A stretch of DNA of 64,000 nt, taken from Acidobacteriota bacterium (GTDB taxonomy: Bacteria; Acidobacteriota; Blastocatellia; Pyrinomonadales; Pyrinomonadaceae). The position numbers and the translations under genes are program-made. Below the pieces are notes generated by a model, which saw only the letters and a program-made list of their open reading frames with translations, searched no databases and had not been told where the DNA came from. The first letter of the stretch is position 1. Each line of letters opens with the position of its first letter. Location of the stretch: NCBI GenBank assembly GCA_018269005.1, contig JAFDVK010000032.1, positions 186,001 to 250,000 on the forward strand, read 5' to 3'. Of this stretch, positions 1 through 64,000 are shown piece after piece.

Positions 1-890
1 GCGGCGTCGATCGTCGTGGTCTTCCCGTCATTGGAAACGATATGCACATTCTCGAATAGTTCGAGTTTCGTCAGGTCGCGAGCCGCCGGATCAGTTTCAC
101 CGCCCGAAAGCCATGCGACCGCTCGGCCGGCGGAGACATCGCTCGTGCGGCCGTCTGAGTCGATCTTCGCCTTGAATCCGCCGATAAGTTCGATGCTGTT
201 CGCCGTTTGGTCATAGACGGCATTCGCCGCATTCAATTTCGCGTACTTTACGCCCGCCGACTTCTTGGCGGCGGACTCAAAGGTCTCGATCTCGACATCT
301 TGTCGAAGTTCAAGCTTCTTTTCTGCCATCTTCACGGTCGCACCGACCGAGGTGCCGCGGATGTTTTCGCGTTCAAATGCGATCTTCTCGTCCGTATCAG
401 CAGTCTCCGATGCCCGCGTATATGTGACGCCGTCGGTTTCGACATTCAGTGCATCGCGAGTAGTGATCTTCACATTGCCGGCGAGATAGGCGGTGAAATT
501 CTTATTTGCTTCCGGGACATAAACGGCCTTGTCCGCCTTGATCTCGTCAAAGACCTGCCCATCGGCCGCAAAGACCTTGACGTATGCGTTCTCTAGCTCT
601 TGATGATTGTCGGAGAAAGTTCGGGCCGTATCGGCCTTTATGAAATATTTCGGCGTCGAACCGTCGCTCTCTGTTCGTTCATAGCCGCTAACCTCTGCGA
701 TAACGTCTGTCGAGAGATGCGCGTGTTCGGGCTTGAATTTGAACGCGGGCTTTGAACGCGTTGTATAGAAACTTGCGGCGACAACGAGCACGATGATGCC
801 GCCGGCGACAAGGGCCGCATAGCGAAGGATCTTCGGCAGTTTTGCACGAAAGTCGTAGCTTTGTATTCTTTCGACGGTTCTTTCAGCCAC
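1..890 (-). CDS. lptC: LptC/OstA-like LPS export periplasmic protein (C-terminus off the window)
   Basis: Translating the minus strand from a GTG at 890 gives an open frame that runs off the left edge (about 296 residues visible). It begins with a basic cytoplasmic stretch and one transmembrane helix at about residues 21-43, followed by a beta-rich periplasmic region with repeated OstA/LptA-like units. This is the layout of LptC, the bitopic partner of LptB2FG that passes lipopolysaccharide to LptA. The visible part is already longer than the usual LptC (about 190 aa), so it probably carries extra OstA-like repeats or an LptA-type fusion. The start lies 7 nt after the recJ stop, so the two are probably cotranscribed. 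No in-frame ATG fits, and an AGAGAAG stretch lies upstream of the GTG. Family assignment is fairly secure; the exact architecture is not, because the end is missing. Confidence 0.72.
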   Translation of the reverse strand, partial: MAERTVERIQSYDFRAKLPKILRYAALVAGGIIVLVVAASFYTTRSKPAFKFKPEHAHLSTDVIAEVSGYERTESDGSTPKYFIKADTARTFSDNHQELENAYVKVFAADGQVFDEIKADKAVYVPEANKNFTAYLAGNVKITTRDALNVETDGVTYTRASETADTDEKIAFERENIRGTSVGATVKMAEKKLELRQDVEIETFESAAKKSAGVKYAKLNAANAVYDQTANSIELIGGFKAKIDSDGRTSDVSAGRAVAWLSGGETDPAARDLTKLELFENVHIVSNDGKTTTIDA

Positions 891-897
891 AGAAGGA

Positions 898-2598
898 TTA
901 TGCTTCTCTAAAGTCTTCGACGACAAGCTGGACCTTTCGATTTCCCTGCCAATTGTTGACTTCGAGGACATAAGCTAGTTCGATGCGCGAACCACGCAGC
1001 AAAGTTCGCCCCTTTGAGCGGTCGACACCGTCCCACCAAACTGCCTCGAACTGCCGGCCTGTGTCGGATGCGAGCTTAAGCCGCAGATGCTTTTCCTTCA
1101 TTACGAACGGGTCCTCACGTAATGTCAGTCCCTTAGTTACGAATATCGGCTTCGGATTTCCTTGTCCGAAAGGTTCGAGCATCGAGATCGTGTCAATAAG
1201 CCTCAGATCGATGGTCTCAGGGAGCAGAACGGCATCGACGGTAAGTTCAGGGACAAGGTCTTCTGCCCCAAAGGTCGAGTCCGCGTACTCTGAGAGTCGT
1301 CGTCTTAGCTCAGAAATGCGTTCTGTGCGAATTTTCATCCCCGCTGCGGCTCGATGTCCGCCGAACTGCTCAAAAAGGTCCTGAGCGGCCTCCAAGGCGT
1401 TGAGCAGGTGAACTCCTGGGATGCTCCGGGCACTTCCCTGGGCCATACCGTCCTCGATCGAGAGGACGATCGCGGGCCGATAGAGCTTATCCGCGATCCG
1501 CGAAGCCGCAAGTCCGATCACGCCGCGATGCCATCCTTCGCCCGCTACGACAACGAAATTTGAACTTACTTGGCCAGCGGCCTCTGCGAATGCGAGTTCC
1601 GTGATCTTCTGCTGAGTCTGCTGCCGTTCACGATTTCTGGAGTCAAGAAGAGAAGCGAGTTGTCGTGCCTTCACGAAATCCGTCTCCTCGAGCAACTCAA
1701 CGACGTGCTTCGCAACATCCATTCGCCCGGCGGCGTTTATTCTCGGACCGATCCGAAAGCCGATATGATAACTCGTCATCTCGGACGTACAGTCCGCAAC
1801 CTCCATCAACGCCCGAAGCCCGCAGTTGTCGGTCAGAAGCAGATCTTTTAGACCGATCGCAACGATCGCGCGATTCTCGCCTGTAAGATCCATCACATCG
1901 GCCACGGTGCCGATGGCGGCTATTTTAAGAAAACCCGGAGTTTCATGTTCAAGACCGGACTCGCTAAGAAGCGCGGTCGCAAGTTTGAACGCGACGCCTA
2001 CACCGGCGAGATGTTTGTCGGGATATTCGCAGCCCGTTTGATTTGGATTTACGACTGCGGCGGCCGGCGGATTGCCGCGCGCCTCATCTGAAAGATGATG
2101 ATCGGTAACGATCACATCTAGCGAGGTATCTCTCGCCCATTCCAGCGGCTCGAAGCTGCGGATGCCGCAATCGACCGTGATGACGAGCGATACCCCGCGT
2201 GCTTTTGCTTCCTCAAGGGCCGGAATATTCACGCCGTAGCCTTCCGTGAAGCGGTTTGGCACGTGGAATTCGGACTCCACGCCTAAAAGTTTGAAGGCAC
2301 GGCGAAGAAGCACGGTCCCAGTTGTGCCGTCAACATCGTAATCGCCCCAGATCATTATCTTCTCGCCGTCGCGAACGGCCTTTTGAATGCGGTCAACGGC
2401 GTCGCGCATTCCTTTGAGAAGGAACGGATCGTGAAGATGCTTCAAACTCGGAGAGAGGAATGCGTCGGCCTTCTCACGCGTATCGTAACCACGTGCGATC
2501 AAAAGTGCCGCAACGAGAGGATGGACGCCGAGGTCGCGTCCAAACTGCTGTACACGTTCGTGGTCGTGCTTTCGAATTGTCCACTTCTTTGCGGTCAC
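898..2598 (-). CDS. recJ: Single-stranded-DNA-specific exonuclease RecJ
   Basis: This 566-residue protein matches RecJ, the 5'-3' single-strand exonuclease of recombination and mismatch repair. The DHH phosphoesterase motifs are visible: GDYDVDG at 85-91, TVDCG at 141-145, TDHH at 165-168 and GPRINAAGRM at 284-293. The DHHA1 signature GGHRAAAG is at 413-420, followed by the C-terminal OB-like domain. Length is normal for the family. The start is GTG at 2598, 9 nt after the uppP stop, and lptC begins 7 nt downstream, so uppP-recJ-lptC probably forms one transcript. All metal-binding residues of the DHH core appear intact. RecJ acts in the cytoplasm. Confidence is high from motif order and length. 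Confidence 0.95.
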   Translation of the reverse strand: MTAKKWTIRKHDHERVQQFGRDLGVHPLVAALLIARGYDTREKADAFLSPSLKHLHDPFLLKGMRDAVDRIQKAVRDGEKIMIWGDYDVDGTTGTVLLRRAFKLLGVESEFHVPNRFTEGYGVNIPALEEAKARGVSLVITVDCGIRSFEPLEWARDTSLDVIVTDHHLSDEARGNPPAAAVVNPNQTGCEYPDKHLAGVGVAFKLATALLSESGLEHETPGFLKIAAIGTVADVMDLTGENRAIVAIGLKDLLLTDNCGLRALMEVADCTSEMTSYHIGFRIGPRINAAGRMDVAKHVVELLEETDFVKARQLASLLDSRNRERQQTQQKITELAFAEAAGQVSSNFVVVAGEGWHRGVIGLAASRIADKLYRPAIVLSIEDGMAQGSARSIPGVHLLNALEAAQDLFEQFGGHRAAAGMKIRTERISELRRRLSEYADSTFGAEDLVPELTVDAVLLPETIDLRLIDTISMLEPFGQGNPKPIFVTKGLTLREDPFVMKEKHLRLKLASDTGRQFEAVWWDGVDRSKGRTLLRGSRIELAYVLEVNNWQGNRKVQLVVEDFREA

Positions 2599-2607
2599 AG
2601 GAACAGT

Positions 2608-3501
2608 TTAGGGAACATTCGGTGCGATAACGCCCTTCCAAAGAAGGATCAGGATCACGGCACCGAGGATAATGCGGTACGCAACAAAGATGAGCGTGGA
2701 ATTGCGTTTAAGATAGGCGAGCAGGCCCCAGATCGAGACGTACCCGACGATCCCGGCGACGATCGTGCCGACGAGCAGCGGCGTCCACGCGTCGTTGGGC
2801 AGTAGTTTCGTCGCTTGGTGAAGTTCCAGCAGGCCGCTCGCAAAGATCGCGGGCATCGAGAGCAGGAAAGAGAATCGGGCCGCCGTCTCCCGCGTTTCGC
2901 CCGCGATGAGTCCGCCCATGATCGTTGAACCCGAACGGCTGGCGCCGGGCATCAGCGCGAGAACCTGGCAAAATCCCTGCACGAGAGCATCGACAAGCGT
3001 CAGGTGTTCGACGTTCTTGCGGTGGGAACCGACCTTTTCCGCCACAAACAGCAGGCCGGCGATGACGATGAGCATCGTCGCGATGATCCAGAGGTTCTTT
3101 GTGCCCTGGCCTTCGATAAAATCCTTGAAGAGAAAGCCGACCGTACCAATAGGTATCGAACCGATTATTATCAGCCAACCAAGCCATGATTCTTCCGAGA
3201 GAAAGATCGGGCGATTGCCGCCCGTGCCGGAAAAGCGCATCTTGCGACGGTTGAATACGAGATTCCAATGGTCGCGGACGAAAGCGGACGAGATGCTCCA
3301 GATGTCGCCGATGAAGTAAAGCAGCACGGCGCAGAGCGTGCCGAGCTGGAGCACCGCGATCGTCGCCGTAACCAACGCAGGGTCGCCGCCGTATATTCCT
3401 GTGAGGCGGCTGGCAAAGACGAGATGCGCCGTGGAACTGACGGGAATGAACTCGGTAAGGCCTTGGACGATGCCAAGAATGATCGCTTGTATTAGATCCA
3501 T
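2608..3501 (-). CDS. uppP: Undecaprenyl-diphosphatase (BacA/UppP family)
   Basis: This 297-residue, highly hydrophobic protein with about eight membrane helices matches UppP. The family dephosphorylates undecaprenyl pyrophosphate at the membrane and so recycles the lipid carrier for peptidoglycan and O-antigen synthesis; overexpression gives bacitracin resistance. The N-terminal signature QGLTEFIPVSSTAH (residues about 14-27) supplies the catalytic Glu and Ser region, and PGASRSGST (about 183-191) carries the conserved Arg. The start is an ATG at 3501. A charged loop of about 25 residues between the second and third helices makes the protein somewhat longer than the E. coli enzyme (273 aa). 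It sits 9 nt before recJ and about 74 nt after the dehydrogenase gene. Confidence 0.95.
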   Translation of the reverse strand: MDLIQAIILGIVQGLTEFIPVSSTAHLVFASRLTGIYGGDPALVTATIAVLQLGTLCAVLLYFIGDIWSISSAFVRDHWNLVFNRRKMRFSGTGGNRPIFLSEESWLGWLIIIGSIPIGTVGFLFKDFIEGQGTKNLWIIATMLIVIAGLLFVAEKVGSHRKNVEHLTLVDALVQGFCQVLALMPGASRSGSTIMGGLIAGETRETAARFSFLLSMPAIFASGLLELHQATKLLPNDAWTPLLVGTIVAGIVGYVSIWGLLAYLKRNSTLIFVAYRIILGAVILILLWKGVIAPNVP

Positions 3502-3575
3502 CGTGATGAGCCGCCGTTAATTTTGCGATATTGGCGAGTGAATGGCAAAGATACGCGCAAATGCGTGCGAAGGTT

Positions 3576-4346
3576 CTACTCCCGATAGCGCCGTTTAACC
3601 GCGATGCGGTCGTAGAGCCACGCGGGCATGAATTTCGCGGCGCGTACGAACGTCGCGAGCTGCCAGGGGAATGCGGCGAACTTCTCTTTCTTCTCGATCG
3701 CGCTGACAAATCGCGGGATCGCGTCGTCGAGTTCCATTAAGTAAGGCATTTTGTGGGTGCGGTTGTCGGTGAGCGGCGTCTTTATGAAGCCTGGCTGGAT
3801 TATCGTTACGTCGATGTTGTGACGGAGGACGTCGAGACGCACGCTTTCGAAGAAAGCTGTCATTCCGGCCTTGCTTGCACAGTATGCCGCGGACTTCGGC
3901 AGCCCGCGAAAGCCCGCGAGGCTCGATATCGCGACGAGATGGCCGCTCTTTCGTTCCTTCATCGAAGGCAGCACGGCGTGGATCATATTGACTGCGCCGA
4001 GAAGGTTGATGTCGATGACCTTTTTGACCGCCGCCGGTTCGAAATCGCGTGTCTCGGCGTTGTTTCCGCCGATGCCTGCGTTGGCGACGGCGATGTCGAT
4101 GTGCCCGAACTCATTCCGGAAGGCCTCGGCGGCCTTCTCGAGTGCCGCGGGATCGGTCACGTCGCTTGGGAAAGCCCTCGCCTTACCGCCGGCTTCCTCG
4201 CACTTCGCCTTGAGCGTATCCAATAGTTCGGCGCGACGCGCGACCAGGCCCAAAACCGCTCCCTTTCTCGCGAGAGCGACCGCCAACGCCTCGCCGATAC
4301 CGCTCGACGCTCCCGTAAGGAAAACTGTCTTACCGTCCCAATTCAT
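3576..4346 (-). CDS. Short-chain dehydrogenase/reductase (SDR)
   Basis: This 256-residue protein is a classical SDR. It has the dinucleotide-binding motif TGASSGIG at 11-18, NAG at 89-91, a catalytic Ser at 141/142 and the YxxxK pair Y155/K159. An Arg-rich segment after the second beta strand suggests NADP(H) preference (inference). The C-terminal part (about 215-256) is rich in aromatic and basic residues and could touch the membrane, as in SDR family 7-type enzymes acting on lipid ketones or sphingoid bases. The substrate cannot be told from sequence. The ATG overlaps the end of the upstream small membrane protein gene by 4 nt (ATGA), so the two are translationally coupled and probably act together. 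Confidence 0.9.
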   Translation of the reverse strand: MNWDGKTVFLTGASSGIGEALAVALARKGAVLGLVARRAELLDTLKAKCEEAGGKARAFPSDVTDPAALEKAAEAFRNEFGHIDIAVANAGIGGNNAETRDFEPAAVKKVIDINLLGAVNMIHAVLPSMKERKSGHLVAISSLAGFRGLPKSAAYCASKAGMTAFFESVRLDVLRHNIDVTIIQPGFIKTPLTDNRTHKMPYLMELDDAIPRFVSAIEKKEKFAAFPWQLATFVRAAKFMPAWLYDRIAVKRRYRE

Positions 4347-4642
4347 CGAACCTCTCTCTTCTTCTGCGGATGCAGCGTTATCATTCCGTGATCGATCCGA
4401 TCGGATTCATAACGCTCCTCGTCGAGGATGTCGCGGCCGTGAGCCTTTCGATGCGCTAATAACTTCACATTCAGACGCTCTAAGATCTCCGCCAAGATCA
4501 TGCCGACAGCAGAGCCCAAAACAAGCCAGACCAGTAGATACTTCCACCAACTGAGGTCGTAAATGCTAAGCCAGGAGTGGAAAAAATGTCCTGCGAATAA
4601 GAAGATAATCCCACTTACGGTGGCAAAAGTGGCCTTTCTCAT
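4343..4642 (-). CDS. Small two-helix membrane protein, unknown function
   Basis: This 99-residue protein has two predicted transmembrane helices (about 8-27 and 32-52) and a charged cytoplasmic tail rich in Arg, Lys, Glu and His. I do not recognise the family. The gene is supported by a strong Shine-Dalgarno (GGAGGAG, 4648-4654) five nt before the ATG and by a 4-nt stop/start overlap with the downstream dehydrogenase. Coupling suggests it anchors or assists that enzyme, but this is inference. The gap to the upstream TPR gene is only 34 nt, so it may belong to a longer minus-strand operon. Confidence 0.72.
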   Translation of the reverse strand: MRKATFATVSGIIFLFAGHFFHSWLSIYDLSWWKYLLVWLVLGSAVGMILAEILERLNVKLLAHRKAHGRDILDEERYESDRIDHGMITLHPQKKREVR

Positions 4643-4647
4643 ATCAT

Positions 4648-4654
4648 CTCCTCC
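4648..4654 (-). promoter_or_regulatory. Strong ribosome binding site of the small membrane protein gene
   Basis: The minus strand reads GGAGGAG with a 5-nt spacer to the ATG at 4642. Most genes in this window have no recognisable Shine-Dalgarno, so this one supports the small gene as really translated. Confidence 0.7.
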
Positions 4655-4676
4655 GAACCTATGCTCCAGTTGCCCT

Positions 4677-6020
4677 CTAAAGCCGGATCTTTTTTATCTC
4701 AGCGAGCAACTTGGCAGATCTCCGGCGATCGGCGGCGGCAAGGGCCTTCTTGCGCAAGCCGTCGTAGATCCGAGCCCTGATCTCGAAGGCAGGGCGAAGG
4801 TCGGATTCCAGCTCGAGTGCCTTATTTATATCGGCAAGAGCTCTGTCTAACTGGCCGGTCTCAAGGAATACATTGGCACGATTCATGTATGCAAACGAAA
4901 GTGTGGGTGCCAATTCGAGAACCCTCTCGATATCCTTTAATGCAAGATCGTACTGCTTTCGTTTGATCTTGATGAGTGCCCGATTGTTCAGCGCAAGGGC
5001 GAGGTCAGGATCCAATTCAAGAGATTTATCAATATCCTTCTCGGCGTTCGCTACGTCATCAAGCATTATTCTGGCGTAGCCGGCGTTGTTGAATGCCATT
5101 GGGCTCGATGGGTCGAGTTTTTTCGCGACCTCCGACATCTCAAGTACTTTCTTAAAGTTCTCAACTTTGAAGTAGATGTACGACAGCTCAACGTAAGGTG
5201 CTTCAAAATCCGGAGCAAGTGAGATCACATGTTCGAAAGCCGCCTTTGCCTCGGCTAATGTACCAGTATCGCGCGTAAGGACTGCACGATATTCCAACGC
5301 GTTGATGTTTTTTGGATCCTTAGCTAACACACGGTCGAGGTCGGCATAGGCAAGGTCGTACTTCTTCAACTCCCGATAGGCATCGGCTCGGCGCGTGATC
5401 GATTCGAGATCGGTCGGATCGAGTTCGATCGCCTTTGTGAAATCAACGGCCGCCCGGGCCGGATCGTGCATCAGCGAATACGTTCTGGCTCTCATAAAGA
5501 ACCCCGATGATACCTTCGGCTCACGCTTAATGACCTCGGAGAGATCCCGAATCGCTTCGTCGTACTTTCCTAGGTTGAGCCTGTTATTCCCTTGGTAATA
5601 AAGTATCTCCGTGTCCTTTGGCTCTTTTTCCAAATAGAGGGCAAAATCACTCTCCGATCTGGCGAAGAGATTCAGCAGGCGCAAAGCGAGGCCGCGGTTT
5701 CGCAAAAATAAGTAGATATCCGGCCTAAGCGCAATTGCTTTTGTGAGATCGTCAACCTCAAGTTGGAACTCCTTCTTCCGGTGGTAAACGAGCGACCGGC
5801 AATAATAACCTCCGACGAATTTTGCATCGAGTCTGATCAATTCCTCACAGACAGGAAATGCTTCATCAAACTTACCCGCGTCCATCAACGCGTTGGCTTT
5901 CTCAGATAGGTCTTTTATGACCTCATCAACGGGTTGTTGGGTGCCCTGGGCAAAAACCCCACCAAAGAAGGTCGCGACTGAAAATGTTAGGCAAATAGTG
6001 AGAATGAATTTAGTCGTCAT
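4677..6020 (-). CDS. Secreted/periplasmic TPR-repeat protein
   Basis: This 447-residue protein has an N-terminal signal peptide (basic start, then a hydrophobic segment ending near FAQG, about residue 25). About ten to eleven tandem tetratricopeptide repeats fill almost the whole chain, each with the A-x-x-x-x-x-A and L-x-P spacing. TPR arrays form superhelical scaffolds for protein-protein interactions; the partner cannot be deduced. I place the start at the ATG at 6020 rather than further upstream because the preceding residues do not resemble a signal peptide. This ATG also overlaps the decarboxylase stop as ATGA (6017-6020), a typical coupled arrangement. The extreme C-terminus is basic. 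Confidence 0.85.
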   Translation of the reverse strand: MTTKFILTICLTFSVATFFGGVFAQGTQQPVDEVIKDLSEKANALMDAGKFDEAFPVCEELIRLDAKFVGGYYCRSLVYHRKKEFQLEVDDLTKAIALRPDIYLFLRNRGLALRLLNLFARSESDFALYLEKEPKDTEILYYQGNNRLNLGKYDEAIRDLSEVIKREPKVSSGFFMRARTYSLMHDPARAAVDFTKAIELDPTDLESITRRADAYRELKKYDLAYADLDRVLAKDPKNINALEYRAVLTRDTGTLAEAKAAFEHVISLAPDFEAPYVELSYIYFKVENFKKVLEMSEVAKKLDPSSPMAFNNAGYARIMLDDVANAEKDIDKSLELDPDLALALNNRALIKIKRKQYDLALKDIERVLELAPTLSFAYMNRANVFLETGQLDRALADINKALELESDLRPAFEIRARIYDGLRKKALAAADRRRSAKLLAEIKKIRL

Positions 6021-7456
6021 TTTGTTATCAAGCTTTCTACACCGGATGCTAGGACACCCAGCAGTGTGTCGACCGTCTTCAAATGCGTCCGGAACGAGAG
6101 GCACGCGAATCGGAGCGTGAAACGGCCGTCGAGCATCGTCGATGAAATAAAAACCCGGCCGTCGGCGACGACGGCTTCAAGAAGCCGCTTGTTGAATTCA
6201 TCCGCATCGCCCGTTGTCGGCACGAATCGATATGTTACGACCGACAATTCCGGCTCAACATTACTCTCAAAGCCGAGTTTTTGCACTTCGGCGTGAAAAT
6301 ATTTCGCAAGCAGCAGCTTTTCTTCGAGACACGCTCGGAATGGAGCGACGCCGTGGAGCTTGAGCGGAAGCCAGAGACGCAGGCCGCGAAAATGCTTTGT
6401 CAGCTCCGGCGATAATTCCGCCGGCGAAAACTCGTCCGTCGGGTCGAACGCGTCCTGCATATAGTTCGCGTGGAATGAATACGCCTTCTGCAGATGAGCG
6501 ACATCCTTGACCAGCACGATGCCGAGTCCGTACGGCAGAAATAGACCCTTGTGCGGGTCGATGATGAGCGAATCTGCCATCTCGAGGCCGCGCAGCTTCT
6601 CGCGTCCCTCGTCCGTCAGGATGAAGAAGCCGCCGTACGCCGCGTCGATGTGATACCACAGTCCAAATTTCGTAGCGATCTCGCCGATCGCAACGAGCGG
6701 ATCGATCGCGCCAACGTCCGTCGTGCCCGCGGAACCGACGACAAGGAACGGATTCAGCCCCGCGGCCTTGTCTGCCTCGATCTTCGATTCAAGGTCATCC
6801 GCACGCATCTTGAAACGTTCGTCGAGTTCGACATAACGCACCGGACATTCAACGAGGCCCGCGACCTTTATGGCTTTTGCGATCGAATGATGCGTCTGCT
6901 TCGAGAGATATATGACCGAGCGCGGAATGTCCGCAGACTTGATATCTCTTCCGTCGCGTGCGGTAACGATCGCTATCAAGTTCGCAAGGCTTCCGCTCGA
7001 CGTCAGATTTCCGTGCGATGCCGTTCCATAGCCGACGAGATCGCACATCCAGCGGATCAGCATATTCTCCATCCGCACTGCGCCGGGCGAAGCGTAGAAT
7101 ACGCCTGCGTATCGGTTGAACACGTCTCCTAGGTAGTCGCCCAACGCCGAGAAATAAATCCCGCCGCCCGGAATGTAGCCGAGATGGCCGCCGCTCGCAG
7201 GATTCAAGCCCGGCGAATCGACGTTCTCCGCGAGGAGCGATATGACCGCGTCGATGTCGATGCCGCTTTCCGCGATGGGCGAATCGAGCAGGCCGATGCC
7301 CTTGTCGCGGCTCACGACGTACGCCTTCAGCGACGCAACATCGTTGAGGAAGCCTTCCGAATATTCGACGACCTTCTCGCGGACGGCTGCCCGCGAATCC
7401 GCGGCCGGTTCCAACTCTCTCGCCAATGCTTCAAGCTCTGCCAATCTTTCTTTCAT
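6017..7456 (-). CDS. PLP-dependent amino-acid decarboxylase (group II, aromatic-L-amino-acid type)
   Basis: This 479-residue protein has the fold-type I group II decarboxylase signatures: a His pair at 189-190 that stacks on the cofactor, HIDAAYGG around 269-276 with the Asp (271) that binds the pyridine nitrogen, and DPHKG at 300-304 with the Schiff-base Lys303. The family removes the carboxylate of aromatic amino acids (DOPA, tryptophan, tyrosine) or, in related branches, glutamate or aspartate; the substrate is not certain here. The canonical NPHKW motif is altered to DPHKG, which may reshape the active site. The ATG at 7456 is preferred because translation further upstream reads into a low-quality stretch that contains the candidate promoter. 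The downstream TPR gene overlaps by 4 nt. Confidence 0.88.
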   Translation of the reverse strand: MKERLAELEALARELEPAADSRAAVREKVVEYSEGFLNDVASLKAYVVSRDKGIGLLDSPIAESGIDIDAVISLLAENVDSPGLNPASGGHLGYIPGGGIYFSALGDYLGDVFNRYAGVFYASPGAVRMENMLIRWMCDLVGYGTASHGNLTSSGSLANLIAIVTARDGRDIKSADIPRSVIYLSKQTHHSIAKAIKVAGLVECPVRYVELDERFKMRADDLESKIEADKAAGLNPFLVVGSAGTTDVGAIDPLVAIGEIATKFGLWYHIDAAYGGFFILTDEGREKLRGLEMADSLIIDPHKGLFLPYGLGIVLVKDVAHLQKAYSFHANYMQDAFDPTDEFSPAELSPELTKHFRGLRLWLPLKLHGVAPFRACLEEKLLLAKYFHAEVQKLGFESNVEPELSVVTYRFVPTTGDADEFNKRLLEAVVADGRVFISSTMLDGRFTLRFACLSFRTHLKTVDTLLGVLASGVESLITK

Positions 7457-7468
7457 ACGTAAAATCGT

Positions 7469-7498
7469 AGTGTAACATTGCGGCGTTTGCTTGGTGAA
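7469..7498 (-). promoter_or_regulatory. Candidate promoter of the decarboxylase-TPR genes
   Basis: On the minus strand a TTCACC element (7493-7498) and a TACACT element (7469-7474) are separated by 18 nt and lie just before the ATG at 7456. Each box matches the sigma70 consensus at four of six positions. This is sequence resemblance only. Confidence 0.35.
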
Positions 7499-7550
7499 CA
7501 GGCCGCCGGAAACGTGTCTCAGCGCGTCGGAAAGCACTCACAGCACGCTC

Positions 7551-7577
7551 GAAAACATTTTCCCGCACGGGGAAATG
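7551..7577 (-). terminator. Candidate terminator downstream of RNase J
   Basis: An inverted repeat CATTTTCCC / GGGGAAATG (7556-7577) forms a stem of about eight pairs with one bulge. On the minus strand it is followed by a short T run (7551-7555). It lies just after the RNase J stop, where the ftsY operon would end. Confidence 0.4.
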
Positions 7578-7582
7578 GGTTT

Positions 7583-9244
7583 TTAGACCTCGACGATGGT
7601 TGTTACGATGACGGGTTTGGTTCCGAGCTTGGCTTGGAGGTATTTTTTGAGCGAGATGCGGAGTTGTTCGCGGAAGATCGTGCGATCGACGATGTGTTCG
7701 CGTTTCATATCGCTGACGGCAGCGGCTACGGCGGCACGCGCTTCCGCCGCGAAGCCGTTCGAAGGGTCGATCCCGGCCACGCCCTGGAAATCGAGCAGCG
7801 GTTCGCCGACGAGATCGTGCGTTTTCTTGTCTATCGTGACCACGAGCGAGACGGCGCCGCCGTACGCAAGCTTCTTCCGCTCCCGGACGGTCTCATATTC
7901 GATCTCCTCCATCGATTCCTCGTCGATGAAGGTCTTGAAGAGGTCGATCTTCTCGACGACCTGCACCGAGCGCTCGTCGAGTTCGATCAGGTCGCCGTTC
8001 TCCACGAGGATGATGTCGTCGTCCGCGTAGCCCGCGACGTGATGCTTGATGAATTCCTTCTGTCGGAAGAGCATTCTGTACTCGCCGTGGATCGGGATCA
8101 CGAATCGCGGCCGCGAGGTCTCGACCATTATGCGTATATCTTCTTGTGACGCGTGCCCGGAAACGTGTACGAGACGCCGCTTCTCCTCTATTATGTTCGC
8201 TCCGCGTTTGTACAGGTGGCCGATGAGGCGGCTGATGTTCTTTTCGTTGCCCGGAATGATGCGTGCGGAGAGCACCACGGTGTCGCCCTTCTCTATCTGC
8301 ATCCCGCGATAGACTTGCGTGGCAAGATTCCAAAGCGCCGCGCGCATTTCGCCTTGTGAACCGGTTACGAGGTAGCAGATCTCGTCGTCGTCAAGGGCTC
8401 GTGCGTCGGAGAGTTCGATCATCGTGTCGTGCGGGATCTTCAGCAGACCCTGCGACGCGGCGACCTCGACGTTCCTGTGCATCGAACGCCCCAAAACGCA
8501 GACTCGTCTGCCGAACTCGTGAGCTACGTCGAAGATTATCTGCAGTCGATGGAGCGATGAAGAGAATGTCGCGACGAAAATACGGCCTTCCGTCTCCTCG
8601 AAGATCTCTTCGAACGCGGGGATCACGGCCTGTTCGGACGGCGTACGTCCGGGCACGGTCGCGTTCGTCGAATCGCAGAGCAGGGCGAGCACGCCCGCGT
8701 CGCCGATCTCCTTCAGACGCGCGAGGTCGTAGGGTTTTCCGATGACGGGCGTGTCGTCGATCTTGTAATCGCCGGTGTGAATGACGGTGCCGACAGGTGT
8801 CGTGACCGCAAGCGAAAAGCACTCGACGAGCGAGTGCGATGCGTGAATGAATTCGACCTTGAACGGCCCGATCTCGACGGTTTGCCCGGCCTTGACGCGG
8901 TGCAGCAGCACGTCGTCGAGCATATCGAACTCCGCGAGACGCTTTTCCGCGAGCGAGAGCGTGAATCGCGACGAATAGACCGGCAGATTGAACTTCTTTA
9001 GGATCCATGCGAGGGCGCCGATGTGGTCTTCGTGGCCGTGAGTGAGGATTATCGCGGTCAGATCGTCGCGGTACGCCTCAAGAAAATCGAAGTTCGGGAT
9101 CGAAATATCGACCCCGTAAGGCGTCTCTTCGGGAAAGCCCATACCGGCGTCGATGATTATCATCTCGCCGTCGTAACGCAGCCCCATACAGTTCATTCCG
9201 AACTCGCCGATGCCGCCAAGCGGTATTATCTCAAGCTTCTGCAC
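7583..9244 (-). CDS. rnj: Ribonuclease J (metallo-beta-lactamase/beta-CASP)
   Basis: This 553-residue protein matches RNase J, an endo/5'-3' exoribonuclease of mRNA decay and rRNA processing. The metallo-beta-lactamase motif HGHEDH is at 69-74, a beta-CASP domain follows, and the C-terminal part holds the HASGHASQED-like motif and the dimerisation region. The start is set to the GTG at 9244, because GAGG (9250-9253) lies five nt upstream and the protein then begins VQKLEIIPLGGIGEFG as in homologues. A longer ATG-initiated reading (9289) would add 15 unlikely residues. It is the last gene of the ftsY-ribD-rsmA-rnj set, 71 nt after rsmA, with a possible terminator behind it. All metal ligands appear present. 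Confidence 0.95.
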   Translation of the reverse strand: MQKLEIIPLGGIGEFGMNCMGLRYDGEMIIIDAGMGFPEETPYGVDISIPNFDFLEAYRDDLTAIILTHGHEDHIGALAWILKKFNLPVYSSRFTLSLAEKRLAEFDMLDDVLLHRVKAGQTVEIGPFKVEFIHASHSLVECFSLAVTTPVGTVIHTGDYKIDDTPVIGKPYDLARLKEIGDAGVLALLCDSTNATVPGRTPSEQAVIPAFEEIFEETEGRIFVATFSSSLHRLQIIFDVAHEFGRRVCVLGRSMHRNVEVAASQGLLKIPHDTMIELSDARALDDDEICYLVTGSQGEMRAALWNLATQVYRGMQIEKGDTVVLSARIIPGNEKNISRLIGHLYKRGANIIEEKRRLVHVSGHASQEDIRIMVETSRPRFVIPIHGEYRMLFRQKEFIKHHVAGYADDDIILVENGDLIELDERSVQVVEKIDLFKTFIDEESMEEIEYETVRERKKLAYGGAVSLVVTIDKKTHDLVGEPLLDFQGVAGIDPSNGFAAEARAAVAAAVSDMKREHIVDRTIFREQLRISLKKYLQAKLGTKPVIVTTIVEV

Positions 9245-9249
9245 AAATA

Positions 9250-9253
9250 CCTC
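9250..9253 (-). promoter_or_regulatory. Shine-Dalgarno that fixes the GTG start of RNase J
   Basis: The minus strand reads GAGG, then five nt, then the GTG at 9244. It favours the GTG over the ATG 45 nt upstream. Confidence 0.6.
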
Positions 9254-9315
9254 GTCAATAAAATGCAGTTGAATAGTAGCACAGAACAATGCTTCAAGTT
9301 CTCTAAGATGCTCCG

Positions 9316-10095
9316 TTACGACCTTTCAGCGTTCTCAGTCAACGCCTGCCACTCATCAAGACTCAATGATTCGGCTCGGCGTGTTAGATCGATCCCCGAA
9401 GCCTGACCAACAAGGCCGGCGAGAGTATTCTTTAGCATCTTCCGGCGTTGAGAAAAGCCTTTGGACACAAGCTTGCGAACTTCCACACGATCGAAAATAT
9501 TTTGCTCCTTCGGAATAAGCCGGACTACGCTGCTCCAAACCTTCGGCTGCGGACGAAAGGCTCCGGGACCGATATCGAAGCCCTTCGTGATCTCGAATGC
9601 GGCCTGTGCGATCACTGATAAAAATCCGCGATCAGGCGTGTTTTCGCGTGCAAGAATGCGGTCCGCCACTTCGCGTTGGAACATTAGGACAGCATCTGTA
9701 AATAGCTCCCTTTCTGAAATAAGCCGTTCAAGGATCGCTGTCGAGATGTTATAAGGCAGATTTCCGACAACTTTGCAGGGGGCTGTTATCATGTCGGCAA
9801 GACGGGTTTGAAGAATGTCCCGGCCAACCAGGTGAAACCCTTCTTCCTCGGCAAACTCATTCGCAAGGTCCGCTTGCAGATCATGGTCGATCTCAACCGC
9901 CCATATTTCTGCTCCCGAACGAATAAGTTCCCGCGTTAGAGCCCCGCGTCCGGGGCCAATCTCAATAACGCGATCACCTGATGTAAGACGAGCAGCTTTG
10001 ACGATACGCGCAAGAATGCCGGGATCGACAAGGAAATTCTGACCGAAGCGCTTCTTCGCGGCAGGGTGTTCGTGTAGTGTGCGGGGCTTCGGCAT
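9316..10095 (-). CDS. rsmA: 16S rRNA dimethyladenosine transferase RsmA (KsgA)
   Basis: This 259-residue protein is the enzyme that dimethylates two adjacent adenosines near the 3' end of 16S rRNA, a late 30S maturation step. The N-terminus has the typical KKRFGQNFL; the SAM-binding motif EIGPGRGALT is at about 45-54 and the catalytic NLPYNIS at about 112-118. Length and motif order are normal. The ATG at 10095 is 18 nt after the ribD stop. It belongs to the ftsY operon. Confidence 0.96.
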   Translation of the reverse strand: MPKPRTLHEHPAAKKRFGQNFLVDPGILARIVKAARLTSGDRVIEIGPGRGALTRELIRSGAEIWAVEIDHDLQADLANEFAEEEGFHLVGRDILQTRLADMITAPCKVVGNLPYNISTAILERLISERELFTDAVLMFQREVADRILARENTPDRGFLSVIAQAAFEITKGFDIGPGAFRPQPKVWSSVVRLIPKEQNIFDRVEVRKLVSKGFSQRRKMLKNTLAGLVGQASGIDLTRRAESLSLDEWQALTENAERS

Positions 10096-10113
10096 GGCGG
10101 AAAATGCCGCGTT

Positions 10114-11229
10114 CTAGCGCGTCAGAGGAGTTTCGGGGTAGCCCGTGACCTCGATGTCGCGTCCGAGCAGCGAGACCGCGACGCGCGAAAGCTGCAATGC
10201 GTCCGACATCTCCGCCGCACCGGCTCCTGCGAACGCCGTCGGCGCGTCATCACCTCCGATAACGAGCGGTGCGAAGATGATCGAGAGCTTGTCGATCAGC
10301 CCGGCGTCGCGAAAAGATCCCGCGACGGCCGAACCGCCTTCCACGAGCACGCTCTGAAGCTCCCTTTTGTGCAATTCCGAGAGGACGAAGTCGAGATCAT
10401 GCCCGCCGTGCTCGCAAAAAATGACCTCGACGCCCGCAGAAGCAAGCTTCTCGGCCGCCTCACCTTTCTCTGCGGTGAAAACGATCGTCGGCACGTCACG
10501 CGCAGTCTGCACAAGCTTGCTTTCGAAAGGCGTCGCGAGATGGCCGTCAAGTACGACACGCACCAGAGGCCTTCGTCGAGGCAGCCCGCTGCGATCAGTG
10601 AGGCTCGGATCGTCCACCGCGACCGTCGAACCGCCTACCAAGATCGCGTCATACTCGTGCCGAAGCGCCTGAACGCGGTTCCGAGCCTCATCACTCGAAA
10701 GATACGTCGAAACACTCGACGAGAGCGATATTCGCCCGTCGAGCGAGGCCGCGAGCTTCAAGTGAACGAACGGCCGACGCTTCTTGTGCCAGCAGAAAAA
10801 CTTTTCATTGAGCGCGGCAGCCTCTTTTTCGAGCAAGCCGGTCACGACCTCGATGCCCGCGGCACGCAATTCGTCAAAACCTTTGCCCGAAACGAGCGGA
10901 TTCGGATCTTCGACGGGACAAACGACCCGCGCAATGCCCGCGTTGATCAAGGCCTCGGTGCAGGGCGGCGTCTTGCCGTGATGGGAATGCGGTTCAAGCG
11001 ACACGTATGCCGTCGCGCCGCGAGCCTTTTCACCTGCCGCGTCGAGAGCGATCACTTCTGCATGCGTTACACCATCGTATGTATAGTATCCTTCGCCGAC
11101 GATCTCATTATTGGCAACGATCACGCAGCCGACGAGCGGATTAGGGCTGACGAGCCCGATCCCTCGTGAAGCTAGCGACAACGCCCGCTCGGAATATGCA
11201 ACATCTCGAAGTTTTTGTTTATCTTCCAC
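10114..11229 (-). CDS. ribD: Bifunctional riboflavin biosynthesis protein RibD
   Basis: This 371-residue protein has an N-terminal cytidine-deaminase-like domain (about 1-145) and a C-terminal reductase domain (about 150-371). It would catalyse the second and third steps of riboflavin synthesis: deamination of the pyrimidine and reduction of the ribosyl side chain. The deaminase motif has His56-Ala-Glu58, but the usual first zinc Cys (EPCSHHG) is His81 here (EPHSHHG), while the second Cys (C90 in PPC) is present. The start is GTG at 11229, only 6 nt after the ftsY stop, and rsmA follows after 18 nt. No FMN riboswitch is visible, consistent with internal placement in a housekeeping operon. Confidence 0.94.
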   Translation of the reverse strand: MEDKQKLRDVAYSERALSLASRGIGLVSPNPLVGCVIVANNEIVGEGYYTYDGVTHAEVIALDAAGEKARGATAYVSLEPHSHHGKTPPCTEALINAGIARVVCPVEDPNPLVSGKGFDELRAAGIEVVTGLLEKEAAALNEKFFCWHKKRRPFVHLKLAASLDGRISLSSSVSTYLSSDEARNRVQALRHEYDAILVGGSTVAVDDPSLTDRSGLPRRRPLVRVVLDGHLATPFESKLVQTARDVPTIVFTAEKGEAAEKLASAGVEVIFCEHGGHDLDFVLSELHKRELQSVLVEGGSAVAGSFRDAGLIDKLSIIFAPLVIGGDDAPTAFAGAGAAEMSDALQLSRVAVSLLGRDIEVTGYPETPLTR

Positions 11230-11235
11230 GAAATT

Positions 11236-12264
11236 CTATTCAAAAAGCCCGTTGACATAAGCTTCAGGTTCGAAGACCACGAGATCGTCTACCTGTTCGC
11301 CGATGCCGATATATCGGATGGGAAGGTCAAGTTCCTTTGCGATCGCGACCGCAATGCCTCCGCGAGCAGTGCCGTCGAGTTTGGTTATCACAAGGCCCGT
11401 AACATCCGCCGTCTTCATGAACTGCCGTGCCTGTTCAAGGCCGTTCTGCCCCGTTACCGCGTCGATGACGAGAAGCGTCTCGTGCGGCGCACCGGAGATC
11501 TCGCGGCCGGCGATTCGCTTCATCTTCTCAAGCTCGGCCATCAAGTTCGATTTATTGTGAAGCCTGCCGGCGGTATCGACGATCAGAACGTCCGAACCGC
11601 GGGCCTTGCCCGCAGCAAGCGCATCAAAAAGAACGGCCGCAGGGTCAGTTCCCTGTTTCTGCTGAACGATCTCGACACCGGCACGATTCGCCCAGATCTC
11701 AAGCTGATCGCTCGCGGCCGCCCGAAAAGTGTCCGCGGCACAGATCAGAACGTCGTTGCCCTCATTCTTGATCCGCTGCGCGAGCTTACCGATCGTCGTC
11801 GTCTTGCCGACCCCGTTGACACCGACGACCATCAAAACGTACGGCTTTATCGCGGCATCGACGCCAAGTTCGTCCGCGACTCCATGCTTTTCGGAGTTCT
11901 TCAAGATCGCGAGAAGTTCGTTCTTGATCGCCTTTTTCAGAGCATCGAGGTCTTTGATCTCGTCGCGAGAAACTCCCTTGCGGACCGTATCGAGAATGTG
12001 CATCGTCGTCGCGACGCCGATGTCGGTCGATATGAGCATCTCCTCGAGCTCGTCAAGAAACGCATCATCGATCTGCTTACGGCCTTCGAAGATCGTGTCG
12101 AGCCGGTCGTTGATCGAATTTCGCGTCTTCTCGATCGCTCGCGAAAACCGCACACCGAACTCACGCTCGACCGCCTCTTCCTGCGCCTTAAGCTCTTCAA
12201 GAGACTTGTCGAGGCCAAGCACGGACGCACTTTGCCCGCTTTTTCTACGCCAAAACAACTTCAT
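11236..12264 (-). CDS. ftsY: Signal recognition particle receptor FtsY
   Basis: This 342-residue protein is the SRP-receptor GTPase that docks ribosome-SRP complexes at the membrane. It has a short charged N-terminus, the four-helix N domain (about 40-120), and the G domain with [10 protein letters not shown] (P-loop), DTFRAAA, DTAGR and [10 protein letters not shown]. The long acidic A domain of E. coli FtsY is absent, as in many phyla. The ATG at 12264 is preferred to a TTG three codons upstream. A sigma70-like promoter lies at 12298-12326, so ftsY heads the operon with ribD, rsmA and rnj. Confidence 0.96.
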
Positions 12265-12297
12265 AGTCTGCAATGCAGAGGCAACCGCAAACTAAAG

Positions 12298-12326
12298 AGT
12301 ATAAAAGAATAGAAAGAGCCGGACAA
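12298..12326 (-). promoter_or_regulatory. Sigma70-like promoter of the ftsY operon
   Basis: The minus strand has TTGTCC (12321-12326), a 17-nt spacer and TATACT (12298-12303), 33 nt before the ftsY ATG. It is one of the best consensus matches in the window. Confidence 0.6.
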
Positions 12327-12342
12327 ACGACGCGGCCGCTGC

Positions 12343-14034
12343 TTACGAAGGAAGCTTCAGCTTTGAACGCGACTTGAACAGTAGATATCCGATCGCACAG
12401 GCGAATACCGCCCAAAGATAGAAGCCGATGAAGCTGGTAACGAACTTTGCAGGAATATTGCCGAGCATCGGCAAGCTGAACGGAGATAGGATGACGGCTA
12501 CGATCAGAGCCGCAAAACCTCCGACCACGACAAGGGCGAAGGCCATGAGCAGAAGCCGAACGTAATCAAGCCCGAGATTCCACATCGTGTCGAGCCCGAC
12601 GAGCGGATTTATCGTTGCTCGGATCGAGGTCGTATAGCCGGCCACGATACAAGCCGCTGGAAAATAGATAAGCCCCCAAAGCATAAAGATGCCGGCGAGA
12701 AGCATATATTTCATCCCGCGGCGCACGAAACTCTCGATCAGGGCCGTTTCGGGACCCGTTTGCCCTGCGGCAGGCAGATTCCGTTGCGCCTGAGCCTGTT
12801 TCGCAAGATTCTCGAATTCCTTGTTGAGTTCTGCCTGCCGCTGGTCGAAGTCCTGCTGAGCGGCGGCTGAATTCCCGCTCTCGGCCGCCTCGCTTGCGGA
12901 TGCTATGCGATCACGTTGAACGCTTGCCTGCTTGTTGAGCAGTTCGCGAACCTTCTCGGACTGCTCGGCTCCGCGTGCCGCATTCGGAAGTTCTGTCGCG
13001 GCGGGTATGGTGCTTTCCGCCAACTGCTGCCCGGGCAGTACACCGTCCTTGACGGCACCTAGAACGAAGAACGCCAGCACGATCATCATCGCGATGAAAG
13101 GGCCGAACGAGACAACGTATGCGGCAACGCTCAGGAAAAATGGACGTAGCACGTCCTCCCAGATCGAGAAGTCTTCGAAGGACGGCATAAAGTTCGCATT
13201 TGTTTCGCCCTTGGCGAATGCCTCTGCGGTATTCGACAGCACTCCGAAAGTGAGCATATTCGCGAACATAAAGCAGAATAGTGCCGCTACCCACATGAAC
13301 GGCCCACCGAAACCGGCGACCGCCTGTCCCGTCGAGAGTGCCGCATACATTGCACCGCCAACGAGAAGGCTGGTGCCAAAGTTGAACGGGTGGCTGATCG
13401 ATGTCGAAAAATCTGAAAAGCCAAAGCCGCCGCTTGAGTTGGCATTCTTGTGTTCTTCGCGGCGTTTCTTTGCTGCCTCTCCGACGGAATCGCACATCGC
13501 ACCGCAAGCCGGGCAGATCTTTACGCTCGCGTACGTCTTCGGACAGCCTTTACAAAAAAAGCCGCCACAACCGGTACAGACGTATGCGGTCGGATTGTCC
13601 TTGTGGGTTTGACAAAACCCGCGATCCGAATTTGCCGGCGGAGGTGTCGCAACTGAAGCGGCGACAGGCACGATGATACTTTCCGGCAGGCCCGAAGACT
13701 CTCCTTCGAGTGGGATGTTTTCATGCTCATTTAGGCCTAACAGATCTTCGGTATCGATCTCGTTGGCGGTACTCACGGTAAATTGTGTAGGATCAACCTT
13801 TTCAGTGACTCCGGCAGGAACGACTATGGGCTCTCCCTTTTCCACGGCCCCAAACACCAACGCAAGCGACGGCACGCGGCCTGCTTCTATCCAACGAAGA
13901 TTCCCTTTGCGAACCTTATCTGCGCGCAGCAAACTGCCCTCTTGGATCCACGTTGAGAGCTCCGTGAAGCTTCCTTGATATATCTGGCCACTGGCCTCGA
14001 CCTGCCAGATCTCTTGGTCGTGATGTTGTTCCAT
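12343..14034 (-). CDS. GYF-like / zinc-finger / multi-helix membrane protein
   Basis: This 563-residue protein has three parts. Residues 1-65 resemble the GYF_2 domain found at the start of many bacterial membrane proteins (IWQVEASGQIYQG, then LRWIEA). Residues about 145-195 hold a B-box-like or zinc-ribbon cluster with paired Cys and one His (CQTH, CTGC, CKGC, CPAC). The rest has about six transmembrane helices interrupted by a 90-residue Gln/Ala/Glu-rich coiled-coil-like segment (about 345-435), and resembles Yip1/DUF4013-type membrane domains. The function is unknown; the combination suggests a membrane protein with a cytoplasmic binding module. It ends 18 nt or more from its neighbours, and the HD-GYP gene follows directly upstream on the same strand. 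Confidence 0.75.
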   Translation of the reverse strand: MEQHHDQEIWQVEASGQIYQGSFTELSTWIQEGSLLRADKVRKGNLRWIEAGRVPSLALVFGAVEKGEPIVVPAGVTEKVDPTQFTVSTANEIDTEDLLGLNEHENIPLEGESSGLPESIIVPVAASVATPPPANSDRGFCQTHKDNPTAYVCTGCGGFFCKGCPKTYASVKICPACGAMCDSVGEAAKKRREEHKNANSSGGFGFSDFSTSISHPFNFGTSLLVGGAMYAALSTGQAVAGFGGPFMWVAALFCFMFANMLTFGVLSNTAEAFAKGETNANFMPSFEDFSIWEDVLRPFFLSVAAYVVSFGPFIAMMIVLAFFVLGAVKDGVLPGQQLAESTIPAATELPNAARGAEQSEKVRELLNKQASVQRDRIASASEAAESGNSAAAQQDFDQRQAELNKEFENLAKQAQAQRNLPAAGQTGPETALIESFVRRGMKYMLLAGIFMLWGLIYFPAACIVAGYTTSIRATINPLVGLDTMWNLGLDYVRLLLMAFALVVVGGFAALIVAVILSPFSLPMLGNIPAKFVTSFIGFYLWAVFACAIGYLLFKSRSKLKLPS

Positions 14035-14052
14035 GTTGTTCTTAGGTCGGGA

Positions 14053-15966
14053 TCAGGTAGCAAGCTCTAAGAGCTCTTCCTCCTCAGCTCCGACATTTGG
14101 CGGCCCATCGTTTGTTACGGGAGGGATGAAGAGTTCGCCATCCGATTGCGATGGAGCGGTTTCGGGTTGCTGGTCCTTCCCATCCTCTTGAGCTGCTTGT
14201 TGTTCCCGGATCGGCGCCATTTGGCGTACGATCCCATTAGCGACCTCACCGGCGTCGCAAGCCGCGACCAGAGCCTCAACAACACCGGACTCGTACCTTG
14301 TTCCGACAAGTTCGCGAAGCCTCGCAAGAGCTGCTTGGAGCTGCATTCCACGCGAGTAGGGTCGATCGATCGTCATTGCATCGAACGTGTCTGCGACGGA
14401 TACGATCTTCGCCTGGAGCGGGATCTCGTCGCCTTTCAAGCCCTGTGGGTATCCTTCACCGTTCACCATCTCGTGGTGCATGTACATACCCGGCAAGAAG
14501 TCCTTCATCGCGGGGATCTGCGACATGATCTTGTATCCCTTTTGCGGATGGGTCTTCATTATCTCGTACTCTTCATCCGTTAATGCCGCAGGCTTCTTTA
14601 GGATCGCATCGTCAATGGCTATCTTCCCGATATCGTGTAGAAGGGCGCTCATTTTTAGCGTCTCCAGTTCACTCTCAGGCATCCCTAAGCGTTTACCGAT
14701 CGCCACTGAAATACGGGACACGCGCTCGGAGTGGCCTCTCGTATACTTGTCCTTGCCGTCGATGGCCGCCGCAAGGGCCTTTACGGTACCGTAGAACAAT
14801 TCCTTGTTCTCCTCGGCCGCACGAGCAAGGTTTGCGATCTGCTCCTCGATCTTCTCGGACATCACGTTAAAACTTTCGCCAAGAGTTCCGATCTCCGTGA
14901 TGCTTCCTTCTTTGACACGTCTCGAAAAATCCCCGCCTGCGATCTGCTTTGCTGCAGCGGCCAGGTTTAGGAGGGGCGAGGTCATAAAACGCGATAGAAT
15001 AAGTCCGCCGCCGAGGGCGAAAACGGCAAACAGAAGGCTGATCATCCACGTTTGCCACTTCATTTCACCTACGATCGCCAAAGCCCGCGTTGTATCCTGC
15101 ATCGTAAAAACGCCGAAATTCTGATTCGTGCCGACGCGTGCGGTCGAATACGCACCGATCATGTCGTACTTTGTACCGGCTTCCTCGGCGGTGAAGGGCA
15201 CAAGGGCAGACTGCACCTGCGAGCCCGACTCGAGCCACTCCGAAACGATCTTAAGATCCGTCATCGGGCGACCCGACTCAACAAAACTCTTGTCCGGATG
15301 AAAGATAGTGCGTCCGCTGCGGTCAACCACAAAAATGATCGGGAGTCCTTGGCGCCAAAGATCCTCATTCCGAGCCCCGGAAATGCCGACGACGCCCTGC
15401 GCAATTTCCTGCATCGATGCGATCGCAACGATCTCGGCGGCGACGGCTCCGTTTATCCGGACCTCGCGGCTGAACGTCATTGCCAAAGTTCCGCTGCTGG
15501 AAATCCGCTGAGGCGGGCCGATCCAAACGCCGTCACCCTTCCGGTTATTCACCGCAGAGGCCGCAAGTTCTTCGACGTCGGCCTGCACAACGCCTGGACG
15601 GAACACGGAGAGCGAATCAACACCCACCGGCTTGATCGAGAGAGCGAGAAGATCGGGGTTCTGACGCAGGACTTCCCCGATCTTGGCCTCAGTCGCTTCG
15701 GCGGCAATTACTTTAGGATCGTGCGAGAGTTCGAGAGCAACACCAAGTCCTTCAACAATGGAATCAAAGCGTCTGCCGAACATTTCGATCCGACGAGCCT
15801 TCTCCTGTACTAGCTGGATCTGATATCGATTTTCAGCGGCCCGCAGTTCGGCGGCAGACTTGTCAGAAAGCGTCCAGCCCGTAAGCAACAGCGGTACGAG
15901 ACCGACGACAAGAAGTGTTGCGATCACGAAAAATATGAGACTGACCTTTTTTCGGAATGCGGGCAT
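14053..15966 (-). CDS. Membrane HD-GYP phosphodiesterase with Cache-like sensor and HAMP
   Basis: This 637-residue protein has an N-terminal membrane helix (about 7-30), a large extracytoplasmic sensor domain (about 35-300, dCache-like), a second helix (about 305-327), a HAMP linker (about 328-380) and an HD-GYP domain (about 395-580). HD-GYP enzymes hydrolyse c-di-GMP. The HD pair is H444/D445, the HHE motif is 497-499 and GYP is 505-507. The normally acidic residue in HHExxDGxGYP is Asn502, which may or may not affect metal binding. The C-terminus (about 590-637) is acidic and disordered. The ATG at 15966 is chosen because it puts a basic stretch directly before the first helix; a TTG at 16026 is an alternative start. 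Confidence 0.9.
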   Translation of the reverse strand: MPAFRKKVSLIFFVIATLLVVGLVPLLLTGWTLSDKSAAELRAAENRYQIQLVQEKARRIEMFGRRFDSIVEGLGVALELSHDPKVIAAEATEAKIGEVLRQNPDLLALSIKPVGVDSLSVFRPGVVQADVEELAASAVNNRKGDGVWIGPPQRISSSGTLAMTFSREVRINGAVAAEIVAIASMQEIAQGVVGISGARNEDLWRQGLPIIFVVDRSGRTIFHPDKSFVESGRPMTDLKIVSEWLESGSQVQSALVPFTAEEAGTKYDMIGAYSTARVGTNQNFGVFTMQDTTRALAIVGEMKWQTWMISLLFAVFALGGGLILSRFMTSPLLNLAAAAKQIAGGDFSRRVKEGSITEIGTLGESFNVMSEKIEEQIANLARAAEENKELFYGTVKALAAAIDGKDKYTRGHSERVSRISVAIGKRLGMPESELETLKMSALLHDIGKIAIDDAILKKPAALTDEEYEIMKTHPQKGYKIMSQIPAMKDFLPGMYMHHEMVNGEGYPQGLKGDEIPLQAKIVSVADTFDAMTIDRPYSRGMQLQAALARLRELVGTRYESGVVEALVAACDAGEVANGIVRQMAPIREQQAAQEDGKDQQPETAPSQSDGELFIPPVTNDGPPNVGAEEEELLELAT

Positions 15967-16101
15967 ACAGCGGACATTGCGGGCGGAAGATGGCGAGATG
16001 GAGCCGGAAAGTGGTTCCGAGCCCAAATCAATTCTATGTTAACTGTCGAGAATGGTCAACAAGTTTCAACGTTCAACAATATTGCTTTCTAGGGCGCGAG
16101 A

Positions 16102-16137
16102 ATGCGGAATGCGACGCACAAGGGACGCATTCCGCAT
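16102..16137. repeat. Perfect 12-bp inverted repeat (intergenic hairpin)
   Basis: ATGCGGAATGCG (16102-16113) and CGCATTCCGCAT (16126-16137) are perfectly complementary around a 12-nt loop. It lies between the HD-GYP gene start and the S9 peptidase stop. No T run follows on either strand, so it is not a classical terminator. The GCGGAATGCG core recurs in the hairpin at 61981-62026. Confidence 0.6.
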
Positions 16138-16182
16138 AATTGATCAAAGATCTCGTCGTACTGAAATGAGCGGTAACTTACC

Positions 16183-18222
16183 CTATTTCAGGTGCTTATC
16201 AAACCAATCCATCACGTGGCCGTACCAGAATTCCGAATTTTGCGGCTTCAGGATCCAGTGGCCTTCGTCAGGAAAGACGATCAGCTTCGAATCTACATTG
16301 TGCAGTTGAAGAGCGGTGAATAACTGAAGGCTCTGATCGACAGGCACTCGATAGTCCAACTCGCCGGCCGTCACGAGCGTCGGTGTGTTGAAGTTCTTAG
16401 CAAACTTGTGTGGTGACCAACGGTTATACAGCGTCGGATCGTCCCAGGGCATTCCCTTGAACTCCCAGCGAACGAACCAAAGCTCCTCCGTCGCGCCGGC
16501 CATGCTTTCGAGGTTATAAACTCCTGCGTGCGACACAAATGCTTTGAATTTGAATCTCGGGTCATTGTTGTGGCCGAGGATCCAATCAACCATATAACCG
16601 CCGTAGCTTGCACCCGCGGCACCGATCTCATTCTTGTCGATATAGCGGAGTCTCGACACGGCAGCTACGCCGTTCATTATGTCGCGATAAGCCTTTCCGC
16701 CCCAATCTCCTGAAACATCATTTACATAAGCCTGCCCATAGCCAGTGGAACCACGAGGATTAGGCATAAATACAACGTATCCGCGATTCGCGAAGATCTG
16801 AGGATTCCATCGATATCCCCAGTTATCGCCCCACGCTCCCTGCGGTCCGCCGTGAATCAATACGATCAGCGGATATTTCTTGCTCGGATCGAAGCTTGCC
16901 GGCTTGAGAATGAATCCGTGAGCCTTTTTGATAGCGCCCATCCACTCGAAATCTTCTGCTGAGCGAAGTTTATACGCCGCCATCGCAGCGTCGTTTACGT
17001 GCGTCAGCTGGCGCACCTCGCCTTTATCCGTTGAAGCGGAGAAGATCTCGGCGGGCTGAGCATTCGAACTCGCCGCAAACACGATCTGACGGCCATTTTC
17101 AGTAAGGCCAAGGTTCCCGGCATAGACATTATCCACAACCGGTTTGACATGTGTCGCGATCCGGAGACGAAAGTCCGGTTCGACCGGCACGCTGAATATA
17201 GGATTATGGCCCCTAAAATTCGCGGTAAAGTAGATGGTCTTGCCATCTGGCGAGACCGTTATGTTCGATGCCTGTTGGTCAAAACCCTGTGTTAGTTCTA
17301 CGATCTCGCCATTCGATGTGTTGTATCGCATGATCCGCCAGCGATCGGACTCAAAACCTGGCGTCGCCTGTGATAGAAAGAGCAGATACTTCCCGTCTTG
17401 CGCGTAAACAGGCGAAGTGTCATACCCGTTCATTCCTGCAGTAATATTTTTTGGATTGCCGCCATTTAGGTTTGCGATAAAGATATCGCTGTTGGTAGAG
17501 ATCGCTTCGACCTTGTCAGGATTTCGCAGATAGACAATTGAGGAGCTATCGGGAGAAAACTCGAAATCACGGCCAGTAGAGGCTGCGTACGGCGGTGAAT
17601 CGAAGTCTCCCGGCGTAACATCTCGAGCACTTCCTCCGTCAGAATCGACCACAAAGACGTGCGTCCGCTTGCGGTCACGCCATTCTACCCAGTGGCGATA
17701 GAGTAACCGCGTCGAAACGTGGGCTTTAACCTTGCTGTTCTCCGCTTTTTCGTCCTCAGTCCTATTACATTCGTCCGTGGCACATTCCGGATAGACGTCT
17801 GACGAGAAAGCGATCCACTTGCCATTTGGCGACCAGACCGGAGCGCTCGCTCCGGTAGAGATCTTCGTGACCTGATCCTTATCGTCGCCATTCGCTTTCA
17901 TCGTCCAGATCTGGCCGCCGGTAACAAAAGCGATCCTCTTTCCATTGGGCGACCAAACTGGCCCGGAACTCGAAGCCGGGCCGTTCGTGATCTGCTTCTG
18001 ATCAGATCCGTCCGCCGACATTACAAATATCTGGGTGTTGGTCTTGTTCGTGGATTTATCAACAATGCCGACCGTATAAACGATCTTCTTTCCGTCCGGT
18101 GAAACGGCGGGACTTCCGACACGCTTTACGTTTATCAGATCGTTGACCGTAAACTCGGATTGGCCAAATGCGACAACCACCGCCAATGCCATCACAAAGC
18201 AAAGTATTAGACTGCGTTTCAT
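16183..18222 (-). CDS. Secreted S9-family prolyl oligopeptidase-like peptidase
   Basis: This 679-residue protein has a signal peptide (residues 1-21), an N-terminal beta-propeller with WD40-like/TolB-type SPDGKKIVY repeats (about 30-420), and a C-terminal alpha/beta hydrolase domain. The catalytic triad is visible as Ser539 (GASYGG), Asp623 (ELDYRVP) and His655 (DEGHW), matching acylaminoacyl-peptidase or dipeptidyl-peptidase relatives that trim oligopeptides. A small Cys-containing insertion (CATDEC, about 147-152) could form a disulfide, consistent with export. The ATG at 18222 begins the signal peptide. The gene is divergent from the M28 peptidase; both probably serve extracellular or periplasmic peptide breakdown. 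Confidence 0.93.
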   Translation of the reverse strand: MKRSLILCFVMALAVVVAFGQSEFTVNDLINVKRVGSPAVSPDGKKIVYTVGIVDKSTNKTNTQIFVMSADGSDQKQITNGPASSSGPVWSPNGKRIAFVTGGQIWTMKANGDDKDQVTKISTGASAPVWSPNGKWIAFSSDVYPECATDECNRTEDEKAENSKVKAHVSTRLLYRHWVEWRDRKRTHVFVVDSDGGSARDVTPGDFDSPPYAASTGRDFEFSPDSSSIVYLRNPDKVEAISTNSDIFIANLNGGNPKNITAGMNGYDTSPVYAQDGKYLLFLSQATPGFESDRWRIMRYNTSNGEIVELTQGFDQQASNITVSPDGKTIYFTANFRGHNPIFSVPVEPDFRLRIATHVKPVVDNVYAGNLGLTENGRQIVFAASSNAQPAEIFSASTDKGEVRQLTHVNDAAMAAYKLRSAEDFEWMGAIKKAHGFILKPASFDPSKKYPLIVLIHGGPQGAWGDNWGYRWNPQIFANRGYVVFMPNPRGSTGYGQAYVNDVSGDWGGKAYRDIMNGVAAVSRLRYIDKNEIGAAGASYGGYMVDWILGHNNDPRFKFKAFVSHAGVYNLESMAGATEELWFVRWEFKGMPWDDPTLYNRWSPHKFAKNFNTPTLVTAGELDYRVPVDQSLQLFTALQLHNVDSKLIVFPDEGHWILKPQNSEFWYGHVMDWFDKHLK

Positions 18223-18317
18223 AGGCTTAAGATTTTCGTTCCCTAAATTTGTTACTGCTTTGGCAACATTATTGCACAAACTCGCGTAAACTGGAGAAGA
18301 TAGCTAAGTAACAAGGT

Positions 18318-19751
18318 ATGAAAAGGTTAATTCTTGCGGCCGGCCTCGTTTGCATCGGCATCACCATGGCATTTTCTCAGACGACCACAGCGACCCCTGA
18401 GCTTTATTCGCAGAAGACTCTCGATGAGCTTCATCGAATACGGGAAGCGGCTGCCTCAGGAACTTACGCCTTTGATCAAGCTCGGTTCATCTCAGCGACG
18501 ATCGGCCCAAGACTCTCGGGATCAAATGAGGCGGCTTTCGCGGTCAAATATGTGGCGGAACAGATGCGGAAACTTGGTCTTGACGTAAAGCTCCAAAAGG
18601 TTATGGTCCCGCATTGGGTTCGCGGCGTTGAGACGGCTCAACTTACGGAATGGCAAGGAATGCCTCCGGGAGCGACACGGAACGTCGTAGTTACTGCCCT
18701 CGGACATAGCGTAGCCACGCCCGCATCCGGGATTACTGCTGACGTCGTGGTTGTAAATGATTTTGCTGAACTTGAACGCCTCGGACGAAGGAATATCGAG
18801 GGAAAGATCGTTCTCTTCAACTACAAGTTCAATATGGAGCTCCAGGAAAGCGGGTATGGGCTCGCTGCATATGGGCAATCCGTCGCCTATCGAACCAATG
18901 GTGCGGCCGCTGCAGCTAAATACGGCGCGGTCGCGGCCATCGTGCGCTCTGCGGGCGGCTCTCAAAGCCGTCTCGCTCATACGGGCCTCATGCGGTATCA
19001 GGACGGAATCCCGAAGATTCCAAGCGGCGCTGTTAGTTATGAGGACGCGGAGACGATTGCTTACCTCGCGACGCTCGGGCCGGTGAAGATCCATTTGACA
19101 CTGACTCCGCAAACACTCCCCAAGATCGAGAGCTATAACGTCATCGCAGACCTTAAAGGCTCTGAAAAGCCTAATGAGTACGTGATCGTTTCCGGTCATC
19201 TGGACTCTTGGGATCTCGCACAAGGCGCAATCGACGATGCGGCCGGAGTTGCTGCAGCGTATTCTGTTCCTGCGATCTTGAAGGAGCTTCGGCTACAACC
19301 CAAACGCACGATCCGCTTCATCGCATGGATGGATGAGGAGCAGGGCGGTTCGGGTTCGGATGCATATTTTGCAGAAGAAAAGGGCAACGTTCCAAACCAT
19401 TTTGCGGCGATCGAAGCAGACCTCGGTGCGTCCCATCCGATCGGTTTCAAATATGCGGGCAAACCGGAATTGGGACGTTATTTTGGACCGCTATCAGACG
19501 TTCTAAGGCCGCAAGGAGCGACACTTGCACAGTATCAGCCCGGCGGTGTCGGTGCGGACATCGGGCCCCTGACCCAAGCCGGGGTTCCATCCTTTGCGCC
19601 ATTCTTTAACGAGCAAACGTACTTTAAGTATCACCACAACGCGGCCGATACGTTCGACAAGATCGACCGTCGCGAGATCGGTGAAGTATCTGCCGTGGTC
19701 GCCGTATTGGCCTATGGAATGGCAAATCTTGAGCAGCCATTGCCGCGTTAG
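18318..19751 (+). CDS. Secreted M28-family zinc aminopeptidase/carboxypeptidase
   Basis: This 477-residue protein has a signal peptide (about 1-21), an N-terminal lid with a PA domain (about 115-270), and an M28 catalytic domain. Expected di-zinc ligands are visible in SGHLDSWD (His and following Asp), the DDAAG segment, the catalytic Glu in MDEEQGG, EADLGA and YHHNAADTFD. It resembles carboxypeptidase Q/glutamate carboxypeptidase-like exopeptidases. It is divergent from the S9 peptidase with a 95-bp shared promoter region. Its stop overlaps the convergent modC stop by 4 bp. Confidence 0.93.
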   Translation: MKRLILAAGLVCIGITMAFSQTTTATPELYSQKTLDELHRIREAAASGTYAFDQARFISATIGPRLSGSNEAAFAVKYVAEQMRKLGLDVKLQKVMVPHWVRGVETAQLTEWQGMPPGATRNVVVTALGHSVATPASGITADVVVVNDFAELERLGRRNIEGKIVLFNYKFNMELQESGYGLAAYGQSVAYRTNGAAAAAKYGAVAAIVRSAGGSQSRLAHTGLMRYQDGIPKIPSGAVSYEDAETIAYLATLGPVKIHLTLTPQTLPKIESYNVIADLKGSEKPNEYVIVSGHLDSWDLAQGAIDDAAGVAAAYSVPAILKELRLQPKRTIRFIAWMDEEQGGSGSDAYFAEEKGNVPNHFAAIEADLGASHPIGFKYAGKPELGRYFGPLSDVLRPQGATLAQYQPGGVGADIGPLTQAGVPSFAPFFNEQTYFKYHHNAADTFDKIDRREIGEVSAVVAVLAYGMANLEQPLPR

Positions 19752-20413
19752 GCGATCTCGGCGGCCGCAACAAGGCCATCCCGAATATAAATTCGGTTCG
19801 TACCGAGCCGTGCGGCCTCTGCCTCATTATGGGTCACATAGATGAAGGGAATCTTCGCCCTGTCCTGGGCACTCTCGATCTCGTCAAGCAGTTTGCCGCG
19901 GGTTTCGATATCAACCGCTGACAACGGTTCATCGAGCAGGGCAATGCGCGGCTCGCAGCTCAACGCCCTTGCTAACGCGACCCGCTGCTGCTCGCCGCCC
20001 GACATCTCACGGGGCAATCGGTCGGCTATGTGCTCAATATGAAAGAGCGAGAGCATTTCTTCGGCCTTCGCTCGTCGGTCAGCGCTCGCGGCTGTCCTGA
20101 CGCCGAATGCAATATTCTGTGTCGCGGTCATATGAGGGAAAAGCGCATAATCCTGAAACACAAAGCCAACGTTCCGTTGCTGGATCGGGATATTTATTCG
20201 CCGTTCACGGTCAAAATAGACCGTTGAACCTAGCTCTATCACACCTTGGTCGGGAGTAAGTATGCCCGCGATCATTCGAAGAAGGCTGGTTTTCCCGGCA
20301 CCGGACGGCCCGGTAAGCACGGTAAAGCCGGAGTTGACCGAAAAAGACAGATCCAAATGGAACAGGCGGCCGTGCTGCTTATGAAAACTCTTTTTTACAT
20401 TAATGGCGAGCAT
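19748..20413 (-). CDS. modC: Molybdate ABC transporter ATP-binding protein
   Basis: This 221-residue ABC ATPase has a Walker A GPSGAGKT at about 35-42, Q-loop FQDYALFPH, signature SGGEQQR, Walker B IALLDEP and a switch His (THN). Context with modB and modA identifies it as ModC, which powers molybdate import at the inner membrane. It is shorter than E. coli ModC (352 aa) because the C-terminal MOP (molybdate-binding) domain is missing, so transport is not trans-inhibited through that domain (inference). It follows modB by 2 nt and its 3' end overlaps the convergent M28 gene. Confidence 0.92.
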   Translation of the reverse strand: MLAINVKKSFHKQHGRLFHLDLSFSVNSGFTVLTGPSGAGKTSLLRMIAGILTPDQGVIELGSTVYFDRERRINIPIQQRNVGFVFQDYALFPHMTATQNIAFGVRTAASADRRAKAEEMLSLFHIEHIADRLPREMSGGEQQRVALARALSCEPRIALLDEPLSAVDIETRGKLLDEIESAQDRAKIPFIYVTHNEAEAARLGTNRIYIRDGLVAAAEIA

Positions 20414-20415
20414 CC

Positions 20416-21078
20416 CTATCCGTAGAAAGAAGTTCGGCTGACCTTGTTGGTCAGGTAGATCGCCCCGATGGAAACCGCCGTAAGCACCAAAGCCAAGAGC
20501 TGCGCACGATGATCGTCGCCGGACGCGACCGCTTCATAGATCGCTAGTGGCATTGTCTGGGTCTTTCCGGGGATATTGCCCGCGATCATTAGCGTCGCGC
20601 CGAATTCCCCTAACGCACGGGCAAATGCAAGAACAAGACCCGCGAAGATCCCACGTCTTGCAAGCGGGAGCGTAATCCGCAAAAATGTTTCGAGTTTTCC
20701 CTTTCCGAGCGTGTACGACGCTGTCTCAAACTCAGGATGAACACTTTCGATGCTTGCCCGCGAAGCCTTTATCATCAGCGGCAAAGACACGACAACTGCC
20801 GCTACGACTGCACCTTCCCAAGTAAAAGCGAAGCTCCAGCCCGTCAGCTCGTAAATGTAACTTCCAAGAATACCGCGGCGCCCAAGGAGAACGATCAAAT
20901 AGTAGCCCGTTACCGTCGGCGGGAGGACGAGCGGCATCGTCAGGACGGCATCGAGAAATTCTTTGCCTCGAAAGGAAGACTTCGCGAGCAGATATGAGAA
21001 ACCGAGACCGACAACACCCACGATCGCCGTCGATACGCTGACAACGAGAAGCGACAGTTTTAGAGCCTCGAAGATCAT
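20416..21078 (-). CDS. modB: Molybdate ABC transporter permease
   Basis: This 220-residue integral membrane protein has about five to six helices and the binding-protein-dependent permease EAA motif (ARALGEFGATLMIAG, about 165-179), matching ModB/CysW-type permeases. PLVLPPTVTGYYL (about 50-62) is a typical ModB segment. Its ATG overlaps the modA stop by 4 nt, and modC starts 2 nt after its stop. It would form the homodimeric channel of the ModABC importer. Confidence 0.94.
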   Translation of the reverse strand: MIFEALKLSLLVVSVSTAIVGVVGLGFSYLLAKSSFRGKEFLDAVLTMPLVLPPTVTGYYLIVLLGRRGILGSYIYELTGWSFAFTWEGAVVAAVVVSLPLMIKASRASIESVHPEFETASYTLGKGKLETFLRITLPLARRGIFAGLVLAFARALGEFGATLMIAGNIPGKTQTMPLAIYEAVASGDDHRAQLLALVLTAVSIGAIYLTNKVSRTSFYG

Positions 21079-21878
21079 TGACTCTTGCTAGGGCCGACAA
21101 ACCCATATTTTCGCAGGACAGCTTGCCCTTCGCTGCTCAATACGAGATCAATAAACCCTTGGGCCGCATCAGGATGCTTTCCTCCCACGATCCCGGCGAT
21201 CGGATATTGGATCGGCGAATGAGAGGATTCGTCAGCGGTCGCCACAACCTTCACCTCCGAGCCCGCCTGCCGAGCATCAGTAGAATAGACGATGCCTGCA
21301 TCGACCTCACCGCGAACAACGTAGTCGAGGACTTGACGGACATTCTCCGCAAAGATCAGTTTGTCACGGAGCTTTTCTTGAAGTCCGGCCTTTCCCAACA
21401 ACTCGGCCGCATATTGCCCGGCAGGAACTGTCTTCGGGTTGCCGACAGCGATCTTCTTAACAGCCGGATCAACGAGGTCCGAAAACGAGACGATCTTATT
21501 ATCAGACCCTTTCGGCGTGATCAGGACAAGCGAATTTCTCGCAAAATCTTTTCTTGATCCGGCTATCAGAAGATCTTTCCCGGCAAGCACCTCCATCTGC
21601 TTTTCGCCTGCACTGGCGAATACATCAACGGGTGCGCCGTTCTCGATCTGCTGCTGCAATGCTCCAGAAGCGCCGAAATTGAAATCGACCGACCTTCCGG
21701 TTCTCGCCTTGTAAAGTTCGCCGATCTCCGTAAACGCATCTTTTAACGAAACTGCGGCGGAAACGGTGATTGATCCCGCCTGGAGCTTCGGCTCATCACT
21801 AGAACCCTTGGCACTGCAAGCGACGAGCAGCAGTCCGCAGAGTATTATGAAAATTGATGTTAAAGTGCCACGATTCAT
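21075..21878 (-). CDS. modA: Molybdate ABC transporter substrate-binding lipoprotein
   Basis: This 267-residue protein has a lipoprotein signal peptide with a lipobox LVAC (Cys about 21), followed by a type 2 periplasmic binding fold with AAVSLKDAFTEIG and FNFGASGALQQQIENGAPVDVFASA, the usual ModA oxyanion-binding segments. It captures molybdate or tungstate for ModBC. The ATG at 21878 is 3 nt after a potential 10-codon upstream frame (21882-21914). I looked for a Moco riboswitch in the leader and saw none. Confidence 0.94.
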   Translation of the reverse strand: MNRGTLTSIFIILCGLLLVACSAKGSSDEPKLQAGSITVSAAVSLKDAFTEIGELYKARTGRSVDFNFGASGALQQQIENGAPVDVFASAGEKQMEVLAGKDLLIAGSRKDFARNSLVLITPKGSDNKIVSFSDLVDPAVKKIAVGNPKTVPAGQYAAELLGKAGLQEKLRDKLIFAENVRQVLDYVVRGEVDAGIVYSTDARQAGSEVKVVATADESSHSPIQYPIAGIVGGKHPDAAQGFIDLVLSSEGQAVLRKYGFVGPSKSQ

Positions 21879-22028
21879 AGGCTATTCGATCGGCGCTCCT
21901 GGTTCCTCGTCCATCGTCTATAAGATACCGAAATTCCGGTCGCCGCGCGAAACTGGCCGCCTATTGAACTAGCTGAATGGCTTTTTGTGGGACCGATTGC
22001 TATCTTTATTGATAAGAGGACTTACAAG

Positions 22029-22199
22029 ATGCTCAATAGGCCGCCACCTTATTTTCCACAGAATCAACTTTCTCCGCCGGATGCGAATCGGTATCGGAAA
22101 TTCAAGCTGATCATTGCAAGCGTCGCACTGGGCGGACTGCTAGTTCTTGCCGGTCTGATCTATTTGGTATATCTTGCGATTGGCTGGATCAGCGGCTGA
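22029..22199 (+). CDS. Small single-span membrane protein, unknown
   Basis: The predicted protein has 56 residues: a Pro/Asn-rich N-terminus (PPPYFPQNQLSPP) and one strong transmembrane helix (about 28-52). I chose the ATG at 22029 over an upstream GTG (21987) because AGAGGA lies about 10 nt before it. A strong terminator follows 17 nt after the stop, supporting a real one-gene transcript. It is divergent from modA. The function is unknown. Confidence 0.6.
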   Translation: MLNRPPPYFPQNQLSPPDANRYRKFKLIIASVALGGLLVLAGLIYLVYLAIGWISG

Positions 22200-22216
22200 A
22201 GCTTCTGAAAAAAACG

Positions 22217-22249
22217 AAAAAGGCATCCGAACTTCTCGGGTGCCTTTTT
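22217..22249. terminator. Bidirectional rho-independent terminator
   Basis: AAAAAGGCATCCGA pairs with TCGGGTGCCTTTTT around a 5-nt loop, with one G-U pair. T runs occur on both strands, so it can end both the small membrane protein gene (+) and the S41 protease gene (-), which converge here. Confidence 0.88.
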
Positions 22250-22265
22250 CTTTTTGCAGCGACAG

Positions 22266-23978
22266 TTATTTCTGTTCCGTAGGTGAGGATATGGCGCGGG
22301 CCTTCATGGCTTCGACCGAGAGCCGTTTCGCTTGCGGAAGCGAATCAAGGGCCTTCGCGATCTGGTTGTCATACTCGTTGAAGACCTGATACGACGTTTC
22401 GGCACCAAATGCGGCCTGAATCAGCTCCGTTCGGATCATTCTTTGGACGAATTCCCGTTCACCGTCCGCAACCGTCGCCTTCACCTTGTACTTAGAGCCG
22501 GCGTATGTCTTGAACGCATTAAAAAGCTCATCGTTGATCGGAAAATCGCGCGCCTGCAGGTCGTGTCCGAAGGTGATCGGCCGATCGATCTTGTAGCCTT
22601 CGAGTCCCTTGACCTTTCCGGCGATCAGATCGAATGAAAATGCCGATATCGGGCTCAAAAGACCACGCTGGACCCGGTCACGCGCAACGGTGATCATATT
22701 CGGCTTAACCGTAATGTCCGGCGTGATGCCGCCGCCGCTGTAAACAGCACGTCCCGTATCAGTGTGGCTCTCCGCTCCCTGCGGCTTCGCCGGTTCGTCG
22801 TCGTTTCGGAAACTGCCGCCGTCCGTGTAGTAGCTGTATAGATCGCCGTTCGAATAGTCGCGTTGAATAAGCCGTCCGGAAGGAGTGGTATACTTAGCAA
22901 TCGTCAGCAGAAGCATCCCGCCGTAATCCACCATGAACGGGTTCTGAACGAGGCCTTTTCCAAAGGTGGCTTCGCCGACGATCAATGCACGATCGTGATC
23001 CTGCATCGCACCAGCAAGGATCTCGGAGGCCGAGGCCGTGTTTCGGTTCACCAAGATCACGACAGGTGAACGATCAGGCGTCGGATTCTCGGCATCATAA
23101 CGCTGAGTCGGGGTTCCGACACGGCCTTTCTGGGTTAGGATGGTCTGCCCATCAGAAAGGAATGCTTCGGCGACGCGCGCCGCCTGTCCCACGAGGCCGC
23201 CGCCGTTATCGCGAAGATCGATGATCAGCTCCTGCATTCCCTGGACCTTCAGCGAGCGCATATCCGCGACGAACTCCATAAAGGTAGTCTGCGTAAAGCC
23301 GCCATCCATTTTCAAGTAACCTACGCCCGGCTTGAGCATATATGATTCCCTGATGGAAGGCTGGCGGACGGCATCCCGAACGATCTCTACCGTTTCGCGT
23401 TTTCCGGTCCCAAGACGTTCTATAACGAGTTTAGCGACCGTCCCCTTCTTTCCCCTCAGCAAATTACGCACGTCGGTGTAAGGTTTGCCAAGCGTGTTCT
23501 CACCGTTTACCGAGACTATCTTGTCTCCGTACCGCAAACCGGCGCGATTTGCCGGCGCACCATCGAAGGTCGCCTTGATATAGGTCGCTACTACCTTTCC
23601 ATTCGGATCTGACATATCGCCGATCGTTGCGCCGATACCGTAATACCGTGAACTTTGATCAGTCTTGAACTCCTCGAACTCTTTAGCGTCGAAGTAGTTC
23701 GAATGAGGGTCGAGCGTATGCAGCATCGAATCGATCGAAACCTTGAAGAGTTGGTTGTAATCGAGAGCCTTTTGGCCGCCGTAATTCTGTTGAATGATCG
23801 AGATCGCCTCGCGAAGATCGCTGTTGATGACCTCTGGCGTAACCGCCGAAGGCTTCTCTTCAACAGGCGGACGAGCGGGAATCTCCACTTTGGTCGTTAC
23901 GCTCGCGGATTGGCCAAATGCCGCCGACGCAAATACGATCAATGCCGCAGCACTTAAAACGAATGATCTAGTTCTCAC
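22266..23978 (-). CDS. C-terminal processing protease, S41 family (catalytically complete)
   Basis: This protein of about 570 residues has a signal peptide (LSAAALIVFASAAFG), an N-terminal helical region, a PDZ domain (about 85-185) and an S41 catalytic core. The Ser-Lys dyad is intact: NTASASEI contains the nucleophile and TFGKGLVQ the Lys. Such proteases cleave exported proteins near hydrophobic C-termini. A GTG at 23978 is chosen because GGAGG lies 12 nt upstream (23991-23995) and the signal peptide then starts properly; translation from 24050 would add an unlikely charged leader. A C-terminal extension of about 150 residues follows the core. It shares a bidirectional terminator with the convergent small gene. 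Confidence 0.9.
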   Translation of the reverse strand: MRTRSFVLSAAALIVFASAAFGQSASVTTKVEIPARPPVEEKPSAVTPEVINSDLREAISIIQQNYGGQKALDYNQLFKVSIDSMLHTLDPHSNYFDAKEFEEFKTDQSSRYYGIGATIGDMSDPNGKVVATYIKATFDGAPANRAGLRYGDKIVSVNGENTLGKPYTDVRNLLRGKKGTVAKLVIERLGTGKRETVEIVRDAVRQPSIRESYMLKPGVGYLKMDGGFTQTTFMEFVADMRSLKVQGMQELIIDLRDNGGGLVGQAARVAEAFLSDGQTILTQKGRVGTPTQRYDAENPTPDRSPVVILVNRNTASASEILAGAMQDHDRALIVGEATFGKGLVQNPFMVDYGGMLLLTIAKYTTPSGRLIQRDYSNGDLYSYYTDGGSFRNDDEPAKPQGAESHTDTGRAVYSGGGITPDITVKPNMITVARDRVQRGLLSPISAFSFDLIAGKVKGLEGYKIDRPITFGHDLQARDFPINDELFNAFKTYAGSKYKVKATVADGEREFVQRMIRTELIQAAFGAETSYQVFNEYDNQIAKALDSLPQAKRLSVEAMKARAISSPTEQK

Positions 23979-23990
23979 TAATTTAAAAAA

Positions 23991-23995
23991 CCTCC
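23991..23995 (-). promoter_or_regulatory. Shine-Dalgarno supporting the GTG start of the S41 protease
   Basis: GGAGG on the minus strand lies 12 nt before the GTG at 23978. The spacing is longer than usual, but it agrees with the position of the signal peptide. Confidence 0.45.
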
Positions 23996-24164
23996 GCGAT
24001 CGAACGCGATCAGAAAGAATAGCCTTATCAAAGTCCGAGAATATCACCATTTTGAGTAAAAAGCTAAGCTTTTAGTTGCCTGACAACTACGAAAAGTTAT
24101 GAATGGCCGAATTTAAAAATATTGTTATTTACGGTAAACTCTTTCCCGTCCGAAGTTCTTGTAA

Positions 24165-25166
24165 ATGGCCCCTCTTTTAGAGATAACCGACCTTAAGACA
24201 CAGTTCTCCACCCGTGCTGGATTAGTACGTGCGGTTGACGGCGTAAGTTTCTCGATCGACCGCGGCGAACTGCTCGGACTGGTAGGTGAATCCGGCTGCG
24301 GGAAGTCGATCACGGCCCTCTCGATCATGCGTCTCATCTCACCGCCCGGACAGATCGTCGATGGGTCGATAAGCTTCAATGGCGAGGAATTGATCTCGGC
24401 AACTCCGGCAAGGCTGCGGGAACTTCGCGGCAATGATATCGCGATGATCTTTCAGGACCCGATGACATCCTTGAATCCGGTCTATTCGGTTGGCGACCAG
24501 ATCGCCGAGGCTTTGCGTTTGCATCGCGGTCTAAGCCGGAAGGAAGCCCGCGTTGCCGCGATCGAGGCGATGCGTGAGGTTGCGATCCCGGCACCGGAAA
24601 CTCGAGTCGATGACTATCCGCATCAATTGTCGGGTGGTATGCGGCAGCGAATAATGATCGCAATGGCTCTCGCTTGTGATCCTGAACTCCTGATCGCGGA
24701 CGAGCCGACCACCGCTCTCGACGTTACAATTCAGGCTCAGATCCTCGAACTTTTGAATGAACTTCGCCGCACTCGGGACCTAGCGGTCTTGCTGATCACC
24801 CATGACCTTGGCGTCGTTGCTGAAGTTGCTGACCGTGTCTGTGTCATGTACACCGGTAAGATCGTCGAGGAAGCCGGAGTCGATGAGATTTTCGCCGCAC
24901 CGAGACACCCCTACACACAAGGCCTTTTGAAGAGCGTTCCGAAGCTCTCGAGCGGCGGACAGCGCGCGGAAAAGCTTTCGACTATCGAGGGAACCGTGCC
25001 GACGCCGACCGAACTCCCGCCAGGCTGCCATTTCGCACCTCGTTGTCCTTTTAGAATGGCAGAGTGCGAAGAAGGCGCGATCCCTTTCTTCAAAGTCGGC
25101 GAAGGCAAGGTCAGGTGCCTGCTTTATGATGAACAACGGAACCGAGCAAAAGGAGCCGTCTTATGA
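24165..25166 (+). CDS. Oligopeptide/dipeptide ABC transporter ATP-binding protein (DppD/OppD-like)
   Basis: This 333-residue ABC ATPase has Walker A GESGCGKS (about 40-47), Q-loop [10 protein letters not shown], signature LSGGMRQR, Walker B LLIADEPT and the C-terminal oligopeptide-transporter extension. The extension carries the Cys cluster [10 protein letters not shown]...C, which in DppD/OppD binds an iron-sulfur cluster (family knowledge). It overlaps the next ATPase gene by 4 nt. No permease or binding-protein gene lies nearby, so its membrane partners must be encoded elsewhere. Confidence 0.92.
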
Positions 25167-26164
25167 CATCAACCCAGACAGCGGCAACTCCGCTCGTTAA
25201 GATAAGCGGCCTCACCAAGCATTTCCCGATTCCGGGTTCTGAGGACGTCGTCCGGGCGGTTGACGATGTATCGTTTGATATCCGCACTGGTGAAACCATC
25301 GGCCTCGTGGGTGAATCTGGCTGCGGGAAGACCACGGTCGGCCGATGCATCGTAAGGCTTATAGACCCAACATCCGGGACAATTGAGTTTGGCGGCCGCG
25401 ATATTACCGAGCTTCGCGGCGATGGCCTTCGAGCTCAGCGACGAGAGATGCAGATCATTTTTCAGGATCCTTATTCATCGCTGAATCCGAGGCTGAATAT
25501 TCGTGCGATCGTCGCAGAACCACTCGAGATCCACAATATCGGCACCAGGTCCGAACGGATCGAAATGGTCGCCGATCTTTTGCGGCGTGTCGGGCTCGAT
25601 CCGAAATATGCGGATCGCTATCCGCATGAGTTCTCCGGAGGTCAACGCCAACGCATTGGTATTGCCCGTGCATTGGCTTTGAAGCCGAAGTTTATCGTCT
25701 GCGATGAACCTGTCTCAGCTCTTGACGTCTCCGTGCAGGCGCAGGTCATCAACCTTCTCGAGGAGCTGCAGGATGAATTTGGCCTTACCTATCTTTTCAT
25801 CTCCCACGGACTTGCCGTCGTTGAACATATATCGGACCGTGTCGCCGTGATGTACCTCGGTAAGATCGTCGAGATCTGTAAGTCCGAAGAGCTTTACCGC
25901 GATCCACTGCATCCGTACACGCAGGCATTGCTGTCAGCTATCCCGATTCCCGATCCAAAACAGAAACGGGAGCGGATCGTCCTGCACGGAGACGTCCCGA
26001 CACCGGTGAACCCGCCGTCCGGCTGCCGATTTCGGACGCGATGTCAGATCGCGATCGAGGAATGCGCCGCCGTTGTTCCTGAGCTACGGGAACTTCGGCC
26101 AGGCCATTTCGCGGCCTGCATACGCGCCGAGGGATACAAGGAGAGCGTTGGGTCCTCCGGCTAG
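25163..26164 (+). CDS. Oligopeptide/dipeptide ABC transporter ATP-binding protein (DppF/OppF-like)
   Basis: This 333-residue protein is the second ATPase of the pair, with Walker [19 protein letters not shown], signature FSGGQRQR, Walker [12 protein letters not shown], and a C-terminal [15 protein letters not shown] segment of the oligopeptide-transporter type. The start ATG overlaps the dppD-like stop (ATGA), so the two are made together and form the heterodimeric motor of a peptide importer. Both genes have the same length, and they probably arose by duplication. The following Yip1-like gene starts 99 nt later and may be a separate unit. Confidence 0.92.
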
Positions 26165-26263
26165 AATAATTTCGGAACGTTTGTCCGTGCTTTTACGTAT
26201 TGAGGATAAAGCATTACACAATTTCACACTGATCCATCCAAAACGGGAGTAAGAATCATATCT

Positions 26264-27052
26264 ATGACTGAAAACGAACCGCAGGAATTTCAACCGCCGC
26301 CGCCCCCAGAAAAGATCGAGGAATCGCCTACGCCCCAGATGTCCGAGATCGGCACCGTGACGAGTATCTTTATCGAGCCGGGCAAAACTTTCGAGGATCT
26401 GAATCGTAAACCGCGGTTCATCATCGCGGGGTTCCTTTCTATTCTTTGCATAATGATCTTCCAGGTGGCCTTTATCCAAAAGGTTGGCTTTGAAAAGATC
26501 GCCCGTGCTCGAATAGAGGCGAACAAGGGCATGGCCGACATGCCAAAAGAACAAAAGGAGGCGATAATTGCCCAGCAGACGGGGCCGGTCGCGAAGTACA
26601 TCGGCTACGCGGTCGTGCCGGTCTTTATGGTCATCTTTTTTGTCGTTGGCGGACTTTTGTACTGGCTTGGTGCGATGGCGCTCGGCGGCAGATCGACGTT
26701 CGGGCGTGGCTTGGCTGTTTGGATCTACTCGGGTTGGCCGCCGGCCTTACTGTTTCTGATCTCGAATCTCCTTGTCTTGTTTCTCAAAGACCCATCGGAG
26801 ATCGAGATCGGGACGAACCAACAAGGATTGGTACAGGCCGGACCGGCAATGCTCGTGAGTGCAAAGGCGCAGCCCGTCCTCCACGCTCTCTTGAGTGCTC
26901 TGGACCTGTTTCAAATAATCGGTTGGGTGCTTGCGGCTATCGGCCTGCAAAAGGTCGCTAAACTCAAGGCCGGCAGTGCTTGGACAATCGTTATCTTGAT
27001 CGCCTTGATCGGCGTCTCTCTTCGCGTTGTTAGCGCATTGATCTTTGGCTGA
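26264..27052 (+). CDS. Yip1-family membrane protein
   Basis: This 262-residue protein has a Pro-rich cytoplasmic N-terminus (about 1-25) and about five transmembrane helices in the arrangement of bacterial Yip1/YIP1-domain proteins, with the usual pre-helix stretch VTSIFIEPGKTFEDLNRKP (about 32-50). The function in bacteria is not established. Upstream, GGGAG lies about 13 nt before the ATG. A strong terminator follows at 27076-27099. Confidence 0.8.
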   Translation: MTENEPQEFQPPPPPEKIEESPTPQMSEIGTVTSIFIEPGKTFEDLNRKPRFIIAGFLSILCIMIFQVAFIQKVGFEKIARARIEANKGMADMPKEQKEAIIAQQTGPVAKYIGYAVVPVFMVIFFVVGGLLYWLGAMALGGRSTFGRGLAVWIYSGWPPALLFLISNLLVLFLKDPSEIEIGTNQQGLVQAGPAMLVSAKAQPVLHALLSALDLFQIIGWVLAAIGLQKVAKLKAGSAWTIVILIALIGVSLRVVSALIFG

Positions 27053-27075
27053 TCCCAGGCTGCAAACTTTTAGTC

Positions 27076-27099
27076 GGCGGCACCGGGATGCCGCCTTTT
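27076..27099 (+). terminator. Rho-independent terminator after the Yip1-family gene
   Basis: GGCGGCA (27076-27082) pairs perfectly with TGCCGCC (27089-27095) and is followed by TTTTCTTT. It ends the plus-strand transcript just before the convergent permease gene. Confidence 0.8.
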
Positions 27100-27101
27100 C
27101 T

Positions 27102-28364
27102 TTATTCGTAACGCAGAGATTCGATCGGGTCGAGCCTTGCTGCCTTCCACGCCGGGAAAAGTCCAAAGAGAACACCAATGCCGACACTTGCGCAGAAACC
27201 GGCGATCGGGGCCCAGAGGGGCACGTAAGACGGGATAACAAGCTTTACAAGTAAGGTCAGCAGCCATCCGAGGAGCAGGCCGAGCATTCCGCCTAGCCCG
27301 GTCAGTGTAGCGGCCTCAATTAGAAACTGAAGCAAAATGTCTGCTTGGCGTGCGCCAAGGGCCTTTCTTATTCCGATCTCGCGGGTCCGTTCCGTCACGG
27401 ACACGAGCATGATATTCATTACCCCAATACCGCCGATCATCAGTCCGACGGACGAGATAACGATCATCGCAAGAAAAACGCCGCCTGTGATGGCCTTGAA
27501 CTGGTCGATAATACTGTCAGCGGTCGCCATCGCAAAGTTATTCTTTTCGCCAAATGAAACGTGACGTCGAACGCGAAGCAGATCTTCAACTTGGTCTTTC
27601 GCCTGCGAGAGCTGCCCTTCTTTTGCAACTGCCAAGATGAACAGGTCTTCGGCGGTCGGCTTGACCCTCTCGGCCGTACTCATCGGCATATAGATCGTGT
27701 TCGACTGGTCGTTATTTCCTCCGCCGCCTCCGAAAAGCTGTTCACGTTTTTGCAAAAGGCCCACTACTCTGAATTCTTCCCCACCGATCTCCAAGGTCTG
27801 GCCAATAGGCGATTCATAAGGAAAATAGCTCGCTTTAACGCTGTCGCCAATGACGCACACATTCGCCCTGGCCTGTGCCTCACCCTCAGCAAACCACCTG
27901 CCTTCGATCAGCGTCTCTCCCGGAGCCTTCTCCGCCTGTGCCGTGGTACCGTGCAGTTGTATGGAAGCGCTCGTCTTGCCATTTTTTCCGGTAACGTTGA
28001 TCTTGCTCCCAAAGAAATTGCTTGAGATGTCAAGGTAAGGCACAGCAATATCGATCGTCGGAAGCTTACCTATCGCGGCTGCATCTTCCATTGTCAAAGG
28101 CTTTCGCATTCGCTCTTCACGCGTTGGCCGGTCGGTGCGAATGCCGATGTCCATCTTGTAGAGAAAAATCGAGTTTGTGCCAAATGATTGGATCTCTTTT
28201 TCTACCGAAACATTTATGCCGCTGATGATAGAAGATATCAGCATGACGACGATAACGCCGATCACGACGCCGACGATCGTCAGCGACGAGCGCAGCTTAT
28301 TGCTGCGAACAGTATCGATCGCCATCTTGAAATTCTCGTAAAATGGACCAGTAACCGCTCTCAT
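27102..28364 (-). CDS. MacB-type ABC transporter permease (second of two)
   Basis: This 420-residue protein has an N-terminal transmembrane helix (about 28-50), a large periplasmic MacB_PCD domain (about 55-275) and three C-terminal helices of the FtsX type with the motif RTREIGIRKALGARQADI. These proteins couple ATP hydrolysis to mechanical opening of a periplasmic adaptor rather than moving substrate through the membrane. It follows the first permease by 6 nt. Together with the ATPase and HlyD-like adaptor it forms a tripartite efflux or lipoprotein-extraction system; the substrate is unknown. Confidence 0.92.
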   Translation of the reverse strand: MRAVTGPFYENFKMAIDTVRSNKLRSSLTIVGVVIGVIVVMLISSIISGINVSVEKEIQSFGTNSIFLYKMDIGIRTDRPTREERMRKPLTMEDAAAIGKLPTIDIAVPYLDISSNFFGSKINVTGKNGKTSASIQLHGTTAQAEKAPGETLIEGRWFAEGEAQARANVCVIGDSVKASYFPYESPIGQTLEIGGEEFRVVGLLQKREQLFGGGGGNNDQSNTIYMPMSTAERVKPTAEDLFILAVAKEGQLSQAKDQVEDLLRVRRHVSFGEKNNFAMATADSIIDQFKAITGGVFLAMIVISSVGLMIGGIGVMNIMLVSVTERTREIGIRKALGARQADILLQFLIEAATLTGLGGMLGLLLGWLLTLLVKLVIPSYVPLWAPIAGFCASVGIGVLFGLFPAWKAARLDPIESLRYE

Positions 28365-28370
28365 CGATAT

Positions 28371-29606
28371 TTAATCTGCCCTCAACGCTTCGATCGGATC
28401 AAGCATTGCAGCCTTCCATGCCGGATAGATCCCTGCCACCACGCCTACGCCGCCCGCGACCACGATCGCAAGACCAGCGGCCCAAAGCGGAATAACGGTC
28501 TGAAAGACGAACGCTGAAATGACCAGCCCCAAGATCTTCGCAATGATGAGGCCGATAACGCCTCCGGTTAAAGCCAAGAGCGTGGATTCGAAGAGAAATT
28601 GCCTAAGCACGTCTGATTTTCTTGCGCCCAAGCTCATCCGAATGCCGATCTCTTTTGTTCGTTCCGTTACAGAGACGAGCATAATATTCATCACGACGAT
28701 CGCGCCGACGATCAAGGCTATGGCCGGAACTGCAAGGACGACGATGAAGATCGACCCGAAGATGCGGTCGCGCAAGCCCGAGATCGCATCCGGCGTCATA
28801 ATGCCAAAATTATCCTTTTCGCCGAACGGGATCTTTCGTTTGATCCTCATCAGTGTTCGCACTTCTTCGACCGCATCGTCAAATCGATCAGGGTACTTCG
28901 CCGTAACCGAAAAACTTGGAGCACGTGAATTGGTCAACCCTCCAAACGCTGCACCAAATGTCTTGATCGGCATCATCACGAAATTATCCATCGGCCGGCC
29001 AAAGACCGTGCCCTTGGCAACTTGAGTACCGATCACACGATACGGAATACCTGAAATGCTGATCTCCTGCCCAATGGCATCGCCTCTCGGAAAGAACCTG
29101 TTCGCCACGTCCATCCCGATAAAAATAACGCGAGCGGCATTATCATTCTCGGCGCTGGAAAAAAACCGGCCTTCGGCGATATCGACTTTGTCGATCTCGG
29201 CAATGATCGGTTCGACCCCTGTTATTGAGACGTTCGTGAGAGTTTCACCGCCGTGCTTTATATCGCGAGATGTATTGCCGGCCTTTGCTCCGATCGCGCC
29301 GATAAGTTGGGCGTGATCGCGAATGAAATCCATTTCGTCGAACGTAAGTTCCTTATTTCGGCGCTGAGCTTCGTTTATCGTATCGGTATCTTTGAAGTCG
29401 TCCATACCGAAACGCATCACGGTGAAGGAATTTGAACCTATGCCCGCGATCTTTTCATCCACGTAAGTATTGAAACCCTGCAAGATCGACAGAACGACCA
29501 TAAAGGCCGTAACGCCGATGATCATCCCCAAAAGTGTAAGGAACGACCGCAGCTTGTGGGCAAGGATCGCGTCTAGGGCTAGTTTTAAGGTCTCGGTAAA
29601 ATTCAT
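28371..29606 (-). CDS. MacB-type ABC transporter permease (first of two)
   Basis: This 411-residue protein is homologous to its downstream neighbour: N-terminal helix (about 18-42), MacB_PCD periplasmic domain, and an FtsX-like helical core with RTKEIGIRMSLGARKSDV. The two permeases differ enough to suggest a heterodimer around one adaptor (inference). The ATG at 29606 follows a 183-bp gap after the ATPase gene that contains a strong hairpin (29735-29763), so it might also have its own promoter (TATTAT about 20 nt upstream). Confidence 0.92.
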   Translation of the reverse strand: MNFTETLKLALDAILAHKLRSFLTLLGMIIGVTAFMVVLSILQGFNTYVDEKIAGIGSNSFTVMRFGMDDFKDTDTINEAQRRNKELTFDEMDFIRDHAQLIGAIGAKAGNTSRDIKHGGETLTNVSITGVEPIIAEIDKVDIAEGRFFSSAENDNAARVIFIGMDVANRFFPRGDAIGQEISISGIPYRVIGTQVAKGTVFGRPMDNFVMMPIKTFGAAFGGLTNSRAPSFSVTAKYPDRFDDAVEEVRTLMRIKRKIPFGEKDNFGIMTPDAISGLRDRIFGSIFIVVLAVPAIALIVGAIVVMNIMLVSVTERTKEIGIRMSLGARKSDVLRQFLFESTLLALTGGVIGLIIAKILGLVISAFVFQTVIPLWAAGLAIVVAGGVGVVAGIYPAWKAAMLDPIEALRAD

Positions 29607-29734
29607 TTAGTCGAATAAGGCCTTGGTTAATAATACGGAAAATTCTTTTGGAAAGTTAGCCCCGTCCTTTGACTTCACAAATCTTTACATTCCGGCTCCT
29701 CTGTCGACGGAGATAGGCGGACCCGCAACAAAGA

Positions 29735-29763
29735 ATGCGTCGGCCACTTAGGTGGCGACGCAT
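29735..29763. repeat. Strong hairpin between the ATPase and permease genes
   Basis: ATGCGTCG (29735-29742) and CCAC pair with GTGG and CGACGCAT (29756-29763) around a TTAG loop, leaving one unpaired G. The minus strand continues TTCTTTGTT, so it could attenuate or stabilise the efflux operon mRNA. Its ends resemble other ATGCG-type hairpins in the window. Confidence 0.6.
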
Positions 29764-29789
29764 CTCCCATGACCGACGGCTATTTCCGG

Positions 29790-30545
29790 CTATTTCTTGA
29801 TCCGCTCGTCACTTTCAATGCGGCCGTCGCGAATCGTGATGACCCTGTGTGCCCGCTCCGCGATATCCGGTTCGTGCGTCACCAGGATGATCGTGTTTCC
29901 CTCTTCATGGAGCTTTTCAAAAAGGGCCATGATCTCATAACTCGTCTTTGTATCGAGAGCACCCGTCGGTTCGTCCGCAAGCAGGATGGACGGGTGGTTC
30001 ACGAGAGCTCTAGCGATAGCGACCCGCTGCCGCTGTCCGCCGGAGAGCTCATTCGGCTTGTGCATATACCTTTCGCCCAGCTCGACCGAGGTTAGGGCAG
30101 CGACCGCCTTGTCGTGCCTTTCACCGGCTCGCATTCCGGAGTAGATCAACGGGAGCTCAACATTGTGAAGTGCGGTCGCACGCGGTAAAAGATTAAATGT
30201 TTGAAATACGAAGCCGATCTCCCGATTTCTGATCCTCGCGAGCTCGTCATCTTCCATCTCGGAAACAAGGTTGCCGTTGATCCAATATTCCCCGCTGCTC
30301 GGGGAATCTAGACACCCGATCAAATTCATCAGCGTTGATTTTCCGGATCCGGAAGGCCCGATGATCGCGACGTACTCGTTCTTCCTTACATCGAAAGATA
30401 CGTCGCGCAGGGCATGCAGCTGTTCGGTACCCATTTGGTAAGTTTTCCAAATGTTCCGCATCGAGATCATCGACCGTGCATCCGGTTCGGCCGCAACACT
30501 CGTTGCAACAGCCTGGCCATTCTCTTCTTCCATAAATCTATACAT
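29790..30545 (-). CDS. MacB/LolD-type ABC transporter ATP-binding protein
   Basis: This 251-residue ABC ATPase has Walker [11 protein letters not shown]-loop FQTFNLLPR, signature [15 protein letters not shown], Walker [13 protein letters not shown] and a switch His (VTHEPDIA). The TGALD after Walker B and the LLPR Q-loop are typical of MacB/LolD ATPases. The first 28 residues are a low-complexity extension; initiation at the ATG at 30533 would also be possible. It lies 5 nt after the adaptor gene and drives the two permeases downstream. Confidence 0.93.
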
Positions 30546-30550
30546 CTGGA

Positions 30551-32095
30551 CTATGATTTCGTGCCTTGGCCTGATGCCTTTTCTTCCTTTTGCACCGCGG
30601 CGCCGTCTTTGAGTGTATTCAAGACCCTGCTTGGGCCGGTAATAACAACATCGCCCGGCTTGAGTCCGCTCTTGATCTCGCGGTCGGATTCGCCGATCAG
30701 GCCGGTCTCGACCTCGCGGAATTCCGCTTTTCCGTTAACAAGCACATACACTCCAGTTATGGACTTTGGCTTGTCGATAGGTTCGGCAGCGTTATTTGCC
30801 GCAGGAGTCTCGGGCGAAGGCGAACTCTCAGGCCTCTTTTCGACAACAGCCTGAAGAGGCACGGTCAAAACGTCCTTTACCACGTTCGTAGTGATCTCCG
30901 CAGTTGCGCTCATTCCCGGACGCAGGCCGTTCTTCACCTCATCGGGAAGATTCTTTAGCTCAATGACGACACGGAATTCCTTCGCCTCCTGCACGTTGAT
31001 GTTTGTCGAAAGGCCGCCGCTAGTCTGCGATTTTCCAACTGCGAGAGGCGTTTTCTGAGTAACCTCACCATCAATGTCTTGATCCTGGAATGCATCGACT
31101 TTGACCTTCACTTTCTGGCCAACGGCCACCTGGTCGATCGAAGTTTCATCAACCTTCACTTCGACGTTTATCGAGGACATATCCGCGATCGTCATTAAAG
31201 GAGTGGTAGAGAGGCCGGCTACTGCAAATGTACCGACTTTTGACGGGATCTCAGCGATAATGCCGTTTATAGGGGCAACTTGGAGCGTCTTGTCCCTCTG
31301 GTTCTTCTGACCGCGCAGGATAGCTGTCTGCTGCTCCGCCCGCGATTGACTTTGACTTACGCCGATACCAGCGGTGTTCACCGCACGCTTCGCATCGCGA
31401 ACCGCAACTGCCTGCTGATTTCTCCGTGCGATCGCCTCGTCAACCGCGATCTTCTGAGACTGCAGTCGAGCCTTGGCATTCTTCAGCGCAACCTGTGCGG
31501 TCTCGAGTGAGTCCTTCTTCTGATCGTACTCAAATCGAGAGATCACGCCGGACTCGAGAAGTTGAGCATTGCGGTTAAATTCGCGTTGAGCGGTGTTTAC
31601 GTCAACCACCGCGCGTTCAACATCGGTTTGGGCCGTCACGACGTTTTGCCGGGCCGCGCTTACCGAAGCATCAGATGCATCCAACGCTTGCTGTGACTGT
31701 GAAAGCTGGTTCTGCGCCGCCACGACCTGCGTCCTCTGGGATTGGACATCATCTTGTGCGGCCTGCAGAGCTGCGACCTGTGCATCAGTGCTCGATTGGA
31801 ACTGTTCGGGGTCAAGTTTTACGAGAGGTTGGCCCTTAGTTACGTGATCGCCCTCTTTTACATAGATTTCCTCGATACGTCCCTGAACTTCACTCGTAAG
31901 GTTCATAAACTGGATCGGACGAACCTCTCCTGAAGCCGTGACAGTCGAGCGCAATTCAGCCTTTTGCTCAACCGTTATAACGGTTACCTTCGGCGTATCC
32001 TTACGAGTTGCAAAAATAGAAGCAACGACGATTATCCCGACAAGAAGAGCTACGCTCGCGAGCAATATGATTCTGGTACGTCGGCTTAATGCCAT
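30551..32095 (-). CDS. HlyD/MacA-type periplasmic adaptor (membrane fusion) protein
   Basis: This 514-residue protein has an N-terminal membrane anchor (about 8-30), a biotinyl-lipoyl-like half-domain ([21 protein letters not shown]), a long alpha-helical hairpin of about 180 residues rich in Ala, Gln and Ser heptads (about 105-285), the second lipoyl half ([15 protein letters not shown]), a beta-barrel domain and a membrane-proximal domain. The order fits MacA/HlyD adaptors that connect the inner-membrane ABC complex to an outer-membrane duct. No outer-membrane factor gene is present here. It is first in its operon, with a regulatory-looking upstream region at 32116-32208. Confidence 0.93.
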
Positions 32096-32115
32096 AAGTT
32101 AAGGGGTCCTCTCAA

Positions 32116-32208
32116 ATAAGCTAAATAACAACAGCTGCGATAAAATCGACAAACTGACCTTACGATAAGCTAAACTGCTTTGTTTCAAGAAATCGCGTTG
32201 CGCAACGC
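32116..32208. promoter_or_regulatory. Regulatory-looking region between the efflux operon and the FHA gene
   Basis: The divergent intergenic region contains a 10-bp direct repeat ATAAGCTAAA (32116-32125 and 32165-32174, 49 bp apart) and a perfect 14-bp palindrome GCGTTGCGCAACGC (32195-32208). These look like protein-binding sites, but no regulator gene is adjacent. The efflux operon reads leftwards from here and the FHA operon rightwards. Confidence 0.4.
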
Positions 32209-32349
32209 CTGTAACTAGGCTTATCCTTGCGAAGTACGCAAAAAAGGCAGACTCGATGCGTCATTTGCGTTTTACGATTCTGTTTATTACACGATAAAAT
32301 GAAGAACTGAGCAACGTGAGACCCCCAAAACCAATAGTGAGCGAAGCGA

Positions 32350-32973
32350 ATGATCAACTGTACAAAGTGTGGCACCGGTAATCCCGAAACGGCAAAATTC
32401 TGTGACGAATGCGGAACGCGACTCGTAAATGAACCGGTCGCCGAAGCCGCTCCGGCGGCTAGTCACGCCGAGCCTGAACCGCCCGCATACGTTCCTCCGG
32501 CGACCGATCCGGCGGCCATCGCTTCCGTGTCCGAAATTCCCAGAGCCGTAAGCGTTACAGAGACCGACCCGTCGGTCGCAGTTCCGTTCAGCCTCGCGGA
32601 ACAGCCGACGCCGGGCAATGCAGAGCCTGTGATCACAAGCATAAGTGCACGACTTGTTATCGAACGAGCGGATGCACCGCCGGTCGAGTTCCCGATCGCA
32701 GGATCAGAGGCAACTATCGGCCGTTGGGATGCCGACAATGGTGTATTCCCCGATGTCGACCTGGATCAGTACGACGCGGAGGCCAAGGTTTCGCGAAGAC
32801 ACGCTCGGATACGGGTCACGAATGGCAGATACACCATCGAAGACTTGGGTTCAACGAATGGAACTTACGTAAACCGCGGACGAAGGCTTTTGCCGGGCAA
32901 TCCGCATCTGATCGATGATAACGACGAAGTGATCGTCGGAAAGACTTTTTTGCGGTTTAAGACAAATAAATAG
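32350..32973 (+). CDS. Zinc-ribbon plus FHA-domain protein
   Basis: This 207-residue soluble protein has an N-terminal zinc ribbon (C4, C7, C18, C21), a Pro/Ala/Glu-rich disordered linker (about 25-95) and a C-terminal FHA domain (about 97-207) with GRWD, SRRHARI and GSTNGTYV. FHA domains bind phosphothreonine. The FHA sequence closely resembles that at the end of the kinase encoded 12 nt downstream, so the protein is probably a substrate or adaptor of that kinase (inference). It heads a four-gene phospho-signalling operon. Confidence 0.9.
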   Translation: MINCTKCGTGNPETAKFCDECGTRLVNEPVAEAAPAASHAEPEPPAYVPPATDPAAIASVSEIPRAVSVTETDPSVAVPFSLAEQPTPGNAEPVITSISARLVIERADAPPVEFPIAGSEATIGRWDADNGVFPDVDLDQYDAEAKVSRRHARIRVTNGRYTIEDLGSTNGTYVNRGRRLLPGNPHLIDDNDEVIVGKTFLRFKTNK

Positions 32974-32985
32974 CTGCTGAGTTTA

Positions 32986-35148
32986 ATGGTCGCCTGTCCA
33001 GAATGCGCCTCCGAGGTCGCAGATAACGATATCTATTGCCCCTATTGCGGCATTTCTCTGCATCCCGCGGATTTTGTTGCCGCGCCCGACGACCCACTTG
33101 CGCAGACGATCGTGACCTCGATCTCCGAACTTCCAATTCCAGCAGCCGTCGTTGATGAAGAGGTTCAAACGCCCGATCGTTCACCGATCGAAGACTCTGA
33201 GCCTGTTCCAGCTGTCTTGCCCGAACAAGAGCCGACGATCAGTGAAAGTCCGGAGACTTCGGAAGCAACCCCGAACCCGGAATTGCCCGCCGTTGCGGTG
33301 ATCGCGGAGGACCCGCACGAGATCGAGGTTCCTTCGGAATCTAATGCATCCGGTTCCGATACAGACTTCGAGAGTACGCTCCGCGACTTTCCGCTTGTTG
33401 AGGAATCTCCTGCGGAACTCGCTGTTGAACCGGCCCTCCAGAACATGATTCCGGAAGAGGCTTCCACTTCCGCGAGCGAGATAGCTTCGGAAGAGCCTGT
33501 AGCTGACGATCAGGCCCAGACCGCACCGCCTGAAAAAATTCCTGTTGAACCACGCCTCATAGCTGAACCTCCAATGCCTGAGGTCCTTTCAAGAGCCGCG
33601 GAGAAGTCGCTGAGTTCCGTACAGGATGAGGACTCCGGACGGCAAGTTCATGGGGCGGCCATTGAATTTGGAAGTTCGGATGCCGCCCCCGAGGAACCGC
33701 AGCGGGCCAACGATACGTCAGCTATCTCCGATCGTTCGGATAAGGGCTCAAAACCCCGTTTGCAGATACTAACCGGCGGCACCGTTCTGAACAATCGGTA
33801 CGAGATCGTCAAGAAGATAGGCGGAGGGGGAATGGGCGCCGTCTATCTCTCAAATGACCGAAACCTTGGCGGTGTCCAGCGCGCTGTCAAAGAGATGGTC
33901 CAAGCCCACATAGAGGACGCCCAGCAGGCTAAGGCGATCGACGATTTTCGTCGCGAGTCGATGATACTTTCCTCGCTTGATCATCCTTCGATCCCGACCA
34001 TCTACGACTACTTTTTTGATTCCGCCGAGGGACGCTTCTACCTTGTGATGAAGTATATCTCAGGCGGCGATCTTGCCGGGCGACTCCGTGCCGCTCCCGA
34101 AGGCCGAATTGACGAGCTTACGGTTGCCGAATGGGGATTTCAGATCGCAGATGTGCTTTCTTATCTGCATAATCTCCCGCAGCGGGTCGTTTATCGCGAC
34201 CTGAAGCCTTCCAACGTGATGCTCGATGGTTCGACCGGTAAGATAATGCTGATCGATTTCGGAATTGCGCGAAGTGTCAACCAGATCGAAGAACGAGGAG
34301 TGACGGCCGTTGGTACGATGGGCTACGCTCCTCCTGAGCTCTTTAGCGGAAATGTTGAGCCCCGCTCGGACATCTACAGCCTTGGATCGACAATGTTCCA
34401 CCTTATGACAGGAGCCGACCCGCAGAACAATCCGCTCTTGATCTTCGATTTTGAGAAGAACCCGAGGCCTCGGCAGATAAATCCGCGACTGTCAGATCAG
34501 ATCGAAAAGATCTTGATGAAGTGCGTTGAATATAGCGCGGAGAAGCGCTTCGCCAGTGCAGCTGATCTCAGGGATGCCCTTGGTGAACACGCTGACAGCC
34601 TGCGCGCGGGTCGGTTGACATTCGGCGTCGGTGCGGCCCCAGTTGCGGTCGGGCTCGATGACCAGACCGTATTCTGCGGATTTTGCGGCCAACGGATCGT
34701 CGCCGCCGATATGTTCTGTGCCTTCTGCGGGGCACGACAGCCGCTTGCACAGAATAGTCCGCCTTCGGCTTCTGTTCAATTTGCTAATCCGATCCGGTCT
34801 GCCCGCACGGCACGGCTTGTTGTGGAAGGAACGACCGACCTTGAAGCCCCGGTTTATTTGATCGAAAAGCCCGAGAATCTTCTCGGACGCCGCGACCCAA
34901 TGTCGAATATCTTCCCAGAGGTCGATCTCTCAAAGTTCGATCCGCAGACCAAGATCTCCCGGCGTCACGCAAGGATCATTCACGATGGGGCCGATTTTCT
35001 TCTCGAAGATCTTGGCTCTTCGAACGGCACGACGGTGTTGTCCACCGAGAGTGGGAATCTAAGGCTTCGGCCGAACCAACCCCATCGCCTGGTCAATGGC
35101 GACAAAATTAAATTAGGCGACACTACACTGCATTTTTGGGTCGCTTAG
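32986..35148 (+). CDS. Cytosolic Ser/Thr protein kinase with two zinc ribbons and an FHA domain
   Basis: This 720-residue protein has a zinc ribbon (C4, C7, C18, C21), an acidic disordered region (about 30-255) rich in Ser, Glu and Pro, a Hanks-type kinase domain (about 270-540), a second zinc ribbon (C564, C567, C578, C581) and an FHA domain (about 607-720; GRRD 634-637, SRRHA 658-662, SSNGT 678-682). Kinase residues are complete: Gly loop GGGGMG (279-284), Lys302, Glu324, catalytic Asp405, Asn410 and DFG 424-426. The HRD motif reads YRD (403-405), as in several bacterial kinase families. No transmembrane helix is present, unlike PASTA kinases. It is flanked by an FHA protein and, after an RDD gene, an FHA-PP2C phosphatase. 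Confidence 0.94.
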   Translation: MVACPECASEVADNDIYCPYCGISLHPADFVAAPDDPLAQTIVTSISELPIPAAVVDEEVQTPDRSPIEDSEPVPAVLPEQEPTISESPETSEATPNPELPAVAVIAEDPHEIEVPSESNASGSDTDFESTLRDFPLVEESPAELAVEPALQNMIPEEASTSASEIASEEPVADDQAQTAPPEKIPVEPRLIAEPPMPEVLSRAAEKSLSSVQDEDSGRQVHGAAIEFGSSDAAPEEPQRANDTSAISDRSDKGSKPRLQILTGGTVLNNRYEIVKKIGGGGMGAVYLSNDRNLGGVQRAVKEMVQAHIEDAQQAKAIDDFRRESMILSSLDHPSIPTIYDYFFDSAEGRFYLVMKYISGGDLAGRLRAAPEGRIDELTVAEWGFQIADVLSYLHNLPQRVVYRDLKPSNVMLDGSTGKIMLIDFGIARSVNQIEERGVTAVGTMGYAPPELFSGNVEPRSDIYSLGSTMFHLMTGADPQNNPLLIFDFEKNPRPRQINPRLSDQIEKILMKCVEYSAEKRFASAADLRDALGEHADSLRAGRLTFGVGAAPVAVGLDDQTVFCGFCGQRIVAADMFCAFCGARQPLAQNSPPSASVQFANPIRSARTARLVVEGTTDLEAPVYLIEKPENLLGRRDPMSNIFPEVDLSKFDPQTKISRRHARIIHDGADFLLEDLGSSNGTTVLSTESGNLRLRPNQPHRLVNGDKIKLGDTTLHFWVA

Positions 35149-35180
35149 TTTAGACTCTAGTCTTTCGATCTCATTCAACA

Positions 35181-35654
35181 ATGGCAGCTGCGACAGAAGC
35201 ACAATCTACCGACCAACTTGCCCTCGAAGGATTTTCTGCACCCTTCCTTCTTCGATGTGGCGCTATATTGATCGACTACATCATCTTTCTCATATTCCCG
35301 GTAGGCGGACTCCTCTCCGAGCGAATGTTCTCGGGTGGATTGAACATTGCGACCGACGCGACTCTCTGGTTTATCGCGACACTCCTATCCGTGGTGAACC
35401 TTGTCATTCTCCCCATTGTATGCAGGCAGAGCATTGGCAAGCTATTGACCGGACTGAGGATCATCTCGAAAACCGGCGAACGAGCAGGAACTGGTGCATT
35501 GATCCTTCGCCAGACCGTCGGCTACCTTCTGACCTTAGTCACACTCGGGCTTGGGTTTCTGATCTGCCTTTTCACACCGAAGGCCAGGACGCTTCACGAC
35601 TATCTGACCGGTACACGAGTTGTGCGTGCGTCACGCCGCGAGATCCGCTCATAA
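35181..35654 (+). CDS. RDD-family membrane protein
   Basis: This 157-residue protein has three transmembrane helices and the RDD layout (FLLRCGAILIDYIIF near the N-terminus with the conserved Arg and Asp, and RTLHDYLTGTRVV near the end). The function of RDD proteins is poorly known; some are proposed Na+/H+ or Li+ antiporters. It sits between the kinase and phosphatase genes, 32 nt after the kinase and 1 nt before the phosphatase, so it may be a membrane target or sensor of this phospho-signalling set (inference). Confidence 0.88.
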   Translation: MAAATEAQSTDQLALEGFSAPFLLRCGAILIDYIIFLIFPVGGLLSERMFSGGLNIATDATLWFIATLLSVVNLVILPIVCRQSIGKLLTGLRIISKTGERAGTGALILRQTVGYLLTLVTLGLGFLICLFTPKARTLHDYLTGTRVVRASRREIRS

Positions 35655-35655
35655 A

Positions 35656-37320
35656 ATGGCATATCTACACATTATCAGCGCGGGCCGCCCAGAAGAGACC
35701 GTTGAACTTACAAAGCTGAGAACGACAGTGGGACGTTCCGCGCGAAGCGACGTTTGTATTCCCGACGCATTCGCTTCCCGGCTGCACGCCGAGATCAGGC
35801 GCGAGAATGACGTTTACTGGCTTCACGATCTTGGCTCTGCGAACGGTACTCGATACAACGGCAATATCCTGACAGCATCCGTTCCCCTTTCGACTGGCGG
35901 AGCGATCCAGATCGGCGAAACAACTCTTCGGTTCGAGGACGACCATGCCGTGCCTCAATTCAACAGCGCTCAATTGTTCGCCGAAACGACCGCCGGCCTT
36001 GATCCAGCAAATACGATCTCATTTAGCCTTCGCCGAAATCCGACAACCGAGATACTTGAGTCCCAAACTTCCAGCAGAACGGATCTTCTTGGCCTGATCA
36101 GCAAGGTTGGCGTTACGCTGCTCGCATCTCGCGGCTTGGATGAAACCCTCGATTCTGTCGCGTCACTTGTTTTTGAGGCCGTCCCGGCCGAGCGGGTGAT
36201 CATTATGCTCCGGGAACAAGGCTCCGACTGCGAGATGGAAGTAAAGGTCGCGCGTGCACGCGGAAAAGAGGAAAGCCTGAAAGAGGTCCGAATTAGCCGT
36301 AACATAATGACCGAGGTCGTGGACCACGGCAAGTCCGTGCTGACCTCTGATGCCCAACACGACCCGAAGTTCGCCAGTCAGACGATCATGCTCCAAGGTA
36401 TCCGCAGCGTCCTTGCCGTTCCGTTGAGCGTGGACGAGACGGACGTCTTCGGCCTGATCTATGCAGATTCACCAACGCACGAGGCCACATTCAAACCCGA
36501 ACATCTCGACATACTTACGACGCTTGCGTCAGTCGCCTCTATTCGGGTCGAGAATGCCAGCCTGACCGAAGCCCGTATCGAACGTCAACGAATGGAGCGT
36601 GAGCTCGAACTGGCGACGGAGATTCAACAGCGCTTTCAGCCTTCCGGCCCGCCTAAAGTCGATGGTTATGAATTCCAAGGGATATCGTTCTCTTGTTACG
36701 AGATCGGCGGCGATTACTACGACTTCATTCCTAGAAGCAACGGCCGGATGTTGTTCGCTTTGGGCGACGTGTCGGGTAAAGGTACGGCGGCGGCATTGCT
36801 TATGTCGAGCCTTCACGCTGCGATCCACGCCCAGGTCGCCGCGGATCGGGAACTTGCGACTACCGTCGCTTCGATCAATGCGTATCTAGCGGAAAATACT
36901 CCAGCGAACCGGTTCGTCACGCTCTTCGTCGCGGAACTCGATCCGGCAACAGGCGTTGTTCAATTTATAAATTGCGGGCACAACCCACCGTTGATCGGAC
37001 GTGCGGACGGAACGGTAGAACAGCTTGCCTCCGGCGGTCTTCCGCTTGGGATCATCCCGTCCGCTGAGTATGAGTCCGGAACGATCACACTTACCTCCGG
37101 TGATGTACTTGTTGCCTATTCTGACGGCGTCTCCGAGGCGAATAACGTGAATGAGGAAGAATTTGGCCTCGACCGTCTGACCAAGGTGGTTCAGGCAAAT
37201 GTCGCTTCGTCCGCTTCCGGATTGCGCGATAAGGTCGAATCCGCCCTTTCGGCATTCACGGGAACTGCTCCCGCGAACGATGATATTACGCTGGTGATAG
37301 TCAAGAAGACGGTCAATTAG
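35656..37320 (+). CDS. FHA-GAF-PP2C (SpoIIE-type) Ser/Thr phosphatase
   Basis: This 554-residue protein has an FHA domain (about 1-105; GRSARSD, SRLHAEI, GSANGT), a GAF domain (about 150-310) and a PP2C/SpoIIE catalytic domain (about 325-554). Metal-binding motifs are visible as GGDYYD, GDVSGKG and SDGVSEA. Such enzymes dephosphorylate Ser/Thr residues, often on anti-sigma-antagonist proteins, under control of the GAF sensor. The ATG at 35656 is 1 nt after the RDD stop; an earlier in-frame ATG at 35620 would overlap that gene. The phosphatase is the natural opponent of the kinase two genes upstream and is followed by a terminator. Confidence 0.94.
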   Translation: MAYLHIISAGRPEETVELTKLRTTVGRSARSDVCIPDAFASRLHAEIRRENDVYWLHDLGSANGTRYNGNILTASVPLSTGGAIQIGETTLRFEDDHAVPQFNSAQLFAETTAGLDPANTISFSLRRNPTTEILESQTSSRTDLLGLISKVGVTLLASRGLDETLDSVASLVFEAVPAERVIIMLREQGSDCEMEVKVARARGKEESLKEVRISRNIMTEVVDHGKSVLTSDAQHDPKFASQTIMLQGIRSVLAVPLSVDETDVFGLIYADSPTHEATFKPEHLDILTTLASVASIRVENASLTEARIERQRMERELELATEIQQRFQPSGPPKVDGYEFQGISFSCYEIGGDYYDFIPRSNGRMLFALGDVSGKGTAAALLMSSLHAAIHAQVAADRELATTVASINAYLAENTPANRFVTLFVAELDPATGVVQFINCGHNPPLIGRADGTVEQLASGGLPLGIIPSAEYESGTITLTSGDVLVAYSDGVSEANNVNEEEFGLDRLTKVVQANVASSASGLRDKVESALSAFTGTAPANDDITLVIVKKTVN

Positions 37321-37340
37321 GCGGTTTGCAGGAAGACATT

Positions 37341-37377
37341 AAAAGGCTCCGATGCATACGAACATCGAAGCCTTTTT
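37341..37377. terminator. Bidirectional terminator after the phosphatase gene
   Basis: AAAAGGCTCCGATG pairs with CATCGAAGCCTTTTT around an 8-nt loop with one mismatch. On the plus strand it ends the FHA/kinase/phosphatase operon. On the minus strand it is followed by TTTTAATG and can end the transcript that begins with the c-di-AMP riboswitch. Confidence 0.8.
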
Positions 37378-37473
37378 CCTTTGAGAAGACCGAAGTCTCT
37401 TGCGTTTCGTTGAAAAATAGCGGGAAGCACATGAAAAATCGGCCTTTTTTTATGGGCACAATCCCCAGCTGTA

Positions 37474-37625
37474 ACTTCTTTGCCACACCTACGAGGTTAG
37501 CTGACGGGCTAGGAACGAAAGAGTATCCCCTCGACCTCATTTGTCGATTAGCCCCTGCCGCAGAAAGCTCTGCGAACTTTGGTTCCCCCGCGCCGCTTAA
37601 ACATTAGCGGCTTCGGCGATCGAAT
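37474..37625 (-). ncRNA. Cyclic-di-AMP riboswitch (ydaO-yuaA class), orphan
   Basis: The minus strand matches the conserved blocks of the ydaO-yuaA aptamer in the correct order: GCCGAAGCC near the 5' end, GGGGGAACC, GGGGCTAATC, GGGGATACTC, then CCCGTCAGCTAACCTCG and a closing GGCAAAGAAG. This order and spacing agree with the published Thermoanaerobacter and Bacillus aptamers as I recall them. The class binds c-di-AMP and usually switches off cell-wall hydrolase or potassium/osmolyte transport genes. No recognisable gene follows in the transcription direction: about 100 nt later comes a two-way terminator, then the convergent phosphatase gene. The stretch 37378-37473 holds a cUUCGg tetraloop hairpin (37387-37398) and a doubtful 38-codon frame. 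Nothing else is apparent in the 37321-37719 gap apart from two poly-A tracts near 37690 and 37711. Confidence 0.85.
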
Positions 37626-37638
37626 TTTCAACAACGGA

Positions 37639-37669
37639 ATGATAACACAAAATTCGGTTACAGTTCCAA
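37639..37669 (-). promoter_or_regulatory. Candidate promoter of the orphan c-di-AMP riboswitch RNA
   Basis: On the minus strand TTGGAA (37664-37669) and TATCAT (37639-37644) are 19 nt apart. Predicted initiation near 37632 would place the 5' end just before the aptamer. This suggests an independent transcript rather than read-through from the oxidase genes. Match quality is moderate. Confidence 0.4.
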
Positions 37670-37719
37670 GGTTTTTGACGCGCGAAAGCAAAAAAAGGTT
37701 GGAAGACACTAAAAAAAAG

Positions 37720-38166
37720 TCATCGGCTCGGATAAAAGTGGTAAAGCATCATATAAACTGTGAACCCCGTGACCGAGACATAAAGCCAAACCGGCATCAC
37801 GAGACGCGCGATCTTGCGGTGCTTCGCAAAGTTCCCTTTTAGCGCATGATAGAGGGTGATAATGACGAAAGGACCTATGCCGGCAGCAAGGATCGTATGC
37901 GACAAAAGGATCGTAAAATATATCGGCCGGGCGAGGCCTTCGCCTGTGAACCTCGTCGGGCCGAGGCCGTAAGCATAGGTCAGCAGAGCATGATGCGTAA
38001 GATATGAGACAACGAAGATCGACGAAATTATGGTCGCCGCAAGCATACAAAAGCGATGGGCGTGAATCTTCCTTCGAAGGATAAAAACGAATCCACTCGC
38101 TAGAAAAAGGCCGCTTGTAAGGTTTAAGAAGCCGTTGAGATGGGGAAATATCTGTAGAGCGTCCAT
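37720..38166 (-). CDS. DUF420 membrane protein (CtaM-like oxidase assembly factor)
   Basis: This 148-residue protein has four to five transmembrane helices and conserved His residues (HLNGFLN, KIHAHRF, THHALL, LSHTILA, KHRKIAR), matching DUF420. Homologues YozB/CtaM in Firmicutes are needed for activity of heme-A-type oxidases (family knowledge). The ATG at 38166 overlaps the subunit III stop by one nt (TGATG), so the genes are coupled, which supports an oxidase-assembly role. The stop is followed directly by T-rich tracts, but there is no clear hairpin. Confidence 0.88.
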   Translation of the reverse strand: MDALQIFPHLNGFLNLTSGLFLASGFVFILRRKIHAHRFCMLAATIISSIFVVSYLTHHALLTYAYGLGPTRFTGEGLARPIYFTILLSHTILAAGIGPFVIITLYHALKGNFAKHRKIARLVMPVWLYVSVTGFTVYMMLYHFYPSR

Positions 38167-38906
38167 CAGCCCATAAAGCCTAAAAGGCCGACAATGATCA
38201 ACCAAAGGCAACCCATCGTATGCCAGTACCAGCCGACGACCTGGCCGATAGTGATCCGCCTTTCGATCTCAAATTCGCTCTTCGGGGCATACCATGACCG
38301 AAGGACGATGGATGACATCGCAATAATGCCGCCGAGAACGTGAACAGCGTGAAGAGCGGTCAAAATATAAAAGAAGCCGGCATACGGGTTTCCGTACGCA
38401 TAATATCCCCACGAGACCAATTCCAACCAAAGAACGATCTGTGATGAAATGAAGCAGCCACCAAGGGCCGTAGCGATCAACAGCCATCTCTTTGCCTTCG
38501 GGTGGTCCTCCGCCATCAACGCCCTTTCGGCGATAACGTAAGCGATACTGCTCAAGATGATAATAGCGGTGCTGACCCAAACCTGGACCGGAAGCGTAAA
38601 AGGCCGCCATTCAATAGAGCGGTTCGTCGCAAGCACTAGATACGCCGCGATCATTCCACCGAAGGTCATTACGACGACCATCAGGAGAAAGTAAGTAAGC
38701 ATCCGGGTCTTGGCCGCATTCGGACGGGTCGCATCGTCAAATCGCTTACGGTCGCCGTCATCGCCGCCGCCCGGACCACTGCCGCCGCCATTTCCGCGAG
38801 GGCCACGGGGATCCCCTCCGCCTGGGCCGGAGCTTGTCAATCCGGGGCGCTTCCCTTTTTTCTCTTCGACAATGTCGTCTAATGTATCAGCGACTCCGAC
38901 TTTCAT
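38166..38906 (-). CDS. Cytochrome c oxidase subunit III-like protein
   Basis: This 246-residue protein has a soluble N-terminus of about 65 residues unusually rich in Gly, Pro and Asp, followed by five transmembrane helices with the subunit III signatures (FYILTALHAVHVLGG and GWYWHTMGCLWLIIVGLLG). Subunit III stabilises the heme-copper oxidase core during proton pumping. Subunits I and II are not in this window, so the catalytic core lies elsewhere. The ATG overlaps the ctaB stop by 4 nt. The Gly-rich extension is odd for the family and may be a flexible interaction arm. Confidence 0.9.
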   Translation of the reverse strand: MKVGVADTLDDIVEEKKGKRPGLTSSGPGGGDPRGPRGNGGGSGPGGGDDGDRKRFDDATRPNAAKTRMLTYFLLMVVVMTFGGMIAAYLVLATNRSIEWRPFTLPVQVWVSTAIIILSSIAYVIAERALMAEDHPKAKRWLLIATALGGCFISSQIVLWLELVSWGYYAYGNPYAGFFYILTALHAVHVLGGIIAMSSIVLRSWYAPKSEFEIERRITIGQVVGWYWHTMGCLWLIIVGLLGFMG

Positions 38907-39805
38907 TTCTTATCGATGACCATCAAAAGAAAAAGCAGCGGCAAGTACACGACGGTGACCAGCAAGAGCTTGCGGGCCGCCTTGTCAGTTTTCTCGATCG
39001 CACACTTAACGCTTGCGAAGAGGATCCAAAAGCCAAGAAGAATTGCCCCGATCAGAAAGATGAACCCCGAATGAGCGAAGAAGAACGGGGCAAAACTCAT
39101 CGGGACGAGCAGTATGGTAAAAAGCACGATCTGCCGCATCGTGATCCGGCCTGTGGGTTCGACGACCGGAAGCATTACGATTCCGGCCCTCTTATATTGT
39201 TCACGATAGAGCCAAGCGATCGCAAAAAAATGAGGAAACTGCCACAGGAACTGGATCAAAAATAGTGACCAGGCAACCAATGTGATGTCTCCCGTGGCGG
39301 CCGTCCAACCCATCAAAGGCGGCAAAGCCCCGGGGATGGCACCGATCGCCGTCGATGCGCTCGTTCGTGTCTTTAGCGGTGTATAAACGAAGTTATAGCC
39401 AACGATAACCGCGAGGCCAAGATACGCGGTCAGCGGATTCACGAGTACGAAGAGCCCGATCTCCGCTATCGCACATTGAAGAACGCCAAAGATCAACGCT
39501 TCATTGCGTGTAACACGGCCGGTCGGAAGTGGACGCCGTGCCGTCCGCTCCATTTTAGGGTCAATGGACCTTTCCGCATACTGATTTAGGGTTGCGACGC
39601 CAAATGCCAATAAACAAATGGCAGCCATTGCAATACCAAAGGTGACCGCATCGAAGCCCTTTTGGCTTCCCATATAGAACCCGGCAGCACTTGTAAGAAC
39701 AAGCAGGAACGCGATACGAGGCTTTGTGAGCTCGAAGTAGGCGGCGATCTTTTCCCGAACGCTAGCCGTTCTGATCGTTTGAATGTCGGTTGCTGCAGAT
39801 GCCAT
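38903..39805 (-). CDS. ctaB: Protoheme IX farnesyltransferase (heme O synthase)
   Basis: This 300-residue, nine-helix membrane protein of the UbiA prenyltransferase superfamily transfers a farnesyl group to protoheme IX, giving heme O for a- and o-type oxidases. The prenyl-diphosphate motif appears as NQYAERSIDPKMERT followed by RRPLP (about 73-92), and the second conserved loop contains YTPLKTRT. It heads the ctaB-coxC-DUF420 operon with coupled junctions. A TATAAT box lies at 39849-39854. Divergent from resB, it suggests joint control of heme and cytochrome maturation. Confidence 0.94.
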   Translation of the reverse strand: MASAATDIQTIRTASVREKIAAYFELTKPRIAFLLVLTSAAGFYMGSQKGFDAVTFGIAMAAICLLAFGVATLNQYAERSIDPKMERTARRPLPTGRVTRNEALIFGVLQCAIAEIGLFVLVNPLTAYLGLAVIVGYNFVYTPLKTRTSASTAIGAIPGALPPLMGWTAATGDITLVAWSLFLIQFLWQFPHFFAIAWLYREQYKRAGIVMLPVVEPTGRITMRQIVLFTILLVPMSFAPFFFAHSGFIFLIGAILLGFWILFASVKCAIEKTDKAARKLLLVTVVYLPLLFLLMVIDKK

Positions 39806-39848
39806 AAAATTCGACGCCAGCCTTTTGCGTCTTGGGTAGTAAAGCCGA

Positions 39849-39854
39849 AATTAT
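39849..39854 (-). promoter_or_regulatory. Consensus -10 box upstream of ctaB
   Basis: The minus strand carries a perfect TATAAT 44 nt before the ctaB ATG. The -35 region at the right distance (AAACCG) is weak. Confidence 0.4.
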
Positions 39855-39987
39855 AAGAATACCTTTCGTGAACGGTTTTTCCAAAGTTTATACAGATAAC
39901 CTCGCAGCATTCTTCCAAATTAGCGTCATTAATCTTTACCGTGCGTGGAAAACATGCTGTCAGTAAGGTATTCTGCTAATTTAAAAT

Positions 39988-41487
39988 ATGTCTGCCGCTG
40001 AAGAGACAATTAATGCTCCACCGTCTCGAGTGCCGAAAGCCGCGCTCTTAAACCGATTTATTTCTTGGATCAGCTCTGTCAGGTTCGGGGTAACGCTTCT
40101 GTGCATCCTTGTCGTTCTGTCGATGGTCGGCATGCTTATCCTGCAGCAGAACGTGAGCGGCTTCGACGCTTACTACGCATCGCTGACACCTGCCGAGAAA
40201 ACGATCTACGGCGCACTTGGCCTCTTTGATATTTACCACACGTGGTATTTCAACTTGATGCTGTTGATATTGTCGCTCAATATCGTCCTGGCATCCATTG
40301 ACCGATTTCCCTCCGCTTGGAGCTACATCGCAAAGCCAAAGGTAACAGCAACTCGCAAGTGGCTCGAAGCGAAGAAATTCGCACAGACCCGCCGCTATTC
40401 CGACAAGGGTGTTCAAGACGTTGCCGACGAGATCGCTGCGGTCTTTAATAGCAAAGGCCTAAAGCCGAAGATCACCCAGGCAGCCGACGCGACATTTGTC
40501 TTTGGCGAATCAGGGAAATGGAACCGACTTGGGGCCTATGTCGTCCACGTGGCGCTGATCATCCTATTCATGGGGCACTGGGTCGCTTTGCAGACGGGTT
40601 TTGACGCAGACGTTAGGATGGTGCCCGGACAAAAGACGGAGCAGATCCAACTCATCGAGTACAACCTTGATAAGAAGGAGCGGTACAACGTACAGCTTCC
40701 ATTCTCGATCACTTGCACCGACATCCAACAACAGCTCATCGATGAGTCTGGCCCTATTGACGTCCCAAACACGCTTGATTGGCGGACCGAGGTGAGAATC
40801 GCTGACCCTGCATATGGTACCTATACCGCAGATGTGAGCCTCAATAAACCGCTTACGTACCGCGGTTATCGGTTTTTCCAAGCACAGTCGATCCCGATCG
40901 GCAACGCGAGGACCGTGACCATTGATCTTACACCGGAAAATAGCGGGCCGGTTGAGACCATCAAGATCCAACGTGACGGATTCACGACGCTTGCGGACGG
41001 TACAAAGGTCGAGTATGCGGATTTCCAGCCTGATTTCACGATCGGGCCAAACGGCCAGCCTGATACACGCAGCGGCGACTATAAGAATCCCGTCGCGATC
41101 CTGAACGTGACGCCGCCCGACGGACAGGCCACCCGCATTTTCGCATTCGCCAAGGAGATCGGAGGGAATGCTCCTATCGCTGCTCCGAAACTTGGCTATA
41201 AATGGCGCCTGACCGAATTCGAAAAATCGCCATACGCACACGTTCTTTCCATTAAGTACGACCCGTATCACGCGTCCTTCATCGCATGGTATATTGGCGG
41301 TTTTGGGCTGGTCGGGGCCCTCGGTTTCGTGTTTTTTGTCTCACATCGGCGCATTTGGGCCCGCATTGAAGCAAACGATGACGGTACGACCGAAGCCGTT
41401 ATCGCCGCGGAGACCAACCGCAACCCAAATGGCATGGAAGACAAGTTCAATCAGATAACACAGGCTCTTGATAAAGAGGAATCTTAA
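39988..41487 (+). CDS. resB: ResB-family cytochrome c biogenesis protein
   Basis: This 499-residue protein has three N-terminal transmembrane helices (SVRFGVTLLCILVVLSMVGML, FNLMLLILSLNIVLASIDR, YVVHVALIILFMGHWVAL), a large extracytoplasmic beta-rich domain (about 210-420) and one C-terminal helix. This is the ResB/Ccs1 layout of system II cytochrome c maturation, in which ResB and CcsA form the heme channel and ligase at the outer face of the membrane. It is followed directly by the ccsA-like gene. The promoter probably lies in the 182-bp region shared with ctaB. Confidence 0.92.
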   Translation: MSAAEETINAPPSRVPKAALLNRFISWISSVRFGVTLLCILVVLSMVGMLILQQNVSGFDAYYASLTPAEKTIYGALGLFDIYHTWYFNLMLLILSLNIVLASIDRFPSAWSYIAKPKVTATRKWLEAKKFAQTRRYSDKGVQDVADEIAAVFNSKGLKPKITQAADATFVFGESGKWNRLGAYVVHVALIILFMGHWVALQTGFDADVRMVPGQKTEQIQLIEYNLDKKERYNVQLPFSITCTDIQQQLIDESGPIDVPNTLDWRTEVRIADPAYGTYTADVSLNKPLTYRGYRFFQAQSIPIGNARTVTIDLTPENSGPVETIKIQRDGFTTLADGTKVEYADFQPDFTIGPNGQPDTRSGDYKNPVAILNVTPPDGQATRIFAFAKEIGGNAPIAAPKLGYKWRLTEFEKSPYAHVLSIKYDPYHASFIAWYIGGFGLVGALGFVFFVSHRRIWARIEANDDGTTEAVIAAETNRNPNGMEDKFNQITQALDKEES

Positions 41488-41488
41488 G

Positions 41489-43099
41489 ATGGCAGCAGTA
41501 ATTCCAGCGGATACAGAGTTTAGACAATCAAGCGGCAAGCTTCGAACCGCGCTTCCTGCGATCGTTGTCATCGTCGCATCCTTCGCGATGCTCGGGCTTC
41601 GCTTTCAGATCGGCTCGGGTTTCATTTCGGACGGGGCCTTGATGATGCTTGCACTTGCGTGCTATATCCTTGCGGCACTTTTTGAGCTCACGAACCTTTA
41701 CGCACCGTCGAATATGGCGCGAGCGATCGGATATTGGGGGGCTGCCCTTGGCGTCTTCTTTAACTTCTCGAGTTGGCTGATCCGCTGGGTGAACGGCTAT
41801 GAACACGAGATCGCAATTATGCGGGCAAGCGGCAACAACGCCACTCCATGGATCTTTCGATATATTCCTTTTGCGAATCTATACGATCTGAGCTTGGCGT
41901 TCGCATTCGGTGCCGGCATCGCAACGCTCATTTTCGCGACGCGGAAGAATCTTCGCGTGCTGACCGCCTTCACCTTACCCCTTGCGGCGATGATCCTCGT
42001 CCTTGCGCGTTTTATCGGTGGAGAGTTTATCGAACTTCCGCCCGTACTAGATTCATATTGGAGGCCGATACACGTCGGCGACGCCAGTTTGAGCTATGGC
42101 GTGGCTCTTGTTTGCTTTGCCGTTGCGGTGATGTATTTGCTCAAGGACGGAGTAAAGGTCGAAGCAATGGCGGTTTGGTCCAGCATCTTCGCAATATCCG
42201 TCATCGCAAGCGTAAGCAAGTTTTCGGTTCTTTATGAGTTCGTCTATCGCGCGGGCATCTTTGTACCTAGCGAAGTGGGCAAGAAGCCATTTTCGGCTCC
42301 ATTTAGGCTTGAGCTCCCCGGTGTCGGGCCCGCACTTGGTATAGCTGGATTGTTACTGCTTGGCGTTGTAATCGCGTACTGCATTTACCTTTTCAAGGAG
42401 AACGCGGCTGCGAAGACGGTCGGCAAATATCTACTAGTGGCGGCATTTTTTGCGCAGATCGCCTCTGTGGCTCTTCTTATCAACGGTATTAGTTCAACTC
42501 AGGCGGTATTGCCTCAACTGCAGAAACAGTTGGCCGCAGATCCCGATCAATATATGATCGCCGGGCTTGCGATCGCGGAAGCACGAAATATGTCGACTGC
42601 GGAGCTTGCCCAAATGACGCCCGCGCAGTATCAAGCTCTTGCGACGCAGTATGTGCAAAACACGGGCGACAAAATGTTCCTGTCGCTCAACACGAACCCC
42701 GTAGAACTCGCAGCCCTTTTGACCGCCATCGTCGGCACGTTCTTTGTCCTCTTGTTCGGGTTTAGAACCGAAAAGCTCCGTCAGCGGCTTCCAAGCCTTG
42801 AGACATTGGACGGCCTAATGTACAAGACCGGATGCTTGGCCTTTGCGGGCCTTGCGATGCTTTTGATCACAGGAGCGATCTGGGCGAATGAATCTTGGGG
42901 CAGGCCATGGGGTTTTGACTCAAAGGAAACAGGTGCTCTCGTTGCCTGGCTTACCTACGCGGCGTTCCTGCATACGCGCATCTCACGCGGATGGAAAGGC
43001 CGAAGCTCGGCATATTTCGCGATCATCGGCTTCTTGCTCGTGGTCTTCACCTATCTGGGCGTCAGTTACCTGCTAAAGGGACTGCACAGCTACGCTTGA
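41489..43099 (+). CDS. ccsA: CcsA/ResC heme handling protein of system II cytochrome c biogenesis
   Basis: This 536-residue, multi-helix protein carries the heme-binding WWD-type motif WGRPWGFDSKE (about 481-491) followed by WLTYAAFLHTR, and conserved membrane His residues. It is longer than the usual CcsA (about 320-390 aa), with additional N-terminal and middle segments including a periplasmic loop of about 80 residues. Together with ResB it exports and ligates heme to apocytochromes c. The ATG at 41489 is one nt after the resB stop, with AGAGGA about 10 nt upstream. It converges with a minus-strand gene 13 bp away. Confidence 0.92.
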   Translation: MAAVIPADTEFRQSSGKLRTALPAIVVIVASFAMLGLRFQIGSGFISDGALMMLALACYILAALFELTNLYAPSNMARAIGYWGAALGVFFNFSSWLIRWVNGYEHEIAIMRASGNNATPWIFRYIPFANLYDLSLAFAFGAGIATLIFATRKNLRVLTAFTLPLAAMILVLARFIGGEFIELPPVLDSYWRPIHVGDASLSYGVALVCFAVAVMYLLKDGVKVEAMAVWSSIFAISVIASVSKFSVLYEFVYRAGIFVPSEVGKKPFSAPFRLELPGVGPALGIAGLLLLGVVIAYCIYLFKENAAAKTVGKYLLVAAFFAQIASVALLINGISSTQAVLPQLQKQLAADPDQYMIAGLAIAEARNMSTAELAQMTPAQYQALATQYVQNTGDKMFLSLNTNPVELAALLTAIVGTFFVLLFGFRTEKLRQRLPSLETLDGLMYKTGCLAFAGLAMLLITGAIWANESWGRPWGFDSKETGALVAWLTYAAFLHTRISRGWKGRSSAYFAIIGFLLVVFTYLGVSYLLKGLHSYA

Positions 43100-43112
43100 C
43101 GTCGGGGAAACA

Positions 43113-44156
43113 TCATTCGATCGTGATCTTTGCCACCTCGATCATTGAATAACGGTCGATCGAGCCGGTTTTTCGTATTACGATCAACTGCCCCTTATCG
43201 ACCGTAAATCTCATCAGGTCCGGCATTCCGATCTCTACCTTTTCCCCGTTCTTGAAAAGGATCACAAGCTTGACGTTCGCGAGCGGATCGACCGGTGCCG
43301 GAGCTTCTGTTTTCGGCGGTTCGGTCTTCCGTTCTTTCTTTGCCGCGCGCTTTTGGCGTTTTGCAGGCTTCGCTTCCTTAGCTTTTTCGGGAGCTTCCTT
43401 CTTCGGTTCTATCGATTCGGTAACTACGACCTCTGCCCGCTTCCTTGACCGCCGTTTTGCCGGCTTCGGCGGCTCGACCTTCGCTGCTTCTGCTTCCGTT
43501 TTCGGTTCTTCCCGCTTGGCCTCGGCCGGCACGACCGGCTCCGGCCTGTCTGCCTTAGCAATGTCCGAATCCCCCTCCGCAGGGGTTTTCGGTGCGGAAG
43601 GCACAGGCTCCTTCTTTGGTTGAGGCAATATCGTGCCGACCGAATTAACGGCGACCTCGCCCGACACGCCTTTGTCCACGACGGGAGCTTCCGGAGCCTC
43701 TTGTCCCGTGATGGCGGCAAAGCTTCCGCCGAACGAGATCTGATACGTCGCGGGAAGATCGTTCGGCGTACGACCCTGGATCCTAAGGATCAACTTCTCG
43801 GGCTTTCGCAAATAGATCAAGCGGCCCGTCTCGTTAGCCTGAGCGTCGGATGCGACGATCATCTTCGAAAGGGGGATCAGACCATCGGCCGAAAAAACAT
43901 CAATGTCCGCATCAAGATTACTTGATACGACATTAATAAAAAGGTCGCCCTGGGTTCCGTTAAAGACGAAATAGTGTGTCGTCAGGCGATTGTCGCCTAT
44001 ATCGCGGGCCTTGATCGTTCCGGTGAACTTATTCGAAGAGAGAGGCGTCGGGAAATTAACGTCCGACGATTGTGCGAAGCCTTGACTACCAGCGACAAAT
44101 GCAGCAAATAACAATGCAAAGGCCAAAGGCCGGATCTTTAATAGCATTCGTCTCAT
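43113..44156 (-). CDS. Secreted Lys/Pro/Glu-rich protein with a PPC-like N-terminal domain
   Basis: This 347-residue protein has a signal peptide (about 1-29), a beta-rich domain (about 38-150) resembling bacterial pre-peptidase C-terminal (PPC) domains (TTHYFVFNGTQGDLFINVVSS), a highly charged Lys/Ala/Pro/Glu linker (about 175-290) reminiscent of TonB- or IgA-protease-type periplasm-spanning stretches, and a short C-terminal beta domain (about 293-347). I do not recognise the full architecture; the linker may span the periplasm or bind peptidoglycan. Downstream of an S41-like gene, it may form part of the same envelope function, but a strong terminator separates them. Confidence 0.78.
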   Translation of the reverse strand: MRRMLLKIRPLAFALLFAAFVAGSQGFAQSSDVNFPTPLSSNKFTGTIKARDIGDNRLTTHYFVFNGTQGDLFINVVSSNLDADIDVFSADGLIPLSKMIVASDAQANETGRLIYLRKPEKLILRIQGRTPNDLPATYQISFGGSFAAITGQEAPEAPVVDKGVSGEVAVNSVGTILPQPKKEPVPSAPKTPAEGDSDIAKADRPEPVVPAEAKREEPKTEAEAAKVEPPKPAKRRSRKRAEVVVTESIEPKKEAPEKAKEAKPAKRQKRAAKKERKTEPPKTEAPAPVDPLANVKLVILFKNGEKVEIGMPDLMRFTVDKGQLIVIRKTGSIDRYSMIEVAKITIE

Positions 44157-44196
44157 CAGGCTTTCAATTCTAGCAGGTTCAAATCTTTCGTTGAAA

Positions 44197-44233
44197 GAAA
44201 AAAGCTGTCAGAAGCGTTAGGCCTCCGACAGCT
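44197..44233 (-). terminator. Rho-independent terminator after the inactive S41 gene
   Basis: On the minus strand AGCTGTCGGAGG pairs with CTTCTGACAGCT through 12 pairs (two G-U) around a 7-nt loop and is followed by a six- or seven-base T run. It separates the S41-like gene from the downstream secreted protein gene. Confidence 0.88.
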
Positions 44234-44256
44234 CTTGTACCTTCGATCTAAGTAGA

Positions 44257-45537
44257 CTAGCCTGCTGAATTCAGCACCTCGATCGCTTTCTTGAGCTGGA
44301 TGTCCTCACGTACGACCGGCTTCGGTGTAGGCGTCGGCGTAGGTGCGACCTGCTGATTCGGATCTTGAGGCGCCGTCTTATCAAGGAGCGTATCGACCTC
44401 ATCCGGATCCTGCGTATCTCCGCGTTTCACTTCAATGCTTGGCTTGATACCGATCGAATTTCGATCTTCGCCAAAGAACGGCACACCCGTCGGCGACGCC
44501 CATTTTGCAACGGTCAGAAGCAATCCGCCGCCGGATGAAAGCGGAAAGAACTTCTGGTCGGAACCGGCACCGAACGTCCTCTCACCAACGATCGCTCCAC
44601 GTTTATGGTCAGCGAAAGCGGCAACAATGGCCTCCGCAGCTCCGGACGTATTGATATTCGTTACCAAAGCGGCTTTGCCCTCAAACATCACCTGCGACGG
44701 ATCTGCAGAGAAAGTTTTCGTGATCTTGTTGTCTTTTCCGACCTCGGTTGCCAAAGCTCCGCTGCCGATGAAGAGGTTTGCGACCTTTACGCCTTCTTCA
44801 AGGCTGCCGCCCGCAACGGCCCGCAGGTCGAGCACGATCTTTTGCGCACCCTGTTTGATCACTGAGTTGACTGCCTCACGAACTCTCTCGGCCTGGCCCT
44901 TGTCCAGCGAGAACACCTTGACGACGCCCGTTTTCCCCGTTTCCAACTTGGTCTCCGGGGCCTGAGGCTTCGCGTCGCCTCGCGTAACCTTTATGGTCTG
45001 CGGCTTTTCTCCTGAACGCAGCACTCGCAAGGTGACAACCGACCCGGACTCGCCTTCGATCAAATGGATCGCGTCATAAAGTTGTACGTCGCGCGTAGCC
45101 TTCGAACCGATATATTCGATCACGTCGCCATTCTTGATCCCGGCCTTGTCCGCGGGACCGCCTTTGGTGACGGATAGGACATATAGGTAACCGGAAACGG
45201 ATGCAAACTCAGCTCCGATGCCGGTTTTGTCGGCCTTTCCAGCGGTGTATTCCGCTGCCTGCTCGGGTGTGAGATAGCTTGAGTATGGGTCGAGGCCGCT
45301 CGTCAGGCCGCGAAGCGCTCCAACCCGGACCTTCTCCATGTCAGGAATGTCCACATAGTCGTTCTGTATGTGATCGAGGACAGATTCGACTATTTTCAGT
45401 TGGGCATTCGGGTCATTGACCGTCTGTTGGGCATTTGCCGTCAAAAGGCTCCCAACCGCCGGCAAACCGCCGATGACGGCATACCCGGCGATAACGCCGG
45501 ACAGGATCAAGACCCAGAGTTTTCCGCGAAATGACAT
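44257..45537 (-). CDS. S41-family protease homologue lacking the catalytic Ser and Lys
   Basis: This 426-residue protein has an N-terminal signal or anchor helix (about 8-35), a CtpA-like N-terminal region with GLTSGLDPYSSYL, a PDZ domain (about 100-190) and an S41 core (about 200-345). The usual SASASEI reads TSGAAEA: Ser298 is displaced by one position and the nucleophile position is Gly299. The usual TFGKG reads TFGAG: the Lys position is Ala324. Asp310, which follows at the usual distance, is kept. It is therefore probably proteolytically inactive and may act as a scaffold or peptide-binding protein. The C-terminus is a Pro/Thr-rich tail with a short helix. The other S41 gene of the window is intact. 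Confidence 0.88.
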   Translation of the reverse strand: MSFRGKLWVLILSGVIAGYAVIGGLPAVGSLLTANAQQTVNDPNAQLKIVESVLDHIQNDYVDIPDMEKVRVGALRGLTSGLDPYSSYLTPEQAAEYTAGKADKTGIGAEFASVSGYLYVLSVTKGGPADKAGIKNGDVIEYIGSKATRDVQLYDAIHLIEGESGSVVTLRVLRSGEKPQTIKVTRGDAKPQAPETKLETGKTGVVKVFSLDKGQAERVREAVNSVIKQGAQKIVLDLRAVAGGSLEEGVKVANLFIGSGALATEVGKDNKITKTFSADPSQVMFEGKAALVTNINTSGAAEAIVAAFADHKRGAIVGERTFGAGSDQKFFPLSSGGGLLLTVAKWASPTGVPFFGEDRNSIGIKPSIEVKRGDTQDPDEVDTLLDKTAPQDPNQQVAPTPTPTPKPVVREDIQLKKAIEVLNSAG

Positions 45538-45593
45538 ATAATTACCTCAAATATGTCGCCAAAAGCGAACGATATTCAATTATCCTTTATCAA

Positions 45594-46100
45594 GTGAGCG
45601 ACTTGCAACAGAAACAAATCACTAATACGGCCAAAATTACAGAGCGGTTTCCAATTCCCGCCGAAGGACGTATTCTGGCGATCGATCCGGGCACGAAACG
45701 GGTCGGGCTCGCCGTTTGCGATCCGCTTCGGATCACGGTACGCCCCGTGACGACGATCGAACGCGGAAGCTGGAAATCATTGCTCGCAAAGATCGAGGCC
45801 CAGATTCTCGAGTTGGATGCCGTCGCGGTCGTTGTGGGTTTGCCGCTCGAATCCAGCGGCGAAGAATCCCCGATGTCGGTCGAGGCCCGCTCGATCGCAC
45901 GAAAGCTTTCCCTGTCGCTCAAGGTGCCTGTTTTCCTTCAGGACGAAAGAGTGTCGTCCTACGAAGCGAAGCGCCGCCTCTGGGAACAAGGAATTAACCT
46001 TGCGGAAACCCGAAAAAGGGTTGACGCCGAGGCGGCCGCCATCATCCTCGAAGATTTTCTCGGCCTACTCAGTTCCCCTTTACCGCCGGTAGAAGAGTGA
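45594..46100 (+). CDS. ruvX: Putative pre-16S rRNA nuclease / Holliday junction resolvase RuvX (YqgF)
   Basis: This protein of about 168 residues is a YqgF/RuvX RNase H-like nuclease with ILAIDPGTKRVGLAV at the N-terminal beta hairpin, VVGLPLESSGEES and LQDERVSS-EAKR, followed by the C-terminal VDAEAAAIILEDFL with a catalytic acidic residue. YqgF processes the 5' end of 16S rRNA. I use the GTG at 45594; an ATG at 45531 would overlap the start of the divergent S41-like gene. The last 32 bp overlap the convergent penicillin-acylase gene. Confidence 0.9.
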   Translation: MSDLQQKQITNTAKITERFPIPAEGRILAIDPGTKRVGLAVCDPLRITVRPVTTIERGSWKSLLAKIEAQILELDAVAVVVGLPLESSGEESPMSVEARSIARKLSLSLKVPVFLQDERVSSYEAKRRLWEQGINLAETRKRVDAEAAAIILEDFLGLLSSPLPPVEE

Positions 46101-48402
46101 CCCCGATCGGCAGTTTCGAAGCCTCAGCCTTGCCGAACACAAGCGGCGGCGGCGTATTCGTCCTCCACATATCGAACTGATCCTTGAAATGTTCAGTTCC
46201 CGGCCTTCCGCTTTCACCCAGCGGAATTACGAGGCTCGTCGCATCCCATTCGCCCGGACTTACGATATATCGCATCGAGACGGACGAACCGACATTCGGC
46301 GAATACCGACTTCCGGCGAGCGGATCCGTCCGCGTGACGAATCGCTGGCCGATAACAGGCGTCATCACCAGAGGATGAGGGAAGACAGCCGTGAACGTCT
46401 TTCCCCAGGTCCAACCCGCCGGGTCGGCACCGAGAACGCGTGTCAGGCTCTGGCGCGCCTGCGTGTCACACGAGCGAAAGAGTTCGTCGTAGTCTTTCAC
46501 CCCCGGCAGCCAGCGTGCGAGATCCTCTCGGATCGCCCGGTCAACGATCCGTTCCCTTATCACGCCGTAACTGACCGGCGCGTTCACGCGCGTGATCTCC
46601 GTTGTAACACACTTTCCTATCTCTTCGGCCAGCAGAGCGCCGCGGCTGTCGGGAAGCATCGTGCCGTCCCACGCCTTCAGTACATCCAAGGTTTCGGCCG
46701 AGGCGGCCTGCCCGCGGACGACCCGCTTTGCGAGAAGATCGAGCGGAATGTTGAACGCATCGAGCTGAACGCTCGCGACGTCTTTCGGTGTGATCTTCTT
46801 CATCGCTGAAAGCCGGTCGAGGATCCGGCGTGCACGCCACGGAGCAGACGCGCCGCTCGCGATCTGCTGATATTTATAGTTGCCGCCAACAGTTCGCTGG
46901 TTCGCGGTCACGATCAGCCCCGACGGCGGGTCGTATAGATGCGGGAGCTCGGTAAATGGAATATAGCCGATCCAATCCCCGTCGCCGTTCTTCGCTTCAT
47001 ACGGTAATTGACCGATGCCCTTTCTCCTTATCGGGATCCGGCCGGCGGCATACCAGCCTATATGTCCGCTAGTGTCGGCGTAAACGAAGTTTTGTGCAGG
47101 GCCGCCAAACGTCTTCAATGCATTCCTGAAAGTGGGCCAGTCTTTCGCCCGATCGAGCCGAAAGAATGCTTCGAACTCGTTGAATTCCGGGTTGAACGCC
47201 GTCCACCTCAGCGCGTACGAACCGGACTTGTCCTCGAGGATCACCGGCCCTTGTTCGCTCGACCTCACCTCGAATTCGACCGCCTTTGTCTCCGTACTCA
47301 GCGGATTTGAGCGTACGGCGATACTTTCTTTGCGGACCTGCAGCTTCTTCCAACCGTCCGCCGTACGGTAAGAACCCCTTCCATCAAGCTCAAGTTTGTA
47401 GATGTCCTGGACATCGGGTCCGACGTTGGTCGCCCCCCAGGCGATCGTCTCGTTGTGTCCGAGCACAATTCCCGGTATTCCCGGGATCGAGACGCCGGCA
47501 GCGTGAACCTCGGGGGAGCGGATGTCCGCGATATACCAAATACCGGGAGCGGTCGCGGAAAGGTGCGGGTCATTCGCGAGGATCGGCCTTCCCGAAGCCG
47601 TCAACTTTCCTGAGATCACCCAATTGTTACTCGCCGCAAGGCCCTCTGCATAAAGTCCGACGGTCTCGAGCGAAGCCTTTCGAATGGACTCGTCTCTTTC
47701 AGCGGCAGCGAGAAGCCTGTCCGAAGGTCTTTCAGCGTTTACCTCGCCGTAACGCTTTCCTTTTGCCTTACCGGGATAAAGGATGACGTCATACGGACTA
47801 AAGGGATCGCTGAGGTCGGCGAGCTTATCGGGGGCAATACCTTGCACTCCCGCACGCTGCAGGTCGTTCCGCCACGTCGTGCTCAATGCATCGGCAAGGA
47901 TCTTCCCGATCGCTAGCGAATCGGTCGGATGCCAAGGTTTCGGCCGATACTGAAGAATTCCAAATTCTACCGGCAGCGTGGCCGGATCCAGCCCGTTGAT
48001 GTAAGCATTTACACCTGCAGCGTAGCTGACGAGGGCGGCCTTAAGATCCGGCGAGAGCATCGAATACGACCGTTCGACGACTTGCGAAAATCCGAACCGG
48101 CGCCAGCGTTGATCCTGTTCGAGCGTTTGCTTGCCAAAGATCTCTGCGGTCTCACCCCGAACAACGCGCCGCATCATGTCCATCTGCCAAAGCCGGTCAG
48201 ATGCCGTAACGTAGCCTTGTGCGAAATAAAGATCGCGGTCACTCGCGGCCTCGATGTATGGGATGCCGCGGCCGTCCTTACGGACCGTGACGCTTTTTTG
48301 CAGGCCTTCGACCGAAAGCTGCTTTCCGGCGTCTTGTGAAAGCACCTGTGTTACGGCGGCGAACAATATGACGGTCGCCAATATAGAGAGAAATATTCGC
48401 AT
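46069..48402 (-). CDS. Penicillin acylase family N-terminal nucleophile hydrolase
   Basis: This 777-residue protein has a signal peptide (about 1-23), an alpha subunit region, and the autocleavage site before Ser258 in LAASNNWVISG, which would become the N-terminal nucleophile of the beta subunit. Other conserved segments follow (GRPILANDPHL, VQLDAFN). Family members hydrolyse amide bonds of penicillins, acyl-homoserine lactones or other N-acyl compounds; the substrate here is unknown, and quorum quenching is one possibility. The ATG at 48402 is chosen for the signal peptide, since upstream sequence (to 48555) reads as non-secretory. The last 32 bp overlap ruvX tail to tail. Confidence 0.92.
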   Translation of the reverse strand: MRIFLSILATVILFAAVTQVLSQDAGKQLSVEGLQKSVTVRKDGRGIPYIEAASDRDLYFAQGYVTASDRLWQMDMMRRVVRGETAEIFGKQTLEQDQRWRRFGFSQVVERSYSMLSPDLKAALVSYAAGVNAYINGLDPATLPVEFGILQYRPKPWHPTDSLAIGKILADALSTTWRNDLQRAGVQGIAPDKLADLSDPFSPYDVILYPGKAKGKRYGEVNAERPSDRLLAAAERDESIRKASLETVGLYAEGLAASNNWVISGKLTASGRPILANDPHLSATAPGIWYIADIRSPEVHAAGVSIPGIPGIVLGHNETIAWGATNVGPDVQDIYKLELDGRGSYRTADGWKKLQVRKESIAVRSNPLSTETKAVEFEVRSSEQGPVILEDKSGSYALRWTAFNPEFNEFEAFFRLDRAKDWPTFRNALKTFGGPAQNFVYADTSGHIGWYAAGRIPIRRKGIGQLPYEAKNGDGDWIGYIPFTELPHLYDPPSGLIVTANQRTVGGNYKYQQIASGASAPWRARRILDRLSAMKKITPKDVASVQLDAFNIPLDLLAKRVVRGQAASAETLDVLKAWDGTMLPDSRGALLAEEIGKCVTTEITRVNAPVSYGVIRERIVDRAIREDLARWLPGVKDYDELFRSCDTQARQSLTRVLGADPAGWTWGKTFTAVFPHPLVMTPVIGQRFVTRTDPLAGSRYSPNVGSSVSMRYIVSPGEWDATSLVIPLGESGRPGTEHFKDQFDMWRTNTPPPLVFGKAEASKLPIGVTLLPAVKGN

Positions 48403-48559
48403 ATGTTTGTCTTTCGCGGATGAGGTTCGTGGATAACTATTCCACGAACTGCTCGATGAGGCAATCGGCCGCCGCAGCAAATCTGCCCAACCTGCCATGC
48501 GGATTTGCAAACCCATCGCTCCAATCGGTAACATCTTTAACTTGACCGCACGCAAATGT

Positions 48560-48636
48560 GCACCCGTAGCTCAGCTGGATAGAGTATCTGACTTCGAATC
48601 AGAGGGTCGCAAGTTCGAATCTTGCCGGGTGTACCA
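48560..48636 (+). tRNA. tRNA-Arg (anticodon TCG) with encoded CCA
   Basis: The sequence folds as a complete cloverleaf: acceptor GCACCCG/CGGGTGT, D-arm GCTC/GAGT, anticodon stem TCTGA/TCAGA with loop CTTCGAA, and T-arm GCAAG TTCGAAT CTTGC, ending ACCA. Bases 34-36 of the loop are TCG, reading the CGN arginine codons. The first acceptor pair is G-U. CCA is encoded in the genome. The gene is flanked by a repeat-rich gap on the 3' side, but I see no duplicated 3' end that would indicate an integrated element. Confidence 0.96.
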
Positions 48637-48740
48637 ACTCATTTATCCTCCATCCACAATCGTTTTGACGCTCCGAATAGTTCGTTGACTCAACGCCAAA
48701 CCGCGGTTCTTGCAGCCCGCGGCACCAATGAGTCTCCCTG

Positions 48741-48816
48741 CTTGTCAGAACCGCCAGCTCCGGAGCGGCGAACGCCCGGTCCGCACAAGTCAGAACCGCC
48801 TGCGTTAGCGGGCGGT
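48741..48816. repeat. Pair of related GC-rich hairpins
   Basis: Two copies start with TCAGAACCGCC. The first continues as a GCTCCGGAGC palindrome flanked by CGCC/GGCG. The second is ACCGCCTGC-gtta-GCGGGCGGT (48795-48816), a 9-bp stem with a GTTA loop and one G-U pair. They resemble REP-like intergenic elements. Confidence 0.55.
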
Positions 48817-48825
48817 CAGCTCCGC

Positions 48826-49210
48826 CGAATTTCAATCTCAGATCTGAAATTTGAAATTTGAGATGCAAACCTTTGCGGCCTTTGCGTTTCCAAACCACAA
48901 CTTAAACGCGCAGATCACACAAAGTTCGCAAACGAAGAAAGCCGCCGCGAATTCACGAATCTGATTCGTTTCAAATCTAAAATCTGACATTTGAAATCCC
49001 GAACATCTCAGATCTGAACTCGCGAAATTCGATACTCCGAACCTTTGCGGACTTTGCGGGGTTTCGCTTTGCGGTCTTTGCGTTTTCAAACAAGATCGTA
49101 AACGCAAAGAACGCAAAGGAGACGCAAAGTTCGCAAAGGAAGGAAGCCGCCACGAATCCACGGATCAGAAGCTCTATCTAAAATCTCAGATCTGAAATTT
49201 GAGATCCTAG
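48826..49210. repeat. Two diverged copies of a composite AT-rich repeat module
   Basis: Each copy contains CTTTGCG heptamers on one side and CGCAAAG heptamers on the other, then a gaagccgcc-cgaat segment, then a palindromic ATCTCAGATCTGAAATTTGA-type motif. Copy one covers about 48855-48985 and copy two about 49029-49210. The ATCTGAAATTTGA palindrome also flanks them near 48837. The module is non-coding. Confidence 0.6.
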
Positions 49211-49351
49211 CTATGGATCCCTAACCGGATACCCCAAACCTGAGACCTGAATTTAGCTTGTCAAAGACCAACGGCCGTCTCGACCGTGTTGTCATCATAA
49301 CGAACCGACGCGCCCGTTTTGAAGCACAAACCGCACAGAATGTATCAAAGT

Positions 49352-49421
49352 GCACGATTTGCACGATTTGCACGATTTGCACGATTTGCACGAAATGCAC
49401 AATTTGCACGATTTGCACGAT
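49352..49421. repeat. Tandem array of a 9-bp unit (GCACGATTT, eight units)
   Basis: Eight units of 9 bp follow head to tail. Units five and six are variants (GCACGAAAT, GCACAATTT) and the last is truncated. Because the period is divisible by three, the array is open in several frames, which gives artefactual Cys-Thr-Ile or Val-Gln-Ile repeats. Confidence 0.85.
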
Positions 49422-49588
49422 CTTCGATGTGGGCGGTGGCGTTCTCTGCAACAGTTGGGAAGCTATCAGCCAAGAAACACGACCGCACAGGGCTGCGGCA
49501 AGCCGCAAGGGTGTTGAAGCATGCGGCTAGTTTTGCCCGGCTGTCCTATTCCGGCCGTACAGTTCGGGATGGGTTTCTCGACGCTCAG

Positions 49589-50521
49589 TTAGATGTCGGG
49601 AACCCAGAACGTACGATTGCCGCTTTCGACCTTTTTGAGGCCGAGGCTCGGGAGGTTGCTTTCGTCCGCGCCGAGATATGTGAAATGCGGAAGGTCGGAC
49701 GAGACGGTCTGGAACCATCCGTGCTTAGCCAGGATTTCGCGGACACGCGGATCGTCGAACTGCTTTACATCGAGAGCGAGCATTGACAGATGCTGTGAAG
49801 TTCCGGGCGGTGCGACCGAGTAGATGATGGATTTCGAAAAGTCTTTCGCGAACCACATCCCTTTTGCTTCAAGCCCAAGAACCTCCGGCACCTGCTGAAA
49901 CGGCGAAAGAGAGCTGATGCGTGCAGCGTCAGCTTTCGAGATCTTGCCCGCGGCCGACCAGTGCGCAAGAGCCGGCCTTACACGGCTTGCCCAGAGCGTG
50001 ACGGTCTGGGCGTAAGTTCGTTTCGACGAATCGCCGCCTCGAGGACCGATCGAAATGCCTTGCTTCCCTGCGTCAGCGATCGCAGCCTTCAAGGCGTCCA
50101 TTGCGGGCTTTTGCAGTGTGACGGTAAAGCCGCCGATGGATGCGGATTCGCTCGCAAAACTCTTTTGGAATGCGGCGACATCGCTCTCATCCTCAAAAAC
50201 GATCTTTGCGGGCGGCGTCGCCTTTGTGACAAAGACGGAGCCATATTCGCGAAGCAGCAGTTTGCTGACATCATCCGTAGGGTGCGAGAGAGTTTTCGGC
50301 AGATTATCGTAAAACTTTCCGGTCACGGTCATGTTTGATGTGCTCGTACTGCTCGAGTTGGCCGGAGTATCGGTCGCAGACGCTTTCGGCCTGGGCGTCG
50401 CAAAAGGTGTCGGATCTGTTTCCGCGTTGACGGATCGAGAACCGCTATTTTTGGCAGACATCGACCAACAGCCGACAGCCGTTGCAGCGAGGCTGAGTGC
50501 AATGATCTTTCTTATGAGCAT
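49589..50521 (-). CDS. VanY/M15-type D-Ala-D-Ala carboxypeptidase-like lipoprotein
   Basis: This 310-residue protein has a lipoprotein signal (AATAVGC, Cys about 18), a Ser/Thr-rich linker (about 25-65), an unrecognised middle domain (about 66-210), and a C-terminal M15-like zinc peptidase motif SQHLSMLALD (about 243-252) and PHFTYLG near the end, supplying His, Asp and His ligands. It may trim peptidoglycan stem peptides. GGAGG (50529-50533) lies 7 nt before the ATG and within the last codons of hutH, whose stop directly abuts the start. The two genes are therefore physically coupled despite unrelated functions. Confidence 0.78.
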   Translation of the reverse strand: MLIRKIIALSLAATAVGCWSMSAKNSGSRSVNAETDPTPFATPRPKASATDTPANSSSTSTSNMTVTGKFYDNLPKTLSHPTDDVSKLLLREYGSVFVTKATPPAKIVFEDESDVAAFQKSFASESASIGGFTVTLQKPAMDALKAAIADAGKQGISIGPRGGDSSKRTYAQTVTLWASRVRPALAHWSAAGKISKADAARISSLSPFQQVPEVLGLEAKGMWFAKDFSKSIIYSVAPPGTSQHLSMLALDVKQFDDPRVREILAKHGWFQTVSSDLPHFTYLGADESNLPSLGLKKVESGNRTFWVPDI

Positions 50522-52060
50522 CTAAAAACCTCCGGTTCGAGCGTAAGTCTTGGCGGTCTTAACCGCCGCATCAATATGATCCTTCATATATTCGTCAACA
50601 CCGATGAACGGGATCTTCGCTCGAATCGCGTTATAGAGCGGTTCGGTGCCGACACCGAGCTTCTTCGCCGAATCGAGCCGCTTTTGCCGAAGATCGACAG
50701 CTTGCGCGGCACAGAACGCTTCGAGAGCGAGTACCGTCTCAAGGTTACGGCGAACAGAGCGAAGCTTGATCGCGGCAGTCGCACCCATTGACACATGATC
50801 CTCGACATTCGCCGAACTCGGAATCGTATCGACGCTTGCCGGATGGGCGAGAACTTTATTCTCCGTGCAGAGGGCAGCGGCCGTGTATTGCACGATCATA
50901 AAGCCCGAGTTCAGCCCGCCGTCTTCGGTCAGGAATGCAGGCAGGACACGCGAATTCGAGGCCTCGTCCGTAAGACGCATAATGCGCCGTTCCGAGATGT
51001 TCGCAAGTTCCGAAAGGGCGATCGCAAGGTAATCGAACGCTAAGGCAAGAGGTTCGCCGTGAAAATTACCGCCGCTGATGACCTCGATCTTCTCACCATC
51101 GACAAAGATGAGCGGGTTGTCGGTGACAGAATTGAGTTCGATCTTGAGAAGCCATTTCGCGTAGGCGACTGCATCTCGGCACGCACCGTGAACCTGCGGA
51201 ATACAACGAAGAGTATAAGCGTCTTGAACGTTCACGGGATCAAAGCCGCGGGTCATTTCGCTGCCGTCCAAGAGTGCACGAAGATTTTTGGCACATTCCA
51301 CCTGCCGCGGATGCGGACGGACAGCGTGGATACGCTCATCGAATGCTGCGGGCGTCCCATTCACAGCTTCGAGCGTGAGACAGCCGGAAATGTCAGCAAG
51401 ATTTGCAAGGTTTCGTGCCTTTGCGGTCTCAAGCAGGCCGACTGCCGTCATTATCGTCGTGCCGTTGGTGAGAGCAAGGCCTTCTTTCGCCTTCAGGACA
51501 ACGGGGGCAAGCCCGGCCTTATCGAGGGCCTCTGCACCAGAGACGATCTTGCCGCCGATCTCAGCTCTTCCTTCGCCGATCAGGACGCAAGCGAAATGAG
51601 CGAGAGGCGCGAGGTCGCCGCTTGCACCGAGACTTCCCTTTTCGGGAATGACGGGATGGACGCCGCGGTTGAGACATTCGAGAATGAGATCGAGCGTCTC
51701 GAGCCTGACGCCCGAGAATCCGCGTGCAAGCGTATTCGCCCGAATGAGCATAATCGCCCGTGTCGTCGGAATGTCGAAAGCATCGCCAACGCCGACAGCG
51801 TGGCTCAGGACGATATTCTTTTGCAGAAGTTCGACCTCTTCGCGGCTGATGATCTTGTCTTTAAAGGCGCCAAAGCCCGTCGTTATGCCGTAGGCGATCT
51901 CGCCGCGTTCAAGAAGCGTATCGACCGCGGCGGCGGCCTTCAGCACGTTCGCCTTTGCATTTTCCGCGAGCGCGACCTGAGGCTCGCCCGGTTTACCGTA
52001 GGCGACCGCCAGAACTTGCTCGAATGTAAGGCTTTCGCCGTCTAATACGATGTTATTCAT
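50522..52060 (-). CDS. hutH: Histidine ammonia-lyase
   Basis: This 512-residue enzyme is the first of histidine degradation; it eliminates ammonia from L-histidine to give trans-urocanate. The residues that cyclise to the MIO cofactor, Ala146-Ser147-Gly148, are present in GSLGASGDLAPLAH. Other conserved parts include YGITTGFG (57-64) with the catalytic Tyr and the C-terminal segment with SSANVEDHVSM. Length is typical. The ATG overlaps the upstream NTF2-like stop by 8 nt and the VanY-like gene begins directly after the stop. Confidence 0.97.
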   Translation of the reverse strand: MNNIVLDGESLTFEQVLAVAYGKPGEPQVALAENAKANVLKAAAAVDTLLERGEIAYGITTGFGAFKDKIISREEVELLQKNIVLSHAVGVGDAFDIPTTRAIMLIRANTLARGFSGVRLETLDLILECLNRGVHPVIPEKGSLGASGDLAPLAHFACVLIGEGRAEIGGKIVSGAEALDKAGLAPVVLKAKEGLALTNGTTIMTAVGLLETAKARNLANLADISGCLTLEAVNGTPAAFDERIHAVRPHPRQVECAKNLRALLDGSEMTRGFDPVNVQDAYTLRCIPQVHGACRDAVAYAKWLLKIELNSVTDNPLIFVDGEKIEVISGGNFHGEPLALAFDYLAIALSELANISERRIMRLTDEASNSRVLPAFLTEDGGLNSGFMIVQYTAAALCTENKVLAHPASVDTIPSSANVEDHVSMGATAAIKLRSVRRNLETVLALEAFCAAQAVDLRQKRLDSAKKLGVGTEPLYNAIRAKIPFIGVDEYMKDHIDAAVKTAKTYARTGGF

Positions 52061-52424
52061 CTTTCCAGAATTCTTTCCACGTCTTTTCGGAGCGATGCTG
52101 ATACTCGCGCCATTCTACGATCTTGTCATCAACGACCTTTATCCAGACTGTGCCGTGATAAATAAAATTGCCCTTATAACTATATTCCGCACAGCCGAGT
52201 TGTCGAGATTCGTCAAAAATAGCGTTGTGAAACTTGCAAGATTGTGGTTTCCCGTCATCGTCTTCAAAAAACTCGACCAACGACTTTTTATCGCGAAAAC
52301 AGTAATTTATCGCATCAGAGTAATGCAACCTTTCGCCAAAATGCGACGCAACGGTTTTGTAATCACGAGTCGCCCAGCCATCGCCTAGGCGATCAAGTGC
52401 TGATCTAAAATCGTCAGATGTCAT
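52053..52424 (-). CDS. SnoaL/NTF2-like small protein
   Basis: This 123-residue protein shows the NTF2/SnoaL fold pattern: an N-terminal helix with WATRDYKTVASHFGE, then a series of beta strands with conserved Trp (GTVWIKVVDDKIVEWREYQ). Proteins of this type include small isomerases and unknown-function pockets. It lies between hutI (74 nt upstream) and hutH (8-nt overlap) and so may be cotranscribed with histidine catabolism, but no role there is known to me. Confidence 0.82.
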   Translation of the reverse strand: MTSDDFRSALDRLGDGWATRDYKTVASHFGERLHYSDAINYCFRDKKSLVEFFEDDDGKPQSCKFHNAIFDESRQLGCAEYSYKGNFIYHGTVWIKVVDDKIVEWREYQHRSEKTWKEFWKDE

Positions 52425-52498
52425 AAGAGAAAGCTTCGAAATAAGTGAGAAGTAAAAAGTGATAGGCGATTCGTTTTATAACTTATAACCCTAATTTG

Positions 52499-53800
52499 TT
52501 AGGCTCTATTTGTTCCTAATGTATCGCCGCTGACGACCTTGCCAGCCTTGATAACCATTGTGACGGTATTCCCTCCGAATTCGTATGCGAGCTGGCGATA
52601 GTCTTGGCTCTCGCAGATCAAAAGGTCAGCGCGTTTGCCGACCTCGATCGAACCATGCGTGCGTCCCAAACCTATCGCATATGCAGCGTTGATCGTCGCT
52701 GCATTCAACGCCTCGCTCGGTAAAAGCTTCTGATAGCGGCACGCGATAGCCATCGCCATCGCCATCGAAGGGGACGGAGCCGAACCCGGATTGTAATCTG
52801 TGGAGACCGCCAAGACACAGCCCGCATCGATCATCTTTCTCGCATCAGCGAACTGGGTCTTTCCACCGCTGAAATTCTCGGTCGGAATCACAATGCCAAC
52901 TGTATCGCTGGCTGCGAGCAATTCGATCTCTTCTTCCGAGATCGCGTCGAGATGGTCGATCGAGGCCGCACCTTTTTCGATCGCAAGCCGCGATCCGCCG
53001 AGGTTCGTGAACTGATCGACGTGGGCTTTGAGACCAAAACCGAGGGATCTCGCCGCGTCTAGGATCTTCTCCGTTTGCCCGCGATCGAACGCATTCTGCT
53101 CAGTGAAAACATCGCAGAAGAACGGCTTTCCTTTTTCCGCAAAACCCGTCCCGGAATACCACTGCCACGCGGCCGGCAGCATTTCGCGGCAGATGAGATC
53201 GACGTATCCGTCCGAGTCGCCCTTAAATTCAGGCGGGATGGTGTGGGCGGCAAGAAACGTCGGGACAATGTCGATAGCGTGTTCTCGATCCAAACGTTCG
53301 ATCACACGGAGCATCTTCAGCTCGCTTTCGAGGTCGAGGCCATAGCCGGTTTTGATCTCAGCGGTAGTTGTTCCGCACGCCAGCATCTTATCGAGACGTT
53401 CACGGCCCAACTCAACAAGCTCATCTTCCGAAGCAGCGCGCGTATTCTTGACCGTCGAAATGATGCCGCCGCCGGCCGCAAGAATTTCGAGATACGCTGC
53501 ACCTTTTATCTTCAGCTCGAATTCATTCAGCCGGTCGCCCGCGTAAACGATGTGCGTGTGCGGATCTACAAATCCCGGGACAACGGCCTTACCTTCGGCG
53601 TTTAAATGATGTTTCGAAGAATATTCAGCCAGAACGACCTCTTCCGTGCCGACCGCCGCAAACTTCCCATCGATGACGGCAATCGCACGGTTCTCTACGA
53701 TGCCGACGTCGCGCATTGAATCACGACGTTTTGGCCCCTCCGGCGAGGCGCACGTCACCAACTGGCCAATGTTATGGATCAATAGGTCAGCAGAGAGCAT
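52499..53800 (-). CDS. hutI: Imidazolonepropionase
   Basis: This 433-residue amidohydrolase catalyses the third step of histidine degradation, opening imidazolone-propionate to N-formimino-L-glutamate. The metal-binding PHTHIVYAGDR (about 81-91) and later KAHVDQF His residues are present, plus the conserved Asp in STDYNPGS. Length is a little above average. The ATG at 53800 is used. It precedes the NTF2-like gene and hutH on the same strand, and together they form the core of the hut set here. Confidence 0.96.
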   Translation of the reverse strand: MLSADLLIHNIGQLVTCASPEGPKRRDSMRDVGIVENRAIAVIDGKFAAVGTEEVVLAEYSSKHHLNAEGKAVVPGFVDPHTHIVYAGDRLNEFELKIKGAAYLEILAAGGGIISTVKNTRAASEDELVELGRERLDKMLACGTTTAEIKTGYGLDLESELKMLRVIERLDREHAIDIVPTFLAAHTIPPEFKGDSDGYVDLICREMLPAAWQWYSGTGFAEKGKPFFCDVFTEQNAFDRGQTEKILDAARSLGFGLKAHVDQFTNLGGSRLAIEKGAASIDHLDAISEEEIELLAASDTVGIVIPTENFSGGKTQFADARKMIDAGCVLAVSTDYNPGSAPSPSMAMAMAIACRYQKLLPSEALNAATINAAYAIGLGRTHGSIEVGKRADLLICESQDYRQLAYEFGGNTVTMVIKAGKVVSGDTLGTNRA

Positions 53801-54052
53801 TGGTAAATCGGCAGACTAGAATTCCCCAAGACAAAGGCTAATTTTAGCACACCACATCCGCCGAGCTTAACCCTTCAGACAGTTGAATTGGTTGCCTGAC
53901 TTTTTCGGGCAGACCGGTGGCTCGTCGTACTCAAAAGCTTGCGGGAAGGCGTTCTTTCTTGGATCTGTCAGCCTTGTAGAAAAAATGCCGGTGGTGCAGG
54001 TCCCGAATCGCTCTACATCGCAATTGTGCGACCTAGCATCACGGGAATATCG

Positions 54053-54547
54053 TCAGAAGCTTTTTGCGGCAACCTTCTTGTGATTTTCATTCACCTGCAG
54101 AAGGGCTGCCGATCCGTACCAAAGCGTAAGTTCGGCGGTCATCATTCCGGAAGTGATAACAGGATCGGTGGCAACCAACTTCTCGGCCTCATCAACACTT
54201 GCCACATCAAAGACAAAAATTCCGCGGTAGCTGCGGTCATTCTTTCCAAACGGCCCGGCAACGACGAGTTTGCCCGCATCTGCGAGCCGTTTCATATTCG
54301 CCATATGCCCGGCGAATATCCCAGCCCGTTGCTTCTCATCATTGATAGAAGCGTCCTTTGGGCCTGTCTTTAAGATGCAGAACACATAGTTCTTCATCCC
54401 ATATTCGTCCGCCCCAAGTTTTTTCGCGAGATTGGCGTCATAGTTTGACGCCGCGTTCACAGATGACGTTTGGCCATTGGCCGGCATGATCAATAAGCAA
54501 AAGGAAAAAATGAGCAGAGCGATAATTGATGCAGAGCGGGTCTTCAT
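54053..54547 (-). CDS. Secreted YCII-domain protein
   Basis: This 164-residue protein has a signal peptide (about 1-26), then a YCII-like ferredoxin-fold domain (about 50-155) with the typical FAGHMANMKRLADAGKLVVAGPF segment containing the conserved His. Most YCII proteins are cytoplasmic, so export is unusual. The function is unknown. The reading frame stays open for 61 codons after the stop (to about 53867), but no start codon is present there. Confidence 0.82.
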   Translation of the reverse strand: MKTRSASIIALLIFSFCLLIMPANGQTSSVNAASNYDANLAKKLGADEYGMKNYVFCILKTGPKDASINDEKQRAGIFAGHMANMKRLADAGKLVVAGPFGKNDRSYRGIFVFDVASVDEAEKLVATDPVITSGMMTAELTLWYGSAALLQVNENHKKVAAKSF

Positions 54548-54590
54548 CCGACCATTCTACACTCAATATCGTGTTTGGAGGTGAATAGAT

Positions 54591-55622
54591 CTACTGTTGG
54601 CTCTTTTGCGTGACCAGGAGCGACTCGGCAAGTGCGAGCTTTCCGTCGGTAGTCCTATAAGCGAACCCGCGTCGTCCCCATCGCGTTAGCTGAGCAGGCG
54701 TACCGACAGAAGACGGCAAGTTTATCGTTCCGATTGGTTGAAACGTTTCAGTCCTGAACGCTTTTAGGCTTGATCCAATCACAAACAACACCCTCGAATT
54801 CCGCTTGTCGATCGCGATCCCGTCCGCAAAGCCGCTGACAGCGAACGCACCGACCGGGGTCCCGGTTGACGCTTCTACTATTTTTCCGTTACTCGCATAA
54901 ACACGTCCGGCCGAATATCTTATCTTTAGACTGTACGCGCCAAAAGTATTCGGTTGGCTGGACGCGATATAGACACCGTTCGAATCAATATACAATTGTC
55001 GAAACTGGAAGCCCGATGTCTCGTTATTGTAGCCGTAAAGCGACGTTCCGTCGTCTCCGGCCTCTATTTCATTAGTTTCTGAGTTGGCGGATGTAGCATT
55101 CGAAAGTTGGATGCCATTATCGAACAAGACGACTCCTTCATGGCGCGGGCTGCAGCATGTATCGCGACGAGAGACCGCAACGACATTCGGCCGACCGGGA
55201 ATTGGTGCAATATCCTCCGCAATATAGGGGCCGTCATTGCCAATCCCAAGACTAATCGATATGTCTGAGGTGAGGCTCGCTAACACAAACCGTTTCACGG
55301 ATGCAGCCCCGTCCACGCCAACGTAGAGGTATTTTCCGTCGTTAGTCATTGCGAGTTTATTCGGCTCACTGCCTGCAAACACGCTGTTAACGATCGCACC
55401 CGCCTTTGGATCGATCACGATAAGATGATTACCATACTGCCCTCCAGTGCTGGGAACTGAGGCGTAGAGCATACCGGTGATCGGCGAATACGCAATATCG
55501 TTAACGACCTGATCAACGAGTTTGTAGCTAAATAGTTGGGCAGAGACCATCGAGCTAAATACAAGGACGATAACAGTTAGGGATGCTGACTTGATCAAAG
55601 TTTGAAAGATTCGTGTGTTCAT
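54591..55622 (-). CDS. Secreted beta-propeller (YVTN-like) protein
   Basis: This 343-residue protein has a signal peptide (about 1-29) followed by regular repeats of about 45 residues with YSPITGMLYASVPS, NDGKYLYVGVDG and IDKRNSRVLFVIG units, giving a beta-propeller of the YVTN/SMP-30-like type. Such proteins bind ligands or partners outside the cytoplasm, and their function is not predictable. The gene is 43 nt upstream of the YCII gene, so the two may be cotranscribed. A 207-bp non-coding gap follows towards the DUF2339 gene. Confidence 0.8.
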   Translation of the reverse strand: MNTRIFQTLIKSASLTVIVLVFSSMVSAQLFSYKLVDQVVNDIAYSPITGMLYASVPSTGGQYGNHLIVIDPKAGAIVNSVFAGSEPNKLAMTNDGKYLYVGVDGAASVKRFVLASLTSDISISLGIGNDGPYIAEDIAPIPGRPNVVAVSRRDTCCSPRHEGVVLFDNGIQLSNATSANSETNEIEAGDDGTSLYGYNNETSGFQFRQLYIDSNGVYIASSQPNTFGAYSLKIRYSAGRVYASNGKIVEASTGTPVGAFAVSGFADGIAIDKRNSRVLFVIGSSLKAFRTETFQPIGTINLPSSVGTPAQLTRWGRRGFAYRTTDGKLALAESLLVTQKSQQ

Positions 55623-55829
55623 CAGAGGTTGGAAGAAACGAGGAATACCGCAGTAGCGACCCTAGAATTGTACCAACGGCAGGCGTACCAACTCAATACT
55701 TTTCTGTCGTGGCGGAGCTATCCTTGCCCGCCGAAAACGGCCATAGCAGAAAGCAATGCTTCAAGAGCAACCGTCTGCTCGTAACGACACTGAGCGGGCC
55801 GCCTAAAACTCAGCAGAAACTCTCAGCCT

Positions 55830-58673
55830 TCAGATACTCTCTTCCTCCGTCACATTCTCGGACTCAGCTGTCGAGAAGATAACGCTCTTGTATTTGTTAT
55901 AGAGAAATGACACGACGAGCAGAACCGCGCCGATCGCGATGAACAATATCGCTTTCGGGACCGTGGGAAGATCGGCAATGTCGTAAAAGAACAGTTTTAC
56001 GAGGGTAACCCCGATGAGCCCGATCGCTGCAAAGCGCAGATATTTTTTGCTGCGGGCGATCCCGATCACAACAAGGAACAAAGCGTACGCAACCCACAAA
56101 ATGCTAAGCCCTAGTTTGGTCGCATCGGCTATGGCGAACTGCTTCATCAGATTCACAAGGTCGCCGCTCAATACGATCAATAAAGTCGAATAGAAAAGCG
56201 CGTCGAAAGCGACGACCCGCTTTGCCCTAGGAACGAAGCTATCGAGCAACTCTTCTCGACTGTAATAGTAAAGCGAACTCATTAGGACAGCAGCGAGCCC
56301 ATATGAGATGTATCGGATCGCTACGTTCATCGCTCCTGAGCCCCAGTACAATGCAGCCTCAGGATCCATATAACTCTCGCGCAGTTCGCTAAAAAGCGGC
56401 ATCCCGACTGCGAGGAACGCCATGAATGCAACCATTGCAAGGAGGACGGTGGCATAAGAGAGCTTCGCGGACCGCACTCGTCGTAGGTTTACCGCACTAA
56501 CGATCGCGAGAAACAGCATCGAATAATCGATCTGCCATATCGTATTGAAAAAACCAAGATCCCGGTTGCGTGAAAAGGTTCCCGCATCGATCAACTGAGC
56601 ACGGCTTTCGACGATCTTCAGGTTGAAATAGTTATCGATCTCCGTGCGGAAAGCGTTGTATAGAGCAGCGAGCGCGATTGTCGGGAGGACAATCCGAAAC
56701 GCGGACCGTATCTCTTCAGGCAGCACCGACTCATATTCACTCTTCCGATCGATCCAGTAGATCGCTGAAAAGCTCGCAATGAGCACCAAAGCGGTTATGA
56801 AGTCGCCATTCACAAATGGGCGAAGGTTGTGTTCGCTTGCGAAGTCGGTTCTCTCGCTGAAAGACGTCGCCCAGTTGATCACCAGGCTGAGCGAAGCCAT
56901 TGCCATCAGCGGATATGAGAAGTATTCGAACAGCCGAACCTGCTTCACCCGGCCGAACCAGAATAGTACCGCCGCCTCGACCGCCCAGATGAGCGTGATC
57001 CTATTACCGTCAAATTGCACGGGAATCGCGATCGTCGCAAAAGTGATAATGAGAACCGTAAGTACCTGGACCACATCATTCGTGGAAGTTCTGAGCCGGC
57101 TAATTGCTTGAGCAACCAGCGAGTGGAAGGCCGCGTGGCCGACGGTAAACAACCCCTGGTATTGGTGCAGGTTCTCACGGCTTTCAAGGATCGCGTAACC
57201 GAAGCCGTAGAAGATGAAGGAGTTCGTCAACACGAGTCCGGAGTTCTCGAACATGCTGATCTTCACGACCGCTAGCCGGTAAATCAAAGCCGTTACGTAA
57301 TAAAGCAAAAAGAATACGATCGAAAAGACCGACGCGAGAATAAAATGCTCATCTGCCCTGTACTTATCCGCATACCAGACCGCAAAAATCAGCCAGGTGA
57401 AGGGATAGCAAAGATAGACGAGCGCGTGAGTGAAATATCGATAAGCCGATATCAGGATCAGAAGCGACATTATGGCAAGATAGCTAAAAAAGCCCGTGAA
57501 CTCGCTTTCTGTCTTTAGAAACGATATCAACGCAAAACAGAATATATAAAATATCAGCGTTGTTCCGAGCACGGAGAGAAGATCTTTGGTCTTTGCTGCC
57601 TCGTCCCGATCCAATGCTGCCTCGTCCCGATCCAAAAAAGTATGGGCGATCTTTGTTCCGTAAAAGATCCCGAAGAATATCGCGAGAAAGGTCAGCGCGA
57701 GGGTGAAATGCGCCTCGGCCGAGAATTTCGACCCCAACCACACCGCGAATATCAGCCAAGTAAATAGCGATGAAGTATAAAAGAGCGCCTTCCAATATCT
57801 CTTGAGCGAGACGGCGAGGATCCCGGCGTTTATGATCGCCATATAGGCGAACAAGAATAGGTAATTGCCCGAATTGTTGCTCAACAAGAACGGAACGCCA
57901 TATGCACCGACAAGGCCGATGTGGGCGATCACCTGCCGCTCGTAGATAAGTGCTGCAGCAACTGTTGCGATGGTAAGGAGAACCATCAAGACAAAGGCTG
58001 CCGGCTGTCCGATCAGCGAATAGTACGCATATGCAAAGTATGTAACGAAATACAAGATCGCGATGCCACCGCTTAACAGGACCGCGCTGAAGTTGTGGTA
58101 TTTCGCCTTGAGTTTCGCTGCAAAACCGATCAGCACAAGGCCAACAATGTAGCCTAGAGCCACACGCATCAACGGGCTGATCCAGCCATTGTCAATGGCG
58201 AACTTAACGCCGATGCCGACGCCGATGATCAGGACAAGAATGCCGATCTTGCTGATGAGATTCTCGCCGATGAATTTCTCGACGTCAGTGCGCGCCGCCT
58301 CTTTCTTTTTCGCAACATAAGTTGCGAACGCACCGGCCGAACCTCTCTTCTCTTCGGCTTGGTCCTCCCGCGCGTAGCCGCCAAGCGTTGGCTGCGGAAT
58401 TTGAGGTCGGACGTTTGGCGGAGGAACATAGTGGCCAACGCCCGACTGAGGTTCGGCAGGCGCCGGCCGTGAAGATTGTGGAGGCGGGACCGTCGGCCGC
58501 TGCTCCTGGGGAGACGGAAGAGGCATAGACGAGGTTTCTTCCGTTTGAACAGAACGCAACTGAGCCAGGGCGGCCCTTATGGCGCTAACCTCCTTCTGAA
58601 AGTCGATCTGCGTCCTGACCAAGCGATCAAGCCTTGCTTCGAGTTCTAGGATCTCTTCCTGTCTTTCGTCCAT
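55830..58673 (-). CDS. Large DUF2339 polytopic membrane protein
   Basis: This 947-residue protein has an N-terminal coiled coil (about 1-45), a Pro-rich linker (about 46-100) and then about 25-28 transmembrane helices, the layout of DUF2339 proteins. The function of the family is unknown. Internal repeats are visible: two segments with FTWLIFAVW followed by similar helices (about 300 and 420). A 21-bp exact tandem duplication (57594-57635) repeats LDRDEAA. The gene is divergent from hutU with only about 48-72 bp between starts. Confidence 0.88.
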   Translation of the reverse strand: MDERQEEILELEARLDRLVRTQIDFQKEVSAIRAALAQLRSVQTEETSSMPLPSPQEQRPTVPPPQSSRPAPAEPQSGVGHYVPPPNVRPQIPQPTLGGYAREDQAEEKRGSAGAFATYVAKKKEAARTDVEKFIGENLISKIGILVLIIGVGIGVKFAIDNGWISPLMRVALGYIVGLVLIGFAAKLKAKYHNFSAVLLSGGIAILYFVTYFAYAYYSLIGQPAAFVLMVLLTIATVAAALIYERQVIAHIGLVGAYGVPFLLSNNSGNYLFLFAYMAIINAGILAVSLKRYWKALFYTSSLFTWLIFAVWLGSKFSAEAHFTLALTFLAIFFGIFYGTKIAHTFLDRDEAALDRDEAAKTKDLLSVLGTTLIFYIFCFALISFLKTESEFTGFFSYLAIMSLLILISAYRYFTHALVYLCYPFTWLIFAVWYADKYRADEHFILASVFSIVFFLLYYVTALIYRLAVVKISMFENSGLVLTNSFIFYGFGYAILESRENLHQYQGLFTVGHAAFHSLVAQAISRLRTSTNDVVQVLTVLIITFATIAIPVQFDGNRITLIWAVEAAVLFWFGRVKQVRLFEYFSYPLMAMASLSLVINWATSFSERTDFASEHNLRPFVNGDFITALVLIASFSAIYWIDRKSEYESVLPEEIRSAFRIVLPTIALAALYNAFRTEIDNYFNLKIVESRAQLIDAGTFSRNRDLGFFNTIWQIDYSMLFLAIVSAVNLRRVRSAKLSYATVLLAMVAFMAFLAVGMPLFSELRESYMDPEAALYWGSGAMNVAIRYISYGLAAVLMSSLYYYSREELLDSFVPRAKRVVAFDALFYSTLLIVLSGDLVNLMKQFAIADATKLGLSILWVAYALFLVVIGIARSKKYLRFAAIGLIGVTLVKLFFYDIADLPTVPKAILFIAIGAVLLVVSFLYNKYKSVIFSTAESENVTEEESI

Positions 58674-58690
58674 ATTCGAGAATGGCTGAA

Positions 58691-58719
58691 TTTAACTTAA
58701 TAAAAATTGAAGCTATTAT
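58691..58719 (+). promoter_or_regulatory. Promoter-like sequence of hutU
   Basis: TTTAAC (58691-58696), a 17-nt spacer and TATTAT (58714-58719) lie between the DUF2339 and hutU genes. Predicted initiation near 58726 falls after the first ATG (58722) and supports translation from the ATG at 58746. Confidence 0.45.
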
Positions 58720-58745
58720 AGATGAAAAGGCCGCGTAAACAACCA

Positions 58746-60395
58746 ATGAAAAGAGAGATACACGCCCCGACAGGAAGCGAATTGACCTGCAAGAACTGGC
58801 TGATCGAAGCCGCATACCGGATGATCCAAAACAATCTCGATCCGGATGTTGCGTTCGATCCTGACAATTTGATCGTCTATGGCGGACGCGGCAAGGCGGC
58901 GAGAAATTGGGAAAGCTTCGATGCGATCCTTAAGAGCCTCAGAGAACTCGAACCGGACGAGACATTGCTTGTTCAGTCCGGAAAGCCTGTCGGGGTCTTT
59001 AAGTCGCACGCCGATGCACCACGAGTGTTGTTGGCGAACTCGAACATCGTTCCGCATTGGGCGACCCAAGAGCAGTTCGACAAGTATGAACGTGAAGGCC
59101 TGATGATGTACGGCCAAATGACCGCAGGATCGTGGATATACATCGGCACTCAGGGCATTCTGCAGGGAACCTACGAGACCTTTGCTTCGCTCGCCCGGCA
59201 GCATGGTTGGGGCGATCTCTCGGGCAAACTCGTTCTCACCGCCGGCCTCGGCGAAATGGGCGGCGCACAGGCACAGGCGGTAACATTCAACAACGGTGTC
59301 GCGATCCTCGTTGAGGTCGACCCATGGCGCATCGAGCGGCGTCTTCAGCTCAAGCAGGTTGACGTCGCGGCAAAGGATATCGACGATGCGATCGCGATTG
59401 CGAACGAGGCTGTTGAGGCCAAAAGGCCGCTTTCCATTGCTCTTCTTGGCAATGCGGCCGAGATCCACTGGCAGCTTCTCGAACGCGGCGTCCTGCCTGA
59501 TGTAGTCACAGATCAGACCAGCGCGCACGACGTCTTGATGGGCTATATCCCCCAAGGTTATTCGGTCAATAAAGCAGCGGATTTTCGAAAGCACGATCAA
59601 CAGGCCTACGAACGGGCGGCAATGGATTCAATGGCAAAGCACGTCGAGGCGATGTTGGAATTCCAACGGCGTGGTTCCGTTGTATTTGATTACGGCAACA
59701 ATCTGCGGCAGCGAGCTTTTGATAATGGCGTTGCAGACGCGTTCGCTTATCCGGGTTTTGTTCCCGCGTACATTCGCCCGCTCTTTTGCGAGGGAAAAGG
59801 TCCCTTCCGTTGGGTTGCTCTCTCGGGCGAGAAGGAAGATATATTCAAGACCGACGAAGCAATAATGAACCTATTCCCTGACAATGATCACCTTAGCCGC
59901 TGGCTGACGATGGCGCAGGAGAATGTTGAATTTCAGGGACTTCCCGCGCGCATCTGTTGGCTCGGGTATGGTGAACGGGCGAAGGCCGGACTTAAATTGA
60001 ACGAAATGGTCGCTTCGGGCGAAGTCAAAGCTCCCATAGTCATTGGCCGGGATCATCTCGATTGCGGCTCTGTCGCATCGCCTAATCGCGAAACGGAGTC
60101 GATGAAAGATGGCTCAGATGCGATAGCCGACTGGGTTTATCTCAACGCAATGATCAACGTCGCCGGCGGAGCGACTTGGGTGTCGCTTCATCACGGAGGC
60201 GGTGTCGGGATCGGATATTCCTTACACGCAGGCCAGGTGATCGTCGCCGACGGTACGCCCGAAGCGGCAGCCCGGATTCAGCGAGTTCTAACGACCGATC
60301 CCGGAATGGGCGTCATTCGACACGTTGACGCAGGCTACGAAGAGGCAATCGAGTTTGCGAAGACGAACTCAATTAAGATCCCGATGGCCGGCTAA
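58746..60395 (+). CDS. hutU: Urocanate hydratase
   Basis: This 549-residue NAD-dependent enzyme adds water to urocanate to form imidazolone-propionate, the second step of histidine degradation. It has the characteristic start [17 protein letters not shown], the NAD-binding Gly-rich segment ([16 protein letters not shown]) and conserved C-terminal blocks ([29 protein letters not shown]). An in-frame ATG 24 nt earlier (58722) would add eight residues, but the promoter-like sequence favours the ATG at 58746. It is separated from hutIH by about 5 kb of unrelated genes and on the opposite strand. Confidence 0.96.
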
Positions 60396-60400
60396 CAACG

Positions 60401-61885
60401 TCACGCCGTGTATTTCTCTGTGATGAGCCGAAAATGGTAGCCCATGGCGGCGAGGGTCAACCCATGTGCGAAGTTTCTGGGATAAAATCGAACGAGTTTG
60501 TAAAAATATCGCCAGAAATGCAATCGCGCCCTGTCTTGAACCCCAAGTGTAACGATCAGTTTGAGAAAGGACCGAAGGTCGTCCTTTAGATCGCCGCGGC
60601 GAACACCACGTTCGCCCTGCCGCGAGCGAGACAGGAACGTCAATACGCGTGTGTAATACTCCTTTGGGCTGTAAATGTTCTGAAGCAGGGCCTTGTAGCC
60701 GTTGACGAGCTTTTCCTTATCCATTTTGGGGATAAAGTTCAGCGAGCAATCTGTGTTGTTGCCGCTCGTTTCATCCAAGAGCCTGCCTTCTTTGCTTAGG
60801 CGCCTCCAAAGCTGCGTGTCCGGAAGGGCTGAGAGAAGGCCGACCATCGCGAGCGGGATTCCGCTTTCGCGGATGAAATTCATCTGAAGTTCGAAAATGT
60901 CATCAGGATCGTTGTCAAAACCAACGATAAATCCGCCCATCACTTCGAGCCCGTAGCCTTGGATCTTTTTGATCGAATCCAATAGGTCCCGTTTTGTGTT
61001 CTGGGCTTTCTTTGTAAGCTTGAGGCTCTCTTCAACCGGTGTTTCGATCCCGAGAAAGACGCGTTTGAATCCGGTGTCCTGCATCAGCTTGAGCAGAACG
61101 TCATCTTCAGCAAGGTTTAAGCTGGCTTCGGTTATGAACTTGAACGGTTCGCCATTTTGCCGCGACCATTCGAGCAACGCCGGTAGTAGAAGCCTCACAT
61201 TCTTCTTGTTGCCGATAAAGTTGTCATCAACAATGAAGACCATTCCACGCCAACCTGCGTCCTTAAGGGCATCGAGCTCGGCAAGAAGTTGTTCATTCGA
61301 TTTTGTTCTAGGGACGCGTCCATAGATCTCGATAATGTCGCAAAACTCGCAGTTGAACGGACAGCCGCGCGAGTATTGAATGCTCATCGCGCCGTAATGC
61401 CGCATATCAATAAGCGAAAAATCCGGAACGGGCGTGTTTTGAAGCGAGGGCCGTTCATTCGCCTGATAGAACTTACGGGCGATCCCAAGTTCAAGATCGT
61501 GAATAAATTCCGGAAGCGTACTTTCAGCTTCGCCAATGAAAATATGATCAGCCGCAGGTAGTTTATCTGAACTCGTCGACACGAAGGGACCTCCCGCGGC
61601 GACCCTTTTCCCCATCGAACGAACAAGGTCAACGACTTCCTCGAGAGACTCTTTCTGCACGATCATCGCACTTACAAAGACGATGTCGGCCCACTCGATG
61701 TCTTCACGCCGAAGCTCCTCGACATTCATATCGACGAGTTTGCGCTCCCACGTTGAGGGCAGCATGCCGGCGACCGTGAGAAGGCACAGCGGCGGAAACG
61801 GAGCCTTTTTACCTTCGATCCTTAAGGCGTGTCGAAAGCTCCAATACGTGTCAGGAAATACTGGATAGACAAGAAGCACCCTCAT
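60401..61885 (-). CDS. Radical SAM protein with B12-binding and DUF4070-like domains
   Basis: This 494-residue protein has an N-terminal cobalamin-binding-like domain (about 1-135), then a radical SAM core with CPFNCEFC (CxxxCxxC) and the conserved [10 protein letters not shown], and a DUF4070-like C-terminal region (about 350-494). Relatives include the hopanoid C-2 methylase HpnP and other B12-dependent methylases. The canonical B12-binding DxHxxG motif is not evident, as in several family members. The substrate is unknown; hopanoid or lipid methylation is only one possibility. It converges with hutU (5 bp gap). Confidence 0.85.
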
Positions 61886-61980
61886 AACGCTTCAAGAGTA
61901 TTCCTCCTGCATTCTAACTGCAATAGGTATTCGAAACTGTAACAAAAGAAATACAATTCATTGAAAAAACCAGTTGCATC

Positions 61981-62026
61981 GCCCTTGCAGCGGAATGCGG
62001 TGTCAACCGCATCCCGTCTCAAGGGC
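61981..62026. repeat. Long imperfect hairpin in the gap beside the Gly-zipper gene
   Basis: The 46-nt sequence folds into one hairpin: GCCCTTG pairs with CAAGGGC, GCGG with CCGT and ATGCGGT with ACCGCAT around a GTCA tetraloop, with small symmetric mismatches. It lies downstream of the Gly-zipper gene on its strand. A T run follows about 11 nt later, so termination is possible but not typical. It shares GCGGAATGCG with 16104-16113. Confidence 0.6.
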
Positions 62027-62037
62027 CGTTGCCGCGA

Positions 62038-62418
62038 TCACCAATTCCTATTTCGTCGATGATGCCGATATCTTTGGTGATAATGCCGCGGAATCTTGCG
62101 GTAGTGCCTTTTCTTCGGATTTAGGACATAGGTGTAGAGAGCACCGCTCCCGGCACCGATCCCCGAGCCGATGAGCATTCCCTTCCGTCCCCCGATGATG
62201 CCTCCGAGGAGGGCACCTCCACCGGTCGCCGCCGCCAAATTGATCACATTCCGATGGCGTCGGTAAAAGCTTGGTTTACGCGTCGGAACCCAGAAGGTGC
62301 GTCCTTGCCTGCGAACTCGTTTGTAGTACCCTTGTGCTGAAGCCTCCTGCGGTGTCGCCAGAACGAACCCTACCGCCAAGAACGCGAACAGCATTGTAAG
62401 AATTGTGAATTTCTTCAT
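62038..62418 (-). CDS. Secreted Gly-zipper, His/Arg-rich small protein
   Basis: This 126-residue protein has a signal peptide (about 1-29, ending ASAQG), a YYKRVRRQGRTFWVP segment, a glycine-zipper stretch (GGGALLGGIIGGRKGMLIG, about 67-85) that can insert or oligomerise at membranes, and a very basic His/Arg/Tyr-rich tail. The role is unknown; YMGG/RcnB-like envelope proteins have a similar look. GGAGG (62424-62428) lies five nt before the ATG at 62418 and rules out the ATG 12 nt upstream. The gene is divergent from hutG. Confidence 0.75.
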   Translation of the reverse strand: MKKFTILTMLFAFLAVGFVLATPQEASAQGYYKRVRRQGRTFWVPTRKPSFYRRHRNVINLAAATGGGALLGGIIGGRKGMLIGSGIGAGSGALYTYVLNPKKRHYRKIPRHYHQRYRHHRRNRNW

Positions 62419-62423
62419 ATATG

Positions 62424-62428
62424 CCTCC
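62424..62428 (-). promoter_or_regulatory. Shine-Dalgarno fixing the start of the Gly-zipper gene
   Basis: GGAGG on the minus strand with a 5-nt spacer to the ATG at 62418. Confidence 0.65.
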
Positions 62429-62574
62429 ATTGGTCTAGTTTTTAACGGGAAGAGTTACGAACCTTTGAGGGGAAAAGCGGCCCGCAAGATCAGCTGAGAT
62501 ATCAGTGATAACTATACACCCTTTCCCAACCGGCGGCCAATAGGCAAATGCGTATTATCACGAAAAATAGTGCT

Positions 62575-62580
62575 ATAATC
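62575..62580 (+). promoter_or_regulatory. Consensus -10 box of hutG, predicting a leaderless mRNA
   Basis: A perfect TATAAT ends seven nt before the hutG ATG at 62588. Normal initiation spacing would put the first transcribed base at or next to the A of the ATG. The -35 region is weak. A TATCAGTGATA palindrome (62500-62510) lies further upstream between the divergent genes. Confidence 0.5.
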
Positions 62581-62587
62581 ACCGCAA

Positions 62588-63541
62588 ATGAGCATTCACT
62601 TTGACCTGACCCTGCGTCCTGATGAATCGGTTTTCTTTTCACGAAATGACGTGAACGACCCGCGCCTCGGCGAGATCGTGCGGCACACGCCGGATCATTA
62701 CGATAGGGCAGACATTGTGATACTTGGCTGTCCGCAAGATGAGGGCGTACGGCGAAACGGCGGGCGTATCGGAGCCGCGGACGCACCACTCGCGATCCGG
62801 AAGCAGTTCTATAAGCTAACGACGATGAACATCCGGAAGCGGATATTCGATCTTGGCGATGTAAAACTGGCCAACACTCTTGAAGCCACCCACGGCACGA
62901 TGACGGAGATCGTTAAGGCTGTTCTGCGTGATGGCAAGCGTTTGATCGTTCTTGGGGGCGGAAACGATATTTCCTATGCCGACGGGAAAGCAATGTCGGA
63001 GGTTTTCGGACGTGATTGGTGGATCGGTGTGAATATCGACGCCCATCTTGACGTCCGCCTGTCGGAAGAGCGAAATAGCGGGACTCCCTATCGTCAGCTT
63101 CTCGATGAAGAACTTCTCCTTCCGAAGCATTTCTATGAGGTCGGATATCAGTCTCATTTTACTTCACCGATCTATTACGACTATATTCGGAAACTCGGTG
63201 TCAATCGGATCAGCCTCGAGCTCGTAAGGTCGCGTGCGCAGGCAGATATCGAGCTGAGGGAGAATATTAGGAATACGTTCATTGGCCACAGCTCCTCGCT
63301 AAATACATTTTTCGGCTTCGATATGGATGTTGTGCGGTCCGCGGATGCCCCCGGAACTTCTGCACCGTCGCCGCTTGGACTTCGTGCCGGCGAGTTTATC
63401 CAGCTTGTGAAATATGCTGCAAGCCTTGCTAACACCAAATTGATCGAATTCAGCGAAGTGAACCCAAAGTTTGACCAAGACGATCGCACGGCAAAGCTTG
63501 TTGCGATCGGCATGCATCGATTTTGCACCGGCATAGCCTGA
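62588..63541 (+). CDS. hutG: Formimidoylglutamase-like protein of the arginase/ureohydrolase family
   Basis: This 317-residue protein belongs to the arginase superfamily and would hydrolyse N-formimino-L-glutamate to glutamate and formamide, the last step of this histidine pathway. Mn-binding motifs are visible as DAHLD (D151, H153, D155) and DMD (D245, D247). The first motif, normally GGGHD or GGDHS, reads GGGND with Asn126 in place of the ligand His. SGTPYRQ (164-170) supports the HutG assignment. All other hut enzymes are in this window. The predicted mRNA is leaderless. Confidence 0.88.
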   Translation: MSIHFDLTLRPDESVFFSRNDVNDPRLGEIVRHTPDHYDRADIVILGCPQDEGVRRNGGRIGAADAPLAIRKQFYKLTTMNIRKRIFDLGDVKLANTLEATHGTMTEIVKAVLRDGKRLIVLGGGNDISYADGKAMSEVFGRDWWIGVNIDAHLDVRLSEERNSGTPYRQLLDEELLLPKHFYEVGYQSHFTSPIYYDYIRKLGVNRISLELVRSRAQADIELRENIRNTFIGHSSSLNTFFGFDMDVVRSADAPGTSAPSPLGLRAGEFIQLVKYAASLANTKLIEFSEVNPKFDQDDRTAKLVAIGMHRFCTGIA

Positions 63542-63587
63542 ACAAATTTGCTTGATATCCCCCCTCTTTGGTGAGAATATTTAGAAC

Positions 63588-63644
63588 ACAGGAAATGGTG
63601 TCTTCCTGGACCAACCGCTATTTCAAATAGCTGATGACGCCTGC
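63588..63644 (+). ncRNA. Fluoride riboswitch (crcB motif)
   Basis: The sequence fits the fluoride riboswitch class throughout. AGGAA pairs with TTCCT (63590-63607). GGTGTC (63597-63602) pairs with GACGCC (63636-63641). The hairpin GCTATT-TCA-AATAGC (63617-63631) is followed by the diagnostic GCTGATGACGCCTGC. A possible promoter (TTGATA 63552-63557, 17-nt spacer, GAATAT 63575-63580) precedes it. The crcB Shine-Dalgarno (AGAGGAG, 63650-63656) follows directly. The class senses F- and switches on fluoride exporters. Confidence 0.95.
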
Positions 63645-63659
63645 TTTTAGAGGAGAACT

Positions 63660-64000
63660 ATGAGCAGAAGCGTCATTTTTGTTGCGATCGGCGGAATGTT
63701 GGGAGCGGTCGCCCGTTTCGCTGCGGTTGAACTAATTGCCGTCTTGTTTCCCGTTACTTTTCCCACCGGGACCTTTGTGGTGAATATCCTGGGATCTCTG
63801 GTAATGGGTGCGGCCGTCGGGGTCTCTGAACGATATATAATCCCGGCAGATTGGCGTGTCTTCTTGACCGCTGGTTTTTGCGGCGGGTTCACGACAATGT
63901 CGTCGTTCGCCTTTGAGAATGTAACGCTCCTCATAGACCGCTACTACGGTACTTTCGCGATATACAGCACCGCTACATTTCTTGCGTGTCTTGGGGCGGC
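63660..64000 (+). CDS. crcB: Fluoride channel CrcB/Fluc (C-terminus off the window)
   Basis: About 113 residues are visible from an ATG at 63660 with AGAGGAG a few nt upstream. The protein has the Fluc signatures: GGMLGAVARF (about 11-20), GTFVVNILGS (about 42-51) with the channel Asn, and GFCGGFTTMSSF (about 78-89) with the conserved Phe and Thr of the fluoride path. Family members are dual-topology dimers that let F- leave the cell. The fluoride riboswitch directly upstream confirms the assignment. The gene continues past the right edge. Confidence 0.95.
   Translation, partial: MSRSVIFVAIGGMLGAVARFAAVELIAVLFPVTFPTGTFVVNILGSLVMGAAVGVSERYIIPADWRVFLTAGFCGGFTTMSSFAFENVTLLIDRYYGTFAIYSTATFLACLGA

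Follow-up and report, generated by a model that had tools for sequence, protein, structure and literature searches.

A conserved c-di-AMP aptamer RNA in the Pyrinomonadaceae, a likely stand-alone RNA gene with a conserved 3' segment

Nearly all riboswitches are taken to be switches of the next gene. The ydaO/yuaA class is described, in the sections of PMC7266159 that deal with it, as linked to genes located downstream, for instance those of K+ transporters. A small number of described systems are arranged differently. The merRNA of Bdellovibrio bacteriovorus is a massively expressed noncoding RNA that contains a c-di-GMP riboswitch; its authors think that it stores the ligand and, in the part of their report that concerns its distribution, saw no conservation beyond the Bdellovibrio lineage (PMC3627812). 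Two further examples come from Listeria, as outlined in the relevant sections of PMC8079631: in Rli55 a vitamin B12 riboswitch controls, through ligand-driven early termination, a noncoding RNA that binds EutV, and the SAM riboswitches SreA and SreB additionally act in trans on a distant mRNA.

The original prediction assigned a ydaO-yuaA aptamer to the window's minus strand (the window being the whole 64,000-nucleotide stretch of DNA analysed here), as part of an orphan riboswitch transcript of about 290 nt that would have a promoter and a terminator of its own but lack a gene. The covariance check bore out the aptamer, as 37628-37471 (-) scored 79.0 bits with RF00379 against a gathering cut-off of 38 (cmscan, E 1e-16, model positions 1-134 in full), and it is the single RF00379 match found in the 3.55-Mb genome. 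Elsewhere in the window the covariance search picked up a tRNA gene at 48560-48633 (+), with 68.7 bits, and, near the end of the window, a fluoride riboswitch (RF01734) at 63582-63650 (+), with 53.4 bits. A diadenylate cyclase domain (PF02457, 142.8 bits), on which the prediction depended, is encoded as well. None of 200 shuffles equals the fold of the predicted RNA (z -3.85), whose length agrees with that expected, and on the sequence evidence the core claim holds up. The features of the locus are:

37632-37341, minus strand: predicted RNA, 292 nt.
37639-37669, minus strand: predicted promoter, with a -35 TTGGAA (37669-37664), a -10 TATCAT (37644-37639) and TGn before the -10.
37625-37632, minus strand: GUUGAAAA, the invariant 5' end and predicted transcript start, 6 nt past the -10, present in 62/62 sequences.
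37628-37471, minus strand: c-di-AMP (ydaO/yuaA) aptamer, RF00379, 79.0 bits.
37475-37481, minus strand: aptamer tail AAAGAAG; an RNAalifold consensus of 39 sequences has its AGAAG (37475-37479) paired to CUUCU within the 3' motif.
37413-37470, minus strand: possible first, attenuator-like hairpin, AGC-u-GGGGA .. UUCCC-g-GCU, then AUUUUU.
37409-37417, minus strand: UUUUUCAAC element, with CAAC in 61/62 sequences (not L092), complementary to the 5' GUUGAAAA.
37379-37390, minus strand: conserved motif GUCUUCUCAAAG, which recurs in relatives.
37341-37377, minus strand: terminator stem-loop T2, a covarying helix of 14 pairs, usable by the plus-strand gene too.
35620-37320, plus strand: FHA-GAF-SpoIIE phosphatase gene (Pfam), a convergent and variable neighbour.
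37720-38211, minus strand: DUF420 protein gene (PF04238), last of the ctaB-coxC-DUF420 group and upstream of the aptamer.
38166-38906, minus strand: coxC, cytochrome oxidase subunit III-like; PF00510 is over its cut-off, the NCBIfam subunit III models are under theirs.
38903-39805, minus strand: ctaB, heme O synthase (TIGR01473, 281.6 bits, cut-off 210.3).

Read along the minus strand, the order is thus ctaB, coxC, DUF420, a 91-bp spacer, the aptamer, the stem-loop 37377-37341 and the convergent phosphatase. With moderate confidence, we read 37632-37341 (-) as a free-standing c-di-AMP-sensing noncoding RNA, the 3' segment of which would be its output, probably acting in trans.

The same arrangement recurs widely in the family, the Pyrinomonadaceae (Acidobacteriota, Blastocatellia). 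Among 119 sampled genomes 101 carry RF00379, and 150 aptamer loci were taken from the matches listed, with flanks of 1.5-3 kb where contigs permit. At 62 of these 150, which come from 62 genomes and represent 9 genera, ctaB-coxC-DUF420 immediately precedes the aptamer, and 61 of the 62 have the full anatomy of promoter-like pair, GUUGAAAA, aptamer, linker, UUCAAC, GUCUUCUCAAAG and terminator; in L047 a contig end cuts the module, and this locus was dropped from the sequence sets. The other 88 listed loci hold the 3' module only in L093, where the contig is cut upstream before DUF420, and in L077 and L078, two copies from genus g6; the remaining 85 are without it. The module is therefore found at 64 loci, 61 with DUF420 upstream, one cut and two, in g6, without. 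In the window's genus 39/41 genomes have the linked copy, which in 20/41 is the sole RF00379 copy among the matches listed; likewise among these matches, the 39 orphan copies of the genus average 77.0 bits and its 25 other copies 70.6.

When the 3' part alone was made into a covariance model (R1) with 39 of these sequences, 65/119 family genomes from 10 genera had a match of more than 50 bits, the next best match reaching 36.3 bits; 39 of the 65 positive sequences trained the model. R1 finds the module in 38/41 genomes of the window's genus and, under stricter filters, in none of 43 further genomes of the class (0 above 50 bits, best 31.1). Since an aptamer without a gene is accompanied by a conserved tail and terminator in about half of the sampled family genomes, it is likely that we are dealing with a stand-alone RNA gene. 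That it should be the decaying remnant of a riboswitch whose gene was lost, as the original prediction had allowed, is scarcely credible: many other family copies do precede same-strand ORFs and resemble it in how tail and hairpin are laid out, but the orphan persists in almost every sampled member of ten genera (several of them represented by one genome only), its mean aptamer score is no lower than that of the genus's other copies, and conservation over nine to ten genera contradicts the idea.

Matches to the motif pattern in genome contigs fall in Acidobacteria/Acidobacteriota, Pyrinomonadaceae, Blastocatellia or Chloracidobacterium in 40 of 41 cases, with 2-3 expected by chance on rough arithmetic. 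The single match elsewhere, in a Bacteroidaceae MAG (L182), is probably due to chance, and a scan of viral sequences with the pattern found nothing. The two g6 copies, L077 (G020) and L078 (G019), are orphan RNAs with a similar tail (UCUUCUCUAAA) and a terminator.

The constancy of the upstream neighbour raises the question of whether the aptamer belongs to the operon in front of it, as a 3' UTR element of ctaB-coxC-DUF420 through which c-di-AMP would control 3' end formation or mRNA stability of these genes for cytochrome oxidase assembly. DUF420 is directly upstream at 61/64 module loci, and the two genomes of the window's genus without a linked copy (G056 and G084) have no DUF420 match in the assembly, which also applies to G013 and G032 from other genera, though R1 finds the module in G013. 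We consider this explanation rather improbable, as a conserved promoter-like pair separates DUF420 from the aptamer, and where a linked copy is absent (57 genomes, 39 of them searched) the 30 DUF420 loci found lack an aptamer core in the next 420 nt. Furthermore, in genus g6 the RNA is found at another locus, away from DUF420, which is present elsewhere; the upstream neighbour, constant in nine genera, is thus not needed.

Just upstream of the aptamer, the promoter-like pair TTGGAA/TATCAT is present as described in the original prediction, with a spacer of 19 and a -35 that matches at 4 of 6 positions; a simple promoter scan of the window, which allows spacers of 16-18 only, does not list it. 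Its support comes from conservation in relatives. Over 61 loci (L122 left out), a -10 with at least 5 of 6 matches is found at 41 (about 21% in shuffles), a -35 with at least 4 of 6 at 47 (about 23% in shuffles), a spacer of 17-18 nt at 52 and TGn at 51; the gap is biased because the script settled ties in favour of a 7-nt gap. The predicted start also has a possible structural role. In a consensus fold of 42 full-length sequences, GUUG of the 5' end pairs with CAAC of the UUCAAC element in 42/42, the pairs being invariant, and GUUGAAAA is complementary to UUUUCAAC, with swapped partners attaining the observed pairing energy in 28/2000 permutations. At several loci (L007, L008, L010, L024, L046 and others) an inverted repeat such as TTGAAATAG..CTATTTCAA spans the promoter; arms of at least 6 occur in 13/61 loci, vs about 9% in shuffles, and perhaps represent an operator.

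About 100 nt downstream, where a two-way terminator had been proposed, the stem-loop 37377-37341 was found. Across 39 sequences 10 of its 14 pairs are changed on both sides and 95.2% of cells are paired. The tail-motif helix and the terminator together give a covariation score of 0.331 in these 39 sequences, vs 0.148 in shuffles and, after sliding, no more than 0.125, with all double changes confined to the terminator helix; a measure of further pair types in the same test gave no excess over chance (144/500 shuffles). A loose scan for a hairpin followed by T identifies T2 at 62/62 loci (132/186 in shuffles), and the longest T run there is at least 5 in 45/62 loci, 4 in 15 and 3 in 2. The window's minus strand has only four U after the stem, and in the simple scan the terminator appears for the plus strand alone; use in the minus direction is backed by the T runs of relatives and by the covariation. 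The claims for a minus-strand promoter and terminator therefore rest on comparison, given the spacer of 19, the four U and a simple scan that lists neither.

The roughly 100 nt between aptamer and terminator hold UUCAAC and GUCUUCUCAAAG. The latter shows 0-2 mismatches at the 61 DUF420-linked loci that are uncut by a contig end (53 exact) and is exact in L093; in the same setting among the other 87 loci it recurs only in L077 (2 mismatches) and L078 (3, picked by eye), and five further matches with 3 mismatches lie in other settings. Comparison of 11 hand-chosen pairs of relatives gave 91-100% identity for the UUCAAC-to-motif stretch vs 79-97% for the 5' end plus aptamer, which takes in variable stems, and the former is the more alike in 11/11. 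It follows that the tail, and not the aptamer alone, is constrained. In the same pairs the promoter region is 58-90% identical and the DNA past the terminator 38-93%.

How this segment folds is suggested by several pairings. The tail-motif helix is paired in 99% of cells and nearly invariant, and covariation cannot prove it for that very reason, as swapped arms reach it in 186/2000 permutations. In L096, from genus g28, tail and motif are altered together (AAAGAG / CUCUU), and in its g28 sister L102 the motif is altered and the tail is not, so that they pair less well. RNAalifold pairs the tail with CUUCU of the motif in the 39 more diverse sequences, with GCUUC before UUCAAC in a 3' alignment of 42 sequences, and with neither in the full-length alignment, where GUUG with CAAC is drawn instead. 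We infer that GCUUC and CUUCU are alternative partners of the tail. The first hairpin shows arms that covary between clades: no permutation of 2000 with swapped arms attains the pairing of the proper ones, which exceeds the row median in 43/59 loci, in a test that, like the other pairing permutations, ignores the kinship of loci and drops L111, L130 and L092. The hairpin-plus-T scan picks up this hairpin at 54/62 loci, little more often than in shuffles (144/186), and a first terminator before UUCAAC is possible. The best attenuator candidates are the g6 copies L077 and L078, which have a T-rich run after the first hairpin (TTTTTCTTTTTC in L078).

Other structures were less convincing. A hairpin flanking UUCAAC was rejected as a universal feature, with helix lengths in 60 loci (L111 and L130 dropped) no longer than in shuffles. 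The arms on either side differ by clade (TCTGCTT/AAGCAGA, TTTGATTT/AAATCAAA), and swapped arms pair worse, none of 2000 permutations matching the observed pairing. An inner hairpin before it was likewise set aside (17/2000 permutations, exceeding the row median in only 31/59 loci), and the folding energy of the linker has a median z of -0.4.

Regular copies of the family, such as L032, L045 and L004, have a terminator-like hairpin soon past the aptamer in 83/85 cases (a loose scan with no control of its own), and by eye the stretch behind that hairpin is complementary to the aptamer tail GAAGAAG. The motif of the orphan may descend from this stretch.

Downstream of the RNA, the next gene is convergent as had been stated, the FHA-GAF-SpoIIE phosphatase at 35620-37320 (+). 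The gap was also compared between relatives, as the original prediction had proposed, and no gene consistently follows. In 61 loci (L037 has no downstream ORF; ORF picking was simple, and some individual calls may be wrong) the first downstream ORF of at least 90 aa is convergent at 50 and on the same strand at 11, the latter being of mixed families and located past the terminator. By blastp these ORFs form 17 clusters, the largest, of a protein of about 565 aa, accounting for 34/61 and the rest spread over 16 further clusters. Action on this particular convergent phosphatase, one of the roles put forward earlier, is unlikely because its family lies downstream at only 6/61 loci, the window and five close relatives, and 55/61 fall in other clusters.

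More generally, the transcript could read through its terminator into whatever lies beyond, and be either an antisense RNA of the convergent gene or, where the next gene has the same orientation, its leader. The prevalence of convergent ORFs, one family being involved at 34 of the 61 loci, and the four U after the window's stem would suit such a role, which we nevertheless consider very unlikely: the RNA is unchanged while the downstream ORF spans all 17 clusters and both orientations, and in most pairs conservation is far lower past the terminator than within the RNA. Members of RF00379 are expected to be leaders of same-strand genes; in the window the first downstream ORF is convergent, and as the orphan RNA is not a leader it lacks this cis-regulatory feature. 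What it does show, judged by sequence alone, is the feature of a free-standing riboswitch RNA, an aptamer RNA without a conserved ORF behind it.

The small frame that the original prediction had called doubtful exists, with 37 aa and a GTG start at 37317-37430 (-), and is not kept in relatives; indeed, no reading frame within the RNA is conserved over the 62 loci. A riboswitch-controlled micropeptide, also on the earlier list of roles, would find some room in this frame and in the many loci where the 57 nt ending at the motif are free of stops (41 to 46 of 62 in any given frame). It is highly improbable all the same, as an ORF of at least 10 codons with a 5-of-6 Shine-Dalgarno match occurs at only 8/62 loci, and the spacings between conserved blocks fall into all three classes modulo 3 (28/20/14 and 16/21/25 of 62). 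The frames thus give the micropeptide no support, and a sensing or sequestering small RNA is the role that remains from that list.

Between these two functions, we tentatively favour a dedicated output RNA, free-standing in ten genera and acting in trans via its 3' segment UUUUCAAC, which would be closed by its own 5' GUUGAAAA. The RNA would be made from its own promoter, and its aptamer would bind c-di-AMP, which would hide or expose the tail. In doing so AGAAG of the aptamer tail may switch its partner, from the stretch before UUCAAC to CUUCU of GUCUUCUCAAAG or the reverse; c-di-AMP could choose between these pairings because the tail adjoins the closing stem of the aptamer. The output would be the segment from UUCAAC to GUCUUCUCAAAG, either dropped by early termination or masked, and the exposed tail would target another molecule in the cell, an RNA or a protein. 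The signal would in this way be passed on by the RNA itself rather than through the switching of a neighbouring gene.

Alternatively, the RNA may be a store or sink, abundant enough to soak up c-di-AMP, with a tail that merely stabilises it. The well-kept aptamer, its own terminator and the lack of a gene or conserved ORF behind it would fit this, pairing between the 5' end and the UUCAAC element, which are complementary, might shield the RNA, and merRNA offers a precedent in so far as the published account proposes such a function for c-di-GMP in Bdellovibrio (PMC3627812). We nonetheless regard a sink as unlikely, since a tail more alike than the aptamer in every pair compared is not something that a pure sink needs.

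For the dedicated output RNA, the nature of the partner was approached through target searches. A perfect target in trans was rejected: the 12-mer CTTTGAGAAGAC occurs 61 times in the 41 genomes of the genus, 35 of these being the RNA itself, and outside the RNA the perfect 12-nt complement of the motif shows no excess in these 41 genomes (26 vs 27 for a reversed control). The partner would therefore be an imperfect RNA target or a protein. Kup was also rejected as a target, with PF02705 in 7/41 genus genomes and none in the window's genome. A search for TrkH gave no match in the window's genome and was positive in 11/14 controls, and one with PF03861 (ANTAR) matched neither the window's genome nor any control genome. 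The window's genome therefore combines a diadenylate cyclase domain and the orphan RNA with no Kup or TrkH found.

If the proposal is correct, aptamers serve bacteria as RNAs in their own right, for signalling or buffering, and a c-di-AMP system becomes open to testing. Among the open-licence PMC papers that our searches listed, we recognised no c-di-AMP counterpart. Compared with the RF00379 riboswitch, the orphan agrees in the sequence and fold of the aptamer, with a score twice the gathering value, and differs in having no consistent gene behind it and a conserved tail and terminator of its own. The closest parallel found is merRNA, in its published description reported from Bdellovibrio only. 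There too, an aptamer for a cyclic dinucleotide is housed in a noncoding RNA of its own that has no conserved ORF; merRNA has a different ligand and aptamer and was found by its massive expression, whereas the orphan is known from sequence, in ten genera and with a conserved tail. Rli55, as summarised in the source cited above, shares the order of parts, with a noncoding output segment placed after the aptamer; its ligand differs, and early termination is only a candidate in the orphan. With SreA and SreB, going by the same summary, action in trans is shared only as a proposal for the orphan, and SreA also controls a downstream operon in cis, whereas the orphan has no consistent downstream gene. 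By analogy, then, the orphan RNA may work most like merRNA or Rli55, both of which use other ligands.
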